DNA from: Methanobacteriota archaeon
Lineage (GTDB): Archaea > Thermoplasmatota > Poseidoniia > Poseidoniales > Poseidoniaceae
Assembly (NCBI GenBank): GCA_011522915.1
Contig: WTIA01000111.1
Coordinates: forward strand, 1 to 41,221
DNA length: 41,221 nucleotides
Reading direction: 5' to 3'
Shown: positions 1-41,221 of the stretch, piece after piece
Numbering within the stretch: position 1 is the first letter of the stretch
How the letters are laid out: every line of letters begins with the position of its first letter
Position numbers and translations under genes: made by a program
The notes under the pieces: model-generated
Seen by the model: the letters and a program-made list of their open reading frames with translations, nothing else
Told to the model about the DNA's origin: nothing
Database searches by the model: none

Positions 1-467
1 GATTTGCAATATCCACATTATTGCTCAACCTCCTATCTTTGATTCCATTCTTGGTATATTATGAATTAAAGCCAAGCTCTGAGATGCTTCTACTACCAGT
101 TGTAATTTTAGGTATCGCAACTTTTGGGTTAGGACTTTCGATGATAACAAGCATTCTCCACACTAAACTCAGAGACACCGGCCAAATTGTAAATGTCTCC
201 ACAAGAGTTGGTTTCTACTTTACCCCAGTGTTTTACACAATTGATATGATTGCAGATAGCAGAATTCCCGCAGAATATCTATCTGCTTATCTTATTGCTA
301 ACCCAATGGCGGTCTATCTATCAATTTCAAGAACCCTAATCATGGGAACACCACTTGGTATTAGCAATGATTACATCTTAATTGCATTAGTCGAAACCAT
401 AGTGATATTCATTATTGGTTCATACTATTACCAAGCCAAGCAGGACCAGGCGGTGAAATACTTATGA
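1..467 (+). CDS. ABC-2 type polysaccharide export permease, 5'-truncated by window edge
   Basis: The reading frame is open from base 3 leftwards, so the TTG the ORF track uses at 21 is only an internal codon and the true start lies outside the window. About 155 residues remain. They contain four to five hydrophobic segments and the order of elements seen in the C-terminal half of Wzm/TagG-type permeases, including the segment around FYFTPVFYT and the ANPM turn before the next helix. The family forms the membrane channel of ABC exporters that move lipid-linked polysaccharide across the cytoplasmic membrane. The stop overlaps the next start (ATGA), so it is translationally coupled to the ATPase gene. 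Function is inferred from fold pattern and neighbour; the exported glycan is unknown. Confidence 0.85.
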   Translation, partial: FAISTLLLNLLSLIPFLVYYELKPSSEMLLLPVVILGIATFGLGLSMITSILHTKLRDTGQIVNVSTRVGFYFTPVFYTIDMIADSRIPAEYLSAYLIANPMAVYLSISRTLIMGTPLGISNDYILIALVETIVIFIIGSYYYQAKQDQAVKYL

Positions 468-1198
468 CAGCAGATAATTATACTATCAAGGTTAGTGATG
501 CAGTCTTAGATTTTCCGTTTCATAATTCTGGAGTTACAACAATAAAGAAACAATTAATCTCCCTATTCCGAAGCGAGAAAAAGAATTGGTTTCGAGCTCT
601 AAACGGTATAGACTTACAATTACAGCAGGGCGAAGTTGTTGGAATTCTAGGGCCGAACGGTGCTGGAAAAAGCACTCTACTGCGTTTGGTAGGCGGTATC
701 TACAAACCAGACAGAGGTGTAGTTGATACCAAAGGGAGAATAACTCTGCTCGCAGGATATGGATTAGGATTTTCTCCAGGATTATCGGGTCGAGAAAATA
801 TTCATTTTAGTGGTGGATTATTAGGTATGACGACAAACGAATTGGAAGAAATGGAGGATGAAATAATTGAGTTTTCAGAACTTGGCGCATTCATCGATTC
901 TCCATTATGGACCTATTCTTCGGGTATGCGAGCCAGATTAGGATTCAGTATTGCATGTTTTTCAAAACCGGATATTTTATTGCTGGATGAGGTTTTATCA
1001 GTCGGAGATAGCTCGTTCAAGAGAAAGTCAAAAGCCAAAATAAAAGAAATGGTGAATAGTGAAATGACAGTTCTAATCATATCCCATGACCTCAACACAC
1101 TCAGAGACATGTGTGATAGGTTGATTTACATTGAAAATGGCAGAGTTATTGTAGATGATGACGATGAATTAGTTATCAAACTTTATCAGATGGAGTGA
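464..1198 (+). CDS. ABC transporter ATP-binding protein, Wzt/TagH-type polysaccharide exporter
   Basis: This 244-aa ATPase powers the permease encoded just upstream; the two genes overlap by 4 bases. Visible motifs in order are Walker A GPNGAGKST (about residue 64), the family signature YSSGMRARLGF (about 150), Walker B ILLLDEV followed by the catalytic region (about 170), and the switch histidine in ISHD (about 205). The N-terminal segment before Walker A, with a run like IKKQLISLFR, is typical of the O-antigen/teichoic-acid subfamily. The C-terminal glycan-binding domain of long Wzt proteins is absent, so substrate recognition probably resembles the short TagH/KpsT type. Involvement in surface-polysaccharide export is supported by the glycosyltransferases that follow. 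Confidence 0.92.
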   Translation: MTADNYTIKVSDAVLDFPFHNSGVTTIKKQLISLFRSEKKNWFRALNGIDLQLQQGEVVGILGPNGAGKSTLLRLVGGIYKPDRGVVDTKGRITLLAGYGLGFSPGLSGRENIHFSGGLLGMTTNELEEMEDEIIEFSELGAFIDSPLWTYSSGMRARLGFSIACFSKPDILLLDEVLSVGDSSFKRKSKAKIKEMVNSEMTVLIISHDLNTLRDMCDRLIYIENGRVIVDDDDELVIKLYQME

Positions 1199-1202
1199 TA
1201 AT

Positions 1203-3884
1203 TTGAAATCTAATTTTCGAATTAAGGTCGACCACTATCTCCGTAAACGAAGAAAGGGGTTACACAAACTCGATGGTAACCTCAAAAACTACCCATATAT
1301 CATTCATTTAGCAACACAAAGGCCCGTTAACCTAACAAAAATTTCACATGAATTGATTCAACTAAAAAGGAAATTCCATGCATCTTGGGTGCAAGAAGTT
1401 GAGACCCTAATTCAGGAATTGTTGGACAAGAAGAGGTGTATAAGCGATGCTGCAAACATACACGTTTCTCTTGTTAGGGCCTTATCAACGTTAGACATAG
1501 AACAGGCGATTGAAATTGGGCTAAGATATGTCCATGACACAAGGGACGAGAGAACCATGAAAACAACAGTCAATCTTTTGCTATCTATGAGAAAAAATCA
1601 ACAAGCATGGGATTTACTTCAATCATTTAATGACTCAAAGTGGTCCATGGATAAGCGAGAACAAATTATCAGGAAGGATGGATTGTCAGATGATTATGAA
1701 AGAAACTACCTCGAGCTAATCGGTAGGAACGAACTTGAAATTGATCATAAACCGTCAGTGATTATCTATGGAGATTTAGATACCAACATTATTGATGGCT
1801 CCTCGGTGTGGCTTATGTCACTATGTGAAGCATTTTCTCAAACTGATGTTTCCGTACACCTATTACTCAAATCTGATATTACTCGTGAAATTTTGTTAAA
1901 ACCACTAATCGAATGCCCGGATATCAAAATTATTGAGCCGAAGCATTTCGGAATTAAAGAAGGAAAAATTAGTGCAGAAGATGCAATAAACTTGATTGAG
2001 ATATTGGATGGAATATATGGGGGATACAAATCAATAATTTTGAGAGGGTTAGAAGTATCGTCTTTTTCTTTGGGCAAAAAGAGTCTTTGGCAAAGAGTCT
2101 ATCCATATCTTACAGATTACTATTTTATCGATACAGATGGAACGCGTAAGAACAAACCAAATACTGAAACTCTGATTCCAGATTTAGAGAAATTCGTTGG
2201 AGGATTTTTCGTTCAAACCCAGCAGATTAAGGAGGACCTTTCCTCTCAATTCGGGGTTTCAGATGAAAAAATGACATTGCTTCCGCCAATGATTCCAGAC
2301 ACTGAAGATGTTCAATTCGAGAGAAAGATGATCGACAAATTGAAAATTGGTTACAGTGGGAAAATAGCACCGCTCTGGGGAATTACTGAATTGATTAAGT
2401 CAACGGAAGGAAATTCTGAAGTCGAAATCCACATTATCGGAGATAAAATTCACAAAAGCACACCAGAGCATCCTAATTTTTATGCTGAAATCCTGTCATT
2501 GCTCGAAGATAGTTCTCATGTGACTTGGCATGGAGGAATGGAGCGTGCTGAGGCACTAGAATTGATGAGTAAAATGGATGTAGCATGGTGTTATCGCTCT
2601 CCATTATTAGAATCAAACACTCTTGAAATGTCGACTAAGTTGATTGAAAATACTCGTCAAGGCATCCCATCAATTGTAACTCGTAATGAATTAAACGTTG
2701 AATTATTTGGAGATGATTATCCATTATTTGTGGCGGGTGCTAAGGAAATTAACCCATTGTTGAACAGACTCATTCCAATAATCGAAGAGATTGATTTTGA
2801 AAGTCATTCACTTCAGGTAAAGAAGCACGAAATATCAAGTTCAAGAATAGAAATTATTGAACCATTTATTCAATCACTTTACGACAAACACTCAAATGAA
2901 TACAAGAGAATAATATTGAATGGACATGATTTGAAGTTCATAGGGGAGTTTGAATCTTATTTGAAAATTAAAGGGCATTATGTTCGAAGAGATAGGTGGG
3001 GTTGGGGCGAGCCACTTGATATTGAGAGGTCAAGGTCGTTGTTGAAGTGGGCTGAGGTTATATTCAGTGAATGGGGTTTAGCAAATTCAGTTTGGTATTC
3101 AAACAATATTTCTCAAGAGCAAAAACACATTGTAAGGGTTCATTTGCAAGAAGTTAATGAGAGAGCAAGGATATTCCCAGTGAATGTGGATACTGACGGT
3201 GTAGACAAATTTATTTTTGTAGCAGAACATGTGCGTGAAGAAGCGATTGAATTGTTTAATTGGGATAGAGAATTAACCATCGTGATTCCCAACTATGTTG
3301 ATGTAGACCGTTTAAACCAAGATAAACTTCCAACTGCAAACAAAACCATCGGGATAATTGGAATTGTGCCACAGAGAAAGAGATTAGACAGGGCTCTCAA
3401 CTTAATTAATAGATTAGCAGAATTAGATTCAAGTTGGAAATTAATAATCAAGGGTAAAGATCCGAGAAATATTGAATTCATGAAGGCACCAAATCGGGCA
3501 AAAGAAATGGAATACTATTCCTCACAATTCGAAAGGATAGACAAAGAACATCTGTTGAAATTATCAGTTTCATGGGATGAATTTTCAATTTCGTTGTCTT
3601 CCTGGTACAGAAAGATCGGATATGTTCTTTCTCCAAGTGATTTCGAATCATTCCATTATTCGATTGCTGATGGGGTAGCCAGTGGTGCAGTTCCGATAAT
3701 TTGGCCGTGGGATGGTGCGAAAGAAATCTATACCGAGGATTGGGTGATTGATAATACTGGAGAGGCTCTGTCTAAAATTTTGTCAACAAATCTTGGTGAC
3801 CAAGAACGGTCGAATCGAGAGTTGATTGAGCAAAAATATGGATTAGAAGTCATCTTTTCAAAACTAGAGAATGAGATGTGGTAA
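1203..3884 (+). CDS. Large protein with two glycosyltransferase (GT4-like) modules
   Basis: An 893-aa protein starting with TTG four bases after the ATPase gene. Residues 1-180 look helical and repeat-like and match nothing I recognise. Residues about 185-545 form one GT-B module, with GYSGKIAPLWG-type strand/loop and a C-terminal acceptor half ending near STKLIENTRQGIPSIV. Residues about 575-890 form a second module, with IIGIVPQRKRLDRAL and the donor-site-like LSPSDFESFHYSIADGVASGAVPI segment resembling the GT4 E-x7-E region. Two catalytic modules in one chain suggest sequential addition of two sugars in building the exported glycan. No signal peptide or membrane segment is evident, so it should act on the cytoplasmic face. 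Sugar specificity cannot be read. Confidence 0.8.
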   Translation: MKSNFRIKVDHYLRKRRKGLHKLDGNLKNYPYIIHLATQRPVNLTKISHELIQLKRKFHASWVQEVETLIQELLDKKRCISDAANIHVSLVRALSTLDIEQAIEIGLRYVHDTRDERTMKTTVNLLLSMRKNQQAWDLLQSFNDSKWSMDKREQIIRKDGLSDDYERNYLELIGRNELEIDHKPSVIIYGDLDTNIIDGSSVWLMSLCEAFSQTDVSVHLLLKSDITREILLKPLIECPDIKIIEPKHFGIKEGKISAEDAINLIEILDGIYGGYKSIILRGLEVSSFSLGKKSLWQRVYPYLTDYYFIDTDGTRKNKPNTETLIPDLEKFVGGFFVQTQQIKEDLSSQFGVSDEKMTLLPPMIPDTEDVQFERKMIDKLKIGYSGKIAPLWGITELIKSTEGNSEVEIHIIGDKIHKSTPEHPNFYAEILSLLEDSSHVTWHGGMERAEALELMSKMDVAWCYRSPLLESNTLEMSTKLIENTRQGIPSIVTRNELNVELFGDDYPLFVAGAKEINPLLNRLIPIIEEIDFESHSLQVKKHEISSSRIEIIEPFIQSLYDKHSNEYKRIILNGHDLKFIGEFESYLKIKGHYVRRDRWGWGEPLDIERSRSLLKWAEVIFSEWGLANSVWYSNNISQEQKHIVRVHLQEVNERARIFPVNVDTDGVDKFIFVAEHVREEAIELFNWDRELTIVIPNYVDVDRLNQDKLPTANKTIGIIGIVPQRKRLDRALNLINRLAELDSSWKLIIKGKDPRNIEFMKAPNRAKEMEYYSSQFERIDKEHLLKLSVSWDEFSISLSSWYRKIGYVLSPSDFESFHYSIADGVASGAVPIIWPWDGAKEIYTEDWVIDNTGEALSKILSTNLGDQERSNRELIEQKYGLEVIFSKLENEMW

Positions 3885-3888
3885 CAAC

Positions 3889-4983
3889 ATGAATCCAATT
3901 ATTTTAGTTGTAGGGGCTCGTCCAAATTTCATGAAAATCGCTCCAATTCAAAAAGAGTTAGATTCGCGAGGAATCCCTAACATTCTTCTCCATACAGGGC
4001 AACACTATGACGACAATATGTCAAAGGTCTTCTTCGATGACCTGAAGATGAAAAAGCCCGACATATATCTGGGGATTGGTAGTGGGAGTCACGCAACTCA
4101 GACCGCTAAAGTGATGGTTGAATTTGAACAGGTTTGCTTGGAGTATAATCCATCAATGGTTGTTGTGGTAGGAGATGTGAACTCAACTCTTGCCTGCTCT
4201 TTGGTGAGCGCGAAATTGAATATCAAATGCGCTCACGTCGAAGCCGGGCTACGTTCTTTCGATAGAGAAATGCCAGAGGAAATAAACAGGATTGTGACCG
4301 ATTCAATTTGCGAAATCCTGCTGACACCATCAGATGATGGTGATGAAAACTTACTGAGTGAAGGTGTAGATCAATCCAAGATTCACATGGTTGGAAATGT
4401 AATGATTGACAGCTTGCTTTCAAATTTAGATGTGGCAAAAAACCTTGATGTTCTATCCCGATATGAAATTTCTAAAGATTATGTTCTAGTAACTCTACAT
4501 AGGCCTTCTAATGTTGATGATAAATCAGTATTTACAGACATAATATCAGCTATTGAAGAAATATCGGGGGATGTTGAATTTGTATTTCCTATGCATCCAA
4601 GAACAAAAAAAATGGCCGAGAATTTCGGGTTATACAGTCGAATCGAATCCATACCTGGAATGAAGATAACTCCACCAGCAGGCTATCTTGATTTTATTTC
4701 TTTGATGTCAAAGTCAAAGCTTGTTCTAACCGATTCAGGAGGATTGCAAGAAGAGACTACTGCTCTTGGCATTCCTTGTCTAACCATTCGTGAAAATACT
4801 GAAAGGCCGGTAACAATTACACAAGGAACAAATCAACTTGTAGGCACTGACAAGGACAAAATTATCTCGGCTGGATTAGAAGCATTGCAAGGAAATGGCA
4901 AATCTGGGATAATTCCAAAATATTGGGATGGAAAGACATCATCAAGAATTGTTGACGTATTATTACAGAGTATCGAACAATAG
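3889..4983 (+). CDS. wecB: UDP-N-acetylglucosamine 2-epimerase (non-hydrolysing, WecB type)
   Basis: Interconverts UDP-GlcNAc and UDP-ManNAc in the cytoplasm. I place the start at the ATG giving MNPIILVVGARPNFMK, because this is the canonical N-terminus and it follows the stop of the upstream gene by four bases; the ORF-track start at 3871 adds six residues inside that gene. Key motifs are GARPNFMK, HTGQHYDDNMS, the acidic GDVNST, HVEAGLRS, the PEEINR pair of the active site, a histidine in LHRPSN (usually THRREN), and the nucleotide-binding SGGLQEE. Length (364 aa) is normal. With the convergent dehydrogenase at 6364-7710 it would provide UDP-ManNAcA for the glycan. The LHRPSN variant is a small departure from the bacterial consensus. 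Confidence 0.93.
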   Translation: MNPIILVVGARPNFMKIAPIQKELDSRGIPNILLHTGQHYDDNMSKVFFDDLKMKKPDIYLGIGSGSHATQTAKVMVEFEQVCLEYNPSMVVVVGDVNSTLACSLVSAKLNIKCAHVEAGLRSFDREMPEEINRIVTDSICEILLTPSDDGDENLLSEGVDQSKIHMVGNVMIDSLLSNLDVAKNLDVLSRYEISKDYVLVTLHRPSNVDDKSVFTDIISAIEEISGDVEFVFPMHPRTKKMAENFGLYSRIESIPGMKITPPAGYLDFISLMSKSKLVLTDSGGLQEETTALGIPCLTIRENTERPVTITQGTNQLVGTDKDKIISAGLEALQGNGKSGIIPKYWDGKTSSRIVDVLLQSIEQ

Positions 4984-4985
4984 GA

Positions 4986-6362
4986 GTGGGTCGCATACGA
5001 GTCTTACACGTATTGGCAAACAGCCACCCCGATACTAATGGATATGCAATTAGGTCTCACATGATTTTGAAGTATCAAATGCAGTTAGATGGTATTGAGG
5101 TTCACGCGATAACCTCGCCATTCTATCCAAAAAGGGAATTGATGCAGGAAGAAATTGTTCATGACTCTATACGTTACTTTAGGTGCAAACATCCATCTTT
5201 CATATCTGGAAAATTACCATTGAGTCAAAAAATTATTCGAAAATTTACAAAGCTAGATTCCAAGAAAATGGAAGCAGAGGAAAAACAGAAAACGTTTCTT
5301 AAAAAAATGTATGATTTTGTATACTTCGGCTTTTTCAAACTAGGTAGGCTGGTAAAAAAACCATTCAGAATCCCTTACAGGGTTTGGGAGGAAAGAGTTT
5401 TGATGAAGCATTTTCAATCTCAAATTTCTAATTATGTACAAGAAAATGGGATTGATGTTATCCATGCGCATACCCCTTACCGTGTTGGAATACCATCAAT
5501 GAATGTAGCCAAGAAACTGGGAAAGAAATTTGTTTACGAAATGAGAGGTATGTGGGAAGAAACCGCAGTGGCTAATGGGCGATGGAAAAGAAACGGGCTT
5601 GCATATTCAAGGTTCAGAAGATTGGAAAATAAGGTCTTAAGGTCAGCCGATTCCATTGTTGCGATTTCAAATGAATTGAAACAAGATTTGCTGGTGCGCG
5701 GGATTCCAGAAAACAGGATTACAATCGTTCCCAATGGAATAGAGCAGGGCAACTCAAATATCGAGTCTTCTAAATTCGAATCAATAAAGTATGAATTAGA
5801 CAAATTAGATGGTGAAATCACTGTGGGTTACATTGGCTCTCTACGAGAGTTAGAAGGAGTTGATATGACCGTAGATGCGGTTTCTGAATTGGTTAAGAAA
5901 GGTCATAATGTGAAATTCTTTTGTTTAACCGGATCTAATGGACAAAATGAATTGAGAGATCGTTCAAATAATCTAGGATTGGAAGACAGGACATTAATTA
6001 CTGGCCCAGTGCCACATCTAGAGGTGAAACAATATTATGATTTGATAGACATATTTGTTGTTAGCCGTCCGGATTATCCTGTTACTAGAACGGTAACTCC
6101 CTTGAAACCATTTGAAGCAATGGCTCAATCTTTACCAGTAATTGTGACCAATCTACCAGCATTATCTGAAATCGTAGAAAATTTGGTAACAGGAATCGTT
6201 ACAGAGAGCAACGAATTATCATCGCTAGTCAAAGCAATTGAAGAATTAATCCAAAATTCAACTCTTAGAGAAAAATTAGGAAAACATGCAAAGATTTGGG
6301 TTGAAAAAGAACGCTCATGGGATAATTTAGTTCAGCGGTATACGTCAGTATACACTGAATGA
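4986..6362 (+). CDS. Glycosyltransferase family 4
   Basis: A 458-aa GT-B enzyme. It starts at GTG two bases after the wecB-like stop, and the GGAG at 4983-4986 abuts that start. The N-terminal acceptor half contains HVLANSHPDTNGYAIRSH and the IHAHTPYRVG strand. The C-terminal donor half contains VPNGIE, GYIGSLRELEGVD and LKPFEAMAQSLPVIV, the E-x7-E-like donor nucleotide-sugar site of GT4. A long basic insertion (about residues 75-135) separates parts of the first Rossmann fold. It is the last gene of the plus-strand export run and ends two bases from the convergent dehydrogenase stop. It probably transfers one sugar of the exported polymer; donor and acceptor are unknown. Confidence 0.9.
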   Translation: MGRIRVLHVLANSHPDTNGYAIRSHMILKYQMQLDGIEVHAITSPFYPKRELMQEEIVHDSIRYFRCKHPSFISGKLPLSQKIIRKFTKLDSKKMEAEEKQKTFLKKMYDFVYFGFFKLGRLVKKPFRIPYRVWEERVLMKHFQSQISNYVQENGIDVIHAHTPYRVGIPSMNVAKKLGKKFVYEMRGMWEETAVANGRWKRNGLAYSRFRRLENKVLRSADSIVAISNELKQDLLVRGIPENRITIVPNGIEQGNSNIESSKFESIKYELDKLDGEITVGYIGSLRELEGVDMTVDAVSELVKKGHNVKFFCLTGSNGQNELRDRSNNLGLEDRTLITGPVPHLEVKQYYDLIDIFVVSRPDYPVTRTVTPLKPFEAMAQSLPVIVTNLPALSEIVENLVTGIVTESNELSSLVKAIEELIQNSTLREKLGKHAKIWVEKERSWDNLVQRYTSVYTE

Positions 6363-6363
6363 A

Positions 6364-7710
6364 TCAAGGTCGTCCAACAGCGTGAACTTGCCATCCAGAG
6401 TTCTCTAGAGAGTTCAAATCAAGAACACGACGTCCATCGTATAGGATTGGATTTCGCATTCTAGATGCCAACCCTGCCCAATCAATCTCCTGGCATGCCT
6501 TGTGTGCAGTAATGAGAACCGCCATGTCATATCCTTCGGCAGAGTCAATGTCGCTGACAACCTCGACGCCTTCAGGGAAATCTTCTGCATTGAGGTGAGG
6601 ATCGTATGCTGCAACTGCAATATCCTTGGATTGTAGTGCATCAGTCAAAGGTTCTGCAGGAGTTTCCCTAGGGTCTCCAACTTCTGCCTTGTATGACCAA
6701 CCTAGAAGCAGAACCTTGCCTTCACCTGCTGGTACGCCAGCCTTGTAGAGCAATTCATTGAGAACGCCTGCAACATGGATTGGCATGGTTCGATTTACCG
6801 CACGAGCCGCTGTGATTAGTTCAGCAGGAACACCAACATCAGCAGCCCTTTGCATCATGTAGTATGGGTCAACAGGGATACAGTGGCCTCCTACTCCTAC
6901 ACCTGGAGTATATCGGTGGAAGTTCCACTTAGTCGCTGCAGCTGAAAGAACATCTTCGACATCAACGTCTAGTTCAGGGAAAATACGTGCTAGTTCGTTA
7001 ACAAGTGCGATATTGATGTCGCGCTGAACATTCTCGATTACTTTAGCAGCCTCAGCAACTTCCAATTTTCCAACATACCGCACGTCTTCTGATGTAAGAC
7101 GACTATACAATCCGACAAGGCCCTCTCCCACGTCCGGGTTTGAACAACCTATGACTCTAGCAACCTGCCTTACGCCATGGGCAGGGTCTCCTGGGTTGAA
7201 TCTCTCAGGGCAATAAGCAATTTCCACATCGACTCCAATCTCCAAACCAAGGTCTTCCAATTCTGGCAACCAAGTTTGTGCAGTTACGCCAGGGTAGACA
7301 GTAGACTCGAGCACAACAATCGTTCGAGAACCTCTGTTCAGTGATTCAAATACAGCACGTCCTGCTTTCTGAACATAGCTCAAGTCCGGCTTGAGGTCTT
7401 CAGTTACGGGAGTAGGAACAGTGACTAGGAGAACATCACAATGAGGGACTGCCTCACTTGTGGAAGTGGTGATATTCCATCTCTCGCTTCCTGGTGCAGG
7501 AATGATGTCGTCAACATCAGGGTCACCTGTTGGGTTTTCACCGCGCTTAACCATGTCAACAGTTCTTTGAGAAATATCGACCCCCCAGACATTGAATCCG
7601 GAATCATGGAAACCAATTGCAGTAGGCAATCCGACATAGCCTAGGCCAATGATTCCCACAGTCAAGTCGCCTTTAGCAGCTTGATTAGCGAACTCAGGAG
7701 TCCAGCCCAT
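6364..7710 (-). CDS. wecC: UDP-N-acetyl-D-mannosaminuronate/UDP-GlcNAc 6-dehydrogenase family
   Basis: NAD-dependent nucleotide-sugar 6-dehydrogenase that oxidises C6 of a UDP-HexNAc to the uronate. The 448-aa sequence has the Rossmann motif GIIGLGYVGLP at about residue 18, the family stretch around CPERFNPGDPAHGVRQV, and the active-site cysteine in GGHCIPVDPYY near residue 275, followed by the UDP-binding C-terminal third. The PERxxPG pattern is of the kind found in the WecC/VI-polysaccharide subgroup rather than UDP-glucose dehydrogenases, so UDP-ManNAc made by the neighbouring epimerase is the likely substrate; UDP-GlcNAc is the alternative. It is transcribed opposite to the epimerase-like gene at 7796, and base composition is more GC-rich than the export genes to its left. 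Confidence 0.9.
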   Translation of the reverse strand: MGWTPEFANQAAKGDLTVGIIGLGYVGLPTAIGFHDSGFNVWGVDISQRTVDMVKRGENPTGDPDVDDIIPAPGSERWNITTSTSEAVPHCDVLLVTVPTPVTEDLKPDLSYVQKAGRAVFESLNRGSRTIVVLESTVYPGVTAQTWLPELEDLGLEIGVDVEIAYCPERFNPGDPAHGVRQVARVIGCSNPDVGEGLVGLYSRLTSEDVRYVGKLEVAEAAKVIENVQRDINIALVNELARIFPELDVDVEDVLSAAATKWNFHRYTPGVGVGGHCIPVDPYYMMQRAADVGVPAELITAARAVNRTMPIHVAGVLNELLYKAGVPAGEGKVLLLGWSYKAEVGDPRETPAEPLTDALQSKDIAVAAYDPHLNAEDFPEGVEVVSDIDSAEGYDMAVLITAHKACQEIDWAGLASRMRNPILYDGRRVLDLNSLENSGWQVHAVGRP

Positions 7711-7748
7711 GAAAGTAAGTGCGAGGGCTTCTGTTCTTCAATACAGTG

Positions 7749-7758
7749 GCTTAAACAA
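7749..7758. promoter_or_regulatory. Possible shared TATA-like element of divergent promoters
   Basis: The 85-base gap between the dehydrogenase (ATG at 7710, minus) and the GalE-like gene (ATG at 7796, plus) contains TTAAA at 7751-7755, about 45 bases from each start codon. It reads TTAAAC on one strand and TTTAAG on the other. The symmetric position fits one AT-rich core serving both directions, but the match to an archaeal TATA box is weak and no BRE is clear. Confidence 0.25.
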
Positions 7759-7795
7759 GCGAAGGTATGTTCACCCCCTTCGTTAACGACTGCCC

Positions 7796-8650
7796 ATGCC
7801 GAGCGTGCTAGTTACCGGAGGTAGCGGTTTCATCGGCACCCATCTATGCCGTCATTTGCAAGGCTTAGGCCATCATGTGATTTCTTTGGATATTATGCAC
7901 ACTGATAGCCACCCATGGGAATGCATCACTGCAGACATTCGTGACAGTTTGCATCTTGATGGAATTGATTACATCGTTCATTTAGCAGCACAAATTTCAG
8001 TTCCCCAATCGATAGATAATCCCGATGAGACGCTTTCAATCAATGTTGATGGAACTAAATCGATTATTTCAGCAGCCGAAACATCTGAAGTCAAGAAGAT
8101 TATCTTCGCATCTAGTGCTGCAATTTACGGCGACTGCGAGGACATTCCAATTGGTGAAGATGCTCCAATGATGCCTCAATCACCTTATGCGGTCTCAAAA
8201 ATCGTTGGAGAAGAGTTACTTCGAAGATCTGAGATTGAGACATGTTCGCTGCGCTTCTTCAATGTCTATGGGCCAGGCCAATCCTCAGAAGGCGGGTATG
8301 CAGCGGTTATACCTGCATTCAAGAAGGCGATTTCTCTAGGTAAAGAATGCACCATATTTGGCGATGGTACTCAAGTCAGAGATTTCGTCCACGTATCTGA
8401 TTTAGTGCGAATCATTGGGTTGTGCCTTGAAACTGGAGATTTGCCTAAAGAGATGAATGTTGCATCCGGTATTGCGACTTCACTTTTGGACTTAATCGGG
8501 AATCTCAATGAGTTGAATCCTCAAATGAGTCCTCCAGTGTTTGCAGAAGAAAGAGCAGGAGATATTCACACATCAGTAGCAGACATTTCCCTATTGCTAA
8601 GCACTTTACCGGTAGGAGAAATGATTACGCTAAAGGAGGGCCTTTCGTGA
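7796..8650 (+). CDS. NAD-dependent sugar-nucleotide epimerase/dehydratase (GalE-like SDR)
   Basis: An extended short-chain dehydrogenase acting on an NDP-sugar. Visible are the NAD-binding VTGGSGFIGTHLCRHL at residue 6, the DIRD-like acid, HLAAQ (about 62), the serine of ASSAAIYG, the catalytic SPYAVSK tyrosine-lysine pair (about residue 128) and the RFFNVYGPGQ substrate loop. At 284 aa it is somewhat shorter than typical 310-340-aa GalE proteins, mainly in the C-terminal substrate domain. The start is the ATG giving MPSVLVTGG. It overlaps the following glycosyltransferase by four bases (GTGA), so they are coupled. UDP-glucose/galactose or UDP-GlcNAc/GalNAc 4-epimerisation are the most likely reactions; the exact one cannot be told. 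Confidence 0.9.
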   Translation: MPSVLVTGGSGFIGTHLCRHLQGLGHHVISLDIMHTDSHPWECITADIRDSLHLDGIDYIVHLAAQISVPQSIDNPDETLSINVDGTKSIISAAETSEVKKIIFASSAAIYGDCEDIPIGEDAPMMPQSPYAVSKIVGEELLRRSEIETCSLRFFNVYGPGQSSEGGYAAVIPAFKKAISLGKECTIFGDGTQVRDFVHVSDLVRIIGLCLETGDLPKEMNVASGIATSLLDLIGNLNELNPQMSPPVFAEERAGDIHTSVADISLLLSTLPVGEMITLKEGLS

Positions 8651-9690
8651 ATATTGTTTGGCTCTCCTCTAGGGTTTTAGGTAGTGATTTGTGTTCAACA
8701 ACTCAAATTCACCTTGCTAATGGATTGGTTGCCAAAGGGCATTCTGTTGATTTTTTTTCACCAGGCAATTCAGTAGCAAACGGATTCAAACATCATCCCA
8801 TTCAGCGCAGTAGTCGTAGAGGATTCCAAGCTAGAAGTGTAGTCAAAAAATTGCACGAACATCTTGGGGATATTAATTCTGCAGATGTAGTTTTAATTGA
8901 CTGGCCAGTATTCTCTATTGCGAAAAAGATTAACCCACCAGTGGTACTAATCGACAGAGGTCCCCCTGCGGATAATGGAATCTTAGCAATGTTGCAATGG
9001 CGCCCATGGCGTAAAGCATGGTCAAAGGCAAACAAAGGTACAACGGTTTCTGGCGCACATAGTCAATTCGTCACTAACAAAACCAAGTTCACAGGTAAGT
9101 CGATACAAGTTATCCCTGCAGGAGTTGACCTTGAGTTATTCCAACCATCGCTAAAAGAAGGACAAATTAAACTGGCGTATCATGGAAGAGTAGACGTACA
9201 TCGAGGTGTAATGTCTCTTCCAATGGTTTTAGCAGGACTGCACTCGCAAGGAGTTGACGCAACTTTACACATTCACGGCACCGGAGATGCATTAGGTCGC
9301 CTACAAAGTATCGATATGGAAGGCCTAGAAGTGACACAGGCCCTTCCGCAAAAGGAGTTAACAGCAAAACTTGCTACCTATGATATTGGCTTATTGCCGA
9401 TGCCAGACCACAAAGTATGGGGCCTAGCAAGTCCATTGAAGCGCTCAGAATACCTTGCCGGTGGAATGGTAATTTGTGGAATCGACCATACAGGTCACCG
9501 TATTGAGGATTCAGGGGATTGGTTGCAACTATTCACACAAAAGGATTTCATCACCAGTACAGTTACTTGGATCAAATCACTGGACAGAGAAACGCTTTCT
9601 CAATTACAAAACGAATCTCGTAAATACGCAGAAGATACTCTATCATGGTCTCATTCAATAGATGCTCTGGAATCGATAATCCTGTCATAG
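8647..9690 (+). CDS. Glycosyltransferase family 4
   Basis: A 347-aa GT-B enzyme starting at GTG and overlapping the epimerase stop; AAGGAGGGCC upstream is a strong Shine-Dalgarno. The N-terminal half reads NIVWLSSRVLGSDLCSTTQIHLANGL, the central hinge VIPAGVDLELFQP, and the donor half has YHGRVDVHRG and a Rossmann strand LHIHGTGDAL. The usual EAxAxGxP donor motif is degenerate here (ASPLKRSEYLAGG), so either the donor pocket has diverged or the protein binds an unusual nucleotide sugar. It converges with the next GT4 gene, and the two coding ends overlap by 40 bases. Role in the surface glycan is inferred from context. Confidence 0.85.
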   Translation: MNIVWLSSRVLGSDLCSTTQIHLANGLVAKGHSVDFFSPGNSVANGFKHHPIQRSSRRGFQARSVVKKLHEHLGDINSADVVLIDWPVFSIAKKINPPVVLIDRGPPADNGILAMLQWRPWRKAWSKANKGTTVSGAHSQFVTNKTKFTGKSIQVIPAGVDLELFQPSLKEGQIKLAYHGRVDVHRGVMSLPMVLAGLHSQGVDATLHIHGTGDALGRLQSIDMEGLEVTQALPQKELTAKLATYDIGLLPMPDHKVWGLASPLKRSEYLAGGMVICGIDHTGHRIEDSGDWLQLFTQKDFITSTVTWIKSLDRETLSQLQNESRKYAEDTLSWSHSIDALESIILS

Positions 9691-10544
9691 ATTTCTCCCC
9701 ATTGCTTGCTTACAATTTCGACATGATGCTTAGCGACCGCTTCTTCAAGGCCTTCGGTAATCGGGTTTGCTATTGCATCCCTCCACCCACCTTCATCGCC
9801 CAAGTCGACGACCCTAACGCAATCAGGCAGGTCTGGAATATTATTTGATGCAACCACTGGACAACCAACTGAAAGTGCTTCCAAGATAACCATTGGTTGT
9901 CCTTCATACTTTGATGGAACAATCAGACATCCAGCAGTGTGCAATAAATTCCACTTCTCTTCTTCACTCACCCATCCAAGGGCAGTAACTCCTTCTGGAG
10001 CGGTTTCCACGCCTGTTACTCGCAGGTCTTCTAGCCCTAGTGAATAGGCAAACGCATGGCCCTTAACAGGGTCATTACGTCCCATTAAAAGGGTAAAATT
10101 ACCTCTTTGCAAACCCGAAATGAATCTCGGATTAACAGGATTAGGAACCGAAATAGAATCGCCAATGAGCGGTTTCAGTTTCTCGGACCACGAAGGCGAG
10201 AGGCAAACGACTTGGTAATCATCTAGGTCAGATTTTGTATCGATGTCAAATTTTCCTGAATGGATATGAAAAATGACTGGAGCGTTTGCGATTTTTGCAA
10301 TAGACAATTTTCTTTTGTATGACCAGTCAGATGCACTGTGTATATGGATTAAGTCGAAGTTGCCATTCTTGATTTCATTCTTGGCGATACGCCATCTTCG
10401 CAGTTTCTGTAATTTACCTCGCCTTGAAAATGTGTTACAAGAAGAAGCCCTCCATCCTTCAGGAGGGTTTGCAGCGAGGGTTTCGATAACCGAAGCCATA
10501 CCACCTGGTGCCATAAGGGGACCCACGTGAACAACCCTGCGCAT
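9651..10544 (-). CDS. Glycosyltransferase family 4
   Basis: I start this gene at the ATG at 10544 (MRRVVHVGPLMAPGGM) instead of the ORF-track start at 10631. The chosen N-terminus is the normal first beta strand plus glycine loop of a GT4 enzyme, and the extra 29 residues have no such character. The resulting 297-aa protein has IHIHSA in the acceptor half, VPNPVNPRF at the hinge, a glycine/arginine donor loop LLMGRNDPVKG, and VPSKYEGQPMVILEALSVGCPVV, a textbook E-x7-E donor motif. It is compact for the family. Its 3' end overlaps that of the convergent GT4 by 40 bases. It lies divergently from the GT2 gene with about 88 bases between starts. Confidence 0.88.
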   Translation of the reverse strand: MRRVVHVGPLMAPGGMASVIETLAANPPEGWRASSCNTFSRRGKLQKLRRWRIAKNEIKNGNFDLIHIHSASDWSYKRKLSIAKIANAPVIFHIHSGKFDIDTKSDLDDYQVVCLSPSWSEKLKPLIGDSISVPNPVNPRFISGLQRGNFTLLMGRNDPVKGHAFAYSLGLEDLRVTGVETAPEGVTALGWVSEEEKWNLLHTAGCLIVPSKYEGQPMVILEALSVGCPVVASNNIPDLPDCVRVVDLGDEGGWRDAIANPITEGLEEAVAKHHVEIVSKQWGEIYDRIIDSRASIE

Positions 10545-10632
10545 ATGGACTGCTCTAAACTCCCCAGCAATAGCATTGATGCATGATTCTACAAGGGTTT
10601 TGTTGAAGTGTAAATCATACAGTGGCTGCAAT

Positions 10633-11817
10633 ATGGCAGGTGAATGGTTGGCCTACGGTGAGTTAGGTTTAGCCGCCGTTGGGTTTGCACCTTTTGCAAT
10701 CCATCGTCTATCTTGCGCTAGTTGGAAGAATCAGAGATTGGACTGTCCAGAGGAATTGTCAGGTCTAGAAATTACGATTCTATTACCTGTGTGGAATGAG
10801 GAATTGATTATTGAAAAAAAATTATCCAATTTAGCAAAACAGGATTTCAAAGCAAATCTATTGTTGGTTGATTCAGCATCAGATGACTCAACCTTAGCTA
10901 GGGCAAAATCATGGTTAGAGGATTTTCCCGAGGCTTTCGAATCTTGGAAGATAATACCTATGTCCACTAGGAAAGGAAAGACTACTGCAGTCGGTTTAGC
11001 TCTAGATGAATTAGAAGATTTTGAAGGAATAATCGTAATGACTGACGCAGATGCTACAATTATGCCCGGTGCTTTGGAGCGAATAAACCGCTGGTTCTCC
11101 AATCCACAAATCGGTGCAGTTGGAGGAACGCCAAATCGAGAGGGCGATATGGCTAATGAAAACCATCATCGAGATATGTACTCTATGCTTAGAGTCGGGG
11201 AATCTGCCTATGATAGTACACCATTTCTGGAGGGGTCTCTAATCGCTTGGAGAAGTGGTAGTGTATCATCTTCAGAACTTTATTTTTCAGCGAATGCTGA
11301 CGATGCCCAAATTGCAACAGCCGTCAGATTAAATGGACTAAGGTCAATACAAGATCCTGAATTGAATTTTAGCGATCAAATGCCGTTAACAGGAAAAGGA
11401 CAGCGAAGACAGAAGGTACGCAGAGCTCAAGGATTAATCCGTTTGTTAGCAAGGAAGAGGAAGCATTGGTTTTCGAAAAGAGATGGCAGGTTTGCAAAGA
11501 TTTTGCGAAGAAATGCCTGGATGCATATAGTCTCTCCTTTGGCAATTTTTGCAGGGGCAACAATTGCCATTATGCGAAATATCGCATATCTTCCAGAAAC
11601 TTCCTTGACAGTAGCACTATCAGCAGTTGAACTCTATTGTCTAGTATCTTGGATATTAGCACGCTCAAATAAGACGTTTTTTGGAATTAGAACCGCAGGA
11701 GTAATCATGTGTGGTTTGGAGAATTTACTGATTGCATTGATACACTCCGGTAGGGGCAAGAGTCTGCACATGTGGCAGCAACATACAGATGTAAGGGAAG
11801 CATTATCTCAACGCTGA
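10633..11817 (+). CDS. Membrane-associated glycosyltransferase family 2
   Basis: Start chosen at ATG 10633 (MAGEWLAYGELGLAAVG), 19 codons inside the track ORF, because it opens directly into a hydrophobic N-terminal segment and avoids overlapping the divergent gene. The GT-A domain has ITILLPVWNEE (about residue 47), LLVDSASDDST, and the metal-binding MTDADATIMPG (about 150). Two to three membrane segments follow near residues 310-375 (for example SPLAIFAGATIAIM and LTVALSAVELYCLVSWILA). The layout resembles processive or dolichyl/polyprenyl-linked GT2 enzymes that hold the nascent glycan at the membrane. The QxxRW box of true processive synthases is not obvious. It ends the glycan locus; the next gene is the convergent pilin. 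Confidence 0.87.
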   Translation: MAGEWLAYGELGLAAVGFAPFAIHRLSCASWKNQRLDCPEELSGLEITILLPVWNEELIIEKKLSNLAKQDFKANLLLVDSASDDSTLARAKSWLEDFPEAFESWKIIPMSTRKGKTTAVGLALDELEDFEGIIVMTDADATIMPGALERINRWFSNPQIGAVGGTPNREGDMANENHHRDMYSMLRVGESAYDSTPFLEGSLIAWRSGSVSSSELYFSANADDAQIATAVRLNGLRSIQDPELNFSDQMPLTGKGQRRQKVRRAQGLIRLLARKRKHWFSKRDGRFAKILRRNAWMHIVSPLAIFAGATIAIMRNIAYLPETSLTVALSAVELYCLVSWILARSNKTFFGIRTAGVIMCGLENLLIALIHSGRGKSLHMWQQHTDVREALSQR

Positions 11818-11828
11818 ATTTACGATTT

Positions 11829-11873
11829 GAAAATAAAAAAAGCCCCCCTGGAAGCCGAGGCTTCCAGAGGGGC
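11829..11873 (-). terminator. Hairpin plus T-run behind the pilin gene
   Basis: Read on the minus strand, a GC-rich stem (GGAAGCC pairing with GGCTTCC, extended by C-G pairs) is followed by CTTTTTTTATTTTC. It lies about 50 bases past the pilin stop. It has the form of an intrinsic terminator; archaeal termination needs mainly the U-run, so the stem may instead protect the mRNA end. Confidence 0.7.
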
Positions 11874-11921
11874 AACTTCGAGAATTTCTCGTATACTAAC
11901 TTCTATTCAATTATTCGAACT

Positions 11922-12446
11922 TCAGTTGTTTGCATCAGCGTATGCAGTAACTTCACGGATAACCTTGTCATCTTCGTTACCGACACCGATCTTTGTTAGA
12001 GTGACGTCTACATCACAGCCACCGTCTGCTCCATCACAAAGGTCTACATCGCCTTCGTTGATGGTAATTTCTTCAGATGTGCTCCAATAGTTGTCGTCGT
12101 CTGTTTCGTATGTGCAGTCTGCGGTTCCGTCATCCTTGGAAGCATCAGCGCAGGTTAGGGAGTTTCCTCCGTCAACTACGATTGATACCTTTAGGACGGA
12201 CCAGCTTAGGTCATCGCCTTGGGTCATCTTGATGTGTACTAGCTTTTCTCCAGCTGCATCAGACATTGTGCCTGCTGCGTCTCTGTCGTCGAACTGGTAC
12301 TTGTCTAGACCGCCGCCGGTTGAGTCGTCGGCTAGGCTAGATGCCCATACATACAATACACCAGCCAGAACTACAGTAATTGCAACCATTAGGATGGTAG
12401 CGATAACTGGGCTGACTGCCTCTTCGTTTCGGTTCTCGTTGTTCAT
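11922..12446 (-). CDS. Archaeal type IV pilin-like secreted protein
   Basis: Start set at the ATG at 12446 (MNNENRNEEAVSP), since AGGAGG sits eight bases before it; the track start at 12467 is a TTG that would include the ribosome site itself. The product is 174 aa. A short charged leader is followed by AVSPVIATILMVAITVVLAGVLYV, the class III signal and H-domain of archaeal pilins (Pilin_N family), which a PibD-type peptidase would cut around the EEA/VSP junction. The mature domain is acidic, beta-rich and contains four cysteines near residues 95-150, suggesting disulfides unusual for cytosolic archaeal proteins. No assembly ATPase or membrane platform gene is nearby, so it relies on machinery elsewhere. 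Likely adhesion pilus subunit. Confidence 0.88.
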   Translation of the reverse strand: MNNENRNEEAVSPVIATILMVAITVVLAGVLYVWASSLADDSTGGGLDKYQFDDRDAAGTMSDAAGEKLVHIKMTQGDDLSWSVLKVSIVVDGGNSLTCADASKDDGTADCTYETDDDNYWSTSEEITINEGDVDLCDGADGGCDVDVTLTKIGVGNEDDKVIREVTAYADANN

Positions 12447-12452
12447 ATTCTT

Positions 12453-12510
12453 GTCCTCCTCCCCCAAGCGGGGGATACATGTCCCACAACCGCCGCGCTA
12501 TATAATATCT
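12453..12510 (-). promoter_or_regulatory. Pilin promoter (TATA box) and Shine-Dalgarno
   Basis: On the minus strand the TATA box is the ATTATATAG run at about 12498-12506. It predicts transcription starting near 12475, followed by a short leader with GGGGGAGGAGGA ending eight bases before the ATG. The unusually complete ribosome site and TATA box suggest high expression. Confidence 0.65.
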
Positions 12511-12526
12511 CCGCCGAACAAAGTCC

Positions 12527-12587
12527 ATTTTAGTGGGAAAAACCGATGTACTGCGGAGCATTTACAGTCGGACCATTTTCCCAAAAT
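12527..12587. repeat. Long imperfect inverted repeat upstream of the pilin promoter
   Basis: ATTTT..GGGAAAA at the left end pairs with TTTTCCC.AAAT at the right end, and an inner pair CCGA..CTG / CAG.TCGG closes a loop of about 11 bases. The right arm ends about 80 bases and the left arm about 20 bases upstream of the pilin TATA box. It could be an operator for a dimeric regulator or a transcript-end hairpin; the position favours regulation. Confidence 0.5.
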
Positions 12588-12659
12588 ATTACACCGAATG
12601 AGTGGTACATACGATTTGTATAGGCAAAAATCATCGAAATTTATAGGAAAATTACAATC

Positions 12660-12812
12660 GAAATATCCAGCCTTTCGGCTAGAGCGAGTTAAGGTGAACA
12701 GGGTGAGAGCCAACGGAGAGGGGATGGGATGCACTCAACGAGAACTTCAACAGCCCTGTTCAACTAGACCGAAGGTGTTACGGCAAATAACCATTTTGAC
12801 AGTTTTTTTGAA
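12660..12812 (+). ncRNA. Candidate small non-coding RNA
   Basis: A TATA-like AATTTATAGG lies at about 12637-12646 on the plus strand. Roughly 25 bases on begins a region with local pairing: AGCC-TTTC-GGCT, then a perfect nine-base pair TGAACAGGG (12695-12703) with CCCTGTTCA (12754-12762), enclosing a purine-rich loop of 50 bases. CTAG/CTAG and GG/CC pairs may extend the stem. The run TTTTTTT at about 12802-12809 could end the transcript. It does not match tRNA, SRP RNA, RNase P RNA or box C/D features I know. The call rests on the promoter-stem-terminator order alone. Confidence 0.3.
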
Positions 12813-12821
12813 AATATTGTT

Positions 12822-12845
12822 GTTTAGAAGATAACAACACTGACA
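12822..12845 (-). terminator. AT-rich hairpin after the aminopeptidase gene
   Basis: TGTTGTT and AACAACA arms about seven bases apart lie just beyond the stop of the minus-strand methionine aminopeptidase gene, followed on that strand by ATATTTTC. It may mark the 3' end of the six-gene minus-strand transcript. The stem is weak. Confidence 0.35.
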
Positions 12846-12852
12846 AAAAATT

Positions 12853-13866
12853 TCACTCGACTGTAAGAATTTCCGGCCCACCTGAATTCACCAATATAGT
12901 GTGCTCAAACTGGCCGATCATTCCACCATCATGGCAACCAAGTGCGTGATACGTTTCAAGGAATCTTATGCTAATCAATTTCTTTACCAGTGCATTCCAT
13001 TTGCTTTGTCTGCTTGCTTCATCAGCTTCTGGGAATGGTTTTTCTAACATTGGGAATGCCCATCTCTCAGCAAATGGTAGAGTTGAATATCTCTCTTCAA
13101 GATTCCTAGCCAATTGCGCTCCAAGAGGTTTCAGTTGTTTCCTTGACAATGCCTTTCTCCAAAGCCCTTTCTTGGTAACTCTGTAGATGTTAGATGAGTT
13201 TTGGGCTCCTATATTCTTAATCATTCCACTGTTTCCAGTTGTATTGAATGGTTCTACTGCATACACAGAACCCTCTTCAACAACGCCTTTGAATCCAGGA
13301 TTGTCAGGCCCACATGCGTATGATGGAACACTTACACCTGCATGTAGTTCATAGGGCTTGAGTTGATGTCCGCACAAATTTCTGATCGGTTGAAAACCTG
13401 CATCTATTGATGGCTGGGCAGCTGCGGCACCGACCTTGTACCAAGGTGTTCCCGGGTGTAACATCTCGATTGCAGAATCCCTTGCTTCCTTTGCCGCCTT
13501 AATCTGTTCAGTGTGATTTCCTCTGTTTCCAACTTCTATTGTTAGAGCATTATCTCCAATGTGCCCATTGATGTGAACTCCAACGTCTAGTTTTACTAAG
13601 TCTCCATTTTGAAAGACCATCTCTCTCTCCCATCCTTCTGGAGCGATTACTGAATGGTCTGTTGTGTAGTGTGCTGCCAAATCATCGACGGCGATGGTGA
13701 CAGGGAATGCTGGGTTCCCCCCATTTCTTCTGATGAATCTCTCTGCGGAATTTATCACTTCGTCCCACGATTTGCCAACGGAAATCTCGTCTTTCATGGC
13801 CTCGAGGGTCCTGCGAGCAACATGGCCCGCATCGTGCCAATATTTCAGGCTGGAATCGTCCACCAT
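12853..13866 (-). CDS. map: Methionine aminopeptidase, type II
   Basis: Removes the initiator methionine from nascent proteins in the cytoplasm. The pita-bread metal ligands are all visible: Asp in KLDVGVHING, Asp in GHIGDNALTI, His in LCGHQLKPYELH, Glu in VYAVEPFNT and Glu in GQFEHTILV. The helical insertion between the His and the last Glu marks type II, as expected in archaea. At 337 aa it is longer than usual archaeal versions of about 295-300, the extra residues being in this insertion region (around RKALSRKQLKPLG and FPEADEASRQSKW). The ATG start lies inside the end of the TsaC-like gene (22-base overlap), so the two are probably co-translated as the end of a minus-strand operon. Confidence 0.95.
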   Translation of the reverse strand: MVDDSSLKYWHDAGHVARRTLEAMKDEISVGKSWDEVINSAERFIRRNGGNPAFPVTIAVDDLAAHYTTDHSVIAPEGWEREMVFQNGDLVKLDVGVHINGHIGDNALTIEVGNRGNHTEQIKAAKEARDSAIEMLHPGTPWYKVGAAAAQPSIDAGFQPIRNLCGHQLKPYELHAGVSVPSYACGPDNPGFKGVVEEGSVYAVEPFNTTGNSGMIKNIGAQNSSNIYRVTKKGLWRKALSRKQLKPLGAQLARNLEERYSTLPFAERWAFPMLEKPFPEADEASRQSKWNALVKKLISIRFLETYHALGCHDGGMIGQFEHTILVNSGGPEILTVE

Positions 13867-14426
13867 CTCATCACGTCATGAAGAGGTACAACGCCCTCTC
13901 TCATAACGGTTAGCCTCCAACCACGTATTTCCGCCTCATTTTTTTCTAATTTCACAAAGGTGCTACCAAGGCCATTAGGACAGATTCCAGGAACAAATTG
14001 GTCAATACCTAGAATTCTTGCCGCAACTTCAGTATCACATTCTGGATCAACTCCGGATTCGTTAGCCGATGTGGCAGTGATCGGTCCAAATTTCTCTGCG
14101 AGGGAAATAGCCTCTGGATGAGCAAAAACGCGGATAGCAACGTTGTTCCCGCCTAGCCTAGAATCAAGTTCTTGGTGTGCAGGAAGTATTGTTGTAATCC
14201 CACCTTTAACAAATTCAGAAAGGAATTCATTCAGAAAATTAGGAATCTCTACTATCTCACTAACTTGTTCCATATTTGCAACACCCAAGCTTACAGGCAT
14301 CGATTCTGGTCTGTTTTTTGTAGCGTATAGGTTGTCTAAACCAGATTTGATTGGTAAGCATCCCAAACCCGGTAAAGTACTGGTAGGATAAACCACTAAG
14401 CCACCGCTTTCGAGATGAGATTTCAT
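13845..14426 (-). CDS. tsaC: L-threonylcarbamoyladenylate synthase (TsaC/Sua5 family)
   Basis: Makes threonylcarbamoyl-AMP from threonine, bicarbonate and ATP, the first step of t6A modification at position 37 of ANN-decoding tRNAs. The 193-aa YrdC domain starts with GGLVVYPTSTLPGLGC (typical YPTET-type strand), has the K-x-R element in ATKNRPESMP and the nucleotide-binding TATSANESG near residue 120. Length matches single-domain TsaC; the C-terminal Sua5 domain is absent. KEOPS partners are not in the window. The start lies four bases after the stop of the 91-aa gene, and the end overlaps map. The YrdC family also contains YciO-like paralogues of uncertain function, so assignment is to the family with TsaC most likely. 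Confidence 0.88.
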   Translation of the reverse strand: MKSHLESGGLVVYPTSTLPGLGCLPIKSGLDNLYATKNRPESMPVSLGVANMEQVSEIVEIPNFLNEFLSEFVKGGITTILPAHQELDSRLGGNNVAIRVFAHPEAISLAEKFGPITATSANESGVDPECDTEVAARILGIDQFVPGICPNGLGSTFVKLEKNEAEIRGWRLTVMREGVVPLHDVMRWWTIPA

Positions 14427-14430
14427 TTAA

Positions 14431-14706
14431 TCACGCTCTGACCCATGATTCAACGTGTTCCTTAGCAATCCTTGCTGCTAATTCCTTATCCTCTGTTTTT
14501 ACTAACAATTTACCGCTTGGGTAAAGGGTAAGTTCTGCGGGTCCGGAAAAGGTCCATGCAAGTCTTGTTCTAATACCAACGGTGTAACCTGCACTTTCGA
14601 TTTTTCCACCGACTAAATCCAAATCGATTTTTTCGATTCCATCGACTTGAATCTGCCACGCAGATTTGTTACCACACATCTCTAAAACAAATGAATCGTC
14701 AGACAT
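14431..14706 (-). CDS. 91-aa protein resembling a single TATA-binding-protein repeat
   Basis: Small protein between the proline-rich gene (10-base gap) and tsaC (4-base gap), so part of the same transcript. I do not recognise it with certainty. Its second half, SGPAELTLYPSGKLLVKTE followed by an amphipathic helix ELAARIAKEHVESWV, follows the order of the strand-SGK-strand-helix end of a TBP repeat. KIDLDLVGGKIESAGY recalls the preceding LDL..helix segment. The length equals one TBP half. TBP-like single folds also occur as accessory domains in RNase HIII and DNA glycosylases, so a nucleic-acid-binding role is plausible but unproven. No membrane segment or metal site is seen. Confidence 0.7.
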   Translation of the reverse strand: MSDDSFVLEMCGNKSAWQIQVDGIEKIDLDLVGGKIESAGYTVGIRTRLAWTFSGPAELTLYPSGKLLVKTEDKELAARIAKEHVESWVRA

Positions 14707-14716
14707 AACGATCTCC

Positions 14717-15808
14717 TCAAATGTCTGGTTTTGGAGGTAAATCTCCTAGATTTTCAGTGGTTGCTGGAGGGCCAGCAGGTGGGCCTGACGGACCAGTTGG
14801 TGGCGTTGGTGGGCCTGGTGGGCCCGGTGGTGCTGGAGGAGTTGGTGGACCTGCTGGTGGCGTTGGTGGGCCTGGTGGGCCCGGTGGTGCTGGAGGAGTT
14901 GGTGGTCCTGCTGGCGGCGTTGGCGGGCCTGGTGGGCCCGGTGGTGCGGGAGGAGTTGGTGGACCTGCTGGTGGCGTTGGCGGACCTGCTGGTGGCGTTG
15001 GCGGACCTGGGGGACTAGGTGGGGTAAGCGGAGCAGATAGTGGGTCACTGGTAACAGGTTCGGGATTAGAAGGCGGAGTGGGTGGAGTAAGGGGAGCCAA
15101 TAGGTCTGCAGGAGGGGCCTGTTCAGCAATAGGAGAATCTCTGACCGATTGCGAACTAGGGGCATGAGCCAACAATGGGTCTTCGGTTCGAGATGGTTGC
15201 GATAATGGTGCGTCTCTTACCGGATTAGCATTCAAAATTGGAGCCTCACGTGCGTCGCTTGTGGAGGTCATTCCTGTAGATAATTTGTCTAAATCCGCCT
15301 TGATGAGAGTCTCTCCTCCCCTTGAATTTTCAGCAGAGTAGGAGGTCAATACAACCTTGGATGAGTCAATCATTTCTCTTTCCTTCACATTTCCAAAATC
15401 ACCGAGACTTTGGTCGAATGCACCGGTGAATAATGAAGAACCAATATTGCTTGATAGCTTTCTTCCTTGTGTGGCACTGTATTCGAAATCATAAGGGAAA
15501 GGCCCCATCTTAATTTCATTAGATGAGCCTGCTAGTACGAATGTCCATTCCCCTGAATCGAGTGGGAACTCAAAAGTCCAATCTCTCTGTATGCCTGGGC
15601 CAAGGCTTGTTACGCCTTCTTGGGAATGGTGTTTTGCACCTAGGTGTGTAATAACGGCGACGTCTAGGCCTCCCATCGGTACAGGTGCTTCGTTGGTGAT
15701 AGACACTTTTGCAATAACAACATCTTCGTCGTCATCATTGATGTCCATTCTGATATCAATTACCTCGGCTTGAAGAGAGCCACTACTTCCAGTTGTTGCT
15801 ACGCCCAT
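14717..15808 (-). CDS. Beta-sandwich protein with proline-rich repeat tail
   Basis: I choose the ATG at 15808 (MGVATTGSSG), which has GGTGAGG just upstream, over the GTG at 15853 used by the track; both are possible. Residues 1-130 look like an Ig/CARDB-like beta domain (VVIAKVSITNEAPVPMGGLDV). A low-complexity acidic/serine linker follows. The last ~120 residues are almost entirely Pro, Gly, Thr and Ala in a 19-residue repeat (AGPPTPPAPPGPPGPPTPP), repeated about three times with partial copies. There is no signal peptide, so it may be cytoplasmic or use the RDD membrane protein encoded upstream. Proline-rich tails of this type often bind partner proteins; function unknown. Confidence 0.75.
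   Translation of the reverse strand: MGVATTGSSGSLQAEVIDIRMDINDDDEDVVIAKVSITNEAPVPMGGLDVAVITHLGAKHHSQEGVTSLGPGIQRDWTFEFPLDSGEWTFVLAGSSNEIKMGPFPYDFEYSATQGRKLSSNIGSSLFTGAFDQSLGDFGNVKEREMIDSSKVVLTSYSAENSRGGETLIKADLDKLSTGMTSTSDAREAPILNANPVRDAPLSQPSRTEDPLLAHAPSSQSVRDSPIAEQAPPADLLAPLTPPTPPSNPEPVTSDPLSAPLTPPSPPGPPTPPAGPPTPPAGPPTPPAPPGPPGPPTPPAGPPTPPAPPGPPGPPTPPAGPPTPPAPPGPPGPPTPPTGPSGPPAGPPATTENLGDLPPKPDI
14770..15020. repeat. In-frame tandem repeat of 57 bases (G/T-rich on the plus strand)
   Basis: GGCGTTGGTGGGCCTGGTG-like units recur with a 57-base period, about three complete copies plus shorter pieces. They code for the proline-rich tail of the minus-strand gene. All unit boundaries keep the reading frame. 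Near-identical copies such as GGGCCTGGTGGGCCCGGTGG indicate recent expansion or gene conversion. Confidence 0.85.
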
Positions 15809-15867
15809 AACCTCACCATTGATGCGACTAACGCAGCCGTACTTGAATACCACCGTGCTACGACCGT

Positions 15868-16440
15868 TTATCTTAGGCCATTACGGGTATTTACTGGCAG
15901 CGACCAGTCAACTGCCGCAACTGTATGATTTGCTAAGTCTACAGGGCTTCTTTTTGTCTCATGTTTCCAAGTTTTGTAAACATCCCACAATCCAAGTAAA
16001 ACACCGATAAACGGAATCACGTACTTGACTTTGTAAGCGGCTCTTCTTCCCCAATGGTCGATTCCAAGTAAACTGCCATCGTCATGTACGATAGCAATTC
16101 TCATTGCTCTTTGGCCGAGAGATCTTCCATAATTTCTGCCGGTATACTTGAAGTAAAGCCAGTAGAATGTTAGATGAATTGTCCATGCACCTATCACATA
16201 GGGAGCTTGCGAGGAAAATAGAAGGTCAACAGCCATGAGGTAGTTGAAGAAAACCATTCTAGCAAATAGCGCTAAAATTAGCGTTACAAGAAAAGCGTCT
16301 AGAGCCAGTGCCACCATTCTCTTCCAAATAGGTGCAATTAGCATTCCTTCAGGAGCGGTAGCAGCAACTGCAGCCTGTGCCATGGTTCCCGGCTTGTGGA
16401 TGCTTACCGGAGAGTCCGCCATGGTTCGGGCTGGAGACAT
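15868..16440 (-). CDS. RDD family membrane protein
   Basis: A 190-aa protein with the RDD family core. It has IWKRMVALALDAFLV (the Arg and Asp that give the family its name) at about residue 40, then several hydrophobic helices, the GRSLGQRAMRIAIV element near residue 125 and the closing LANHTVAAVDW. RDD proteins are small integral membrane proteins; some are proposed transporters, but substrates are generally unknown. An N-terminal ~35-residue soluble leader precedes the first helix. It starts 19 bases after the helicase gene and ends 59 bases before the chosen start of the proline-rich gene, consistent with one transcript. Confidence 0.88.
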   Translation of the reverse strand: MSPARTMADSPVSIHKPGTMAQAAVAATAPEGMLIAPIWKRMVALALDAFLVTLILALFARMVFFNYLMAVDLLFSSQAPYVIGAWTIHLTFYWLYFKYTGRNYGRSLGQRAMRIAIVHDDGSLLGIDHWGRRAAYKVKYVIPFIGVLLGLWDVYKTWKHETKRSPVDLANHTVAAVDWSLPVNTRNGLR

Positions 16441-16459
16441 TCCTATGAAAGCCCTGCCT

Positions 16460-18469
16460 TCAGGAGTTTACAATGTGCCAAGCCATAAGATTGGAATCAG
16501 AAATCCAATCTAGCCAACTAGACCAAGTTGCATCATTGCGTAAGGTTCTATCATCTCCTACCACAATTAAGCCACGCTTAGCCCTTGTAAGGGCGACATT
16601 TAATCGACGGAAATCAGACAAGAAACCTACCTTTCCATTTTCGTTTGCTCTCACTGTTGATAAAACGATAATTTCTTTTTCTCTACCTTGATAACCGTCA
16701 ACCGACTTGATTTCTAATCCTTCAATCTCATCGTTTGTCATACTTCGAATTAGTCGAACCTGCCCAGCATAGGGAGAGATTACTCCGATATCCTCGGGAC
16801 TCAAATCTCCAGGCAACAATAAGTCGTTCACGATTTTGATAACAATCGCAGCCTCATCCATATTCGACCTTGAAGAACCAGCCTCTTCCTCAATCTCAGA
16901 GCCGTGAACAGGTACAAACGAGACCGGTTTATCCCAATCTGGCCACAAGAAACCCGCAGCAGGCGGCCTGTCAGCTCGCGTACAACCGTCTTCAAGCCGG
17001 TTTTCGTAAAATCTTGCAGAGGGGAACTCACGGATTGTTGGATGCATTCTGTATTGAGTTGTCAGCATGTGAGCGGGTATTCCATTTGACAACAATCTTT
17101 CAAACAGTGGGATGTTTAAGCCACCTTCTTCAGCTCTATGAGACGTTACTGTAGGTGGTAATTGCCTGTGGTCTCCAACCAAAATTAGTTGCCTTGCACC
17201 TTTTACTATCGGTACTAAAGAGGAAGGCTCTGTTGCTTGAGTGGCTTCATCGATAAGTACAATTGAGAACTTCCGATTTGCTATTGTGAAGTGACCTGCA
17301 CCGATATTTGTGGTGCATAGGACCTCTGCGCCCGACAACACTTCATCGGTAATTCGTTGTTCTAATTCACGAATTTCTCGATAATTTTTGTTGATATCCT
17401 TGTGCGCCATACCTCTATCTTTACCTTTCAAGTCGTGCAATTTGGACCTAATTCCCTCGGTCTCTTCCCGAATAAATGCTATTTCATCCTGCTTTGGATG
17501 TTTGGAAACGATGGCATCCAGCGTAGCCTCTCTCAAGGTTTCTCTAACTTTAACAGGTCTTCCAAATCTTACAGCTTTAACACCCAAGTCGATCAACCCC
17601 TCAAGCAGATTGTCAACGGCTACATTTGACTCGGCACAGGCTAGAATGGGACCTCTTCCCATATCGATCAGCGCTTTCAAAAGATGAACTGCAGTATGTG
17701 TTTTTCCGGTTCCAGGAGGGCCCTGTATCATCGTTAATCTCTGGTTTGATGCTGTTTCAATCGCTATTTTTTGGCTATCGTCTAACATCATTCCTTTGAG
17801 GTTTAGAGGTCTGATTTTCTGTCCATGGATTTCTGGTGGACGTTGTGCTGAAGTGGCTAGGTCGTGAGGCTGACATAACAGTAAGTCTCTCAGGACCGTA
17901 CCCCCGTCACCTTCTGTTGAATGAAAGGATATCAAAGCCTCATGCATTCTATCATGAGCTACTCTATTTGCTCCTTTGTCAAGTCTCCATCCACCCTTTC
18001 TCAAATCACTTGGTTTATCTTTTGCAACTATTCGAATACGTGAATTATTTCTGTCTAAGACGACTCCTTCGATTACCTTCTCGCCCCAAGGCCTAGCCCT
18101 AGAAATGATGACCATGTCTCCATGACCAAATCTGTGGAAGGGAAGCGGGCCACCTCCTCTAACCTCAAAAACCAAAATTGAGTCACCGAAAAATCTGCCA
18201 GAGGTTCTACCAGTCAGGTCAAATAAGGCTAAGCCTGCATTAACCATTTTTTGTTTTGACCAACTTTTCCATCTTTCCTGAACTTGATTTAATTCATCAT
18301 CCAGTTCGATTTGAATAAGGTTTGTGAAGCATTCAAAGTGGTCTTGGGACTTCCTCCATTTGGCTTCATGTGCAATCTTGGTAGTCTTGTTTCCACTAGG
18401 CCGAGTGTTCATTCTTCGCACACCACCCCTCTCGGCCATAGCAAAACGGTAAAGGCGCTGGTATAGCAT
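16460..18469 (-). CDS. Superfamily 1 helicase, UPF1/DNA2/IGHMBP2-like
   Basis: A 669-aa ATP-dependent nucleic-acid helicase. An N-terminal beta-barrel-rich region (residues about 50-220, with GDMVIISRARPWG) resembles the 1B/RNA-binding part of IGHMBP2-type enzymes. The core then shows motif I GPPGTGKTHT (about 250), motif II DEATQ, motif III GDHRQLPPTV, motif IV QYRMHP, motif V SVDGYQGREKEIIVLS and motif VI VALTRAKRGL. No iron-sulfur nuclease domain of true Dna2 is seen. The start is uncertain: in-frame ATGs at 18439 and 18412 would trim 10 or 19 basic residues. It is the first gene of the minus-strand run ending in map. Likely roles are RNA or DNA processing; polarity is expected 5'-3' from the family. 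Confidence 0.92.
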   Translation of the reverse strand: MLYQRLYRFAMAERGGVRRMNTRPSGNKTTKIAHEAKWRKSQDHFECFTNLIQIELDDELNQVQERWKSWSKQKMVNAGLALFDLTGRTSGRFFGDSILVFEVRGGGPLPFHRFGHGDMVIISRARPWGEKVIEGVVLDRNNSRIRIVAKDKPSDLRKGGWRLDKGANRVAHDRMHEALISFHSTEGDGGTVLRDLLLCQPHDLATSAQRPPEIHGQKIRPLNLKGMMLDDSQKIAIETASNQRLTMIQGPPGTGKTHTAVHLLKALIDMGRGPILACAESNVAVDNLLEGLIDLGVKAVRFGRPVKVRETLREATLDAIVSKHPKQDEIAFIREETEGIRSKLHDLKGKDRGMAHKDINKNYREIRELEQRITDEVLSGAEVLCTTNIGAGHFTIANRKFSIVLIDEATQATEPSSLVPIVKGARQLILVGDHRQLPPTVTSHRAEEGGLNIPLFERLLSNGIPAHMLTTQYRMHPTIREFPSARFYENRLEDGCTRADRPPAAGFLWPDWDKPVSFVPVHGSEIEEEAGSSRSNMDEAAIVIKIVNDLLLPGDLSPEDIGVISPYAGQVRLIRSMTNDEIEGLEIKSVDGYQGREKEIIVLSTVRANENGKVGFLSDFRRLNVALTRAKRGLIVVGDDRTLRNDATWSSWLDWISDSNLMAWHIVNS

Positions 18470-18536
18470 GTTGTCGATGGTCGAGAAGAGGTGAGACTTA
18501 ACAACGAAATGAGTAGCGCAACTTCTGCTGGTAACT

Positions 18537-19703
18537 ATGTTCAGACGTAAATCGACCGCGGAAGTTGAGGGCGAGACTTGCCCTTACTGCGAGTTCGTAA
18601 ACAAAGTCGGAGCAATCACCTGCGTTCAGTGCTATTACGAACTTAACAAAGCGCCCCGTGACCAGGGCGAACCAATTTCTACGGAAGTTAGTAATTCAAT
18701 ATTCGATGAATTGATGTCAGATGAAGATGATTCTTGGGAGGAAGGCGAAGCTCTTGATGTCGTATTAAATCTCGACCAAGACCCACTTGAAGTCGAACAG
18801 TACGCTGTAACTGATTTTGAATCTGAAGAACCCGAAAAAATCGGATTCATGGAATCCTCTTCCCCCGAAATGCACGACACTGTTAGTCATGCACCAGTCG
18901 ATGTCACCGCAGAAGACGTTGGAGAGAAAATCAAAGATGTTCCTAAATTGGAATTTAAGAAAGTTGACCCATTTGCAGAAGTTCCTGAACCCGTTCATCA
19001 AGGCAAGGGAGCAGTCTTTTCACCAGCAACTCCTTCTAAGGTAGACGATGATTTACTAGGCCACGTTGGAGGTTCTGAATTGCCTTCACTTCCGCCTGAC
19101 GATTTGTATGATAACAAAATCGACTTGACCGTAAAAAAGGCCCCTGCTCCAACGCCTGCAGTCGTTTTACCTGATCTACCAGATATCCCTGATATGTCAA
19201 TGGTCGGCCATGACCAGGCGCTATCTTCCGGTGAAAACCAACCTACTGCTAATGTAAACACAATTGAAGAATCATCACCTGAAGATACTCCCAACCCGCC
19301 CGAGATATCTGAAGAAATTCCTGCTCCAGAAATCGCTCAATCCACAGAAGGTACATCCGAGATTGTAGAATCTCCAGAAATATCAGTGCCTAGTCCAGAG
19401 ATTACCAACAATAGGATTTGGCCTTGGGCTGAGGCAGACGCTTGGGACCCGAGACAAGTCCATCGTGAAGTGGTTAGTGCACTGGAACAAGTGAAGAGTG
19501 GAAAACACGATGAGGCAGCTCATACAATAGATACACTGGGGCCGCATTTAACCGATGAAAACGTCGACCTAATCTATCACATTGGAATGGTTCTCAAGCA
19601 GTTGAATAGGGTTGAAGAAGTCAAAACAATGCTAGAATTGGCAAATTCAGCAATGCCCGGCAACGAACATGTTGCATCTGCAATGGCTCATTTGGGTGTC
19701 TAG
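18537..19703 (+). CDS. Zinc-ribbon protein with acidic linker and C-terminal helical repeat
   Basis: A 388-aa protein of unknown function. Residues 14-35 hold a CPYC-x15-CVQC zinc ribbon. Residues about 45-300 are highly acidic and proline-rich (many Glu, Asp, Ser, Pro), almost certainly disordered. Residues about 305-388 form helices with TPR-like spacing (VVSALEQVKSGKHDEAAHTID and the following pair). The zinc ribbon would contact protein or nucleic acid, and the C-terminal repeat could be a docking site. The start ATG follows directly the divergent promoter region shared with the helicase. A TTG-initiated GNAT gene follows after 11 bases, suggesting an operon. I know no characterised protein with this layout. 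Confidence 0.75.
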   Translation: MFRRKSTAEVEGETCPYCEFVNKVGAITCVQCYYELNKAPRDQGEPISTEVSNSIFDELMSDEDDSWEEGEALDVVLNLDQDPLEVEQYAVTDFESEEPEKIGFMESSSPEMHDTVSHAPVDVTAEDVGEKIKDVPKLEFKKVDPFAEVPEPVHQGKGAVFSPATPSKVDDDLLGHVGGSELPSLPPDDLYDNKIDLTVKKAPAPTPAVVLPDLPDIPDMSMVGHDQALSSGENQPTANVNTIEESSPEDTPNPPEISEEIPAPEIAQSTEGTSEIVESPEISVPSPEITNNRIWPWAEADAWDPRQVHREVVSALEQVKSGKHDEAAHTIDTLGPHLTDENVDLIYHIGMVLKQLNRVEEVKTMLELANSAMPGNEHVASAMAHLGV

Positions 19704-19714
19704 GGGGGATAAAT

Positions 19715-20281
19715 TTGGAAACGCCGGAACTTGCGGTAGATGAACAAGTTATCCTTCGTCCAATCAATAGGAGAATTTTACCTGAAGTAATGAAAGCCTA
19801 TCTTGAAGATCCCAAAGCGGCAAAGGCAGCATTGCCTTGGCTCAAAGAAGGGGAGGAAGCCCGTAGTCAAATCGCAGACCTAATGATTGATTTAGAAATG
19901 CATAGGAATGGAGATTCAATCCATTTCTGGGCGATTCATTCTCTCGAGGATAACTCATTTGTTGGAATGATTGGTTTGGGCGATGAGTTACAATTAGCAG
20001 CGTCCGCTTACAATCTTGGTTATTGGGTAAAGAAAAGTTGGAGGAAAAAAGGCATAGCTGGATCATGTGTAGACGCAATTTTTGCCTGGCAATCCCAAAG
20101 AACAGAACAGTCACTCATCGAAATCACAGTACATCCGCATAATGATGCAGGATTAGCAACCTGCAAGTCAATTTGTAAGAAATGGAAGGGAATGGCAATC
20201 GAGGGATTTGTTCCAATCGAGATAGATAATCGTACCATCCCTCACGTTTTGCATCTAATACAACTGAATCGTGGTGATTGA
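19715..20281 (+). CDS. GNAT N-acetyltransferase (RimJ/RimL-like)
   Basis: A 188-aa acetyl-CoA-dependent acyltransferase. The TTG start is supported by GGGGGGAT a few bases upstream; no ATG occurs in the first part of the domain. The fold order is clear: ILRPINRRILPEVMKAY at the N-terminus, HFWAIHSLEDNSFVGMIGL as the central beta pair, NLGYWVKKSWRKKGIAGSCVDAI as the acetyl-CoA-binding V/I-x-x-x-x-R/K-x-x-G/A region, and EITVHPHNDAGLATCKSICKK in the final half. The pattern is that of RimJ/RimL-type enzymes that acetylate alpha-amines or antibiotics. The deacetylase gene starts right after its stop, hinting at amino-sugar metabolism, but the substrate cannot be read. Confidence 0.9.
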   Translation: METPELAVDEQVILRPINRRILPEVMKAYLEDPKAAKAALPWLKEGEEARSQIADLMIDLEMHRNGDSIHFWAIHSLEDNSFVGMIGLGDELQLAASAYNLGYWVKKSWRKKGIAGSCVDAIFAWQSQRTEQSLIEITVHPHNDAGLATCKSICKKWKGMAIEGFVPIEIDNRTIPHVLHLIQLNRGD

Positions 20282-21037
20282 ATGAAGCCAGTTTGGCTCA
20301 CGGTAGATTCTGACGACATACGTCATATTCCAAAATCGCAAGGCCATCCAACAAGATCGAAAGGGGTTCCACACGAGGGAACATCCCAAAAAATGCAACA
20401 TGCGATGTCACATTTTCGCGAATGGCTAGATAGAACTCAGGTTTCATTGACAATATTTGTTATTGCAGACCAATTAGATGACCCGCAGTTCAGCGATTGG
20501 TTACGCGATCTGCTCGATAATCATCCCCAGGTTACAATTGGATGTCACGGATTGACCCACCGTTGTTGGTCAGCATTTCCAGAAGATGTTGAGGGTTTGT
20601 TGAGTGCTTTAGTAGAGGCTGACGTTAAGTTGCATGATTTTGCGAAGGATGCTTGGAGACCTTGGTTCAGAGCGCCTGCAGGGTATATTGCACCATGGAT
20701 GGCCCCTGTAATAGCTAAAGCAGGATTCGAACTAGATAGTAGTGTAAATCCATCGTGGTTAGTCAGGAAAAAGGCGGGCCCCTGGAAAGATTGGGCGGCT
20801 GTGGAGAAAGCATTGAAAGATTCTGGATTGGTTAGTAAACCCTGGTTATGCAGATATTCACTTCCTACCTGCGGCCCTGCTCTATCCATACCTTTTCTTT
20901 CATGGAATGCAAAAAAAGCATGGTCAAAACTTGGACCATTTGTTTACCCCGATGAAGCAGAACATACTGTGTACTGGCATATTCTTGACCACGCTAGGGA
21001 CGATGGCCGCTGGAAACCACCGTTAATGATTGAATGA
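20282..21037 (+). CDS. Polysaccharide deacetylase family protein (NodB fold)
   Basis: A 251-aa metal-dependent carbohydrate esterase-like protein. The sequence opens WLTVDSDDIRH, giving the catalytic and metal Asp pair. HGLTHRCW (about residue 95) supplies the two histidines of motif 2. RAPAGYIAPWM (about 125) is motif 3 with the typical R-x-P-x-G. No signal peptide is present, so it acts in the cytoplasm, for example on N-acetyl groups of lipid-linked or nucleotide amino sugars. It sits directly after the GNAT gene and overlaps or adjoins the GT-C-like gene, so the three probably modify one lipid-linked sugar. Substrate unknown. Confidence 0.9.
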   Translation: MKPVWLTVDSDDIRHIPKSQGHPTRSKGVPHEGTSQKMQHAMSHFREWLDRTQVSLTIFVIADQLDDPQFSDWLRDLLDNHPQVTIGCHGLTHRCWSAFPEDVEGLLSALVEADVKLHDFAKDAWRPWFRAPAGYIAPWMAPVIAKAGFELDSSVNPSWLVRKKAGPWKDWAAVEKALKDSGLVSKPWLCRYSLPTCGPALSIPFLSWNAKKAWSKLGPFVYPDEAEHTVYWHILDHARDDGRWKPPLMIE

Positions 21038-21075
21038 GCCCAAAGGCCTCAAATCTTAATCGACGTAGGAGTAAC

Positions 21076-22527
21076 ATGGAGAAGAACTTCTGGAAGGGTC
21101 TTCTTCTAATTGGAATCGCCATGCATGTGCTTGCGGCGATATTGATGCCTTTGGGTTTGGATGCTCACGTTCATGCCGTTTACGTCAGCGATGGAATGGA
21201 AGACGGGGAGGCACATCTTGAGTGGGGGCCATTGCGCCCTGATGCTCCAGATGCATCAACTCCTACGGAGGTGGCTGCTGACGGGAAGTGGTTTGCTTGG
21301 CATTCAATTTTCGAAATATGGTTCACAGTCCTATCGCCATCTGCAACAACCCTACACGTATTGGGTTTGCTCGGTGGTTTGGGGTGCTTGGCGGCGGTAT
21401 TTTTGCTAACAAAGGACTTGTTTGATGCAGAGCAGGCCTTGCGCCTGACGGCTCTCGCCTCAATTTATCAGCCCCTGATGAGAGCTACGGGAAGGGTTTA
21501 CCAAGAAAGTGTAATTTTGATGTTGGTCGCATTCGCAACATACTGCATAATCAAAGCACTTAGACAAGAAGAGAGAATCAATTTGTGGTTGATTCCACCA
21601 GTGCTCTGCGCTCTGATTATTCTTTCATTCAAGGGTATGCCACTGTGGTACGTTATTCCTGCAGGAGTTGTTCTTCTTGCCTCTTCACGATTGTCGATGA
21701 ATACAATCCAAATTCCGGTTATCGCACTTTTGGTTCAACTGATAATCCTGACACGAAATGGAATTTCTTTGACAAATCCAGATATCATACCAGCATTGTT
21801 ATTTTCATTTTTCATGTATTTCTTCTTCGTAATTGGTGGAATCCTATACTTCACCAAGCAAGATGGAATTGAAAATGAAGAATCTAGAATAATTTCGAGG
21901 GGCACTTCAATGGTTGCTGCATGCTTGATAGGCTGGCTTGCTGCGTTATGGATTACAGAATGTGTTGCATTGGACAGAGACTTTCTCGATGTATACAAAT
22001 CATTTAATCAGACTCCGAGATATCTATCTTTACTCTTAGTACCACTATGGTTTGCTAGGATGTTGCGAACCAACAGTCAAGGTCTGTCATTAGAGATTAA
22101 TCGTAATGTTATGATTGGGTGTGTTGCCTTTATGCTGATTTTGAATTCCTACATTTTAGCAGGTTCAGGCCCTCGAGGTACAGATGTAATTGGAAAACAT
22201 CTCAGTGGGGAAATTGAGGACGATGAGGATGTACTGTATCTAGCGAATTCAGCGTTCTCAGTGCATCGAATGTATTCACTCAAATTTTCAATGGATCCTG
22301 ATAGCGATGGAGAACATCTAGGATTTTGGCGCATGAAAGATAGCGGTTGGGAGTCCGAACTATCCGATTGTGATGCTATGGCTGATGTAGAATACATCGT
22401 AGTTTACCCATATATCGACCCTGTAATTCCAGAAGGATGGGAAGAAGTAGAATTTGAAGGTTCACAGTCAGTTAGTGATGCATATCACTTGTATACATGG
22501 GGTGAGGAGTATGACAGATGTCCTTGA
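21076..22527 (+). CDS. Polytopic membrane protein, GT-C glycosyltransferase-like
   Basis: I prefer the ATG at 21076 (MEKNFWKGLLLIG), which has TAGGAG four to five bases before it; the track ATG at 21034 overlaps the previous stop and would add 14 basic residues. The 483-aa protein has about ten membrane segments. LGLDAHVHAVYVSDG just after the first helix places an acidic residue in the first external loop, where GT-C enzymes (PMT/ArnT/STT3 type) hold their catalytic Asp. AQALRLTALASIYQPLMRATGRVYQES resembles the second cytoplasmic loop region of ArnT-like proteins. A hydrophilic C-terminal ~100 residues would be extracytoplasmic. It likely transfers sugar from a polyprenyl-phosphate donor, in line with the deacetylase next to it; assignment is moderate. 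Confidence 0.7.
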   Translation: MEKNFWKGLLLIGIAMHVLAAILMPLGLDAHVHAVYVSDGMEDGEAHLEWGPLRPDAPDASTPTEVAADGKWFAWHSIFEIWFTVLSPSATTLHVLGLLGGLGCLAAVFLLTKDLFDAEQALRLTALASIYQPLMRATGRVYQESVILMLVAFATYCIIKALRQEERINLWLIPPVLCALIILSFKGMPLWYVIPAGVVLLASSRLSMNTIQIPVIALLVQLIILTRNGISLTNPDIIPALLFSFFMYFFFVIGGILYFTKQDGIENEESRIISRGTSMVAACLIGWLAALWITECVALDRDFLDVYKSFNQTPRYLSLLLVPLWFARMLRTNSQGLSLEINRNVMIGCVAFMLILNSYILAGSGPRGTDVIGKHLSGEIEDDEDVLYLANSAFSVHRMYSLKFSMDPDSDGEHLGFWRMKDSGWESELSDCDAMADVEYIVVYPYIDPVIPEGWEEVEFEGSQSVSDAYHLYTWGEEYDRCP

Positions 22528-23530
22528 TGGAGTGAAAGTGTTAGACCTATCAAGAATCCTAGCAGGGCCATATTGCGCGCAAATGCTGGCTGATTTAGGA
22601 GCCCAAGTCACTAAGGTTGAGGCTCCTTGGGGAGACGATACTAGAGGCTGGGGACCTCCATTTTTGGAAGATGGCACAGCCGCATACCATCTATCTTGCA
22701 ATCGTGGAAAGGAAATTATTTTCCATAATCTAAAGGAAGACAAACAAGCGATACAGGAATTGATTTCACAATCAGATGTAGTGATTGAAAATTTCCGACC
22801 TGGGCAACTTGAAAGATTAATCGGACCGATTCCAAAAGACGTAATCTTGTGCTCTATAACCGGCTTTGGACAGAATGGCCCAAGATCGAAGGAGCCTGGA
22901 TATGACTTGGCTTTGCAGGCCATGAGTGGAATAATGAGTATTACCGGCGAGGAGGGGGCAGGTCCGGTGAAAGTCGGTGTTGCTTGGATAGATATCATCA
23001 CTGGATTGTATGCCGGAAATGCGATTTTAGCAGCATTATTCAAGCGCGAAAGAACGGGCATCAACTCACATTTGGATATCTCATTATGGGATTGCGCTAT
23101 CGCTTCTCTTGCTAACCAAGGACAAAATCAAATCACAAGTGGAAACGATCCCGGGCTACTTGGCTCAGGCCATCCAAATCTAGTTCCTTATCAGGCATTC
23201 CAAACCAGTGATGGATGGGTAGTAATCGCAGTAGGTTCTGATTCACAATTTGATAAGTTATCGTTGTATTTGGATTTCGAAAACGTTTGGCAAACCAATG
23301 AATTACGAGTTAATTCACGAAAAGAAGTAGTGGACGAGGTACAGTCCAAGGTCATTGGAATGACAAAATCTCAAGTTTGCGAATTATTGGATGGAATACC
23401 GACATCGCCAATCAACAAAATCAGTGAGGCATTGGCTGATGCGCAAAGCATCGCAAGAGGTGTGGTTACAGAATGGAAAGGGCAATCGGTTTTAGCAAGC
23501 CCACTTCGTTTCATCTCAGAAAGAGAATAG
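22511..23530 (+). CDS. CoA-transferase family III (CaiB/BaiF type)
   Basis: Moves CoA between an acyl-CoA and a free carboxylic acid in the cytoplasm. The start is the ATG at 22511 (MTDVLDGVKVLDLSR), directly preceded by GGTGAGGAGT; the 19 residues added by the track ORF lie in the end of the membrane gene. Recognisable are LAGPYCAQMLADLGAQVTKVE, the SCNRGKE loop, VVIENFRPGQ, and the catalytic Asp in EPGYDLALQAMSG (about residue 130). The sequence is 339 aa, shorter than the ~400-aa bacterial members, mostly in the small C-terminal domain. Closest roles known in the family are alpha-methylacyl-CoA racemase and formyl/succinyl-CoA transferases. Its 3' end overlaps that of fen1 by 15 bases. Confidence 0.9.
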   Translation: MTDVLDGVKVLDLSRILAGPYCAQMLADLGAQVTKVEAPWGDDTRGWGPPFLEDGTAAYHLSCNRGKEIIFHNLKEDKQAIQELISQSDVVIENFRPGQLERLIGPIPKDVILCSITGFGQNGPRSKEPGYDLALQAMSGIMSITGEEGAGPVKVGVAWIDIITGLYAGNAILAALFKRERTGINSHLDISLWDCAIASLANQGQNQITSGNDPGLLGSGHPNLVPYQAFQTSDGWVVIAVGSDSQFDKLSLYLDFENVWQTNELRVNSRKEVVDEVQSKVIGMTKSQVCELLDGIPTSPINKISEALADAQSIARGVVTEWKGQSVLASPLRFISERE

Positions 23531-24544
23531 AGAAGTTTGGCCACCGGTTCTGACTAGTCCGGCATCCTCTAGCAAATCCATTGCGTTGTCAAATCTCTTC
23601 TGAGAAAATTGTCTGTCATCAACTAAGAATTTCTTCAACCCTTCCACATCTACAGTGCCCTGATTGAGACTTTCGTCATCCACTTCTACTACCGGATGGT
23701 CTCTGAAAATCTCTCTAATTTCATCTAATCTTTCAGGGATTTCCTTGCCTTTTGCTTCGCAAACAGCTTCAATGGTGTTGTATTCTTTGATCAACTTAAG
23801 GCCAGTCTTAGGCCCTACACCCTTAATTCCTGGATGGAAATCAGTTCCAATCATAATTGCCAGGTCAATAAGTTGGTCTCTGCTCAATTCATTGTCTGCA
23901 AGGATTTGGTCCAACTCGATTTTTTGAGCCCTCACAATTCTCCCCATTCGCTTACTTCCATCGGATGTGAAGTTACGTATTACTACCGGAGCACCGTATA
24001 GCAAGGCATCCCAATCTTGGGTTGCTACAGCATCTAATTGCCCATTTGCAGCCATGACTGCGGCTTGTGCTTCGCCTTCTGCTTCCGCTCTGAATGCAGG
24101 TATTCCCATCAGGGATAGCATCTCAATCGATTCCTCAACCATTTCTGGTGTGTATTTTACACAACGCTGTGCTAGCTTTTGTGCGGTAGCAAAGTCACCG
24201 GCTTCTAGTGCCGCTTTCCAGTCCGCTTCGGCCTGTTCTCTACGCTCTCTTCTTGCATCCATCTCATCCTTCTTCAAATCTGGATGCTTTCCGTCAAAGA
24301 TGAAAACGGGCTTTACACCCTTTGAGAGTAGTAGTGATGCCCGTGAAAGAAATCCCATCAAATGAGCAACAACTTTGCCATTATCGGCTCGCAGCGGCCC
24401 TCCATCACCAGTAGGCGAGCGGTCGCGAATAGTGGTTAGAAATTGGAACGCAAGTAGAAAACTATCGATTCCAACCTTCTTGCCTTTCATTGCATCCATA
24501 GTAGTGTCTTCAGCATTAGCCAAGTCACGAAGGTTGCAGCCCAT
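23516..24544 (-). CDS. fen: Flap endonuclease 1 (FEN1/XPG family)
   Basis: Structure-specific nuclease that removes 5' flaps during Okazaki-fragment maturation and repair. The 342-aa archaeal protein has the N and I domains with the acidic metal ligands visible in GIDSFLLAFQ, FIFDGKHP, AEAEGEAQA, ATQDWDALLYG and IGTDFHPG, the helix-hairpin-helix GIKGVGPKTGLKLIKEY, and a C-terminal PCNA-interacting box QTSLFSF at the extreme end. Length and N-terminus (MGCNLRDL) are normal for the family. Its promoter lies between it and the tRNA-Arg gene, with a TATA box about 40 bases upstream. The 3' end runs 15 bases into the convergent CoA-transferase gene. Confidence 0.97.
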   Translation of the reverse strand: MGCNLRDLANAEDTTMDAMKGKKVGIDSFLLAFQFLTTIRDRSPTGDGGPLRADNGKVVAHLMGFLSRASLLLSKGVKPVFIFDGKHPDLKKDEMDARRERREQAEADWKAALEAGDFATAQKLAQRCVKYTPEMVEESIEMLSLMGIPAFRAEAEGEAQAAVMAANGQLDAVATQDWDALLYGAPVVIRNFTSDGSKRMGRIVRAQKIELDQILADNELSRDQLIDLAIMIGTDFHPGIKGVGPKTGLKLIKEYNTIEAVCEAKGKEIPERLDEIREIFRDHPVVEVDDESLNQGTVDVEGLKKFLVDDRQFSQKRFDNAMDLLEDAGLVRTGGQTSLFSF

Positions 24545-24581
24545 AAATCACGCAACGGGTGCAGGCTCTTGAGCCTCACGG

Positions 24582-24589
24582 CTATATTT
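24582..24589 (-). promoter_or_regulatory. TATA box of the flap endonuclease gene
   Basis: AAATATAG on the minus strand, centred about 42 bases before the fen ATG, predicts a start near 24560. A perfect six-base inverted repeat AGGCTC-TT-GAGCCT (24563-24576) sits between the box and this start, a position where a bound repressor would block polymerase. Confidence 0.5.
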
Positions 24590-24598
24590 GAGAAAATT

Positions 24599-24675
24599 TG
24601 GCGGGCAATGCAGGATTCGAACCCACGTCTCCGGCTCCGAAGGCCGGAAGGATATCCAGACTACCCTAATTGCCC
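24599..24675 (-). tRNA. tRNA-Arg (anticodon UCG), CCA encoded
   Basis: On the minus strand the acceptor arms GGGCAAT and ATTGCCC pair fully. The anticodon stem CCGGC/GCCGG holds loop CTTCGGA, so the anticodon is TCG, reading CGA codons. The D arm has GGGT/ATCC. The T arm is GTGGG-TTCGAAT-CCTGC with two G-U type pairs. The discriminator G is followed by CCA in the DNA, unlike the tRNA-Ser in this window. No intron is seen. It stands alone upstream of fen; no integrase or attachment-site duplication is visible. Confidence 0.93.
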
Positions 24676-24751
24676 TGCACCGCCGAAAAGCCGCCCCTTC
24701 TTGAATCACACCCTCGCGCTCATTGAAGTGCTTTCATGATTTAGGGTTGAT

Positions 24752-25147
24752 ATGGGCGGTAACTCTCCTTGTGTTGAGAAGGGTTGCAGCATGTGCTGTA
24801 GAGAAACTGTAATGCCCATTACCGCTACAGAGGCAAGCCGTCTTTCAAGAAGAACAGGCCTATCAGAAGAGCAATTTTGCAGTAGGGATGAATCGGGAAT
24901 CAGACGCTTGCTGAACAATCAAGAAACTAAGGCGTGTGTCTTCTTGGCAACAAGTTCTGATTTACCAACGGCTCCTGGAATATGTACGGTATATGATAGC
25001 AGACCGCTGGGGTGCCGCACTTATCCAGTGATTCTTGATGAATCTGATATCGCTATATTGGATGATCTGTGTCCATATACTGAAGATTTCGATGAACCCA
25101 GTGAAGATGATGCTCATCGCTTGCTCAATCTTGAATCGAAGCTTTAG
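24752..25147 (+). CDS. YkgJ-family cysteine-cluster protein (UPF0153-like)
   Basis: A 131-aa soluble protein with the cysteine pattern of the YkgJ family: CVEKGCSMCC at residues 7-16, then KACVFL near 55, and CTVYDSRPLGCRTYP near 75-90, plus a later Cys. Members are annotated as putative zinc- or iron-chelating or iron-sulfur proteins. The reaction is not known, although several relatives occur next to protein-modifying or flagellar genes. The ATG at 24752 gives the cysteine cluster directly at the N-terminus, as usual. Its end overlaps the convergent Trm-G10 gene by 23 bases. The promoter must lie in the short gap to the tRNA-Arg gene. Confidence 0.88.
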   Translation: MGGNSPCVEKGCSMCCRETVMPITATEASRLSRRTGLSEEQFCSRDESGIRRLLNNQETKACVFLATSSDLPTAPGICTVYDSRPLGCRTYPVILDESDIAILDDLCPYTEDFDEPSEDDAHRLLNLESKL

Positions 25148-26153
25148 CGATGATCATTACTCTGCCAAGTGACTTGTGAACAGGTATTCCAAATGCGGTT
25201 TCGATATCGTATCCTGGAAGTTCAATATCTGTTGTAATTTCTTCATCGAGGTCATCTTCACCAGCTTCTACAGGCAGGATTACCACAAGATTACTGTCCT
25301 TTGATTGTCTAAGAACATTTGAGAGCATATCTTGGATTAATTTCTCATCACTGGGCGAATTCCTGCCATAAGGCGGGTCAACGACAACTGCAGCAACATT
25401 ACTAGGAAAATCAACCCTAGTTGCATCTCCTCTTACAACTCTAGCATCCACCTCTGCCCAATCGATGTTTTGCTGACAACCGTCTACCATCACAGGGTCA
25501 AAATCTATGCCTAAGGTCTCTCTACCAGATAGGGCAGATTCAATCAGAATGCCTCCAGTGCCACACATAGGGTCTATTACGAAACCATCATTCGTACCAG
25601 CTGCGATATTTACTGCGGCTCTTGCTAATCTAGGCTCAAGAGAAACCGGGCGGAAAAATGGGCGCTTGTTTGCGCGCATTGCCGACCAACCGTGTTTGCC
25701 TGGGCCTTGTCCAATCATCCACCCCCACGCAACATATCCTGCAGAGTTATCTAGAATAATTCCGAATCGATGCTCTGGATTTTCTAAGTCAAAAGTAGAG
25801 CCCTCATCGTGAAATAGACCTCCTACATGTCGTTCAATATCTCGTGTTGCCACGTCAATTTTGCCCTCATGTCTCCAGCATTCAATAGCCATAGATTCCT
25901 TTCTTGAAGGGGAAATTAAACTCAATAGATCATCTAAGGATTTCCACTTTGTTATTCCCCCATCAATTAATACACATTCGCAGCCCGACATTATTTGCGA
26001 TTTTTCCCAATCGCTCTCACCTTCGGCTATCAGTAATCTTCTGGAATCAGTACGCTGAATTATCGAGTTAGAAAACATCGATTTTGCTTCGGCTCTCGCT
26101 ATCGCGGGATGCCAACCGCGCAAGGAAATTATCGCCGAAGGTTTAGCCTTCAT
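25125..26153 (-). CDS. trmG10: tRNA (guanine-N2)-methyltransferase, Trm-G10/Trm11 type
   Basis: Probably methylates guanosine 10 of tRNA to m2G/m2,2G. I start at the ATG at 26153 (MKAKPSAIISLRGWHPAIARAE), since this matches the usual N-terminus (short strand, then HP-x-x-A-x-A-E helix) and lies five bases after the ribD stop; the track start at 26252 lies inside ribD. The N-terminal ~150 residues take the place of the THUMP region. The C-terminal Rossmann fold shows FVIDPMCGTGGILIE (SAM motif I), GIDFDP, and the catalytic DPPYGRNS characteristic of N2-guanine enzymes. The 342-aa length fits the family. Likely co-transcribed with ribD. Confidence 0.9.
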   Translation of the reverse strand: MKAKPSAIISLRGWHPAIARAEAKSMFSNSIIQRTDSRRLLIAEGESDWEKSQIMSGCECVLIDGGITKWKSLDDLLSLISPSRKESMAIECWRHEGKIDVATRDIERHVGGLFHDEGSTFDLENPEHRFGIILDNSAGYVAWGWMIGQGPGKHGWSAMRANKRPFFRPVSLEPRLARAAVNIAAGTNDGFVIDPMCGTGGILIESALSGRETLGIDFDPVMVDGCQQNIDWAEVDARVVRGDATRVDFPSNVAAVVVDPPYGRNSPSDEKLIQDMLSNVLRQSKDSNLVVILPVEAGEDDLDEEITTDIELPGYDIETAFGIPVHKSLGRVMIIAKASIQD

Positions 26154-26157
26154 CAAA

Positions 26158-27156
26158 TCATCTCGTGAAAATTTTGACAGATTCTTTGCCCCAAGTCTCT
26201 TCACTGATTTGTGTAAAGATTGAGAGGTCAAAATCTGCGGAAACTGGGTCAACGTGGGTTGAATCTGATTGGACTAAAATGAATTCATCAACCAGCCCCT
26301 CCTCGAGGAATCGGTTGATTGTATCCGGTCCACCCTCGACCAACAATCTCTGTATTTCCAAGTCCCCAAGCATATCTAACGTTGCTGGTAAACCTCTGAA
26401 ATCTTCTGTCAGGTGTTTCGTCTCCAATCCATCACTGAGCACATTTGAATTTGTATCAATTCGATTGTTTGGATCGATAATCACTCTCAGCGGTTGTCTT
26501 TGAGTTTCGATTAACCGAACATTTAGTGAGGGATTATCTCGATTCACAGTATTTGCACCAACAAGAATCGCACAACAATCCTTGCGTAATTTGTGGACCT
26601 CTTTCAAACATTCATCGCTTGTAAAGCGACCAGCAGCCTTCGATAGGTCATCTACTGAACCATTTGCATCTACTGCAACTTTTACTGTGACGAAAGGCCT
26701 GCGATATTGACACCAGTGCAGAAATTCTCGCATTTGCATTGCGGCATCTTTCTCTAACAAACCAGATTCTACTTCGATTCCAGCTTCCTCTAAAACAGAA
26801 ATTCCATTTCCTCTAACGATTGGATTTGGGTCACCATGTGCGATTACAACTTTTCCTATGCCTGCCCATAGAAGTGCTTCTGTGCAGGGCGGGGTTCTTC
26901 CAAAATGATTGCAAGGTTCAAGGGTAACATAAGCAACAGAGCCATTTGTATTGTGCCCCTTTTCCTCTGCATCATGAATCGCCATCTGTTCAGCATGTAG
27001 TCCACCAAGGTGGTCATGCCACCCTTCCGCAATAATTTCGTCATTCTTGACTAATACACATCCAACCAATGGATTTGGACGCACTTGTCCACGGCCTTTT
27101 TCGGCAACCTCGATTGCGCGGCGCATGTATTCATGCTGCGCTTCACTCCAGGTCAT
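26158..27156 (-). CDS. ribD: Bifunctional riboflavin-biosynthesis deaminase/reductase RibD
   Basis: Carries out two steps of riboflavin synthesis: deamination of the pyrimidine ring, then NADPH-dependent reduction of the ribosyl side chain. The start is taken at the ATG at 27156 (MTWSEAQHEYMRRAIE), the canonical RibD N-terminus; the 24 extra residues of the track ORF do not align. The deaminase domain has RPNPLVGCVLV, the zinc site HAEQMAIHDAE and the paired cysteines in TLEPCNHFGRTPPCTEA. The reductase domain begins near VTVKVAVDANGSV and shows ILVGANTVNRDNPSLNVR and LVEGGPDTINRFL. A fused two-domain RibD is the bacterial arrangement; most archaea use a separate reductase and no RibD-type deaminase, so gene transfer is likely. 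Confidence 0.94.
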   Translation of the reverse strand: MTWSEAQHEYMRRAIEVAEKGRGQVRPNPLVGCVLVKNDEIIAEGWHDHLGGLHAEQMAIHDAEEKGHNTNGSVAYVTLEPCNHFGRTPPCTEALLWAGIGKVVIAHGDPNPIVRGNGISVLEEAGIEVESGLLEKDAAMQMREFLHWCQYRRPFVTVKVAVDANGSVDDLSKAAGRFTSDECLKEVHKLRKDCCAILVGANTVNRDNPSLNVRLIETQRQPLRVIIDPNNRIDTNSNVLSDGLETKHLTEDFRGLPATLDMLGDLEIQRLLVEGGPDTINRFLEEGLVDEFILVQSDSTHVDPVSADFDLSIFTQISEETWGKESVKIFTR

Positions 27157-27243
27157 GAACCAACCCAAGTAGGCATTAGACATGAGTGCATCGCTTTCTA
27201 GTAACAATAGCATTGATGGCTTCAACACCTTCTAGAGGGACCA

Positions 27244-28266
27244 ATGGGGCCTCTTCACTGCATCGTAAATCCTGCCAGCAGAGACCATACTTGCGGCAAG
27301 AGATGGCCCGCAGTTTCCGTAAAATTAGAGTCTAAAGGTTTCGAAGTGATTACTCACATGACCACAAAAGTTGGCCATGCAAGCGAAATCGCTTGGGAAT
27401 TAAGACAACAAAACGTCGAAGGTCCAATAGTTGCAGTTGGTGGTGATGGAACTGTTCACGAGGTTGCAAGTGCGCTAAGAGGTAGCGATATTGCCCTTGG
27501 TATTCTTCCCTTTGGTTCAGGTAATGATTATGCAATTACTCAGGGTATTTCCAGAAAAAATGTCGACCAAGCGATTGACGTTTTGGTAAATGGCGTAGAT
27601 CGCAGATGTGCAGCATGGAGATTGGAAGGATTCCCCGCCTCTGCAACTGGAGATTATCCTGCTCCTAAATCGAATGAATGGGATGGCCTTCCTAGCCAAA
27701 AAGGAAGGGTTGTAAGATGGGTGTTCCTTGAATCGGATTCAGGAATCACAAGCGCCATTTCTAGAGCAAAATTGTCTAGAGCTAAGTGGATAAGAGGGAA
27801 CAAGAAATATACGTATCTTGGAATTACAACAATCCCATTTTGGAAGAGAAGGAAAGTATGGTTGAAATTGGATGATTCGGAAGGCCAAATAATCGATTTC
27901 ACAATGTTTGCTGCAACAACAGGAGAAACATTCGGCGGCGGTTACATGGTATGCCCTGGGGTGACTCCATTGGATGAAGATGGACAGATAATGTATGCAC
28001 CTCGGCTATCGAGGTTAGCAATGCTGTCTTTAATGGGGCCGATGAAAAAAGGTAAGCACGTAGGTAAATGGGGCATTACGATGCAAAAAGCCAACCGTAT
28101 TGAGATAAAACCAGTAAATTCCGATGGCACAGTATCAGAGAAGCCCACTCCACTGTCAACATGGGTTCAAGCGGATGGAGAACCAATTATTCTTAGTCCA
28201 GCAACTCTAGAGTGGCACACCCAGCAATTACTGGTTCGTGGTGCTAAAGATGTTGATTGGGCCTAG
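27244..28266 (+). CDS. Diacylglycerol-kinase-family lipid kinase
   Basis: ATP-dependent kinase of the DAGK/YegS/BmrU family, acting on a lipid alcohol. The 340-aa protein opens with HCIVNPASRDHTCGK, then has the nucleotide-binding VAVGGDGTVHEVASAL (about residue 62) and LPFGSGNDYA (about 95), the two hallmark motifs. A C-terminal beta-sandwich follows with FAATTGETFGGGYMVCP and the final QADGEP element. In archaea such enzymes could phosphorylate isoprenoid or sphingoid-like alcohols, for example in membrane-lipid recycling; the substrate is not decided by sequence. A long central basic stretch (ESDSGITSAISRAKLSR) may contact the membrane. Its stop codon interlocks with that of the convergent lipoprotein gene in CTAG. 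Confidence 0.9.
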   Translation: MGPLHCIVNPASRDHTCGKRWPAVSVKLESKGFEVITHMTTKVGHASEIAWELRQQNVEGPIVAVGGDGTVHEVASALRGSDIALGILPFGSGNDYAITQGISRKNVDQAIDVLVNGVDRRCAAWRLEGFPASATGDYPAPKSNEWDGLPSQKGRVVRWVFLESDSGITSAISRAKLSRAKWIRGNKKYTYLGITTIPFWKRRKVWLKLDDSEGQIIDFTMFAATTGETFGGGYMVCPGVTPLDEDGQIMYAPRLSRLAMLSLMGPMKKGKHVGKWGITMQKANRIEIKPVNSDGTVSEKPTPLSTWVQADGEPIILSPATLEWHTQQLLVRGAKDVDWA

Positions 28267-29633
28267 AATGAGAAGTCGCTAAACTCTTCATCATCTGCTA
28301 TCGATGCACGCTTATTTTCTACTCGTGGTTGAGGTTCTGGTTCAGGCTCGGTTGTTCTTGCTGCACGCTTTTTGACAGAGCGGCGCTTCACTGGCTTTGC
28401 TGCCTTTGTTGGTTCAGCCGCCCTTGTTGGTTGAGTAGCACGAGACATGCTGGAGGAGAAATGTTCTCTACGTTCTGGCTGAGGTTGTGTAGAGACAACT
28501 CCTGCAGAAGGCATTGGCGTACTCGAAATATCAGGAACTGAAGAAGAGACGGGTTGAGATTCTTCCATATTTTTTGCCTCACTTGTGACAACTACTGAAT
28601 TTCCACCTCCAAATGTCTTTGGCCCATCATCACTACCTCCCGATTGCAATACACTATCTAGGCTAAATCCAGGGATTGCAACATCCTTTTCTTTCTGTTT
28701 TTTCGGTGGAGGTGATGATTTTGCCGCCTTCTTAGCTCGGTCGGTTGCACTTTCAAGACCCTCTTTCTTAGATCGCTTCAAATCCTTTTTCATTTGCACA
28801 GACTTGGCGAATCCTTCTCTTCCCATTAGGGCTTCAGCCGTTGCTTTGGCGCCTTGCCTAACAACCATCGTTGAGAAGATGAAAAGTCCTACACCTCCAC
28901 CGACTCCTACAACTAAGAAGAATAGAATGAAAGTCCATCCTCCGAAAATATCGGTATCTCCGAGGGAGTATTCATCATCATGACCTCCCTTTAGACTTAC
29001 AACACCTTGTTCTGTTTTGATGCTTGTGACAATCATGCCATGGCCCTGACCTTCTAAGTCACAGGTTTCACTGGAAACTCCACCGAGACCGTTTCCGTCT
29101 AATACGTAGCCCTTCAACTCAATAGCCTCATGCCAATGTTGTAGAATATTCAATCCGTCAGCTACATTTTCTGATGCAGGAATTATGCCAATGACTTCCC
29201 AGTCATTTTCGTTGTCTGAAAGTTTAGAGCCTACTGCTTCGCTGGGATTTAGTGGAGCAGACCAATCCTTCAGACTAATTCTGCCAGCTTTTCCTTCTTC
29301 AACTGCTTCAGCAGAACTCCATGTCATTTTGTGAATAATTACCGCTGCTCCCATCGCAGATTGGACATCTGACAAATCAGGGTGTTCAGAATAGATCTCT
29401 GAGGAAATTAGCATGCCTGTAACCTTCATTTCGGATTCTCCACATCCTACAATCGAGAGATTCTCTTCAAATCCACCACCCATTTTTGACTTAACTACAG
29501 CACTATCACCGTTTATATCGACATGGACCTGACCATCTCCAGTACCCCATTCTGGGGTGTCATTGTAGATACATCCAGCCATGAACATCAACAACACCAG
29601 CGCCATCCCTAGACGCGTTCGTGTGCGGGCCAT
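28263..29633 (-). CDS. Lipoprotein-signal membrane protein with basic cytoplasmic tail
   Basis: I start at the ATG at 29633 (MARTRTRLGMALVLLMFMAGC). The upstream 43 codons of the track ORF run through the tRNA-Ser gene and cannot be part of it. The 456-aa product has a signal peptide ending in the lipobox-like MAGC, an extracytoplasmic domain to about residue 230 with three further cysteines, and one strong membrane helix (GWTFILFFLVVGVGGGVGLFIF). Its cytoplasmic tail begins with charged helices (KKDLKRSKKEGLE) and ends in Pro/Ala/Lys/Arg-rich low complexity and an acidic terminus. The topology suggests a sensor or anchor linking the outside to a nucleic-acid- or protein-binding tail. I recognise no family. 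Confidence 0.75.
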   Translation of the reverse strand: MARTRTRLGMALVLLMFMAGCIYNDTPEWGTGDGQVHVDINGDSAVVKSKMGGGFEENLSIVGCGESEMKVTGMLISSEIYSEHPDLSDVQSAMGAAVIIHKMTWSSAEAVEEGKAGRISLKDWSAPLNPSEAVGSKLSDNENDWEVIGIIPASENVADGLNILQHWHEAIELKGYVLDGNGLGGVSSETCDLEGQGHGMIVTSIKTEQGVVSLKGGHDDEYSLGDTDIFGGWTFILFFLVVGVGGGVGLFIFSTMVVRQGAKATAEALMGREGFAKSVQMKKDLKRSKKEGLESATDRAKKAAKSSPPPKKQKEKDVAIPGFSLDSVLQSGGSDDGPKTFGGGNSVVVTSEAKNMEESQPVSSSVPDISSTPMPSAGVVSTQPQPERREHFSSSMSRATQPTRAAEPTKAAKPVKRRSVKKRAARTTEPEPEPQPRVENKRASIADDEEFSDFSF

Positions 29634-29706
29634 GCGCGGGCTACGGAGCCTTGAGTTGTTGAACCCTTTCCAAGAATTGGCAAATTTTGGGTACGAAATT
29701 TTGAGG

Positions 29707-29789
29707 CGCGGAGAGAGAGATTCGAACTCCCGTGTCCGAGGGACAGTGGATTTCAAGTCCACCGCAATACCAGGCTATGCGATCTCCGC
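29707..29789 (-). tRNA. tRNA-Ser (anticodon UGA)
   Basis: Minus-strand cloverleaf with acceptor GCGGAGA/TCTCCGC. The anticodon stem GTGGA/TCCAC encloses loop CTTGAAA, so the anticodon is TGA, reading UCA codons. A long variable arm TGTCC-CTC-GGACA makes it class II. The T arm is GGGAG-TTCGAAT-CTCTC. The discriminator is G and the next bases read CCT, so CCA is not fully encoded and must be added enzymatically. It sits between the SCO-like gene and the lipoprotein gene, all on the minus strand. Confidence 0.93.
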
Positions 29790-29832
29790 CTAACCTGCCG
29801 TGAGGGCATTTCTTTCAAGAATCTATCCTAAA

Positions 29833-31566
29833 TCAATCTTCACGACTTGAAGCGATTATAGCGAGTCCTAAGCCAGTAATTACGGTCACTGCGCTAAAGC
29901 CTGGAAGGCCATTATCACTATCTCCGGGCCCAGATTTCAAATTGGCAGCTCTCCTGACGTCCTCGACAAATAAGTCTACATCCCAATCATAACCAACGAA
30001 TACTACTTTTGGCTTCCAATCAGCGTCTAGTATGAATGTTTGAGTAGAATGTGAGGTTGAGGTTTCATTCTTTTCTTCTTCAGGGTCGACTAATGGTGAT
30101 GGCAAGTTATCAGCATCTTGCCCATTCGCAACCCATGCGTAATGGGATGCATCGTCTATCAGCATGCTCTCATTTGCACTATCTGATGTTGACATCCAAT
30201 GACTAAACGAACCCATATCATGCCACATATACAGTTCATATTCAGATTCTATTGAGTTGATTGAAGTAACATCAGCACCACTAGTCATTAATTCAACATC
30301 GTTGTTTTCTAGTGTTTGAATCGTGTGTTTCATGGCACTGATATTGTTTGTATCGAAATATTTGTTATCGAACAATGCATAATTACCATCAGGGTAAACA
30401 ACACCTAACTTGTGAATCATGTAAGAATCAGGTGCAGGAATCGAATCATCGCTTGTGGAGTTTGGTGCCCAAACAATGTGTTGCTTGTCTACTAACATAT
30501 CCATTCCTACACTACTTTCATTCCAGGATTCTGTACCTTCGTCCCAGTAATGTAATTGCCACCACCATGAATAATCTGCAGGTGCCTCTATGCCGTTAAT
30601 TGTAGTCATGTAGTGGCCCCAATCAGAATCAGGTGCTACAAATGAGTCCAAAGCTCCAAGTGACATGTGCCAAGCATTTATTTCGCTAAGTTCAGAAATT
30701 TCGCTGGCACCATCTGATTGTACGATTACAAATGTATCATTATCGCTTTGCGGAGTTGGAATTGCAATATCATCGGTTGAATTAGGTGCGAATGCAAGGT
30801 GACCTACATCTATTGAATCAATTCCAACATCAGCACTATTCCAAGAATTGCTTGACTCATTCCAAGAATGCAATTCCCACCACCATGAATAATCTGAAGG
30901 CGCATTGTCATTGTTTATTCCTGAAACAAATGTCCCCCATGTGCTATAACTAGAGTTGATGATCCAATCTTCCTGATATGCTGAAGCTGTTAGTTGGTCT
31001 AAGCCGGTAGGCATAACTTCGTGGGATGAGGTTTCTCCGTCCGGCATAACCACCATTACAGTGGAACCATCACCGGATTCGTGATTGTGAGCATTGCTAT
31101 CTTCGTGTTCGTGATTTTCAATTTCTTCAGTAAGCACCGATATTCCGAAGTCTTTCCAAACCATCTCCAAATCTTCCAACTCAGCGGTTAAGTGAGGCCA
31201 CGTCGCACCATAATCTTCCATGTATTCTCTAAGTACGGCAGGACTGTCGGTAGCAGGGTCAACGGTGATTGAGATAAATTGGTAATCAACGTCATCTAAT
31301 TGCTTCTCGGCTTGGACCAGGTTACTTGTAATAACAGGGCATACATCAGGACATGTTGTAAAAATGAATGCGACAACTACGACATCAGGATTCCCAGTTT
31401 GGAGAGAATAATAATCATAATTTTGGTTGATTAAAACGTGGTTTGAGACGGTGACTCTGTCCAAAACGTATCCATTCCAATGATGGTCACTGTTAGTATC
31501 TGCTACACTAGTGGGTACTGTTGCCACAGTTAGCACAACAATACAAGCAATCACCAAAAATCGCAT
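29833..31566 (-). CDS. SCO1/SenC copper-chaperone domain with triple-repeat insertion and PGF-type anchor
   Basis: The ATG at 31566 (MRFLVIACIVVLT) begins a clean signal peptide; the TTG at 31587 would add seven residues. Numbering from the track start, SCO elements are FIFTTCPDVCPV (copper-binding Cys79 and Cys83), FISITVDPATDSP and WKDFGI up to about 150. The closing HSTQTFILDADWKPKVVF (candidate ligand His513) comes only near 513-540. Between them lie a His-rich stretch and three tandem ~106-residue repeats (about 175-280, 285-388, 392-498) with PDG, DYSWWWxLH and APNS elements, recalling DUF4430-like secreted domains. The protein ends LPGF, hydrophobic helix, SRED, as in PGF-CTERM proteins processed by archaeosortase. 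Last gene of the oxidase operon, so CuA assembly is its likely job. Confidence 0.88.
   Translation of the reverse strand: MRFLVIACIVVLTVATVPTSVADTNSDHHWNGYVLDRVTVSNHVLINQNYDYYSLQTGNPDVVVVAFIFTTCPDVCPVITSNLVQAEKQLDDVDYQFISITVDPATDSPAVLREYMEDYGATWPHLTAELEDLEMVWKDFGISVLTEEIENHEHEDSNAHNHESGDGSTVMVVMPDGETSSHEVMPTGLDQLTASAYQEDWIINSSYSTWGTFVSGINNDNAPSDYSWWWELHSWNESSNSWNSADVGIDSIDVGHLAFAPNSTDDIAIPTPQSDNDTFVIVQSDGASEISELSEINAWHMSLGALDSFVAPDSDWGHYMTTINGIEAPADYSWWWQLHYWDEGTESWNESSVGMDMLVDKQHIVWAPNSTSDDSIPAPDSYMIHKLGVVYPDGNYALFDNKYFDTNNISAMKHTIQTLENNDVELMTSGADVTSINSIESEYELYMWHDMGSFSHWMSTSDSANESMLIDDASHYAWVANGQDADNLPSPLVDPEEEKNETSTSHSTQTFILDADWKPKVVFVGYDWDVDLFVEDVRRAANLKSGPGDSDNGLPGFSAVTVITGLGLAIIASSRED
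30559..30896. repeat. Direct-repeat DNA within the SCO-like gene
   Basis: The 20-base CCACCACCATGAATAATCTG occurs at 30559 and again at 30877, exactly 318 bases (106 codons) apart. It encodes the same DYSWWW segment of repeat units two and one. Such nucleotide identity inside otherwise diverged units indicates duplication with local conservation or gene conversion. Confidence 0.85.
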
Positions 31567-31614
31567 GTTGAATCCACTTGCTTCCAATTAATGAAGGTTT
31601 GAGATTATTGTTTA

Positions 31615-32019
31615 TCACTCTGTTACGTACGAATAATCCCAGTTAGGTGTGCACCAATCTGGTAATTGATCGATTCCTGCAGGGTTGGAAAGTCCAATTC
31701 CCCATAGCATTAGCGCAGCAAAGATTACTGGGAATAATGCAGTTCTTGTGTAAATGAATGGGTCTCCTTTCAAGTGCATGAAAAATGCCGCAATTCCGTA
31801 TCCCTTAATGATACCAACAACGATTAGAACTCCCCAAACTGCAGTTCTTGTAATTTCAATATCTGTACCCGGGATAGTTTCGAAGAAAACTGCAGCAACT
31901 TCGAATAGAGTGAAGAACATCAGAATTAGGAAGTTAACATAGTAAACATCCTTTCCGATTATGTCAGCCATTTTCTGGAATATTCCTGCAATTGGTCCTG
32001 TATACTTGTGTTCGCCCAT
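31615..32019 (-). CDS. Cytochrome c oxidase subunit IV (prokaryotic type)
   Basis: A 134-aa membrane protein with three helices: NFLILMFFTLFEVAAVFF, AVWGVLIVVGIIKGYGIAAFFMHL and ALFPVIFAALMLWGIGL. The GIIKGYGIAAFFMHLKGD segment is the recognisable core of the CoxD/CyoD/COX4-pro family, with the conserved lysine and FMHL. It stabilises the oxidase rather than carrying a cofactor. It lies nine bases after subunit III and about 48 bases before the SCO-like gene on the minus strand. The start ATG (MGEHKYTGPIAG) is preceded by AGGTGATAAA. Identification is firm as a family member given context. Confidence 0.88.
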   Translation of the reverse strand: MGEHKYTGPIAGIFQKMADIIGKDVYYVNFLILMFFTLFEVAAVFFETIPGTDIEITRTAVWGVLIVVGIIKGYGIAAFFMHLKGDPFIYTRTALFPVIFAALMLWGIGLSNPAGIDQLPDWCTPNWDYSYVTE

Positions 32020-32028
32020 TTTATCACC

Positions 32029-33336
32029 TCAATACAAATAGAATGCTGGGAAGATGGCAACCCACGCCAAATCCACGAAGTGCCAGTACAAACCGAAGTA
32101 TTCGATTCCCTGGCCGTTATGTTCATCATAACCGTTCTCTAGGACATCCGCCTTGAAAATCATGAATAGCATAACTAACAATCCAATGAATACGTGCAGA
32201 CCGTGTGCTCCAGTTGCAACGTAGAATATTGAACCAGCTTGTGTATCAATAGTAAATCCTTCAGCGATTAAGTGGCTCCACTCAACCAACTTCAATACGA
32301 TAAACATTGAACCAAGTGCTAGAGTGATGATAAGATAATTTCTGACAGCCTTCTTTCGTGTTGGGAATAGTTTGGCCATCAGTGCGTTCTTTGAAGGCTC
32401 CCAGTTTACGTCCTTCGCAGTCTTCAATGCCAGTACGATGGTGTATGAGGAAATAATTAGAGCAAAAGTGTTGATTGCTCCAGGTAGTAATGTCCCGATT
32501 TCGTGACGCAGTAAATCAGACGCGGTTGTGGTATCAACAACTTCACACTTTCCTGCATTTACTGCCCATTCAGTACACCATCCAGTTCTCATTCTGAGAT
32601 AGGATGAGAAGAAGGATGCGAAAACCATGGTTTCAGAGATTAGGAAAATCCACATTCCAGCCTTGCGTATATCTTGTCCTTTGAATGGAGCAGAGGTAGC
32701 GATTTGTTCATGGTGTCCTTTGAGATCTTCATTCCACCAGTTGCCGATTCCGATAATCATTATCGCTGCACCTGCAACAGACATCCCGAAGTCCCCCATT
32801 TCAGCTTGGTAGTCTAAGCCAAGTAGAGACTTACAGGTGTTTACGAATCCGGGGAATCCAATCATGAAGAACATGATACCTGCTGCCATTAGAATAGGTG
32901 AGGCCGAACCGTGGTGCTCTTCGTGGTCGTCACCGTGGTGATGGTGGTCGTCCTCTTCTTCTGGTTGAATACTATTGTAGAATCCAGAAATACCGTAGAA
33001 GGCAGCATAGATTATCATCATTACAAGAATCGTTTTTCCTGCGGTTACCCATGTTAGGTAAGAGAGGTGAGCATCAATATCTGCTTCGTGAGCCTCATGC
33101 CAAGCATCGGCTGCAGCTTCTTGTTCTGCTAGAGTACCTGTTTCATTAGCTGTGTTCCAACTAGCAACCGCTTCCTCCAAGTCATGGTGGGCTGCATCCC
33201 AGTCGTTGTGTTTGACAGTACCTACTCCGACTGTAAAGGCACCGTAAGCAGCACCTCCAACGGATAATAGAATAACAGATACGATAACTGCTCTCATCCA
33301 GACATCATTCTTGACATCGTGAAGACTTCCGCTCAT
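32029..33336 (-). CDS. coxC: Cytochrome c oxidase subunit III with N-terminal extension
   Basis: The standard seven-helix subunit III core begins near residue 220: KAGMWIFLISETMVFASFFSSYL, GTLLPGAINTFALIISSYTIVLAL, FYVATGAHGLHVFIGLL and EYFGLYWHFVDLAWVAIF at the C-terminus. It is preceded by ~210 extra residues with about four hydrophobic helices (about 15-37, 95-118, 145-165, 185-200), an external alanine/histidine-rich loop (about 43-90) and a His/Asp cluster at 126-142 (DDHHHHGDDHEEHHG) that could bind copper or zinc. The 435-aa length is well above the usual ~200-270. The start overlaps the subunit I stop by four bases. The extension might be a fused accessory membrane subunit. Confidence 0.92.
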   Translation of the reverse strand: MSGSLHDVKNDVWMRAVIVSVILLSVGGAAYGAFTVGVGTVKHNDWDAAHHDLEEAVASWNTANETGTLAEQEAAADAWHEAHEADIDAHLSYLTWVTAGKTILVMMIIYAAFYGISGFYNSIQPEEEDDHHHHGDDHEEHHGSASPILMAAGIMFFMIGFPGFVNTCKSLLGLDYQAEMGDFGMSVAGAAIMIIGIGNWWNEDLKGHHEQIATSAPFKGQDIRKAGMWIFLISETMVFASFFSSYLRMRTGWCTEWAVNAGKCEVVDTTTASDLLRHEIGTLLPGAINTFALIISSYTIVLALKTAKDVNWEPSKNALMAKLFPTRKKAVRNYLIITLALGSMFIVLKLVEWSHLIAEGFTIDTQAGSIFYVATGAHGLHVFIGLLVMLFMIFKADVLENGYDEHNGQGIEYFGLYWHFVDLAWVAIFPAFYLY

Positions 33337-35627
33337 GATTTCGCCTCCTTATTCCAAAGATTGTTCATCGTTCTAAACGGAGCCTTGAGTATCGATTCGA
33401 GTTTCGTCTCGTGATGGTCGTTTGGATCGTTAGCGTCTAGTTGAGTTGGCTCAACAGCAAATGAAGGAGTTGGTGGTGGTGAGGTGACCGCCCATTCTAG
33501 CGACCATCCGCCCCATGGGTCCTTTCCAACCTTCTCGCCCTTCTTTACCGAGCGTACGATGTTCCAAACGAGCAGTAGTTGAGAGATACCGAATATGATT
33601 GCAAATGTCGAGATTGCCATGTTTAGTTCAGCAAATCCAGATTCAACCGCATAGGTGTGGGTTCTTCTTGGCATTCCCATAATTCCTACAGCGTGCATTG
33701 GCCAGAACGCAGCGTTGTACGAACTGAATGCGATTAAGAAGTGCCACAAACCGAGGGTCTCGTTCATCTTACGTCCTGTTACCTTAGGGAACCAGTAGTA
33801 TATTCCAGAGAATAGCGCGAAGATGATACCGCCGATGAATACGTAGTGGAAGTGTGCTACAACGAAGTATCCATCGTGGAATTGTGTGTCAAGTCCTGCA
33901 ACAGGGAAGAACATTCCAGACAATCCACCGAGTGTGAATGTAATCAGGAATCCTAGTGACCACAGAGTGTGAGTCTTGAACACAAGACTTCCACCCCATA
34001 AGGTAGCAAGCCAATTGAAAATCTTAACACCGGTTGGAATTGCAACCGCCATCGTAGTAATCATGAAAGCAGCACGCCATGCTGGACTCATTCCACTGGT
34101 AAGCATGTGGTGCCCCCATACGATGAAACCAACAACTCCGATTCCTACCATTGCGTAAACCATTGAGCGGTAACCGAAGATAGATCTCCTCGCGCTGGTA
34201 GCAAGTACTTCAGATACTATACCAAATGCTGGCACAACTACGACGTACACTTCAGGATGTCCGAAGAACCAGAACAAGTGCTGGAATAGCAGCGGGTCTC
34301 CACCAGCGGTGAAGAATGTGGTTCCAATAGTTGAATCAAATAGCAGGAAGAATACACCGATTACGAATGCTGGTAGGCTTACGTATAGCATGAATACGCT
34401 GATTAGAACAGACCAGGTGAATAATGGCATCTTCATCCAGCCAACACCCCTAGCACGCATTGTGAAGGTTGTTGTTACGAAGTTAACACCAGATAGTGTT
34501 GAGGAAGCACCCAATAGAGCAATTCCAGAAATGAAGGCGATTGTACCTGGGTTTGGACCACCTGCATGTCCAGATAAACTGGAGTATGGCGGGTACATAA
34601 CCCAAGTGATGTCCGCAGCCTCTCCACTCCATACACCAGTGAATATCAGAGGTGCTGCAGCCACAATTAACCAGAATCCAAGAGCGTTAATTCTAGGGAA
34701 TGCCAGGTCCTTTGCACCGATTTGCAGTGGTAGAATGTAGTTCATGAAACCAGCAATCATTGGCATTGCCGCCAAGAAAATCATGGTTGTACCGTGTAAG
34801 GTGAAGAACGAGTTGTACTCCGCCTGAGTTAGGAAATCATTCTCTGGTAGTGCCAACTGGATACGGAATAGCAGTGCCAGTAATCCACCAACAAGGAAGA
34901 AGAAGAATCCGTACAAGAAGTACAGAATACCAACCTGCTTGTGGTCAGTGGTAGTTAACCAAGGCTTCAGGTATGCCCAGAAATTACCGATGGAGAAGTT
35001 GTCAGGGTTGCGTGTGTAGAATACCCACATACTTCCAACCAAGATCAATCCCAATGCCAATCCAATTACAGTCATTAGAATGGTCAGTGCTTCAGCGCTT
35101 GGAGCACTTGGGTTGGCATTGATACCAGCGACCTCGACATCTAGTTGGTTCCACTCGTCACCAGATGGAGCGCCGTTTCCATTTACTGCGTTTCCAAAGA
35201 TTAGGAAGCTTGCAATTGCGGTGTCATCTGCTGGAGCAGTCCACTTGAATTCCCATGTTCTGCGGTCATTGATGTCTAATGAGTGAGTGAGTCCACCATC
35301 CATTTCCTGTGCGACATTTCCGTCGATATCAGGTACTGATTCTAGTACTCCTCCACCTTTTAGGATAATGCTGAATCCACCATTTTGGTCTGGATTGTCG
35401 ATAGGAACATTGTCATTTGATACTGTAAGGGTGAAGAGGTATTCTTCAGACGCATTGAATACATCAGGAAGTCCGTCTACGGTAATTACAGTGTCTGCAC
35501 TCATTCCTCCGTGACAGCCACAACCACCCTCTGTAACGATACCAGTTTGTCTTGCCTCAAATGAGGTAGTTGATGCTAGGGCGACGAGTAAAATCGCCAG
35601 TACTGCGATGCTTCTTCCCTTCATCAT
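33333..35627 (-). CDS. coxA: Cytochrome c oxidase subunit I with extra N-terminal secreted domain
   Basis: Catalytic subunit of a proton-pumping aa3-type oxygen reductase. Residues 1-24 look like a signal peptide. Residues 36-39 read Cys-Gly-Cys-His (context GGCGCHGG), then about 130 residues of beta-rich domain resembling Reeler/choice-of-anchor V domains. A helix at about 180-203 leads to the oxidase core from about 222. Core ligands are His278 (LHGTTMIF), His457 and Tyr461 in FFGHPEVYVVVVP, His506-His507, and His592/His594 in AHFHYVFIGG. The GHPEVY glutamate marks the A1 class. At 764 aa it is about 200 longer than ordinary subunit I. It overlaps subunits II and III by four bases each. Confidence 0.95.
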   Translation of the reverse strand: MMKGRSIAVLAILLVALASTTSFEARQTGIVTEGGCGCHGGMSADTVITVDGLPDVFNASEEYLFTLTVSNDNVPIDNPDQNGGFSIILKGGGVLESVPDIDGNVAQEMDGGLTHSLDINDRRTWEFKWTAPADDTAIASFLIFGNAVNGNGAPSGDEWNQLDVEVAGINANPSAPSAEALTILMTVIGLALGLILVGSMWVFYTRNPDNFSIGNFWAYLKPWLTTTDHKQVGILYFLYGFFFFLVGGLLALLFRIQLALPENDFLTQAEYNSFFTLHGTTMIFLAAMPMIAGFMNYILPLQIGAKDLAFPRINALGFWLIVAAAPLIFTGVWSGEAADITWVMYPPYSSLSGHAGGPNPGTIAFISGIALLGASSTLSGVNFVTTTFTMRARGVGWMKMPLFTWSVLISVFMLYVSLPAFVIGVFFLLFDSTIGTTFFTAGGDPLLFQHLFWFFGHPEVYVVVVPAFGIVSEVLATSARRSIFGYRSMVYAMVGIGVVGFIVWGHHMLTSGMSPAWRAAFMITTMAVAIPTGVKIFNWLATLWGGSLVFKTHTLWSLGFLITFTLGGLSGMFFPVAGLDTQFHDGYFVVAHFHYVFIGGIIFALFSGIYYWFPKVTGRKMNETLGLWHFLIAFSSYNAAFWPMHAVGIMGMPRRTHTYAVESGFAELNMAISTFAIIFGISQLLLVWNIVRSVKKGEKVGKDPWGGWSLEWAVTSPPPTPSFAVEPTQLDANDPNDHHETKLESILKAPFRTMNNLWNKEAKS

Positions 35628-36643
35628 CTCAACTCCTCATGTTCGAAGTAAACACCAAAGTCGGCATCACAAGTCATTCCTTCTCTAGCGACAACTTCAA
35701 CTTGGCCGTACATTAGAGAGTGCTCTTTACCACAATACTCAGCGCACCTGATTGGGAAAACTCCAGCCTCGTTTGGCTGTACATACATCCAAGTTCCTGA
35801 ATCTAGACCAGGAACTGCATCTTCTTTCATTCCCCACTCTTGGAGCCAGAATGCGTGTTGTACACCTTGGTAAGTGTTGGTAGCATCAAAGTCGGATTCT
35901 CTTTCAGCATTCATGCTGAATATGTTGAACAGTACGTTTTCATCACAAGGAATGATTAGGTTGCCGCTCATTTTGTAGATGTACAATTCTTCTCCATCAG
36001 AATCAACTTGTCTCTCAGGTATGTGTTGCCATCTGTGGATGGTATTTCCATCAGCATCTTGAATGTCTACACTTTGTGGAATTGTCTCATCAAATGATCT
36101 GTCCATTGTTGTTACATTGGTCAAATCCAATGTCTCGGATAGACCAAGAGAAGGTCTCGCCCACTTTACTAAGGCAGAAGTCGCACCATCGCCAGCATCG
36201 ATGAATAATCCACTAGAATTCCAAGTTACATCATGGCCTGTGTCCATGTCTTCCCAGGTTAATTCGTCATGGTAATAGAAGTCCCAATACCACTGCAAAC
36301 CATTGACCTCGACAGTGAACGTATCTTCTTCCTGAAGATTTTGTACTTCACCCCAAACAATGTTCATCGAACCGAATGCGAGAATTGTGACCCAAATTAC
36401 CAGAATAGTGGGACCCACGAACCAAGCCAATTCGAGGTCAAAGTTGTGGCGCTCCTTTGGAAACGTCCCGACTTTGATTTCTTCCTTCCCTACAGGTTCT
36501 AAGCCATCTCTATAGCGCAGTACGGCGATTAGCAACCAAGCGAAGGTGAATAGCCCGACCACGATAGACCAAAAAAGAAATTTATCGTAGAGAATATTGA
36601 ACACTGTGTATTCGTCAGGCCATAACTCACGAGATGCGCTCAT
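35624..36643 (-). CDS. coxB: Cytochrome c oxidase subunit II with CuA site and insertion
   Basis: Accepts electrons from a soluble donor through the dinuclear CuA centre. Two membrane helices lie at about 20-43 and 70-96, followed by LQWYWDFYY (about 116-124), the aromatic electron-entry motif. The CuA ligands are His263 (VQHAFWLQEW), Cys300, Glu302, Cys304, His308 and Met311 in RCAEYCGKEHSLMYG. Between the aromatic motif and the cupredoxin strand NLIIPCDENVLF there are about 105 residues, much more than the usual ~30, forming an acidic extra domain. No fused cytochrome c is present, so the donor is probably a blue-copper protein or free cytochrome. First gene of the operon. Confidence 0.94.
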   Translation of the reverse strand: MSASRELWPDEYTVFNILYDKFLFWSIVVGLFTFAWLLIAVLRYRDGLEPVGKEEIKVGTFPKERHNFDLELAWFVGPTILVIWVTILAFGSMNIVWGEVQNLQEEDTFTVEVNGLQWYWDFYYHDELTWEDMDTGHDVTWNSSGLFIDAGDGATSALVKWARPSLGLSETLDLTNVTTMDRSFDETIPQSVDIQDADGNTIHRWQHIPERQVDSDGEELYIYKMSGNLIIPCDENVLFNIFSMNAERESDFDATNTYQGVQHAFWLQEWGMKEDAVPGLDSGTWMYVQPNEAGVFPIRCAEYCGKEHSLMYGQVEVVAREGMTCDADFGVYFEHEELR

Positions 36644-36659
36644 GATACGACCGGTCAGA

Positions 36660-36700
36660 TGGCCGTATTAATTGATTGCGTATATACGATATTTTATCAA
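36660..36700. promoter_or_regulatory. Divergent promoter region of the oxidase operon and DUF167 gene
   Basis: The 95-base gap holds the ten-base palindrome CGTATATACG (36679-36688), which serves as a TATA box on both strands, about 40 bases from the coxB start and 55 bases from the DUF167 start. ATATTTTATC next to it is a second TATA-like run. GAGGT six bases before the ATG at 36739 is the ribosome site of the plus-strand gene. Confidence 0.5.
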
Positions 36701-36738
36701 TGAACATTCCTTAAAAACAAGTTTGACGAGGTAAAAAT

Positions 36739-37047
36739 ATGGGGGTCGAATCTTGCATTCAGAACACACTTTCTGGAGACGTGATAATCGACATTGAAGT
36801 TCAGCCCGGATCTTCACGTCAAGGTATTGTTGGATTCAATCAATGGAGAGGTAAATTACAGGTCGCAGTCAAAGCAGAAGCTGAGAAAGGAAAAGCGAAT
36901 CATGCAGTATGCAATGTTCTATCAAAGATATTCTCTTCCCCGGTTACAGTGGTTTCTGGCAATACAAGCCGTAGCAAAAAAATCCAGATAGAAGGATTGA
37001 GGGCGAATGAAATAATTTCTATTTTGGAGGGTCTGATTGAATCGTGA
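36739..37047 (+). CDS. DUF167/UPF0235 (YggU-like) protein
   Basis: A 102-aa protein of the YggU family. It has the characteristic order VIIDIEVQPGSSRQGIVG, then WRGKLQVAVKAEAEKGKANHAVCNVLSKIF, and the closing VTVVSGNTSRSKKIQIEG. The A-x-x-G-K-A-N and S-G-x-x-S-R-x-K motifs are invariant in the family. Its biochemical role is unknown in all domains of life; the small alpha/beta fold suggests a nucleic-acid or protein-binding helper. ATG start has GAGGT at good distance. The downstream Toprim gene overlaps its end by 11 bases, so they are co-translated. Confidence 0.92.
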   Translation: MGVESCIQNTLSGDVIIDIEVQPGSSRQGIVGFNQWRGKLQVAVKAEAEKGKANHAVCNVLSKIFSSPVTVVSGNTSRSKKIQIEGLRANEIISILEGLIES

Positions 37048-37426
37048 ACAGCGATATGCTTTGGCGAATAGAGCCATAGAAGAAAGCATGGAAGAAAATG
37101 CACATGGCAAGGTGATTCTTGTCGAGGGTAAGAGAGATGAGTTGGCTTTACGTAATTTAGGATTCACAGGCCCTATCGAGAAATTAAATCGCGGTTGGAC
37201 GGTTGACAGGGTGGTGGTTTACATTACAGAAAATTACGGCTCATGCATAGTTTTGATGGATTGGGATAGGACCGGTGGTCGCTTGCAAAAACGGCTAATG
37301 GATTCTATGACAAGTCTTGACACAAAACCATGTGATGAATTGAGAAGAGCCCTATCAAAAGCGATGAAGCCCGATACTATGTGTGTCGAAGATTTACCTT
37401 CATTCCTCGGGGAGGATTACCCCTGA
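37037..37426 (+). CDS. Small stand-alone Toprim-domain protein
   Basis: A 129-aa protein starting at TTG 37037, for which GGAGG lies six bases upstream inside the DUF167 gene. The Toprim signature is visible: KVILVEGKRDELALRNLGF (catalytic Glu, about residue 30) and IVLMDWDRTGGRLQKRLMD (the D-x-D, about 75-77). It belongs with the small primase/RNase M5-like Toprim proteins (COG1658-like) found in archaea, which bind Mg2+ and act on nucleic acids or their phosphate bonds. No partner domain is fused. Its end overlaps the convergent Lrp-family gene by 27 bases. Cellular role unknown; coupling with DUF167 may be meaningful. Confidence 0.85.
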   Translation: MNREQRYALANRAIEESMEENAHGKVILVEGKRDELALRNLGFTGPIEKLNRGWTVDRVVVYITENYGSCIVLMDWDRTGGRLQKRLMDSMTSLDTKPCDELRRALSKAMKPDTMCVEDLPSFLGEDYP

Positions 37427-37852
37427 TTCCTTCACAGTGTTTAGAACGACGTGGGTATAAGATCGAGAAATACCGTCTAGTGTAAAGACAGTTTTTGTTA
37501 GGTCGTCAAGGTCTTCGCGATTTTTAACTCTGGCCAAAACCATTGAGTCCCAGTCTCCGGTTACGTCGTATACTGCAAAAACTCGATTGTCTGAAGATAT
37601 GTGTTTTTGCACGTCCATGATTTTCCCTTTCTCGATACATAGTCCTGCCATTACCGTCATGCCCCATCCGACCGAATCGGCGTTTAATTTTGGCGCATAT
37701 CCAGAAATTACGCCATCTGCTTCCAATCTGCGAAGACGGTTCGTTATAGTGCCTTGAGCAACTTTGAGTTTCTGTGCTAATTGCCTGTGTGACATTCTTC
37801 CATCTTCGCAGAGGGCTTCTACAATCGCACGGTCGACAGAATCCAAAGCCAT
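37400..37852 (-). CDS. Lrp/AsnC-family transcription regulator
   Basis: DNA-binding regulator with an N-terminal winged HTH (MALDSVDRAIVEALCEDGRM, then SHRQLAQKLKVAQGTITNRLRRLEADGVI) and a C-terminal RAM effector domain (VFAVYDVTGDWDSMVLARVKNREDLDDL). I start at the ATG at 37852, because MxLDxxDrxI is the classic family N-terminus. The TTG at 37882 used by the track would add ten residues and overlap the upstream gene's stop, so coupling from it cannot be excluded. The RAM domain retains the GDWD glycine/aspartate turn that binds amino acids in relatives. Its targets are not known; neighbouring genes give no clear amino-acid pathway. Confidence 0.93.
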   Translation of the reverse strand: MALDSVDRAIVEALCEDGRMSHRQLAQKLKVAQGTITNRLRRLEADGVISGYAPKLNADSVGWGMTVMAGLCIEKGKIMDVQKHISSDNRVFAVYDVTGDWDSMVLARVKNREDLDDLTKTVFTLDGISRSYTHVVLNTVKESGVILPEE

Positions 37853-37878
37853 ATTCCAAAGCGATAGGTCGTCTTTAT

Positions 37879-39015
37879 TCAATCATTCGACCGTGGGTCT
37901 GGAAGATTCAAGTCTAATATCCAATCACCTAACTCGTCGACTTTAACAGCAAGTTTTAGTGTCAAATCGCCGTTTCCGCTAACCCGCAATGTTCCTTCTT
38001 GAGTTGTGTTAGCAGGTATCGTTTGTTTCTTGATTCTACCATTTGCCCTCCAACCTTCGCCCATAGTAAGGTCTCCAATTTCTACAGGGTAGCCAGCAAT
38101 AATTCTGTAATCTATCACGTTCTCTTCTTTGGACCAAGAGCCTTCAAGTCTTGGGAGACCAATCTCTCTTTTCCGTTCTGCCATTATGATAAATCCGATG
38201 CAGACGATTAGAATCAGTAGCAATATCGCTGGAGTCAGTACAGCACCTTGGTCTACAGATTGCCAATATGTTGGCATTTGCTCTCTTTGGATTGAGAGGA
38301 CTCTGTTGGTTTTTTCATCATCAAAACCTCCAATCAAAATCAACATTACCTCGTACTTGTCAGCAAAACTAGCATCTCCTAAGTCTATTCCTGCACCTAC
38401 TAAATGGTCCCTAGTAATCGTTTCATTCCAGTAGTTAGTACCGTTTGCTGCAAAATTTAGTGATGAGGAAGGCGACCAATCTCTGACCAAGTTTGGCACC
38501 TCTCTACCCATCGAATCAACAGCATTTGTTTCAATAATGAAAATGTGCATTTGCGTAGCTCCATTCAGAGCCATCGGGTTCGTCCATGTAGCGGTGATAT
38601 TGAGTAATTCAACCTCGGAAGAGCCTATGAGTTGTATTGTCCAGTCGATGGAAACCTCGTTCTGTCTCATTTCCGGTTTGATATCTGATATGTTTTCAGG
38701 ATAACCATCTATGGCAACTGATGGCGTTTGGGTAAAACTGTGATACATCATTCTAGCATTTGCATCATCATCAGGTAGGCCGCCACCCTCTTCTTCAGCG
38801 CCCGTGCGCCAGTGCAGAAGAGTAATTTCTCCGTCTCTATCCATTTGCTCTAATTGCTCAACCTGACTTTCATCGTCACTTCCATGAAACCATTCCACTA
38901 GTATTGGGGCCTCGTCTTGACTAGCAAACTTGGCTTCAGAATACAGTGAGAGGTCTGAAATTGCCGTTGCAAAAGGCATCACTAGAAGAATAGAAAGAAT
39001 TGCAAGCACCCTCAT
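37879..39015 (-). CDS. Membrane-anchored thioredoxin-fold-like protein without catalytic cysteines
   Basis: A 378-aa protein with a signal peptide (MRVLAILSILLVMPFATA). Its first domain (about 35-115) reads APILVEWFHGSDDES, where thioredoxins have the WCxxC helix, and ends FTQTPSVAIDGYPE, the cis-proline strand of that fold; both cysteines are missing. A beta-sandwich follows (about 120-260, LLNITATWTNP). One membrane helix (AILLLILIVCIGFIIM, about 270) and a ~100-residue cytoplasmic beta domain complete it. It could be a redox-dead adaptor or a peptide-binding scaffold. It begins two bases after the RNA methyltransferase gene and overlaps the alternative Lrp start by four bases. No characterised relative is known to me. 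Confidence 0.75.
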   Translation of the reverse strand: MRVLAILSILLVMPFATAISDLSLYSEAKFASQDEAPILVEWFHGSDDESQVEQLEQMDRDGEITLLHWRTGAEEEGGGLPDDDANARMMYHSFTQTPSVAIDGYPENISDIKPEMRQNEVSIDWTIQLIGSSEVELLNITATWTNPMALNGATQMHIFIIETNAVDSMGREVPNLVRDWSPSSSLNFAANGTNYWNETITRDHLVGAGIDLGDASFADKYEVMLILIGGFDDEKTNRVLSIQREQMPTYWQSVDQGAVLTPAILLLILIVCIGFIIMAERKREIGLPRLEGSWSKEENVIDYRIIAGYPVEIGDLTMGEGWRANGRIKKQTIPANTTQEGTLRVSGNGDLTLKLAVKVDELGDWILDLNLPDPRSND

Positions 39016-39017
39016 TT

Positions 39018-40706
39018 CTACTCCTCCTCTATTTCGATTCCAAGTTTCATACGGATGATTTCCTTTTCCTTTTCGTCAATCATCAATGATACTCTTGCTG
39101 CAACCCATACTGGCAACAAGTAATCTTCACACTTCAGAATGTAAGATCCTGTATCTATCTCGGTCACGAAGTCTTCCCGCAGTGGAACTTCGCCTTTCAA
39201 TAGCAAAACCATAGTTTCCTCATCGATTTCGACAACGCTGTTGGAAACTCGGTTTCTTAACAATTCCAAAGCCTCTTGTCTCGGCCGCCAAATTCCCTTG
39301 TTATCGGTAAAGGTAGGCTGGCCTACGTGAATAATTTTCAGCGGATGAAAGTCTTCTCCTGGCCAAAAGTCGCCTTTTTTGTTTACCACAATTGGTTTGT
39401 AGAGGCGTTCATACGCCATTTTTGCAGACAAATTAACTCTCTTTCCTCTTTGCCACCAGGCAAAATCTTCCTCATTTAGGCCCCATTTTTCACAGATTTC
39501 TTTAATGATTTCACGGGATGCAGGGATTGTTGAATGCCTATTCTTTTTTCTTCGCGGCAATTCCTCTGCATCACGATTTAACTCTCTATGCAGTATCATA
39601 GATCTTGCAATACCCTCTGGAGTTCTTTCAGCAACGTGCTCGAATAGTGCGACATAGAATCCGCCAGTATTGTTATCATGCTGGTGTACTCTAATCGTTT
39701 TTGACAAATCAGGAGCCGTCAATCCCCGTTGATACGGATTCAACATATTTTCTGAGAGACCTACAAGTTTAGGGATTTCACCCTCCCAATCTACAATTTC
39801 CGAACTCTCATTTAATATGGGCCAGTCATCTCTTCCTCTGTGACATATTAGAGATGGAAAAAGCCTCTCTGCGTCAATATTCACCAATTCTAGCCAAGGA
39901 CATCTTTGCAATATCTCACAAACCACCGCCTCATTTTCAACAGGGTCCAATGAACACGTAGAGTAAACCATCCTTCCACCTGGTCGCAGTAATTGCGCAG
40001 CTCGAGTAGCGATGTCGGCTTGTAACTTGAACAGACTTCGACCTACTTTGGGAGTCCATGACCTCCACAACTCACGGTTTTTCCTCGTAGTAGCAGTGCC
40101 ACTACACGGAGCATCGACAACAATTCCATCCACGCCGGGCTCAGGCATTCTGCCAATGTGTCGACCGTCGTGTTGCATAATCAACATGTTACTGATCCCA
40201 AGTCTTCCACGATTTGTTGTAAGCAGGTTTAGCCTACCTGATGATGGCTCGTTTGCGAGTACTAAACCGTTAGGTACTGCTTCAGCGAGTTGTGTTGCCT
40301 TAGAGCCTGGAGCGGCACAGGTATCCATAACTAGGTCACTTTCTTTTGGTTCCAAAACAACAGGAGGCAGCATTGAGACCGCTTCTTGTCTAGTTATTCT
40401 TCCAGTTTCATGTAGTATTGTAATCAATTTCTTAGACTCAGAATTAGGATAATCTCCCTTTGAAAATGGCATGACCCATGATTCGCTTGCAACCATCCAG
40501 GGGATTCTTTCTCCGCCAATCGATTCGAGCATTTTTCTAGTCCATTCGATATCATGTCTATCCGGCGTTACTCTTAGAGTGACGGGTAATGGTGATGACG
40601 CTATTGGAAGCCACTCTTTCACATCAATGCCTAAGCTTCTGGACAATCCAGCAAGCGGAGTTTGAGCTAATTCGCTGAGTAAACCCGGCTCGGCAGCTCG
40701 CACCAT
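39018..40706 (-). CDS. RNA m5C methyltransferase, NOL1/NOP2/sun (RsmB/NSUN) family
   Basis: SAM-dependent enzyme making 5-methylcytosine in RNA. SAM motif I is VMDTCAAPGSKATQLAE (about residue 126). Motif IV has the cysteine of VDAPCSGTAT, and motif VI the catalytic cysteine of YSTCSLDPVENEAVV. The N-terminal ~110 residues resemble the short leader of eukaryotic NSUN2-type enzymes. The C-terminal ~200 residues (FAWWQRGKRVNLSAKMAYERLY, then KIIHVGQPTFTDNKG) look like a PUA-type RNA-binding region, as in NSUN2. At 562 aa it is longer than most archaeal relatives. tRNA is the likely target; rRNA is possible. Confidence 0.92.
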   Translation of the reverse strand: MVRAAEPGLLSELAQTPLAGLSRSLGIDVKEWLPIASSPLPVTLRVTPDRHDIEWTRKMLESIGGERIPWMVASESWVMPFSKGDYPNSESKKLITILHETGRITRQEAVSMLPPVVLEPKESDLVMDTCAAPGSKATQLAEAVPNGLVLANEPSSGRLNLLTTNRGRLGISNMLIMQHDGRHIGRMPEPGVDGIVVDAPCSGTATTRKNRELWRSWTPKVGRSLFKLQADIATRAAQLLRPGGRMVYSTCSLDPVENEAVVCEILQRCPWLELVNIDAERLFPSLICHRGRDDWPILNESSEIVDWEGEIPKLVGLSENMLNPYQRGLTAPDLSKTIRVHQHDNNTGGFYVALFEHVAERTPEGIARSMILHRELNRDAEELPRRKKNRHSTIPASREIIKEICEKWGLNEEDFAWWQRGKRVNLSAKMAYERLYKPIVVNKKGDFWPGEDFHPLKIIHVGQPTFTDNKGIWRPRQEALELLRNRVSNSVVEIDEETMVLLLKGEVPLREDFVTEIDTGSYILKCEDYLLPVWVAARVSLMIDEKEKEIIRMKLGIEIEEE

Positions 40707-40776
40707 GACTACGGGTCGGGTCTCTCACTCTTGTTGCTTGTGCAAGTCTAATGGGCAGGTTGTATGTAGGGGTGTC

Positions 40777-41221
40777 ATGGCAGAAACACTTGCGACCCTC
40801 GCATTCCTTTCTGCCTTGGCGATGTTTCTGTCTCCACTTTTTGAAAAAGGTAAGTGGTTAGCAAGTGTTACTGTGGTGTTTTCTTTGCTGGCTTTGTTGC
40901 GGTCACCACTAGAAGGAATACATCAAACAGGTGGCGCTGCTCTAGTCATTGTCGCAACCATGTGCGCGATGATTCAATATCACATCAATAATGGTTTGAA
41001 TAGGAAATATCTCAATGGTTTTGGAGGAGCGATTACATTCGTTTTGCTGCTTGCGATGTATCCCGAAGACGGAATAAAGGAAACAGTGAATGAATACTCG
41101 ATTACAGATGGATTGATATCTGTTCTTGAGTCAGCTTTAGTTGGGGTATTAATCACTCAATTGCTGTACAATTCAATCTCTTTTGACAAAAGAAATACTA
41201 TAGCAATAATTTGTATTATTA
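40777..41221 (+). CDS. Polytopic membrane protein, 3'-truncated by window edge
   Basis: Not in the ORF track because no stop occurs before the window ends. The frame is open for 148 codons from the ATG at 40777 (MAETLATLAFLSALAM), with GGGGTG a few bases upstream. Translation shows hydrophobic segments LATLAFLSALAMFLSPLF, LASVTVVFSLLALL, GAALVIVATMCAMIQYH, GGAITFVLLLAMYP and ALVGVLITQLLYNSI, with short polar loops. The gene is divergent from the methyltransferase. I cannot name a family from this part; a small transporter or an oxidoreductase membrane subunit would fit the helix spacing. Confidence 0.75.
   Translation, partial: MAETLATLAFLSALAMFLSPLFEKGKWLASVTVVFSLLALLRSPLEGIHQTGGAALVIVATMCAMIQYHINNGLNRKYLNGFGGAITFVLLLAMYPEDGIKETVNEYSITDGLISVLESALVGVLITQLLYNSISFDKRNTIAIICII

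Follow-up and report, generated by a model that had tools for sequence, protein, structure and literature searches.

Here we report an archaeal gene whose product is very probably a stand-alone single domain of the TATA-binding protein (TBP) fold and, judged by sequence comparison, corresponds as a free protein to the TBP-like domain at the C-terminus of long ThiF/MoeB E1 enzymes. The gene lies in a stretch of 41,221 nucleotides (the window) from a member of the Poseidoniales. For its family, called half-TBP below, neither Pfam nor NCBIfam was found to contain a model. The C-terminal tail of long ThiF/MoeB E1 enzymes had already been called TBP-like by Makarova and Koonin (2010; PMC2948915), who also counted E1-TBP fusions and free TBP-like proteins of haloarchaea that end in GG among the possible ubiquitin-like (Ubl) analogues; that work already anticipated the fold relation.

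Gene, gene order and conservation

The features of the gene string are listed in Table 1. The translation of the 91-aa reading frame contains SGKLLVKTE and ELAARIAKEHVESW. A GAGGAG motif is located at the boundary with the upstream proline-rich gene and overlaps the stop codon of that gene, whose product matched no known family. The next gene 3', tsaC, begins 4 nt after the half-TBP gene on the same strand, and its end is overlapped by 22 nt by the gene of a methionine aminopeptidase (MetAP)-like protein, which matched TIGR00501 with E=2.3e-59, below the cut-off of that model. The gene order in Poseidoniales is fixed (IGHMBP2-type helicase, RDD, proline-rich protein, half-TBP, TsaC, MetAP), and all six genes are on the same strand in the window. 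TsaC and MetAP were found downstream of half-TBP in 68/68 and 18/18 testable loci (86/86), so that the operon with these two genes named in a preliminary description of the stretch stands as an operon-like string. The gene with the GPPTPP/AGPP repeats seems to break assemblies, and the contigs of many relatives stop approximately 60-200 bp from the half-TBP start (e.g. loci L027, L066, L068, L083 and L091).

Table 1. Positions of the half-TBP gene, its parts and its neighbours in the window.
Feature	Position	Strand	Evidence or remark
IGHMBP2-family SF1 helicase, same gene string	16460-18469	minus	TIGR00376 E=4.6e-129
RDD-family membrane protein, same gene string	15868-16440	minus	PF06271 E=3.1e-13
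Upstream protein with globular N-terminal part and GPPTPP/AGPP proline-rich repeats	14717-15853	minus	conserved upstream in 57/57 f1 loci
GAGGAG, Shine-Dalgarno-like	14713-14718	minus	6 nt before ATG; read from sequence; putative function
Single TBP-repeat protein CDS, 91 aa	14431-14706	minus	ATG-started ORF
Cys11 codon of the 91-aa protein	14674-14676	minus	61-sequence alignment
PSGK motif, residues 63-66 of the 91-aa protein	14509-14520	minus	Gly invariant; corresponds to TBP F-x-SGK turn
TsaC/YrdC-type L-threonylcarbamoyladenylate synthase (t6A tRNA modification)	13845-14426	minus	PF01300 E=1.5e-28; synteny 86/86
Type II methionine aminopeptidase (MetAP)-like protein	12853-13866	minus	PF00557 E=1.7e-24; synteny 86/86
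Small protein with SPVIATILMVAITVVLAGVLYVWA segment, typical of archaeal type IV pilin-like proteins	11922-12467	minus	conserved downstream of MetAP (cluster 5, 45 loci)

The half-TBP gene is real, conserved and under purifying selection. A single-sequence search gave strong matches, of 32-85% identity, in 88 of 194 Poseidoniales genomes; both families of the order have homologues, over all at about 30-90% identity, and pairwise dN is approximately 0.09-0.12 where dS is approximately 2, i.e. saturated. The gene is single-copy in the available sequence of the source genome. Several genera of the second Poseidoniales family yielded no half-TBP gene, and incomplete assemblies account for this only in part. 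Viral contigs that were searched contained no relative, and a viral origin is therefore unsupported. Two bins each contained two divergent copies, G057 on contigs C16 and C39 (L072, L073) and G181 on contigs C5 and C3 (L030, L074); the protein on C5 of G181 is identical to that of G082, so that a binning error is possible.

Relationship to TBP

As a single query, the window protein matched nothing in Pfam, NCBIfam or PDB, and there was no match to the TBP family (PF00352), so that the Pfam gathering threshold was not reached. PF00352 was matched by 3 of 44 close relatives (best E=2.9e-4), and one distant relative (L143) passed the threshold (23.8 vs 22.9 bits). Two profiles were used, one built from Poseidoniales half-TBP sequences alone, which contains no E1 tail (A1), and one widened from it across the Thermoplasmatota, which contains one archaeal E1 tail (A3). 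With A1, TBP was the best match in PDB at a level that is suggestive only (E=0.045), as was the hhalign comparison with TBP (prob 33). With A3, the best 16 PDB matches were all TBP, led by that of M. jannaschii (2z8u, E=1.3e-8), and both TBP repeats were matched. The HMM-HMM comparison with the TBP family proposed in the preliminary description gave an hhalign prob of 91 for A3 against a TBP-repeat alignment, and <=1.2 for 26 decoy alignments of unrelated neighbour genes. At the level of sequence profiles, homology to TBP is clear, and it was settled by the widening from Poseidoniales to the phylum.

An AlphaFold2 model of the 91-aa protein (19-sequence alignment) had a pLDDT of 82.5 and a pTM of 0.70, with the elements E15-19, H29-38, E42-46, E51-54, E58-61, E67-71 and H74-88; residues 1-13, including Cys11, were of low confidence (pLDDT < 50). 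The predicted model has the beta-alpha-4beta-alpha order of a TBP repeat, and the five-stranded sheet with helix that had been proposed as a test of the fold is thus present as E-H-E-E-E-E-H, with TBP as the best match in both structure and profile. The best PDB match in Foldseek was yeast TBP (1tbp, prob 0.97), along with RNase H3 (3vn5, prob 0.96); since the E-values were weak (0.09) and the TM-score was approximately 0.5, the fold search alone is supportive and not decisive. The A3 profile matches and the predicted fold together uphold the earlier observation of a stand-alone single TBP-type repeat, which proves to be a real gene on the minus strand (no strand had been given). At 91 aa the protein has one repeat, and the two tandem repeats of TBP are absent. 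Genome G000, which has a canonical TBP on contig C82, also encodes a divergent 196-aa two-repeat TBP-like ORF, below the Pfam cut-off, on another contig (C34:23123-23575; L094, L095), with the ThiI gene of this genome approximately 7 kb away on that contig.

Relationship to ThiF/MoeB E1 enzymes

The A1 search of the phylum recovered single-domain relatives in many other families of Thermoplasmatota. The ORF is stand-alone in the window and in 39 of the 40 distant relatives fetched; in the one E1 fusion (L181), a ThiF/MoeB-type enzyme of 346 aa, the half-TBP domain makes up the last 80 residues. Model NF009123 (MoeB/ThiF, 338 positions) covers this fusion end to end, and the tail therefore belongs to a known enzyme architecture. 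PDB matches to the fusion reached no further than about residue 257, so that no solved structure of the tail was found by sequence. The gene directly downstream of the fusion encodes a 325-aa PP-loop enzyme of another kind, which contains several Cys motifs and is only weakly similar to ThiI. Other apparent fusions among the distant relatives (open frames up to 490 aa) were rejected as GC-rich read-through, because their extra part is low-complexity and Arg/Pro/Gly-rich and the real upstream gene lies in another frame.

The tails of bacterial ThiF/MoeB enzymes (Paenibacillus, Bacillus, Priestia and others) have an LCGR..VQI...GR motif pattern, and in bacteria the genes of E1 enzymes with TBP-like tails are located in operons for thiamine (with thiS and thiazole synthase) or molybdopterin (with moaD and moaE). 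With A1, bacterial E1 tails scored a median of 15.7 bits, the TBP repeats 7.9 and 5.9 bits, and shuffled sequences at most 5.4 bits; with A3 the respective values were 35.2, 15.9 and 10.1, and 7.8 bits. By these profile scores, half-TBP has a closer relative in the ThiF/MoeB E1 tail than in TBP. From Poseidoniales themselves, 12 E1 loci were fetched, of which 10 were readable; judged by eye, each of these has a rhodanese-like end, and none matched the half-TBP domain. This is compatible with a putative role of half-TBP as a stand-in for a domain that is missing from the E1 of the same genome.

The family alignment of 61 sequences comprised Poseidoniales members, distant stand-alone proteins and the E1 fusion. 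Its only invariant columns, also among those of A3, are a cysteine (Cys11 in the window protein; 61/61, E1 fusion included) and the glycine of the SG[KR] turn. The cysteine is aligned in the bacterial E1 tails as well (LCGRDTVQI), and TBP has nothing aligned at its position. The phenylalanine residues of the TBP FPG motif intercalate into TATA DNA. The FPG phenylalanine is present in 57 of 61 TBP repeats, whereas the half-TBP family mostly has D, N, R or K in its place (R in the window protein); at the second phenylalanine position the family mostly has Y or F. The absence of the FPG phenylalanine and the additional invariant cysteine argue against TATA-type DNA binding by half-TBP.

Gene neighbourhoods

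The distant stand-alone loci elsewhere in Thermoplasmatota (n=39) adjoin a THUMP-less ThiI in 18 cases and a SufS/CsdA-type cysteine desulfurase in 9, with one or both in 25/39. The short ThiI (PF02568, approximately 207 aa) has its PP-loop at the N-terminus, lacks a THUMP domain and contains CxxC and CC motifs, and its CxxC-plus-Cys pattern resembles that of methanogen ThiI, which holds an Fe-S cluster (PMC5372739). In a further 12/39 loci the neighbour is an AAA_17-type kinase-like gene and not a sulfur enzyme; of the other two, one has a ThiI at a distance of 3 kb, and the other has no ThiI, desulfurase or kinase-like gene. An AAA_17/AAA_18 nucleotide-kinase-like gene precedes the stand-alone domain in a second set of Thermoplasmatota families (L152, L154, L158, L164, L168, L169, L172, L174-L176, L179, L180).

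The Poseidoniales half-TBP gene is not adjacent to ThiI, SufS or E1. It was present in 45 of 56 genomes with ThiI vs 43 of 138 genomes in which ThiI was not detected (Fisher p=4e-10, on incomplete genomes and without phylogenetic correction). ThiI was rejected as an obligate partner in this order because it was not detectable in 43 of the 88 carriers; 11 ThiI-bearing genomes had no half-TBP, again among incomplete genomes.

Possible function

The closest relatives of half-TBP are E1 tails and lone proteins beside sulfur-transfer enzymes, so that the protein more probably assists sulfur transfer or tRNA modification than acts as a transcription factor. We tentatively favour such an accessory role; the constant position of TsaC, a tRNA-modification enzyme, 3' of the Poseidoniales gene was counted in its favour. 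More doubtfully, and on the strength of the alignment, half-TBP might carry persulfide on its cysteine. The sheet/helix body would dock on a partner, which might be a PP-loop sulfurtransferase of the ThiI type, a cysteine desulfurase of the SufS type or some other enzyme of tRNA modification; sulfur would be carried or relayed, e.g. as persulfide, by the invariant cysteine near the N-terminus. It is possible, at the same low level of confidence, that the TBP fold was turned into a persulfide carrier altogether, with free single repeats, each with the invariant cysteine, passing sulfur from cysteine desulfurase to THUMP-less ThiI and the fused domain acting in ThiF/MoeB. The cysteine may instead be structural or metal-binding, which counts against a sulfur carrier. 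Also weighing against the accessory role are the Poseidoniales carriers without detectable ThiI, the absence of ThiI, SufS and E1 beside the gene in that order, and the 12 distant relatives with a kinase-like neighbour. By extrapolation from homology we infer that the TsaC-linked Poseidoniales protein, as a putative ortholog, would share the role of the ThiI-linked distant relatives, and likewise the identity of its partner.

Binding of RNA or tRNA by the TBP-type sheet, which would replace THUMP for the short ThiI and help TsaC or other tRNA enzymes while the cysteine is structural, appears rather unlikely. It would accord with the start of the neighbouring ThiI proteins at the PP-loop, with the adjoining TsaC in Poseidoniales and with the nucleic-acid binding of the TBP-like domain of RNase H3, which is among the best fold matches (PMC4132731, PMC10688271). 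However, the domain also occurs fused to ThiF/MoeB, whose substrates in thiamine and molybdopterin synthesis are not RNA, nucleic acid is not bound by some TBP-fold domains (CPSF73/100; PMC10688271), and the invariant cysteine is left unexplained. The last point also weighs on a docking module without Cys chemistry, i.e. a TBP-fold adaptor for keeping enzymes in contact, as the E1 C-terminal domains might do, because the cysteine is the only invariant residue besides the turn glycine. The fusion to E1 enzymes, the protein contacts of the TBP-fold CTD2/CTD3 of CPSF proteins (PMC10688271) and the varied neighbours, which suggest a generic adaptor, agree with such a module, yet we consider it unlikely.

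The preliminary description had suggested that a free single repeat could dimerise into a pseudo-TBP or bind RNA, and that it would bear on the origin of the TBP duplication. A relic of that duplication or a pseudo-TBP is not the best reading, since the E1 tail scores higher than TBP, the FPG phenylalanine is lacking, the invariant cysteine is absent from TBP, and relatives are located beside sulfurtransferases. A transcription factor that would bind promoter DNA or TFB as a homodimeric pseudo-TBP is accordingly very improbable and among the least likely readings: homology to TBP repeats and the predicted fold speak for it, but the family mostly has D, N, R or K at the FPG position, its relatives do not adjoin transcription genes, and a canonical two-repeat TBP is encoded in the same genome. 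More improbable still is the role proposed for haloarchaeal arCOG06308, that of a TBP-fold protein acting as ubiquitin-like modifier or as thiocarboxylate carrier; it would fit the possible Ubl analogues listed in 2010 (PMC2948915), but neither the window protein, which ends in WVRA, nor the relatives listed have a C-terminal GG.

With the sulfur-related accessory role as the preferred reading, the half-TBP family is a concrete candidate sulfur carrier for archaeal thiolation, with one residue to mutate. The existence of an intermediate sulfur carrier for archaeal 4-thiouridine synthesis was stated to be open in a 2017 review (PMC5372739), and a persulfide-carrying TBP fold would, if true, fill this missing step of archaeal tRNA thiolation. 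The family also means that the TBP repeat persists in single copy, marked by a cysteine signature, within sulfur-related gene clusters, and half-TBP and the E1 tails form a second branch of the superfamily to be weighed in discussions of TBP origin.

Comparison with known systems

TusA/rhodanese-type persulfide carriers are likewise small proteins with an invariant cysteine, and relatives of half-TBP occur beside a desulfurase and a PP-loop sulfurtransferase; their fold is unrelated, and the carrier activity of half-TBP is putative. The N-terminal domain of RNase HIII (DUF3378, PF11858) resembles half-TBP in the fold search (3vn5), and 2 of 44 members matched it weakly (E=0.083). The window protein had no significant match to DUF3378, which is fused to RNase H whereas half-TBP stands alone, and the sequence support is not comparable to that for TBP. 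The halobacterial arCOG06308, likened here by its description, is also a small free TBP-fold protein, proposed for Ubl/E1 systems (PMC2948915); unlike the window protein, which is from another lineage, it ends in GG. The TBP repeat (PF00352) has the same predicted fold and a significant profile match, but TBP combines two repeats with the FPG phenylalanine, whereas the window protein has a single repeat with the extra invariant cysteine instead. The tail of ThiF/MoeB E1 enzymes (NF009123/PRK12475) is homologous over the whole domain and has the N-terminal LC-G motif, the [SD]G[KR] turn and the C-terminal helix in common with the window protein, which is free where the tail is fused to an E1 core.

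Follow-up and report, generated by a model that had tools for sequence, protein, structure and literature searches.

A probable SCO-type copper chaperone of Candidatus Poseidoniales with three beta-grasp units inserted beside the predicted copper site, and a related insert in a zinc-binding protein

The window analysed here, the whole stretch of 41,221 nucleotides of contig WTIA01000111.1, belongs to a draft genome (154 contigs, 78% complete) of a Candidatus Poseidoniales (Marine Group II) archaeon, and close relatives of the open reading frame (ORF) at 29833-31566 on the minus strand are from the same order. Marine Group II is uncultured and ranks among the most common groups of plankton. The ORF (29833..31566, stop codon included) encodes a SCO protein of 577 amino acids that carries three inserted units of predicted SLBB/DUF4430 type; its start is the ATG at 31566, and M1 is invariant in the alignment of 15 relatives. 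It is the last gene of an oxidase cluster with the order COX2-COX1-COX3-COX4-SCO, all on the minus strand: cytochrome oxidase subunit II (35624..36643; PF00116), subunit I with an N-terminal choice-of-anchor V domain (33333..35627; PF00115, NF041895), subunit III with a His-rich segment (32029..33336; PF00510) and a subunit IV-like neighbour (31615..32019; PF03626). Subunit II contains the complete CuA motif CAEYCGKEHSLM, so that a CuA site for the SCO protein to serve is encoded in the same cluster, and COX2 is its likely client. Among the relatives collected, COX3 and COX4 adjoin 59 of the 64 unit-bearing SCO genes and none of the ordinary ones (0/6 neighbourhoods).

In COX1 (33333-35627, minus strand), the choice-of-anchor V domain, which is fused to the oxidase core (79 bits against NF041895, cut-off 42), contains a GCGCHG motif. 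The His-rich acidic segment of COX3 (32029-33336, minus strand), DDHHHHGDDHEEHHG, is similar in style to the linkers of the SCO protein. Most relatives also have, next to SCO, a lipoprotein-like gene that in the window is located at 28263-29762 (minus strand) and is not assigned to a family; since the first GTG start codon of this gene overlaps with tRNA-Ser (29705-29789), translation probably begins farther downstream.

The SCO1-SenC profile PF02630 covers only residues 44-155 of the protein (E 5.9e-20, about 71-72 bits; gathering score, 22.8 bits), marking the N-terminal part of the SCO thioredoxin core (residues 30-150; 31117..31479, minus strand). This part includes the CPDVC motif (31339..31353, minus strand), with the predicted copper-ligand cysteines C72 and C76, which align with the cysteines of the Sco structures 4hde and 1xzo and are invariant in the A1 alignment. 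The C-terminal part of the core, a predicted strand-strand-helix element, is found at residues 504-545 (29932..30057, minus strand) and contains the candidate copper-ligand histidine H506 (30049..30051, minus strand), which is likewise invariant in the A1 alignment and coincides with the conserved His in alignments to 1xzo and 4hde. Thus, about 350 residues interrupt the core between C72/C76 and H506, at the spacing given in the preliminary description; the motifs had been correctly recognized there, with the cysteines near residue 80 and the histidine near 513, these numbers having been counted from an upstream TTG, whereas numbering from the ATG yields 72/76 and 506.

When residues 153-501 were excised in silico, the PF02630 score rose from 71.0 to 80.9 bits, and the match extended across the junction to profile position 131 of 134. 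The insert-free sequence matched the Sco structures 4hde, 1xzo, 1on4 and 4bpy in a phmmer search; in the alignments shown, both the CxxxC motif and the histidine are in register with the solved proteins, and H506 falls on the Bacillus Sco ligand. Because the insert-free match is continuous, with the cysteines and the histidine in register, the insert can be assigned to the Sco loop, which in characterized Sco proteins bears an extra His and turns into a beta-hairpin when copper is bound (PMC6696091). A BLAST search of the same genome yielded two ordinary SCO genes, arranged in tandem, which encode proteins of about 195 amino acids with an N-terminal lipobox; their N-terminal halves match residues 6-148 and their C-terminal ends residues 501-547. 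An AlphaFold2 (AF2) model of the full-length protein was weak (mean pLDDT 66, pTM 0.42), with the strand-strand-helix element predicted at 506-541; several Sco structures are among its Foldseek matches, and at this model quality packing of residues 504-545 on the core is consistent with these matches but not proven. Taken together, there is very little doubt that the SCO core is split immediately before its ligand His by the inserted units, as had been suggested from the sequence. Compared with SCO1/SenC proteins (PF02630; Bacillus Sco 1xzo, S. lividans Sco 4bpy, human SCO1), the Poseidoniales protein has the same CxxxC motif and distal His, and the predicted core strands and helices, the oxidase gene neighbourhood and the predicted membrane anchoring are alike; it differs by the approximately 350 residues in the Sco loop before the His and by the probable mode of anchoring, with a C-terminal PGF-type anchor and no N-terminal lipid anchor.

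The N-terminal signal peptide (residues 1-23; 31498..31566, minus strand; helix 2-15 in the AF2 model) lacks the lipobox Cys, unlike those of the two ordinary paralogues. At the other end, residues 553-577, GLPGFSAVTVITGLGLAIIASSRED (29836..29910, minus strand), show the arrangement typical of PGF-CTERM substrates, namely PGF, a hydrophobic stretch and a charged end, and PGF is invariant in 15 sequences of the genus. The PGF-type tail that had been proposed for this protein is therefore present in plan, but at 15.5 bits it remains below the curated cut-off of PGF_CTERM TIGR04126 (24.5 bits), and in other genera of the family PGF is often missing. The suggested search for an archaeosortase gave a clear result: the genome encodes archaeosortase A (TIGR04125, 98.1 bits; cut-off 75). 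The SCO protein appears to be exported and held at the outer face of the membrane by the C-terminal PGF-type anchor rather than by the N-terminal lipid anchor of its paralogues.

The insert opens with a His-rich acidic linker, the spacer already noted in the preliminary description (residues 151-166, four His of 16, NHEHEDSNAHNHESGD; 31069..31116, minus strand). It is followed by unit 1 (residues 167-272; 30751..31068), unit 2 (277-381; 30424..30738) and unit 3 (384-494; 30085..30417), all on the minus strand. Profile-profile comparison with hhalign links units 1 and 2 with a probability of 99.8% (E 1.5e-30) and unit 3 to all units of the u1/u2 type with 97.5% (E 5e-12), in agreement with the earlier reading of three homologous repeats. 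Unit 3 is divergent, belongs to an older lineage in the unit tree and lacks the WWW motif, which is confined to units 1 and 2 as originally described.

A model of unit 1, obtained from AF2 with 25 aligned units as input (pLDDT 87.8, pTM 0.79), has the topology E-E-H-E-E-E-E-E (strand-strand-helix-hairpin-strands). Its best 19 PDB matches in Foldseek are all DUF4430, transcobalamin, intrinsic factor or haptocorrin beta domains (TM 0.57-0.65 by query length), including the DUF4430 structure 3u7z (E 3e-5), with ubiquitins ranking next. Furthermore, in hhalign the units match genuine DUF4430 domains from this family of archaea (93.9%, E 1.6e-7). On this evidence from models and profiles, the three units are identified as transcobalamin-type SLBB (DUF4430) beta-grasp domains, so that the initial comparison with DUF4430 is borne out. 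Scans of single units against Pfam and NCBIfam gave nothing significant: the units of the window produce no PF14478 match, and the best single unit, in the relative L025, attains 19.5 bits, below the PF14478 gathering score of 23.8. Given single units under this cut-off and a profile-profile probability of 93.9%, we call the units DUF4430-type and not PF14478 members by cut-off; the tie to DUF4430 comes from the fold search, the profile-profile comparison and members from other genera only. In profile searches of the PDB, the sole match of unit 1 was again 3u7z, at a marginal E of 0.067, and unit 2 had chance matches only. Low-scoring matches to ILEI, FAM104, GfcC and similar proteins were rejected as chance.

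The transcobalamin-like SLBB clade is marked by a hairpin after the helix (PMC1796856). The SCO units share with members of this clade (DUF4430, PF14478; 3u7z; the beta domains of transcobalamin and intrinsic factor), which provide the best fold matches, both the beta-grasp with this hairpin and an extracytoplasmic location. They differ in being nested in tandem within the metal loop of another domain, in the absence of an alpha toroid, in a Trp-rich WWW strand and in the scores of single units, which are below the Pfam cut-off. Within the units, not one His, Met or Cys is fully conserved (the best is a His at 62% in the unit alignment), and conservation is highest for Trp, Asp, Ser, Leu and Pro; for want of an invariant His, Met or Cys, the possibility that the units form a conserved copper site was discarded. 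A separate, conserved protein of ~550 amino acids, beta-propeller-like and with a bona fide C-terminal DUF4430 domain, is encoded in many genomes of the family (G000:C44:16510-16656; L065).

The SCO architecture with inserted units is order-wide in Poseidoniales. Among 71 distinct SCO ORFs, 64 contain units: 19 have one u-type unit, one has a single u3-type unit, 33 have two units and 11 have three. Relatives lacking the C-terminal His strand, which would have counted against a split SCO fold, were sought: the strand is kept in 63 of the 64, with one, two or three units (57 detected by regular expression and six more by reading), and the remaining sequence, L022, contains a frameshift that moves its C-terminal part to a different frame. 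In the unit tree, first and second units of different genera form separate groups, so the duplication must predate these genera. Unit 3 of the genus represented in the window groups with the single unit of L078, from another genus (support 0.99), and thus is not a recent copy of its neighbours; within the genus of the window it appears to have been lost in some members, and a short stump is found in its place in L047. Other parts of the architecture vary as well. An EGF-like Cys module follows the units in other genera; the linkers of some lineages have one His or none in the stretch counted; and the C-terminal PGF anchor was seen in the genus of the window and a few others. Members of a second family mostly combine a single unit with an N-terminal lipobox. 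Deep support in the SCO core tree is weak, and the tree is compatible both with a single gain of the insert followed by loss and with repeated gain.

The Sco loop has received other inserts as well. In a sister family of the class (L167-L169), the loop before the His houses a complete thioredoxin-like domain with a CxxC motif, for which AhpC-TSA, Redoxin and Thioredoxin_8 all score above cut-off, together with an EGF-like module; the nearly identical L170 (compared with L168) is in a genome of another family, possibly through contamination. An ordinary tandem SCO paralogue of the second family (L076:878-1630, plus strand) has a TSP3-like acidic stretch in the loop, with a TSP_3 score below the cut-off. 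Strongly scoring SCO genes outside the class but in the same phylum encode proteins of ordinary length (233 and 272 amino acids).

A BLAST search with the SCO protein as the query hit further large ORFs of the genus and revealed a second host of the unit, with 51% identity over one unit (E 2e-25). The hosts are ZnuA-type zinc-binding proteins of 690-1150 amino acids (PF01297, E 9e-54, 7e-45 and 5e-51) in which the ligand region DPHxW is present, and the unit is placed in the His-rich loop upstream of DPHSWLDP, directly before the ligand His. Matches to PF01297 were found in 33 of 60 genomes, all over the cut-off, and are split at about profile position 80-100; ZnuA was not found in the source genome, which is 78% complete. 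The loop comprises several hundred residues and, in L072, L074, L075 and L128-L138, also holds EF-hands and one or more two-Cys modules. In a bacterial ZnuA, the His-rich loop 124-143 precedes the ligand His147 and binds extra zinc, and its function has been called enigmatic (PMC8900738). A long His-rich loop directly before the ligand His is common to the SCO protein and the ZnuA/TroA proteins (PF01297), although the folds are unrelated and the metals differ; what sets the Poseidoniales ZnuA apart from other ZnuA/TroA proteins is the expansion of this loop, which spans several hundred residues and contains EF-hands, two-Cys modules and the SCO-type unit. In the unit tree, the ZnuA units branch among the SCO units, beside those of the second family. 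The profile used for scoring ZnuA units itself contains two of them, so the unbiased link is the BLAST match.

A survey of 194 genomes of the order gave a match to the unit in 177, and the best loci and listed ORFs of unusual length were read. All 77 ORFs read that contain a unit of at least 80 bits encode SCO, ZnuA or fragments of these. One further ORF (L146:931-2496, plus strand) encodes a blue-copper domain (PF00127), then a weakly scoring unit of DUF4430 type and, at the C-terminus, a membrane segment.

The best explanation overall, to which we assign a probability of roughly 0.6, is that the protein serves the cytochrome oxidase of Poseidoniales as its SCO copper chaperone and carries an insert for metal capture or docking. 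Its two parts differ in strength. That the protein is a CuA chaperone is quite probable: judging from family knowledge, motifs and synteny, the thioredoxin-type core would hold copper via C72, C76 and H506 and deliver it to CuA in the COX2 protein of this cluster. The role of the insert is more tentative, and we would put metal capture or docking at somewhat below even odds. Sequence and fold comparison show that the Sco loop with H506 has been opened, with a His-rich linker and three predicted beta-grasp units placed there. The insert could act as an arm whose His-rich linkers collect external metal or a metal complex, and which keeps the chaperone in place or docks it, allowing copper to arrive at the site. 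Such an arm at the copper site is the most likely role since the insert begins and ends beside the metal site. The units lack an invariant His, Met or Cys, so metal gathering, if any, would more likely be performed by the linkers; the units would then serve as a holder, a docking face or a ligand binder. A metal-related role is favoured by the finding that, in ZnuA, the unit occupies the His-rich loop and immediately precedes a zinc-ligand His. Exact geometry does not seem to be required, as the number of units varies and u3 was apparently lost within the genus.

Alternatively, the units could be a generic surface module, that is, a spacer, a shield or a lattice contact tolerated in long loops of exported proteins, with no effect on metal handling. 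This passive reading is a serious rival, to which we give about one chance in three. Surface proteins of archaea and bacteria often contain SLBB/DUF4430 domains (PMC1796856), for example, beside PQQ-type propellers, and EGF-like and TSP3-like modules enter the Sco loop too; the varying copy number and the absence of an invariant metal ligand in the units also fit this possibility. However, among the ORFs read, the strong unit is seen in the order only in SCO and ZnuA, always beside the ligand His, and the generic DUF4430 proteins of the same genomes have a clearly different version.

Two further possibilities seem unlikely. The units might recognize a soluble organic molecule, for instance a cobalamin or a complex of copper or zinc with an organic ligand, and thereby deliver complexed metal to the acceptor site. 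This would accord with their fold and topology, which are those of the transcobalamin-like SLBB clade, where B12 is contacted by the hairpin that follows the helix (PMC1796856), and with the adjacency of the unit to copper and zinc sites; transcobalamin, however, holds B12 with a second domain, the alpha toroid, which is absent from SCO, and the unit is common to two different metals. With a similarly low likelihood, the SCO protein could be a thiol-disulfide enzyme or copper sensor, with delivery left to the two ordinary paralogues of the genome. Some Sco proteins are indeed reductases or regulators (PMC6696091), and a CxxC thioredoxin occupies the same loop in the sister lineage, but it is the unit-bearing copy, not the ordinary ones, that is found in the oxidase cluster, and the ligand His is kept. 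An assembly or frame artefact fusing a SCO gene to an unrelated repeat gene, conceivable for a draft in 154 contigs at 78% completeness, was dismissed as having a negligible chance because relatives share the architecture, which occurs as a single open frame in dozens of independent genomes.

A broader and rather doubtful possibility is that the transcobalamin-type SLBB domain serves Poseidoniia as a module specifically for metal loops: transferred from gene to gene and inserted next to the metal ligand in the loops of unrelated copper and zinc proteins, it would capture scarce or organically complexed seawater metal for the neighbouring site. The novelty concerns the architecture, which recurs in two unrelated metal proteins; neither the fold nor the kind of chaperone is new. 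Searches of the literature on DUF4430, on archaeosortase in Marine Group II and on His260 with loop 8 found nothing on the SCO-unit architecture. The nested domains are cleanly excisable, so the role of the Sco loop is directly testable. The units of SCO and ZnuA also offer a handle on the role of prokaryotic DUF4430 domains and on that of the His-rich loop of ZnuA described as enigmatic (PMC8900738). An inserted domain common to a copper chaperone and a zinc-uptake protein, beside the ligand His in both, suggests that the handling of trace metals outside the cell follows a common scheme that has not been described so far.
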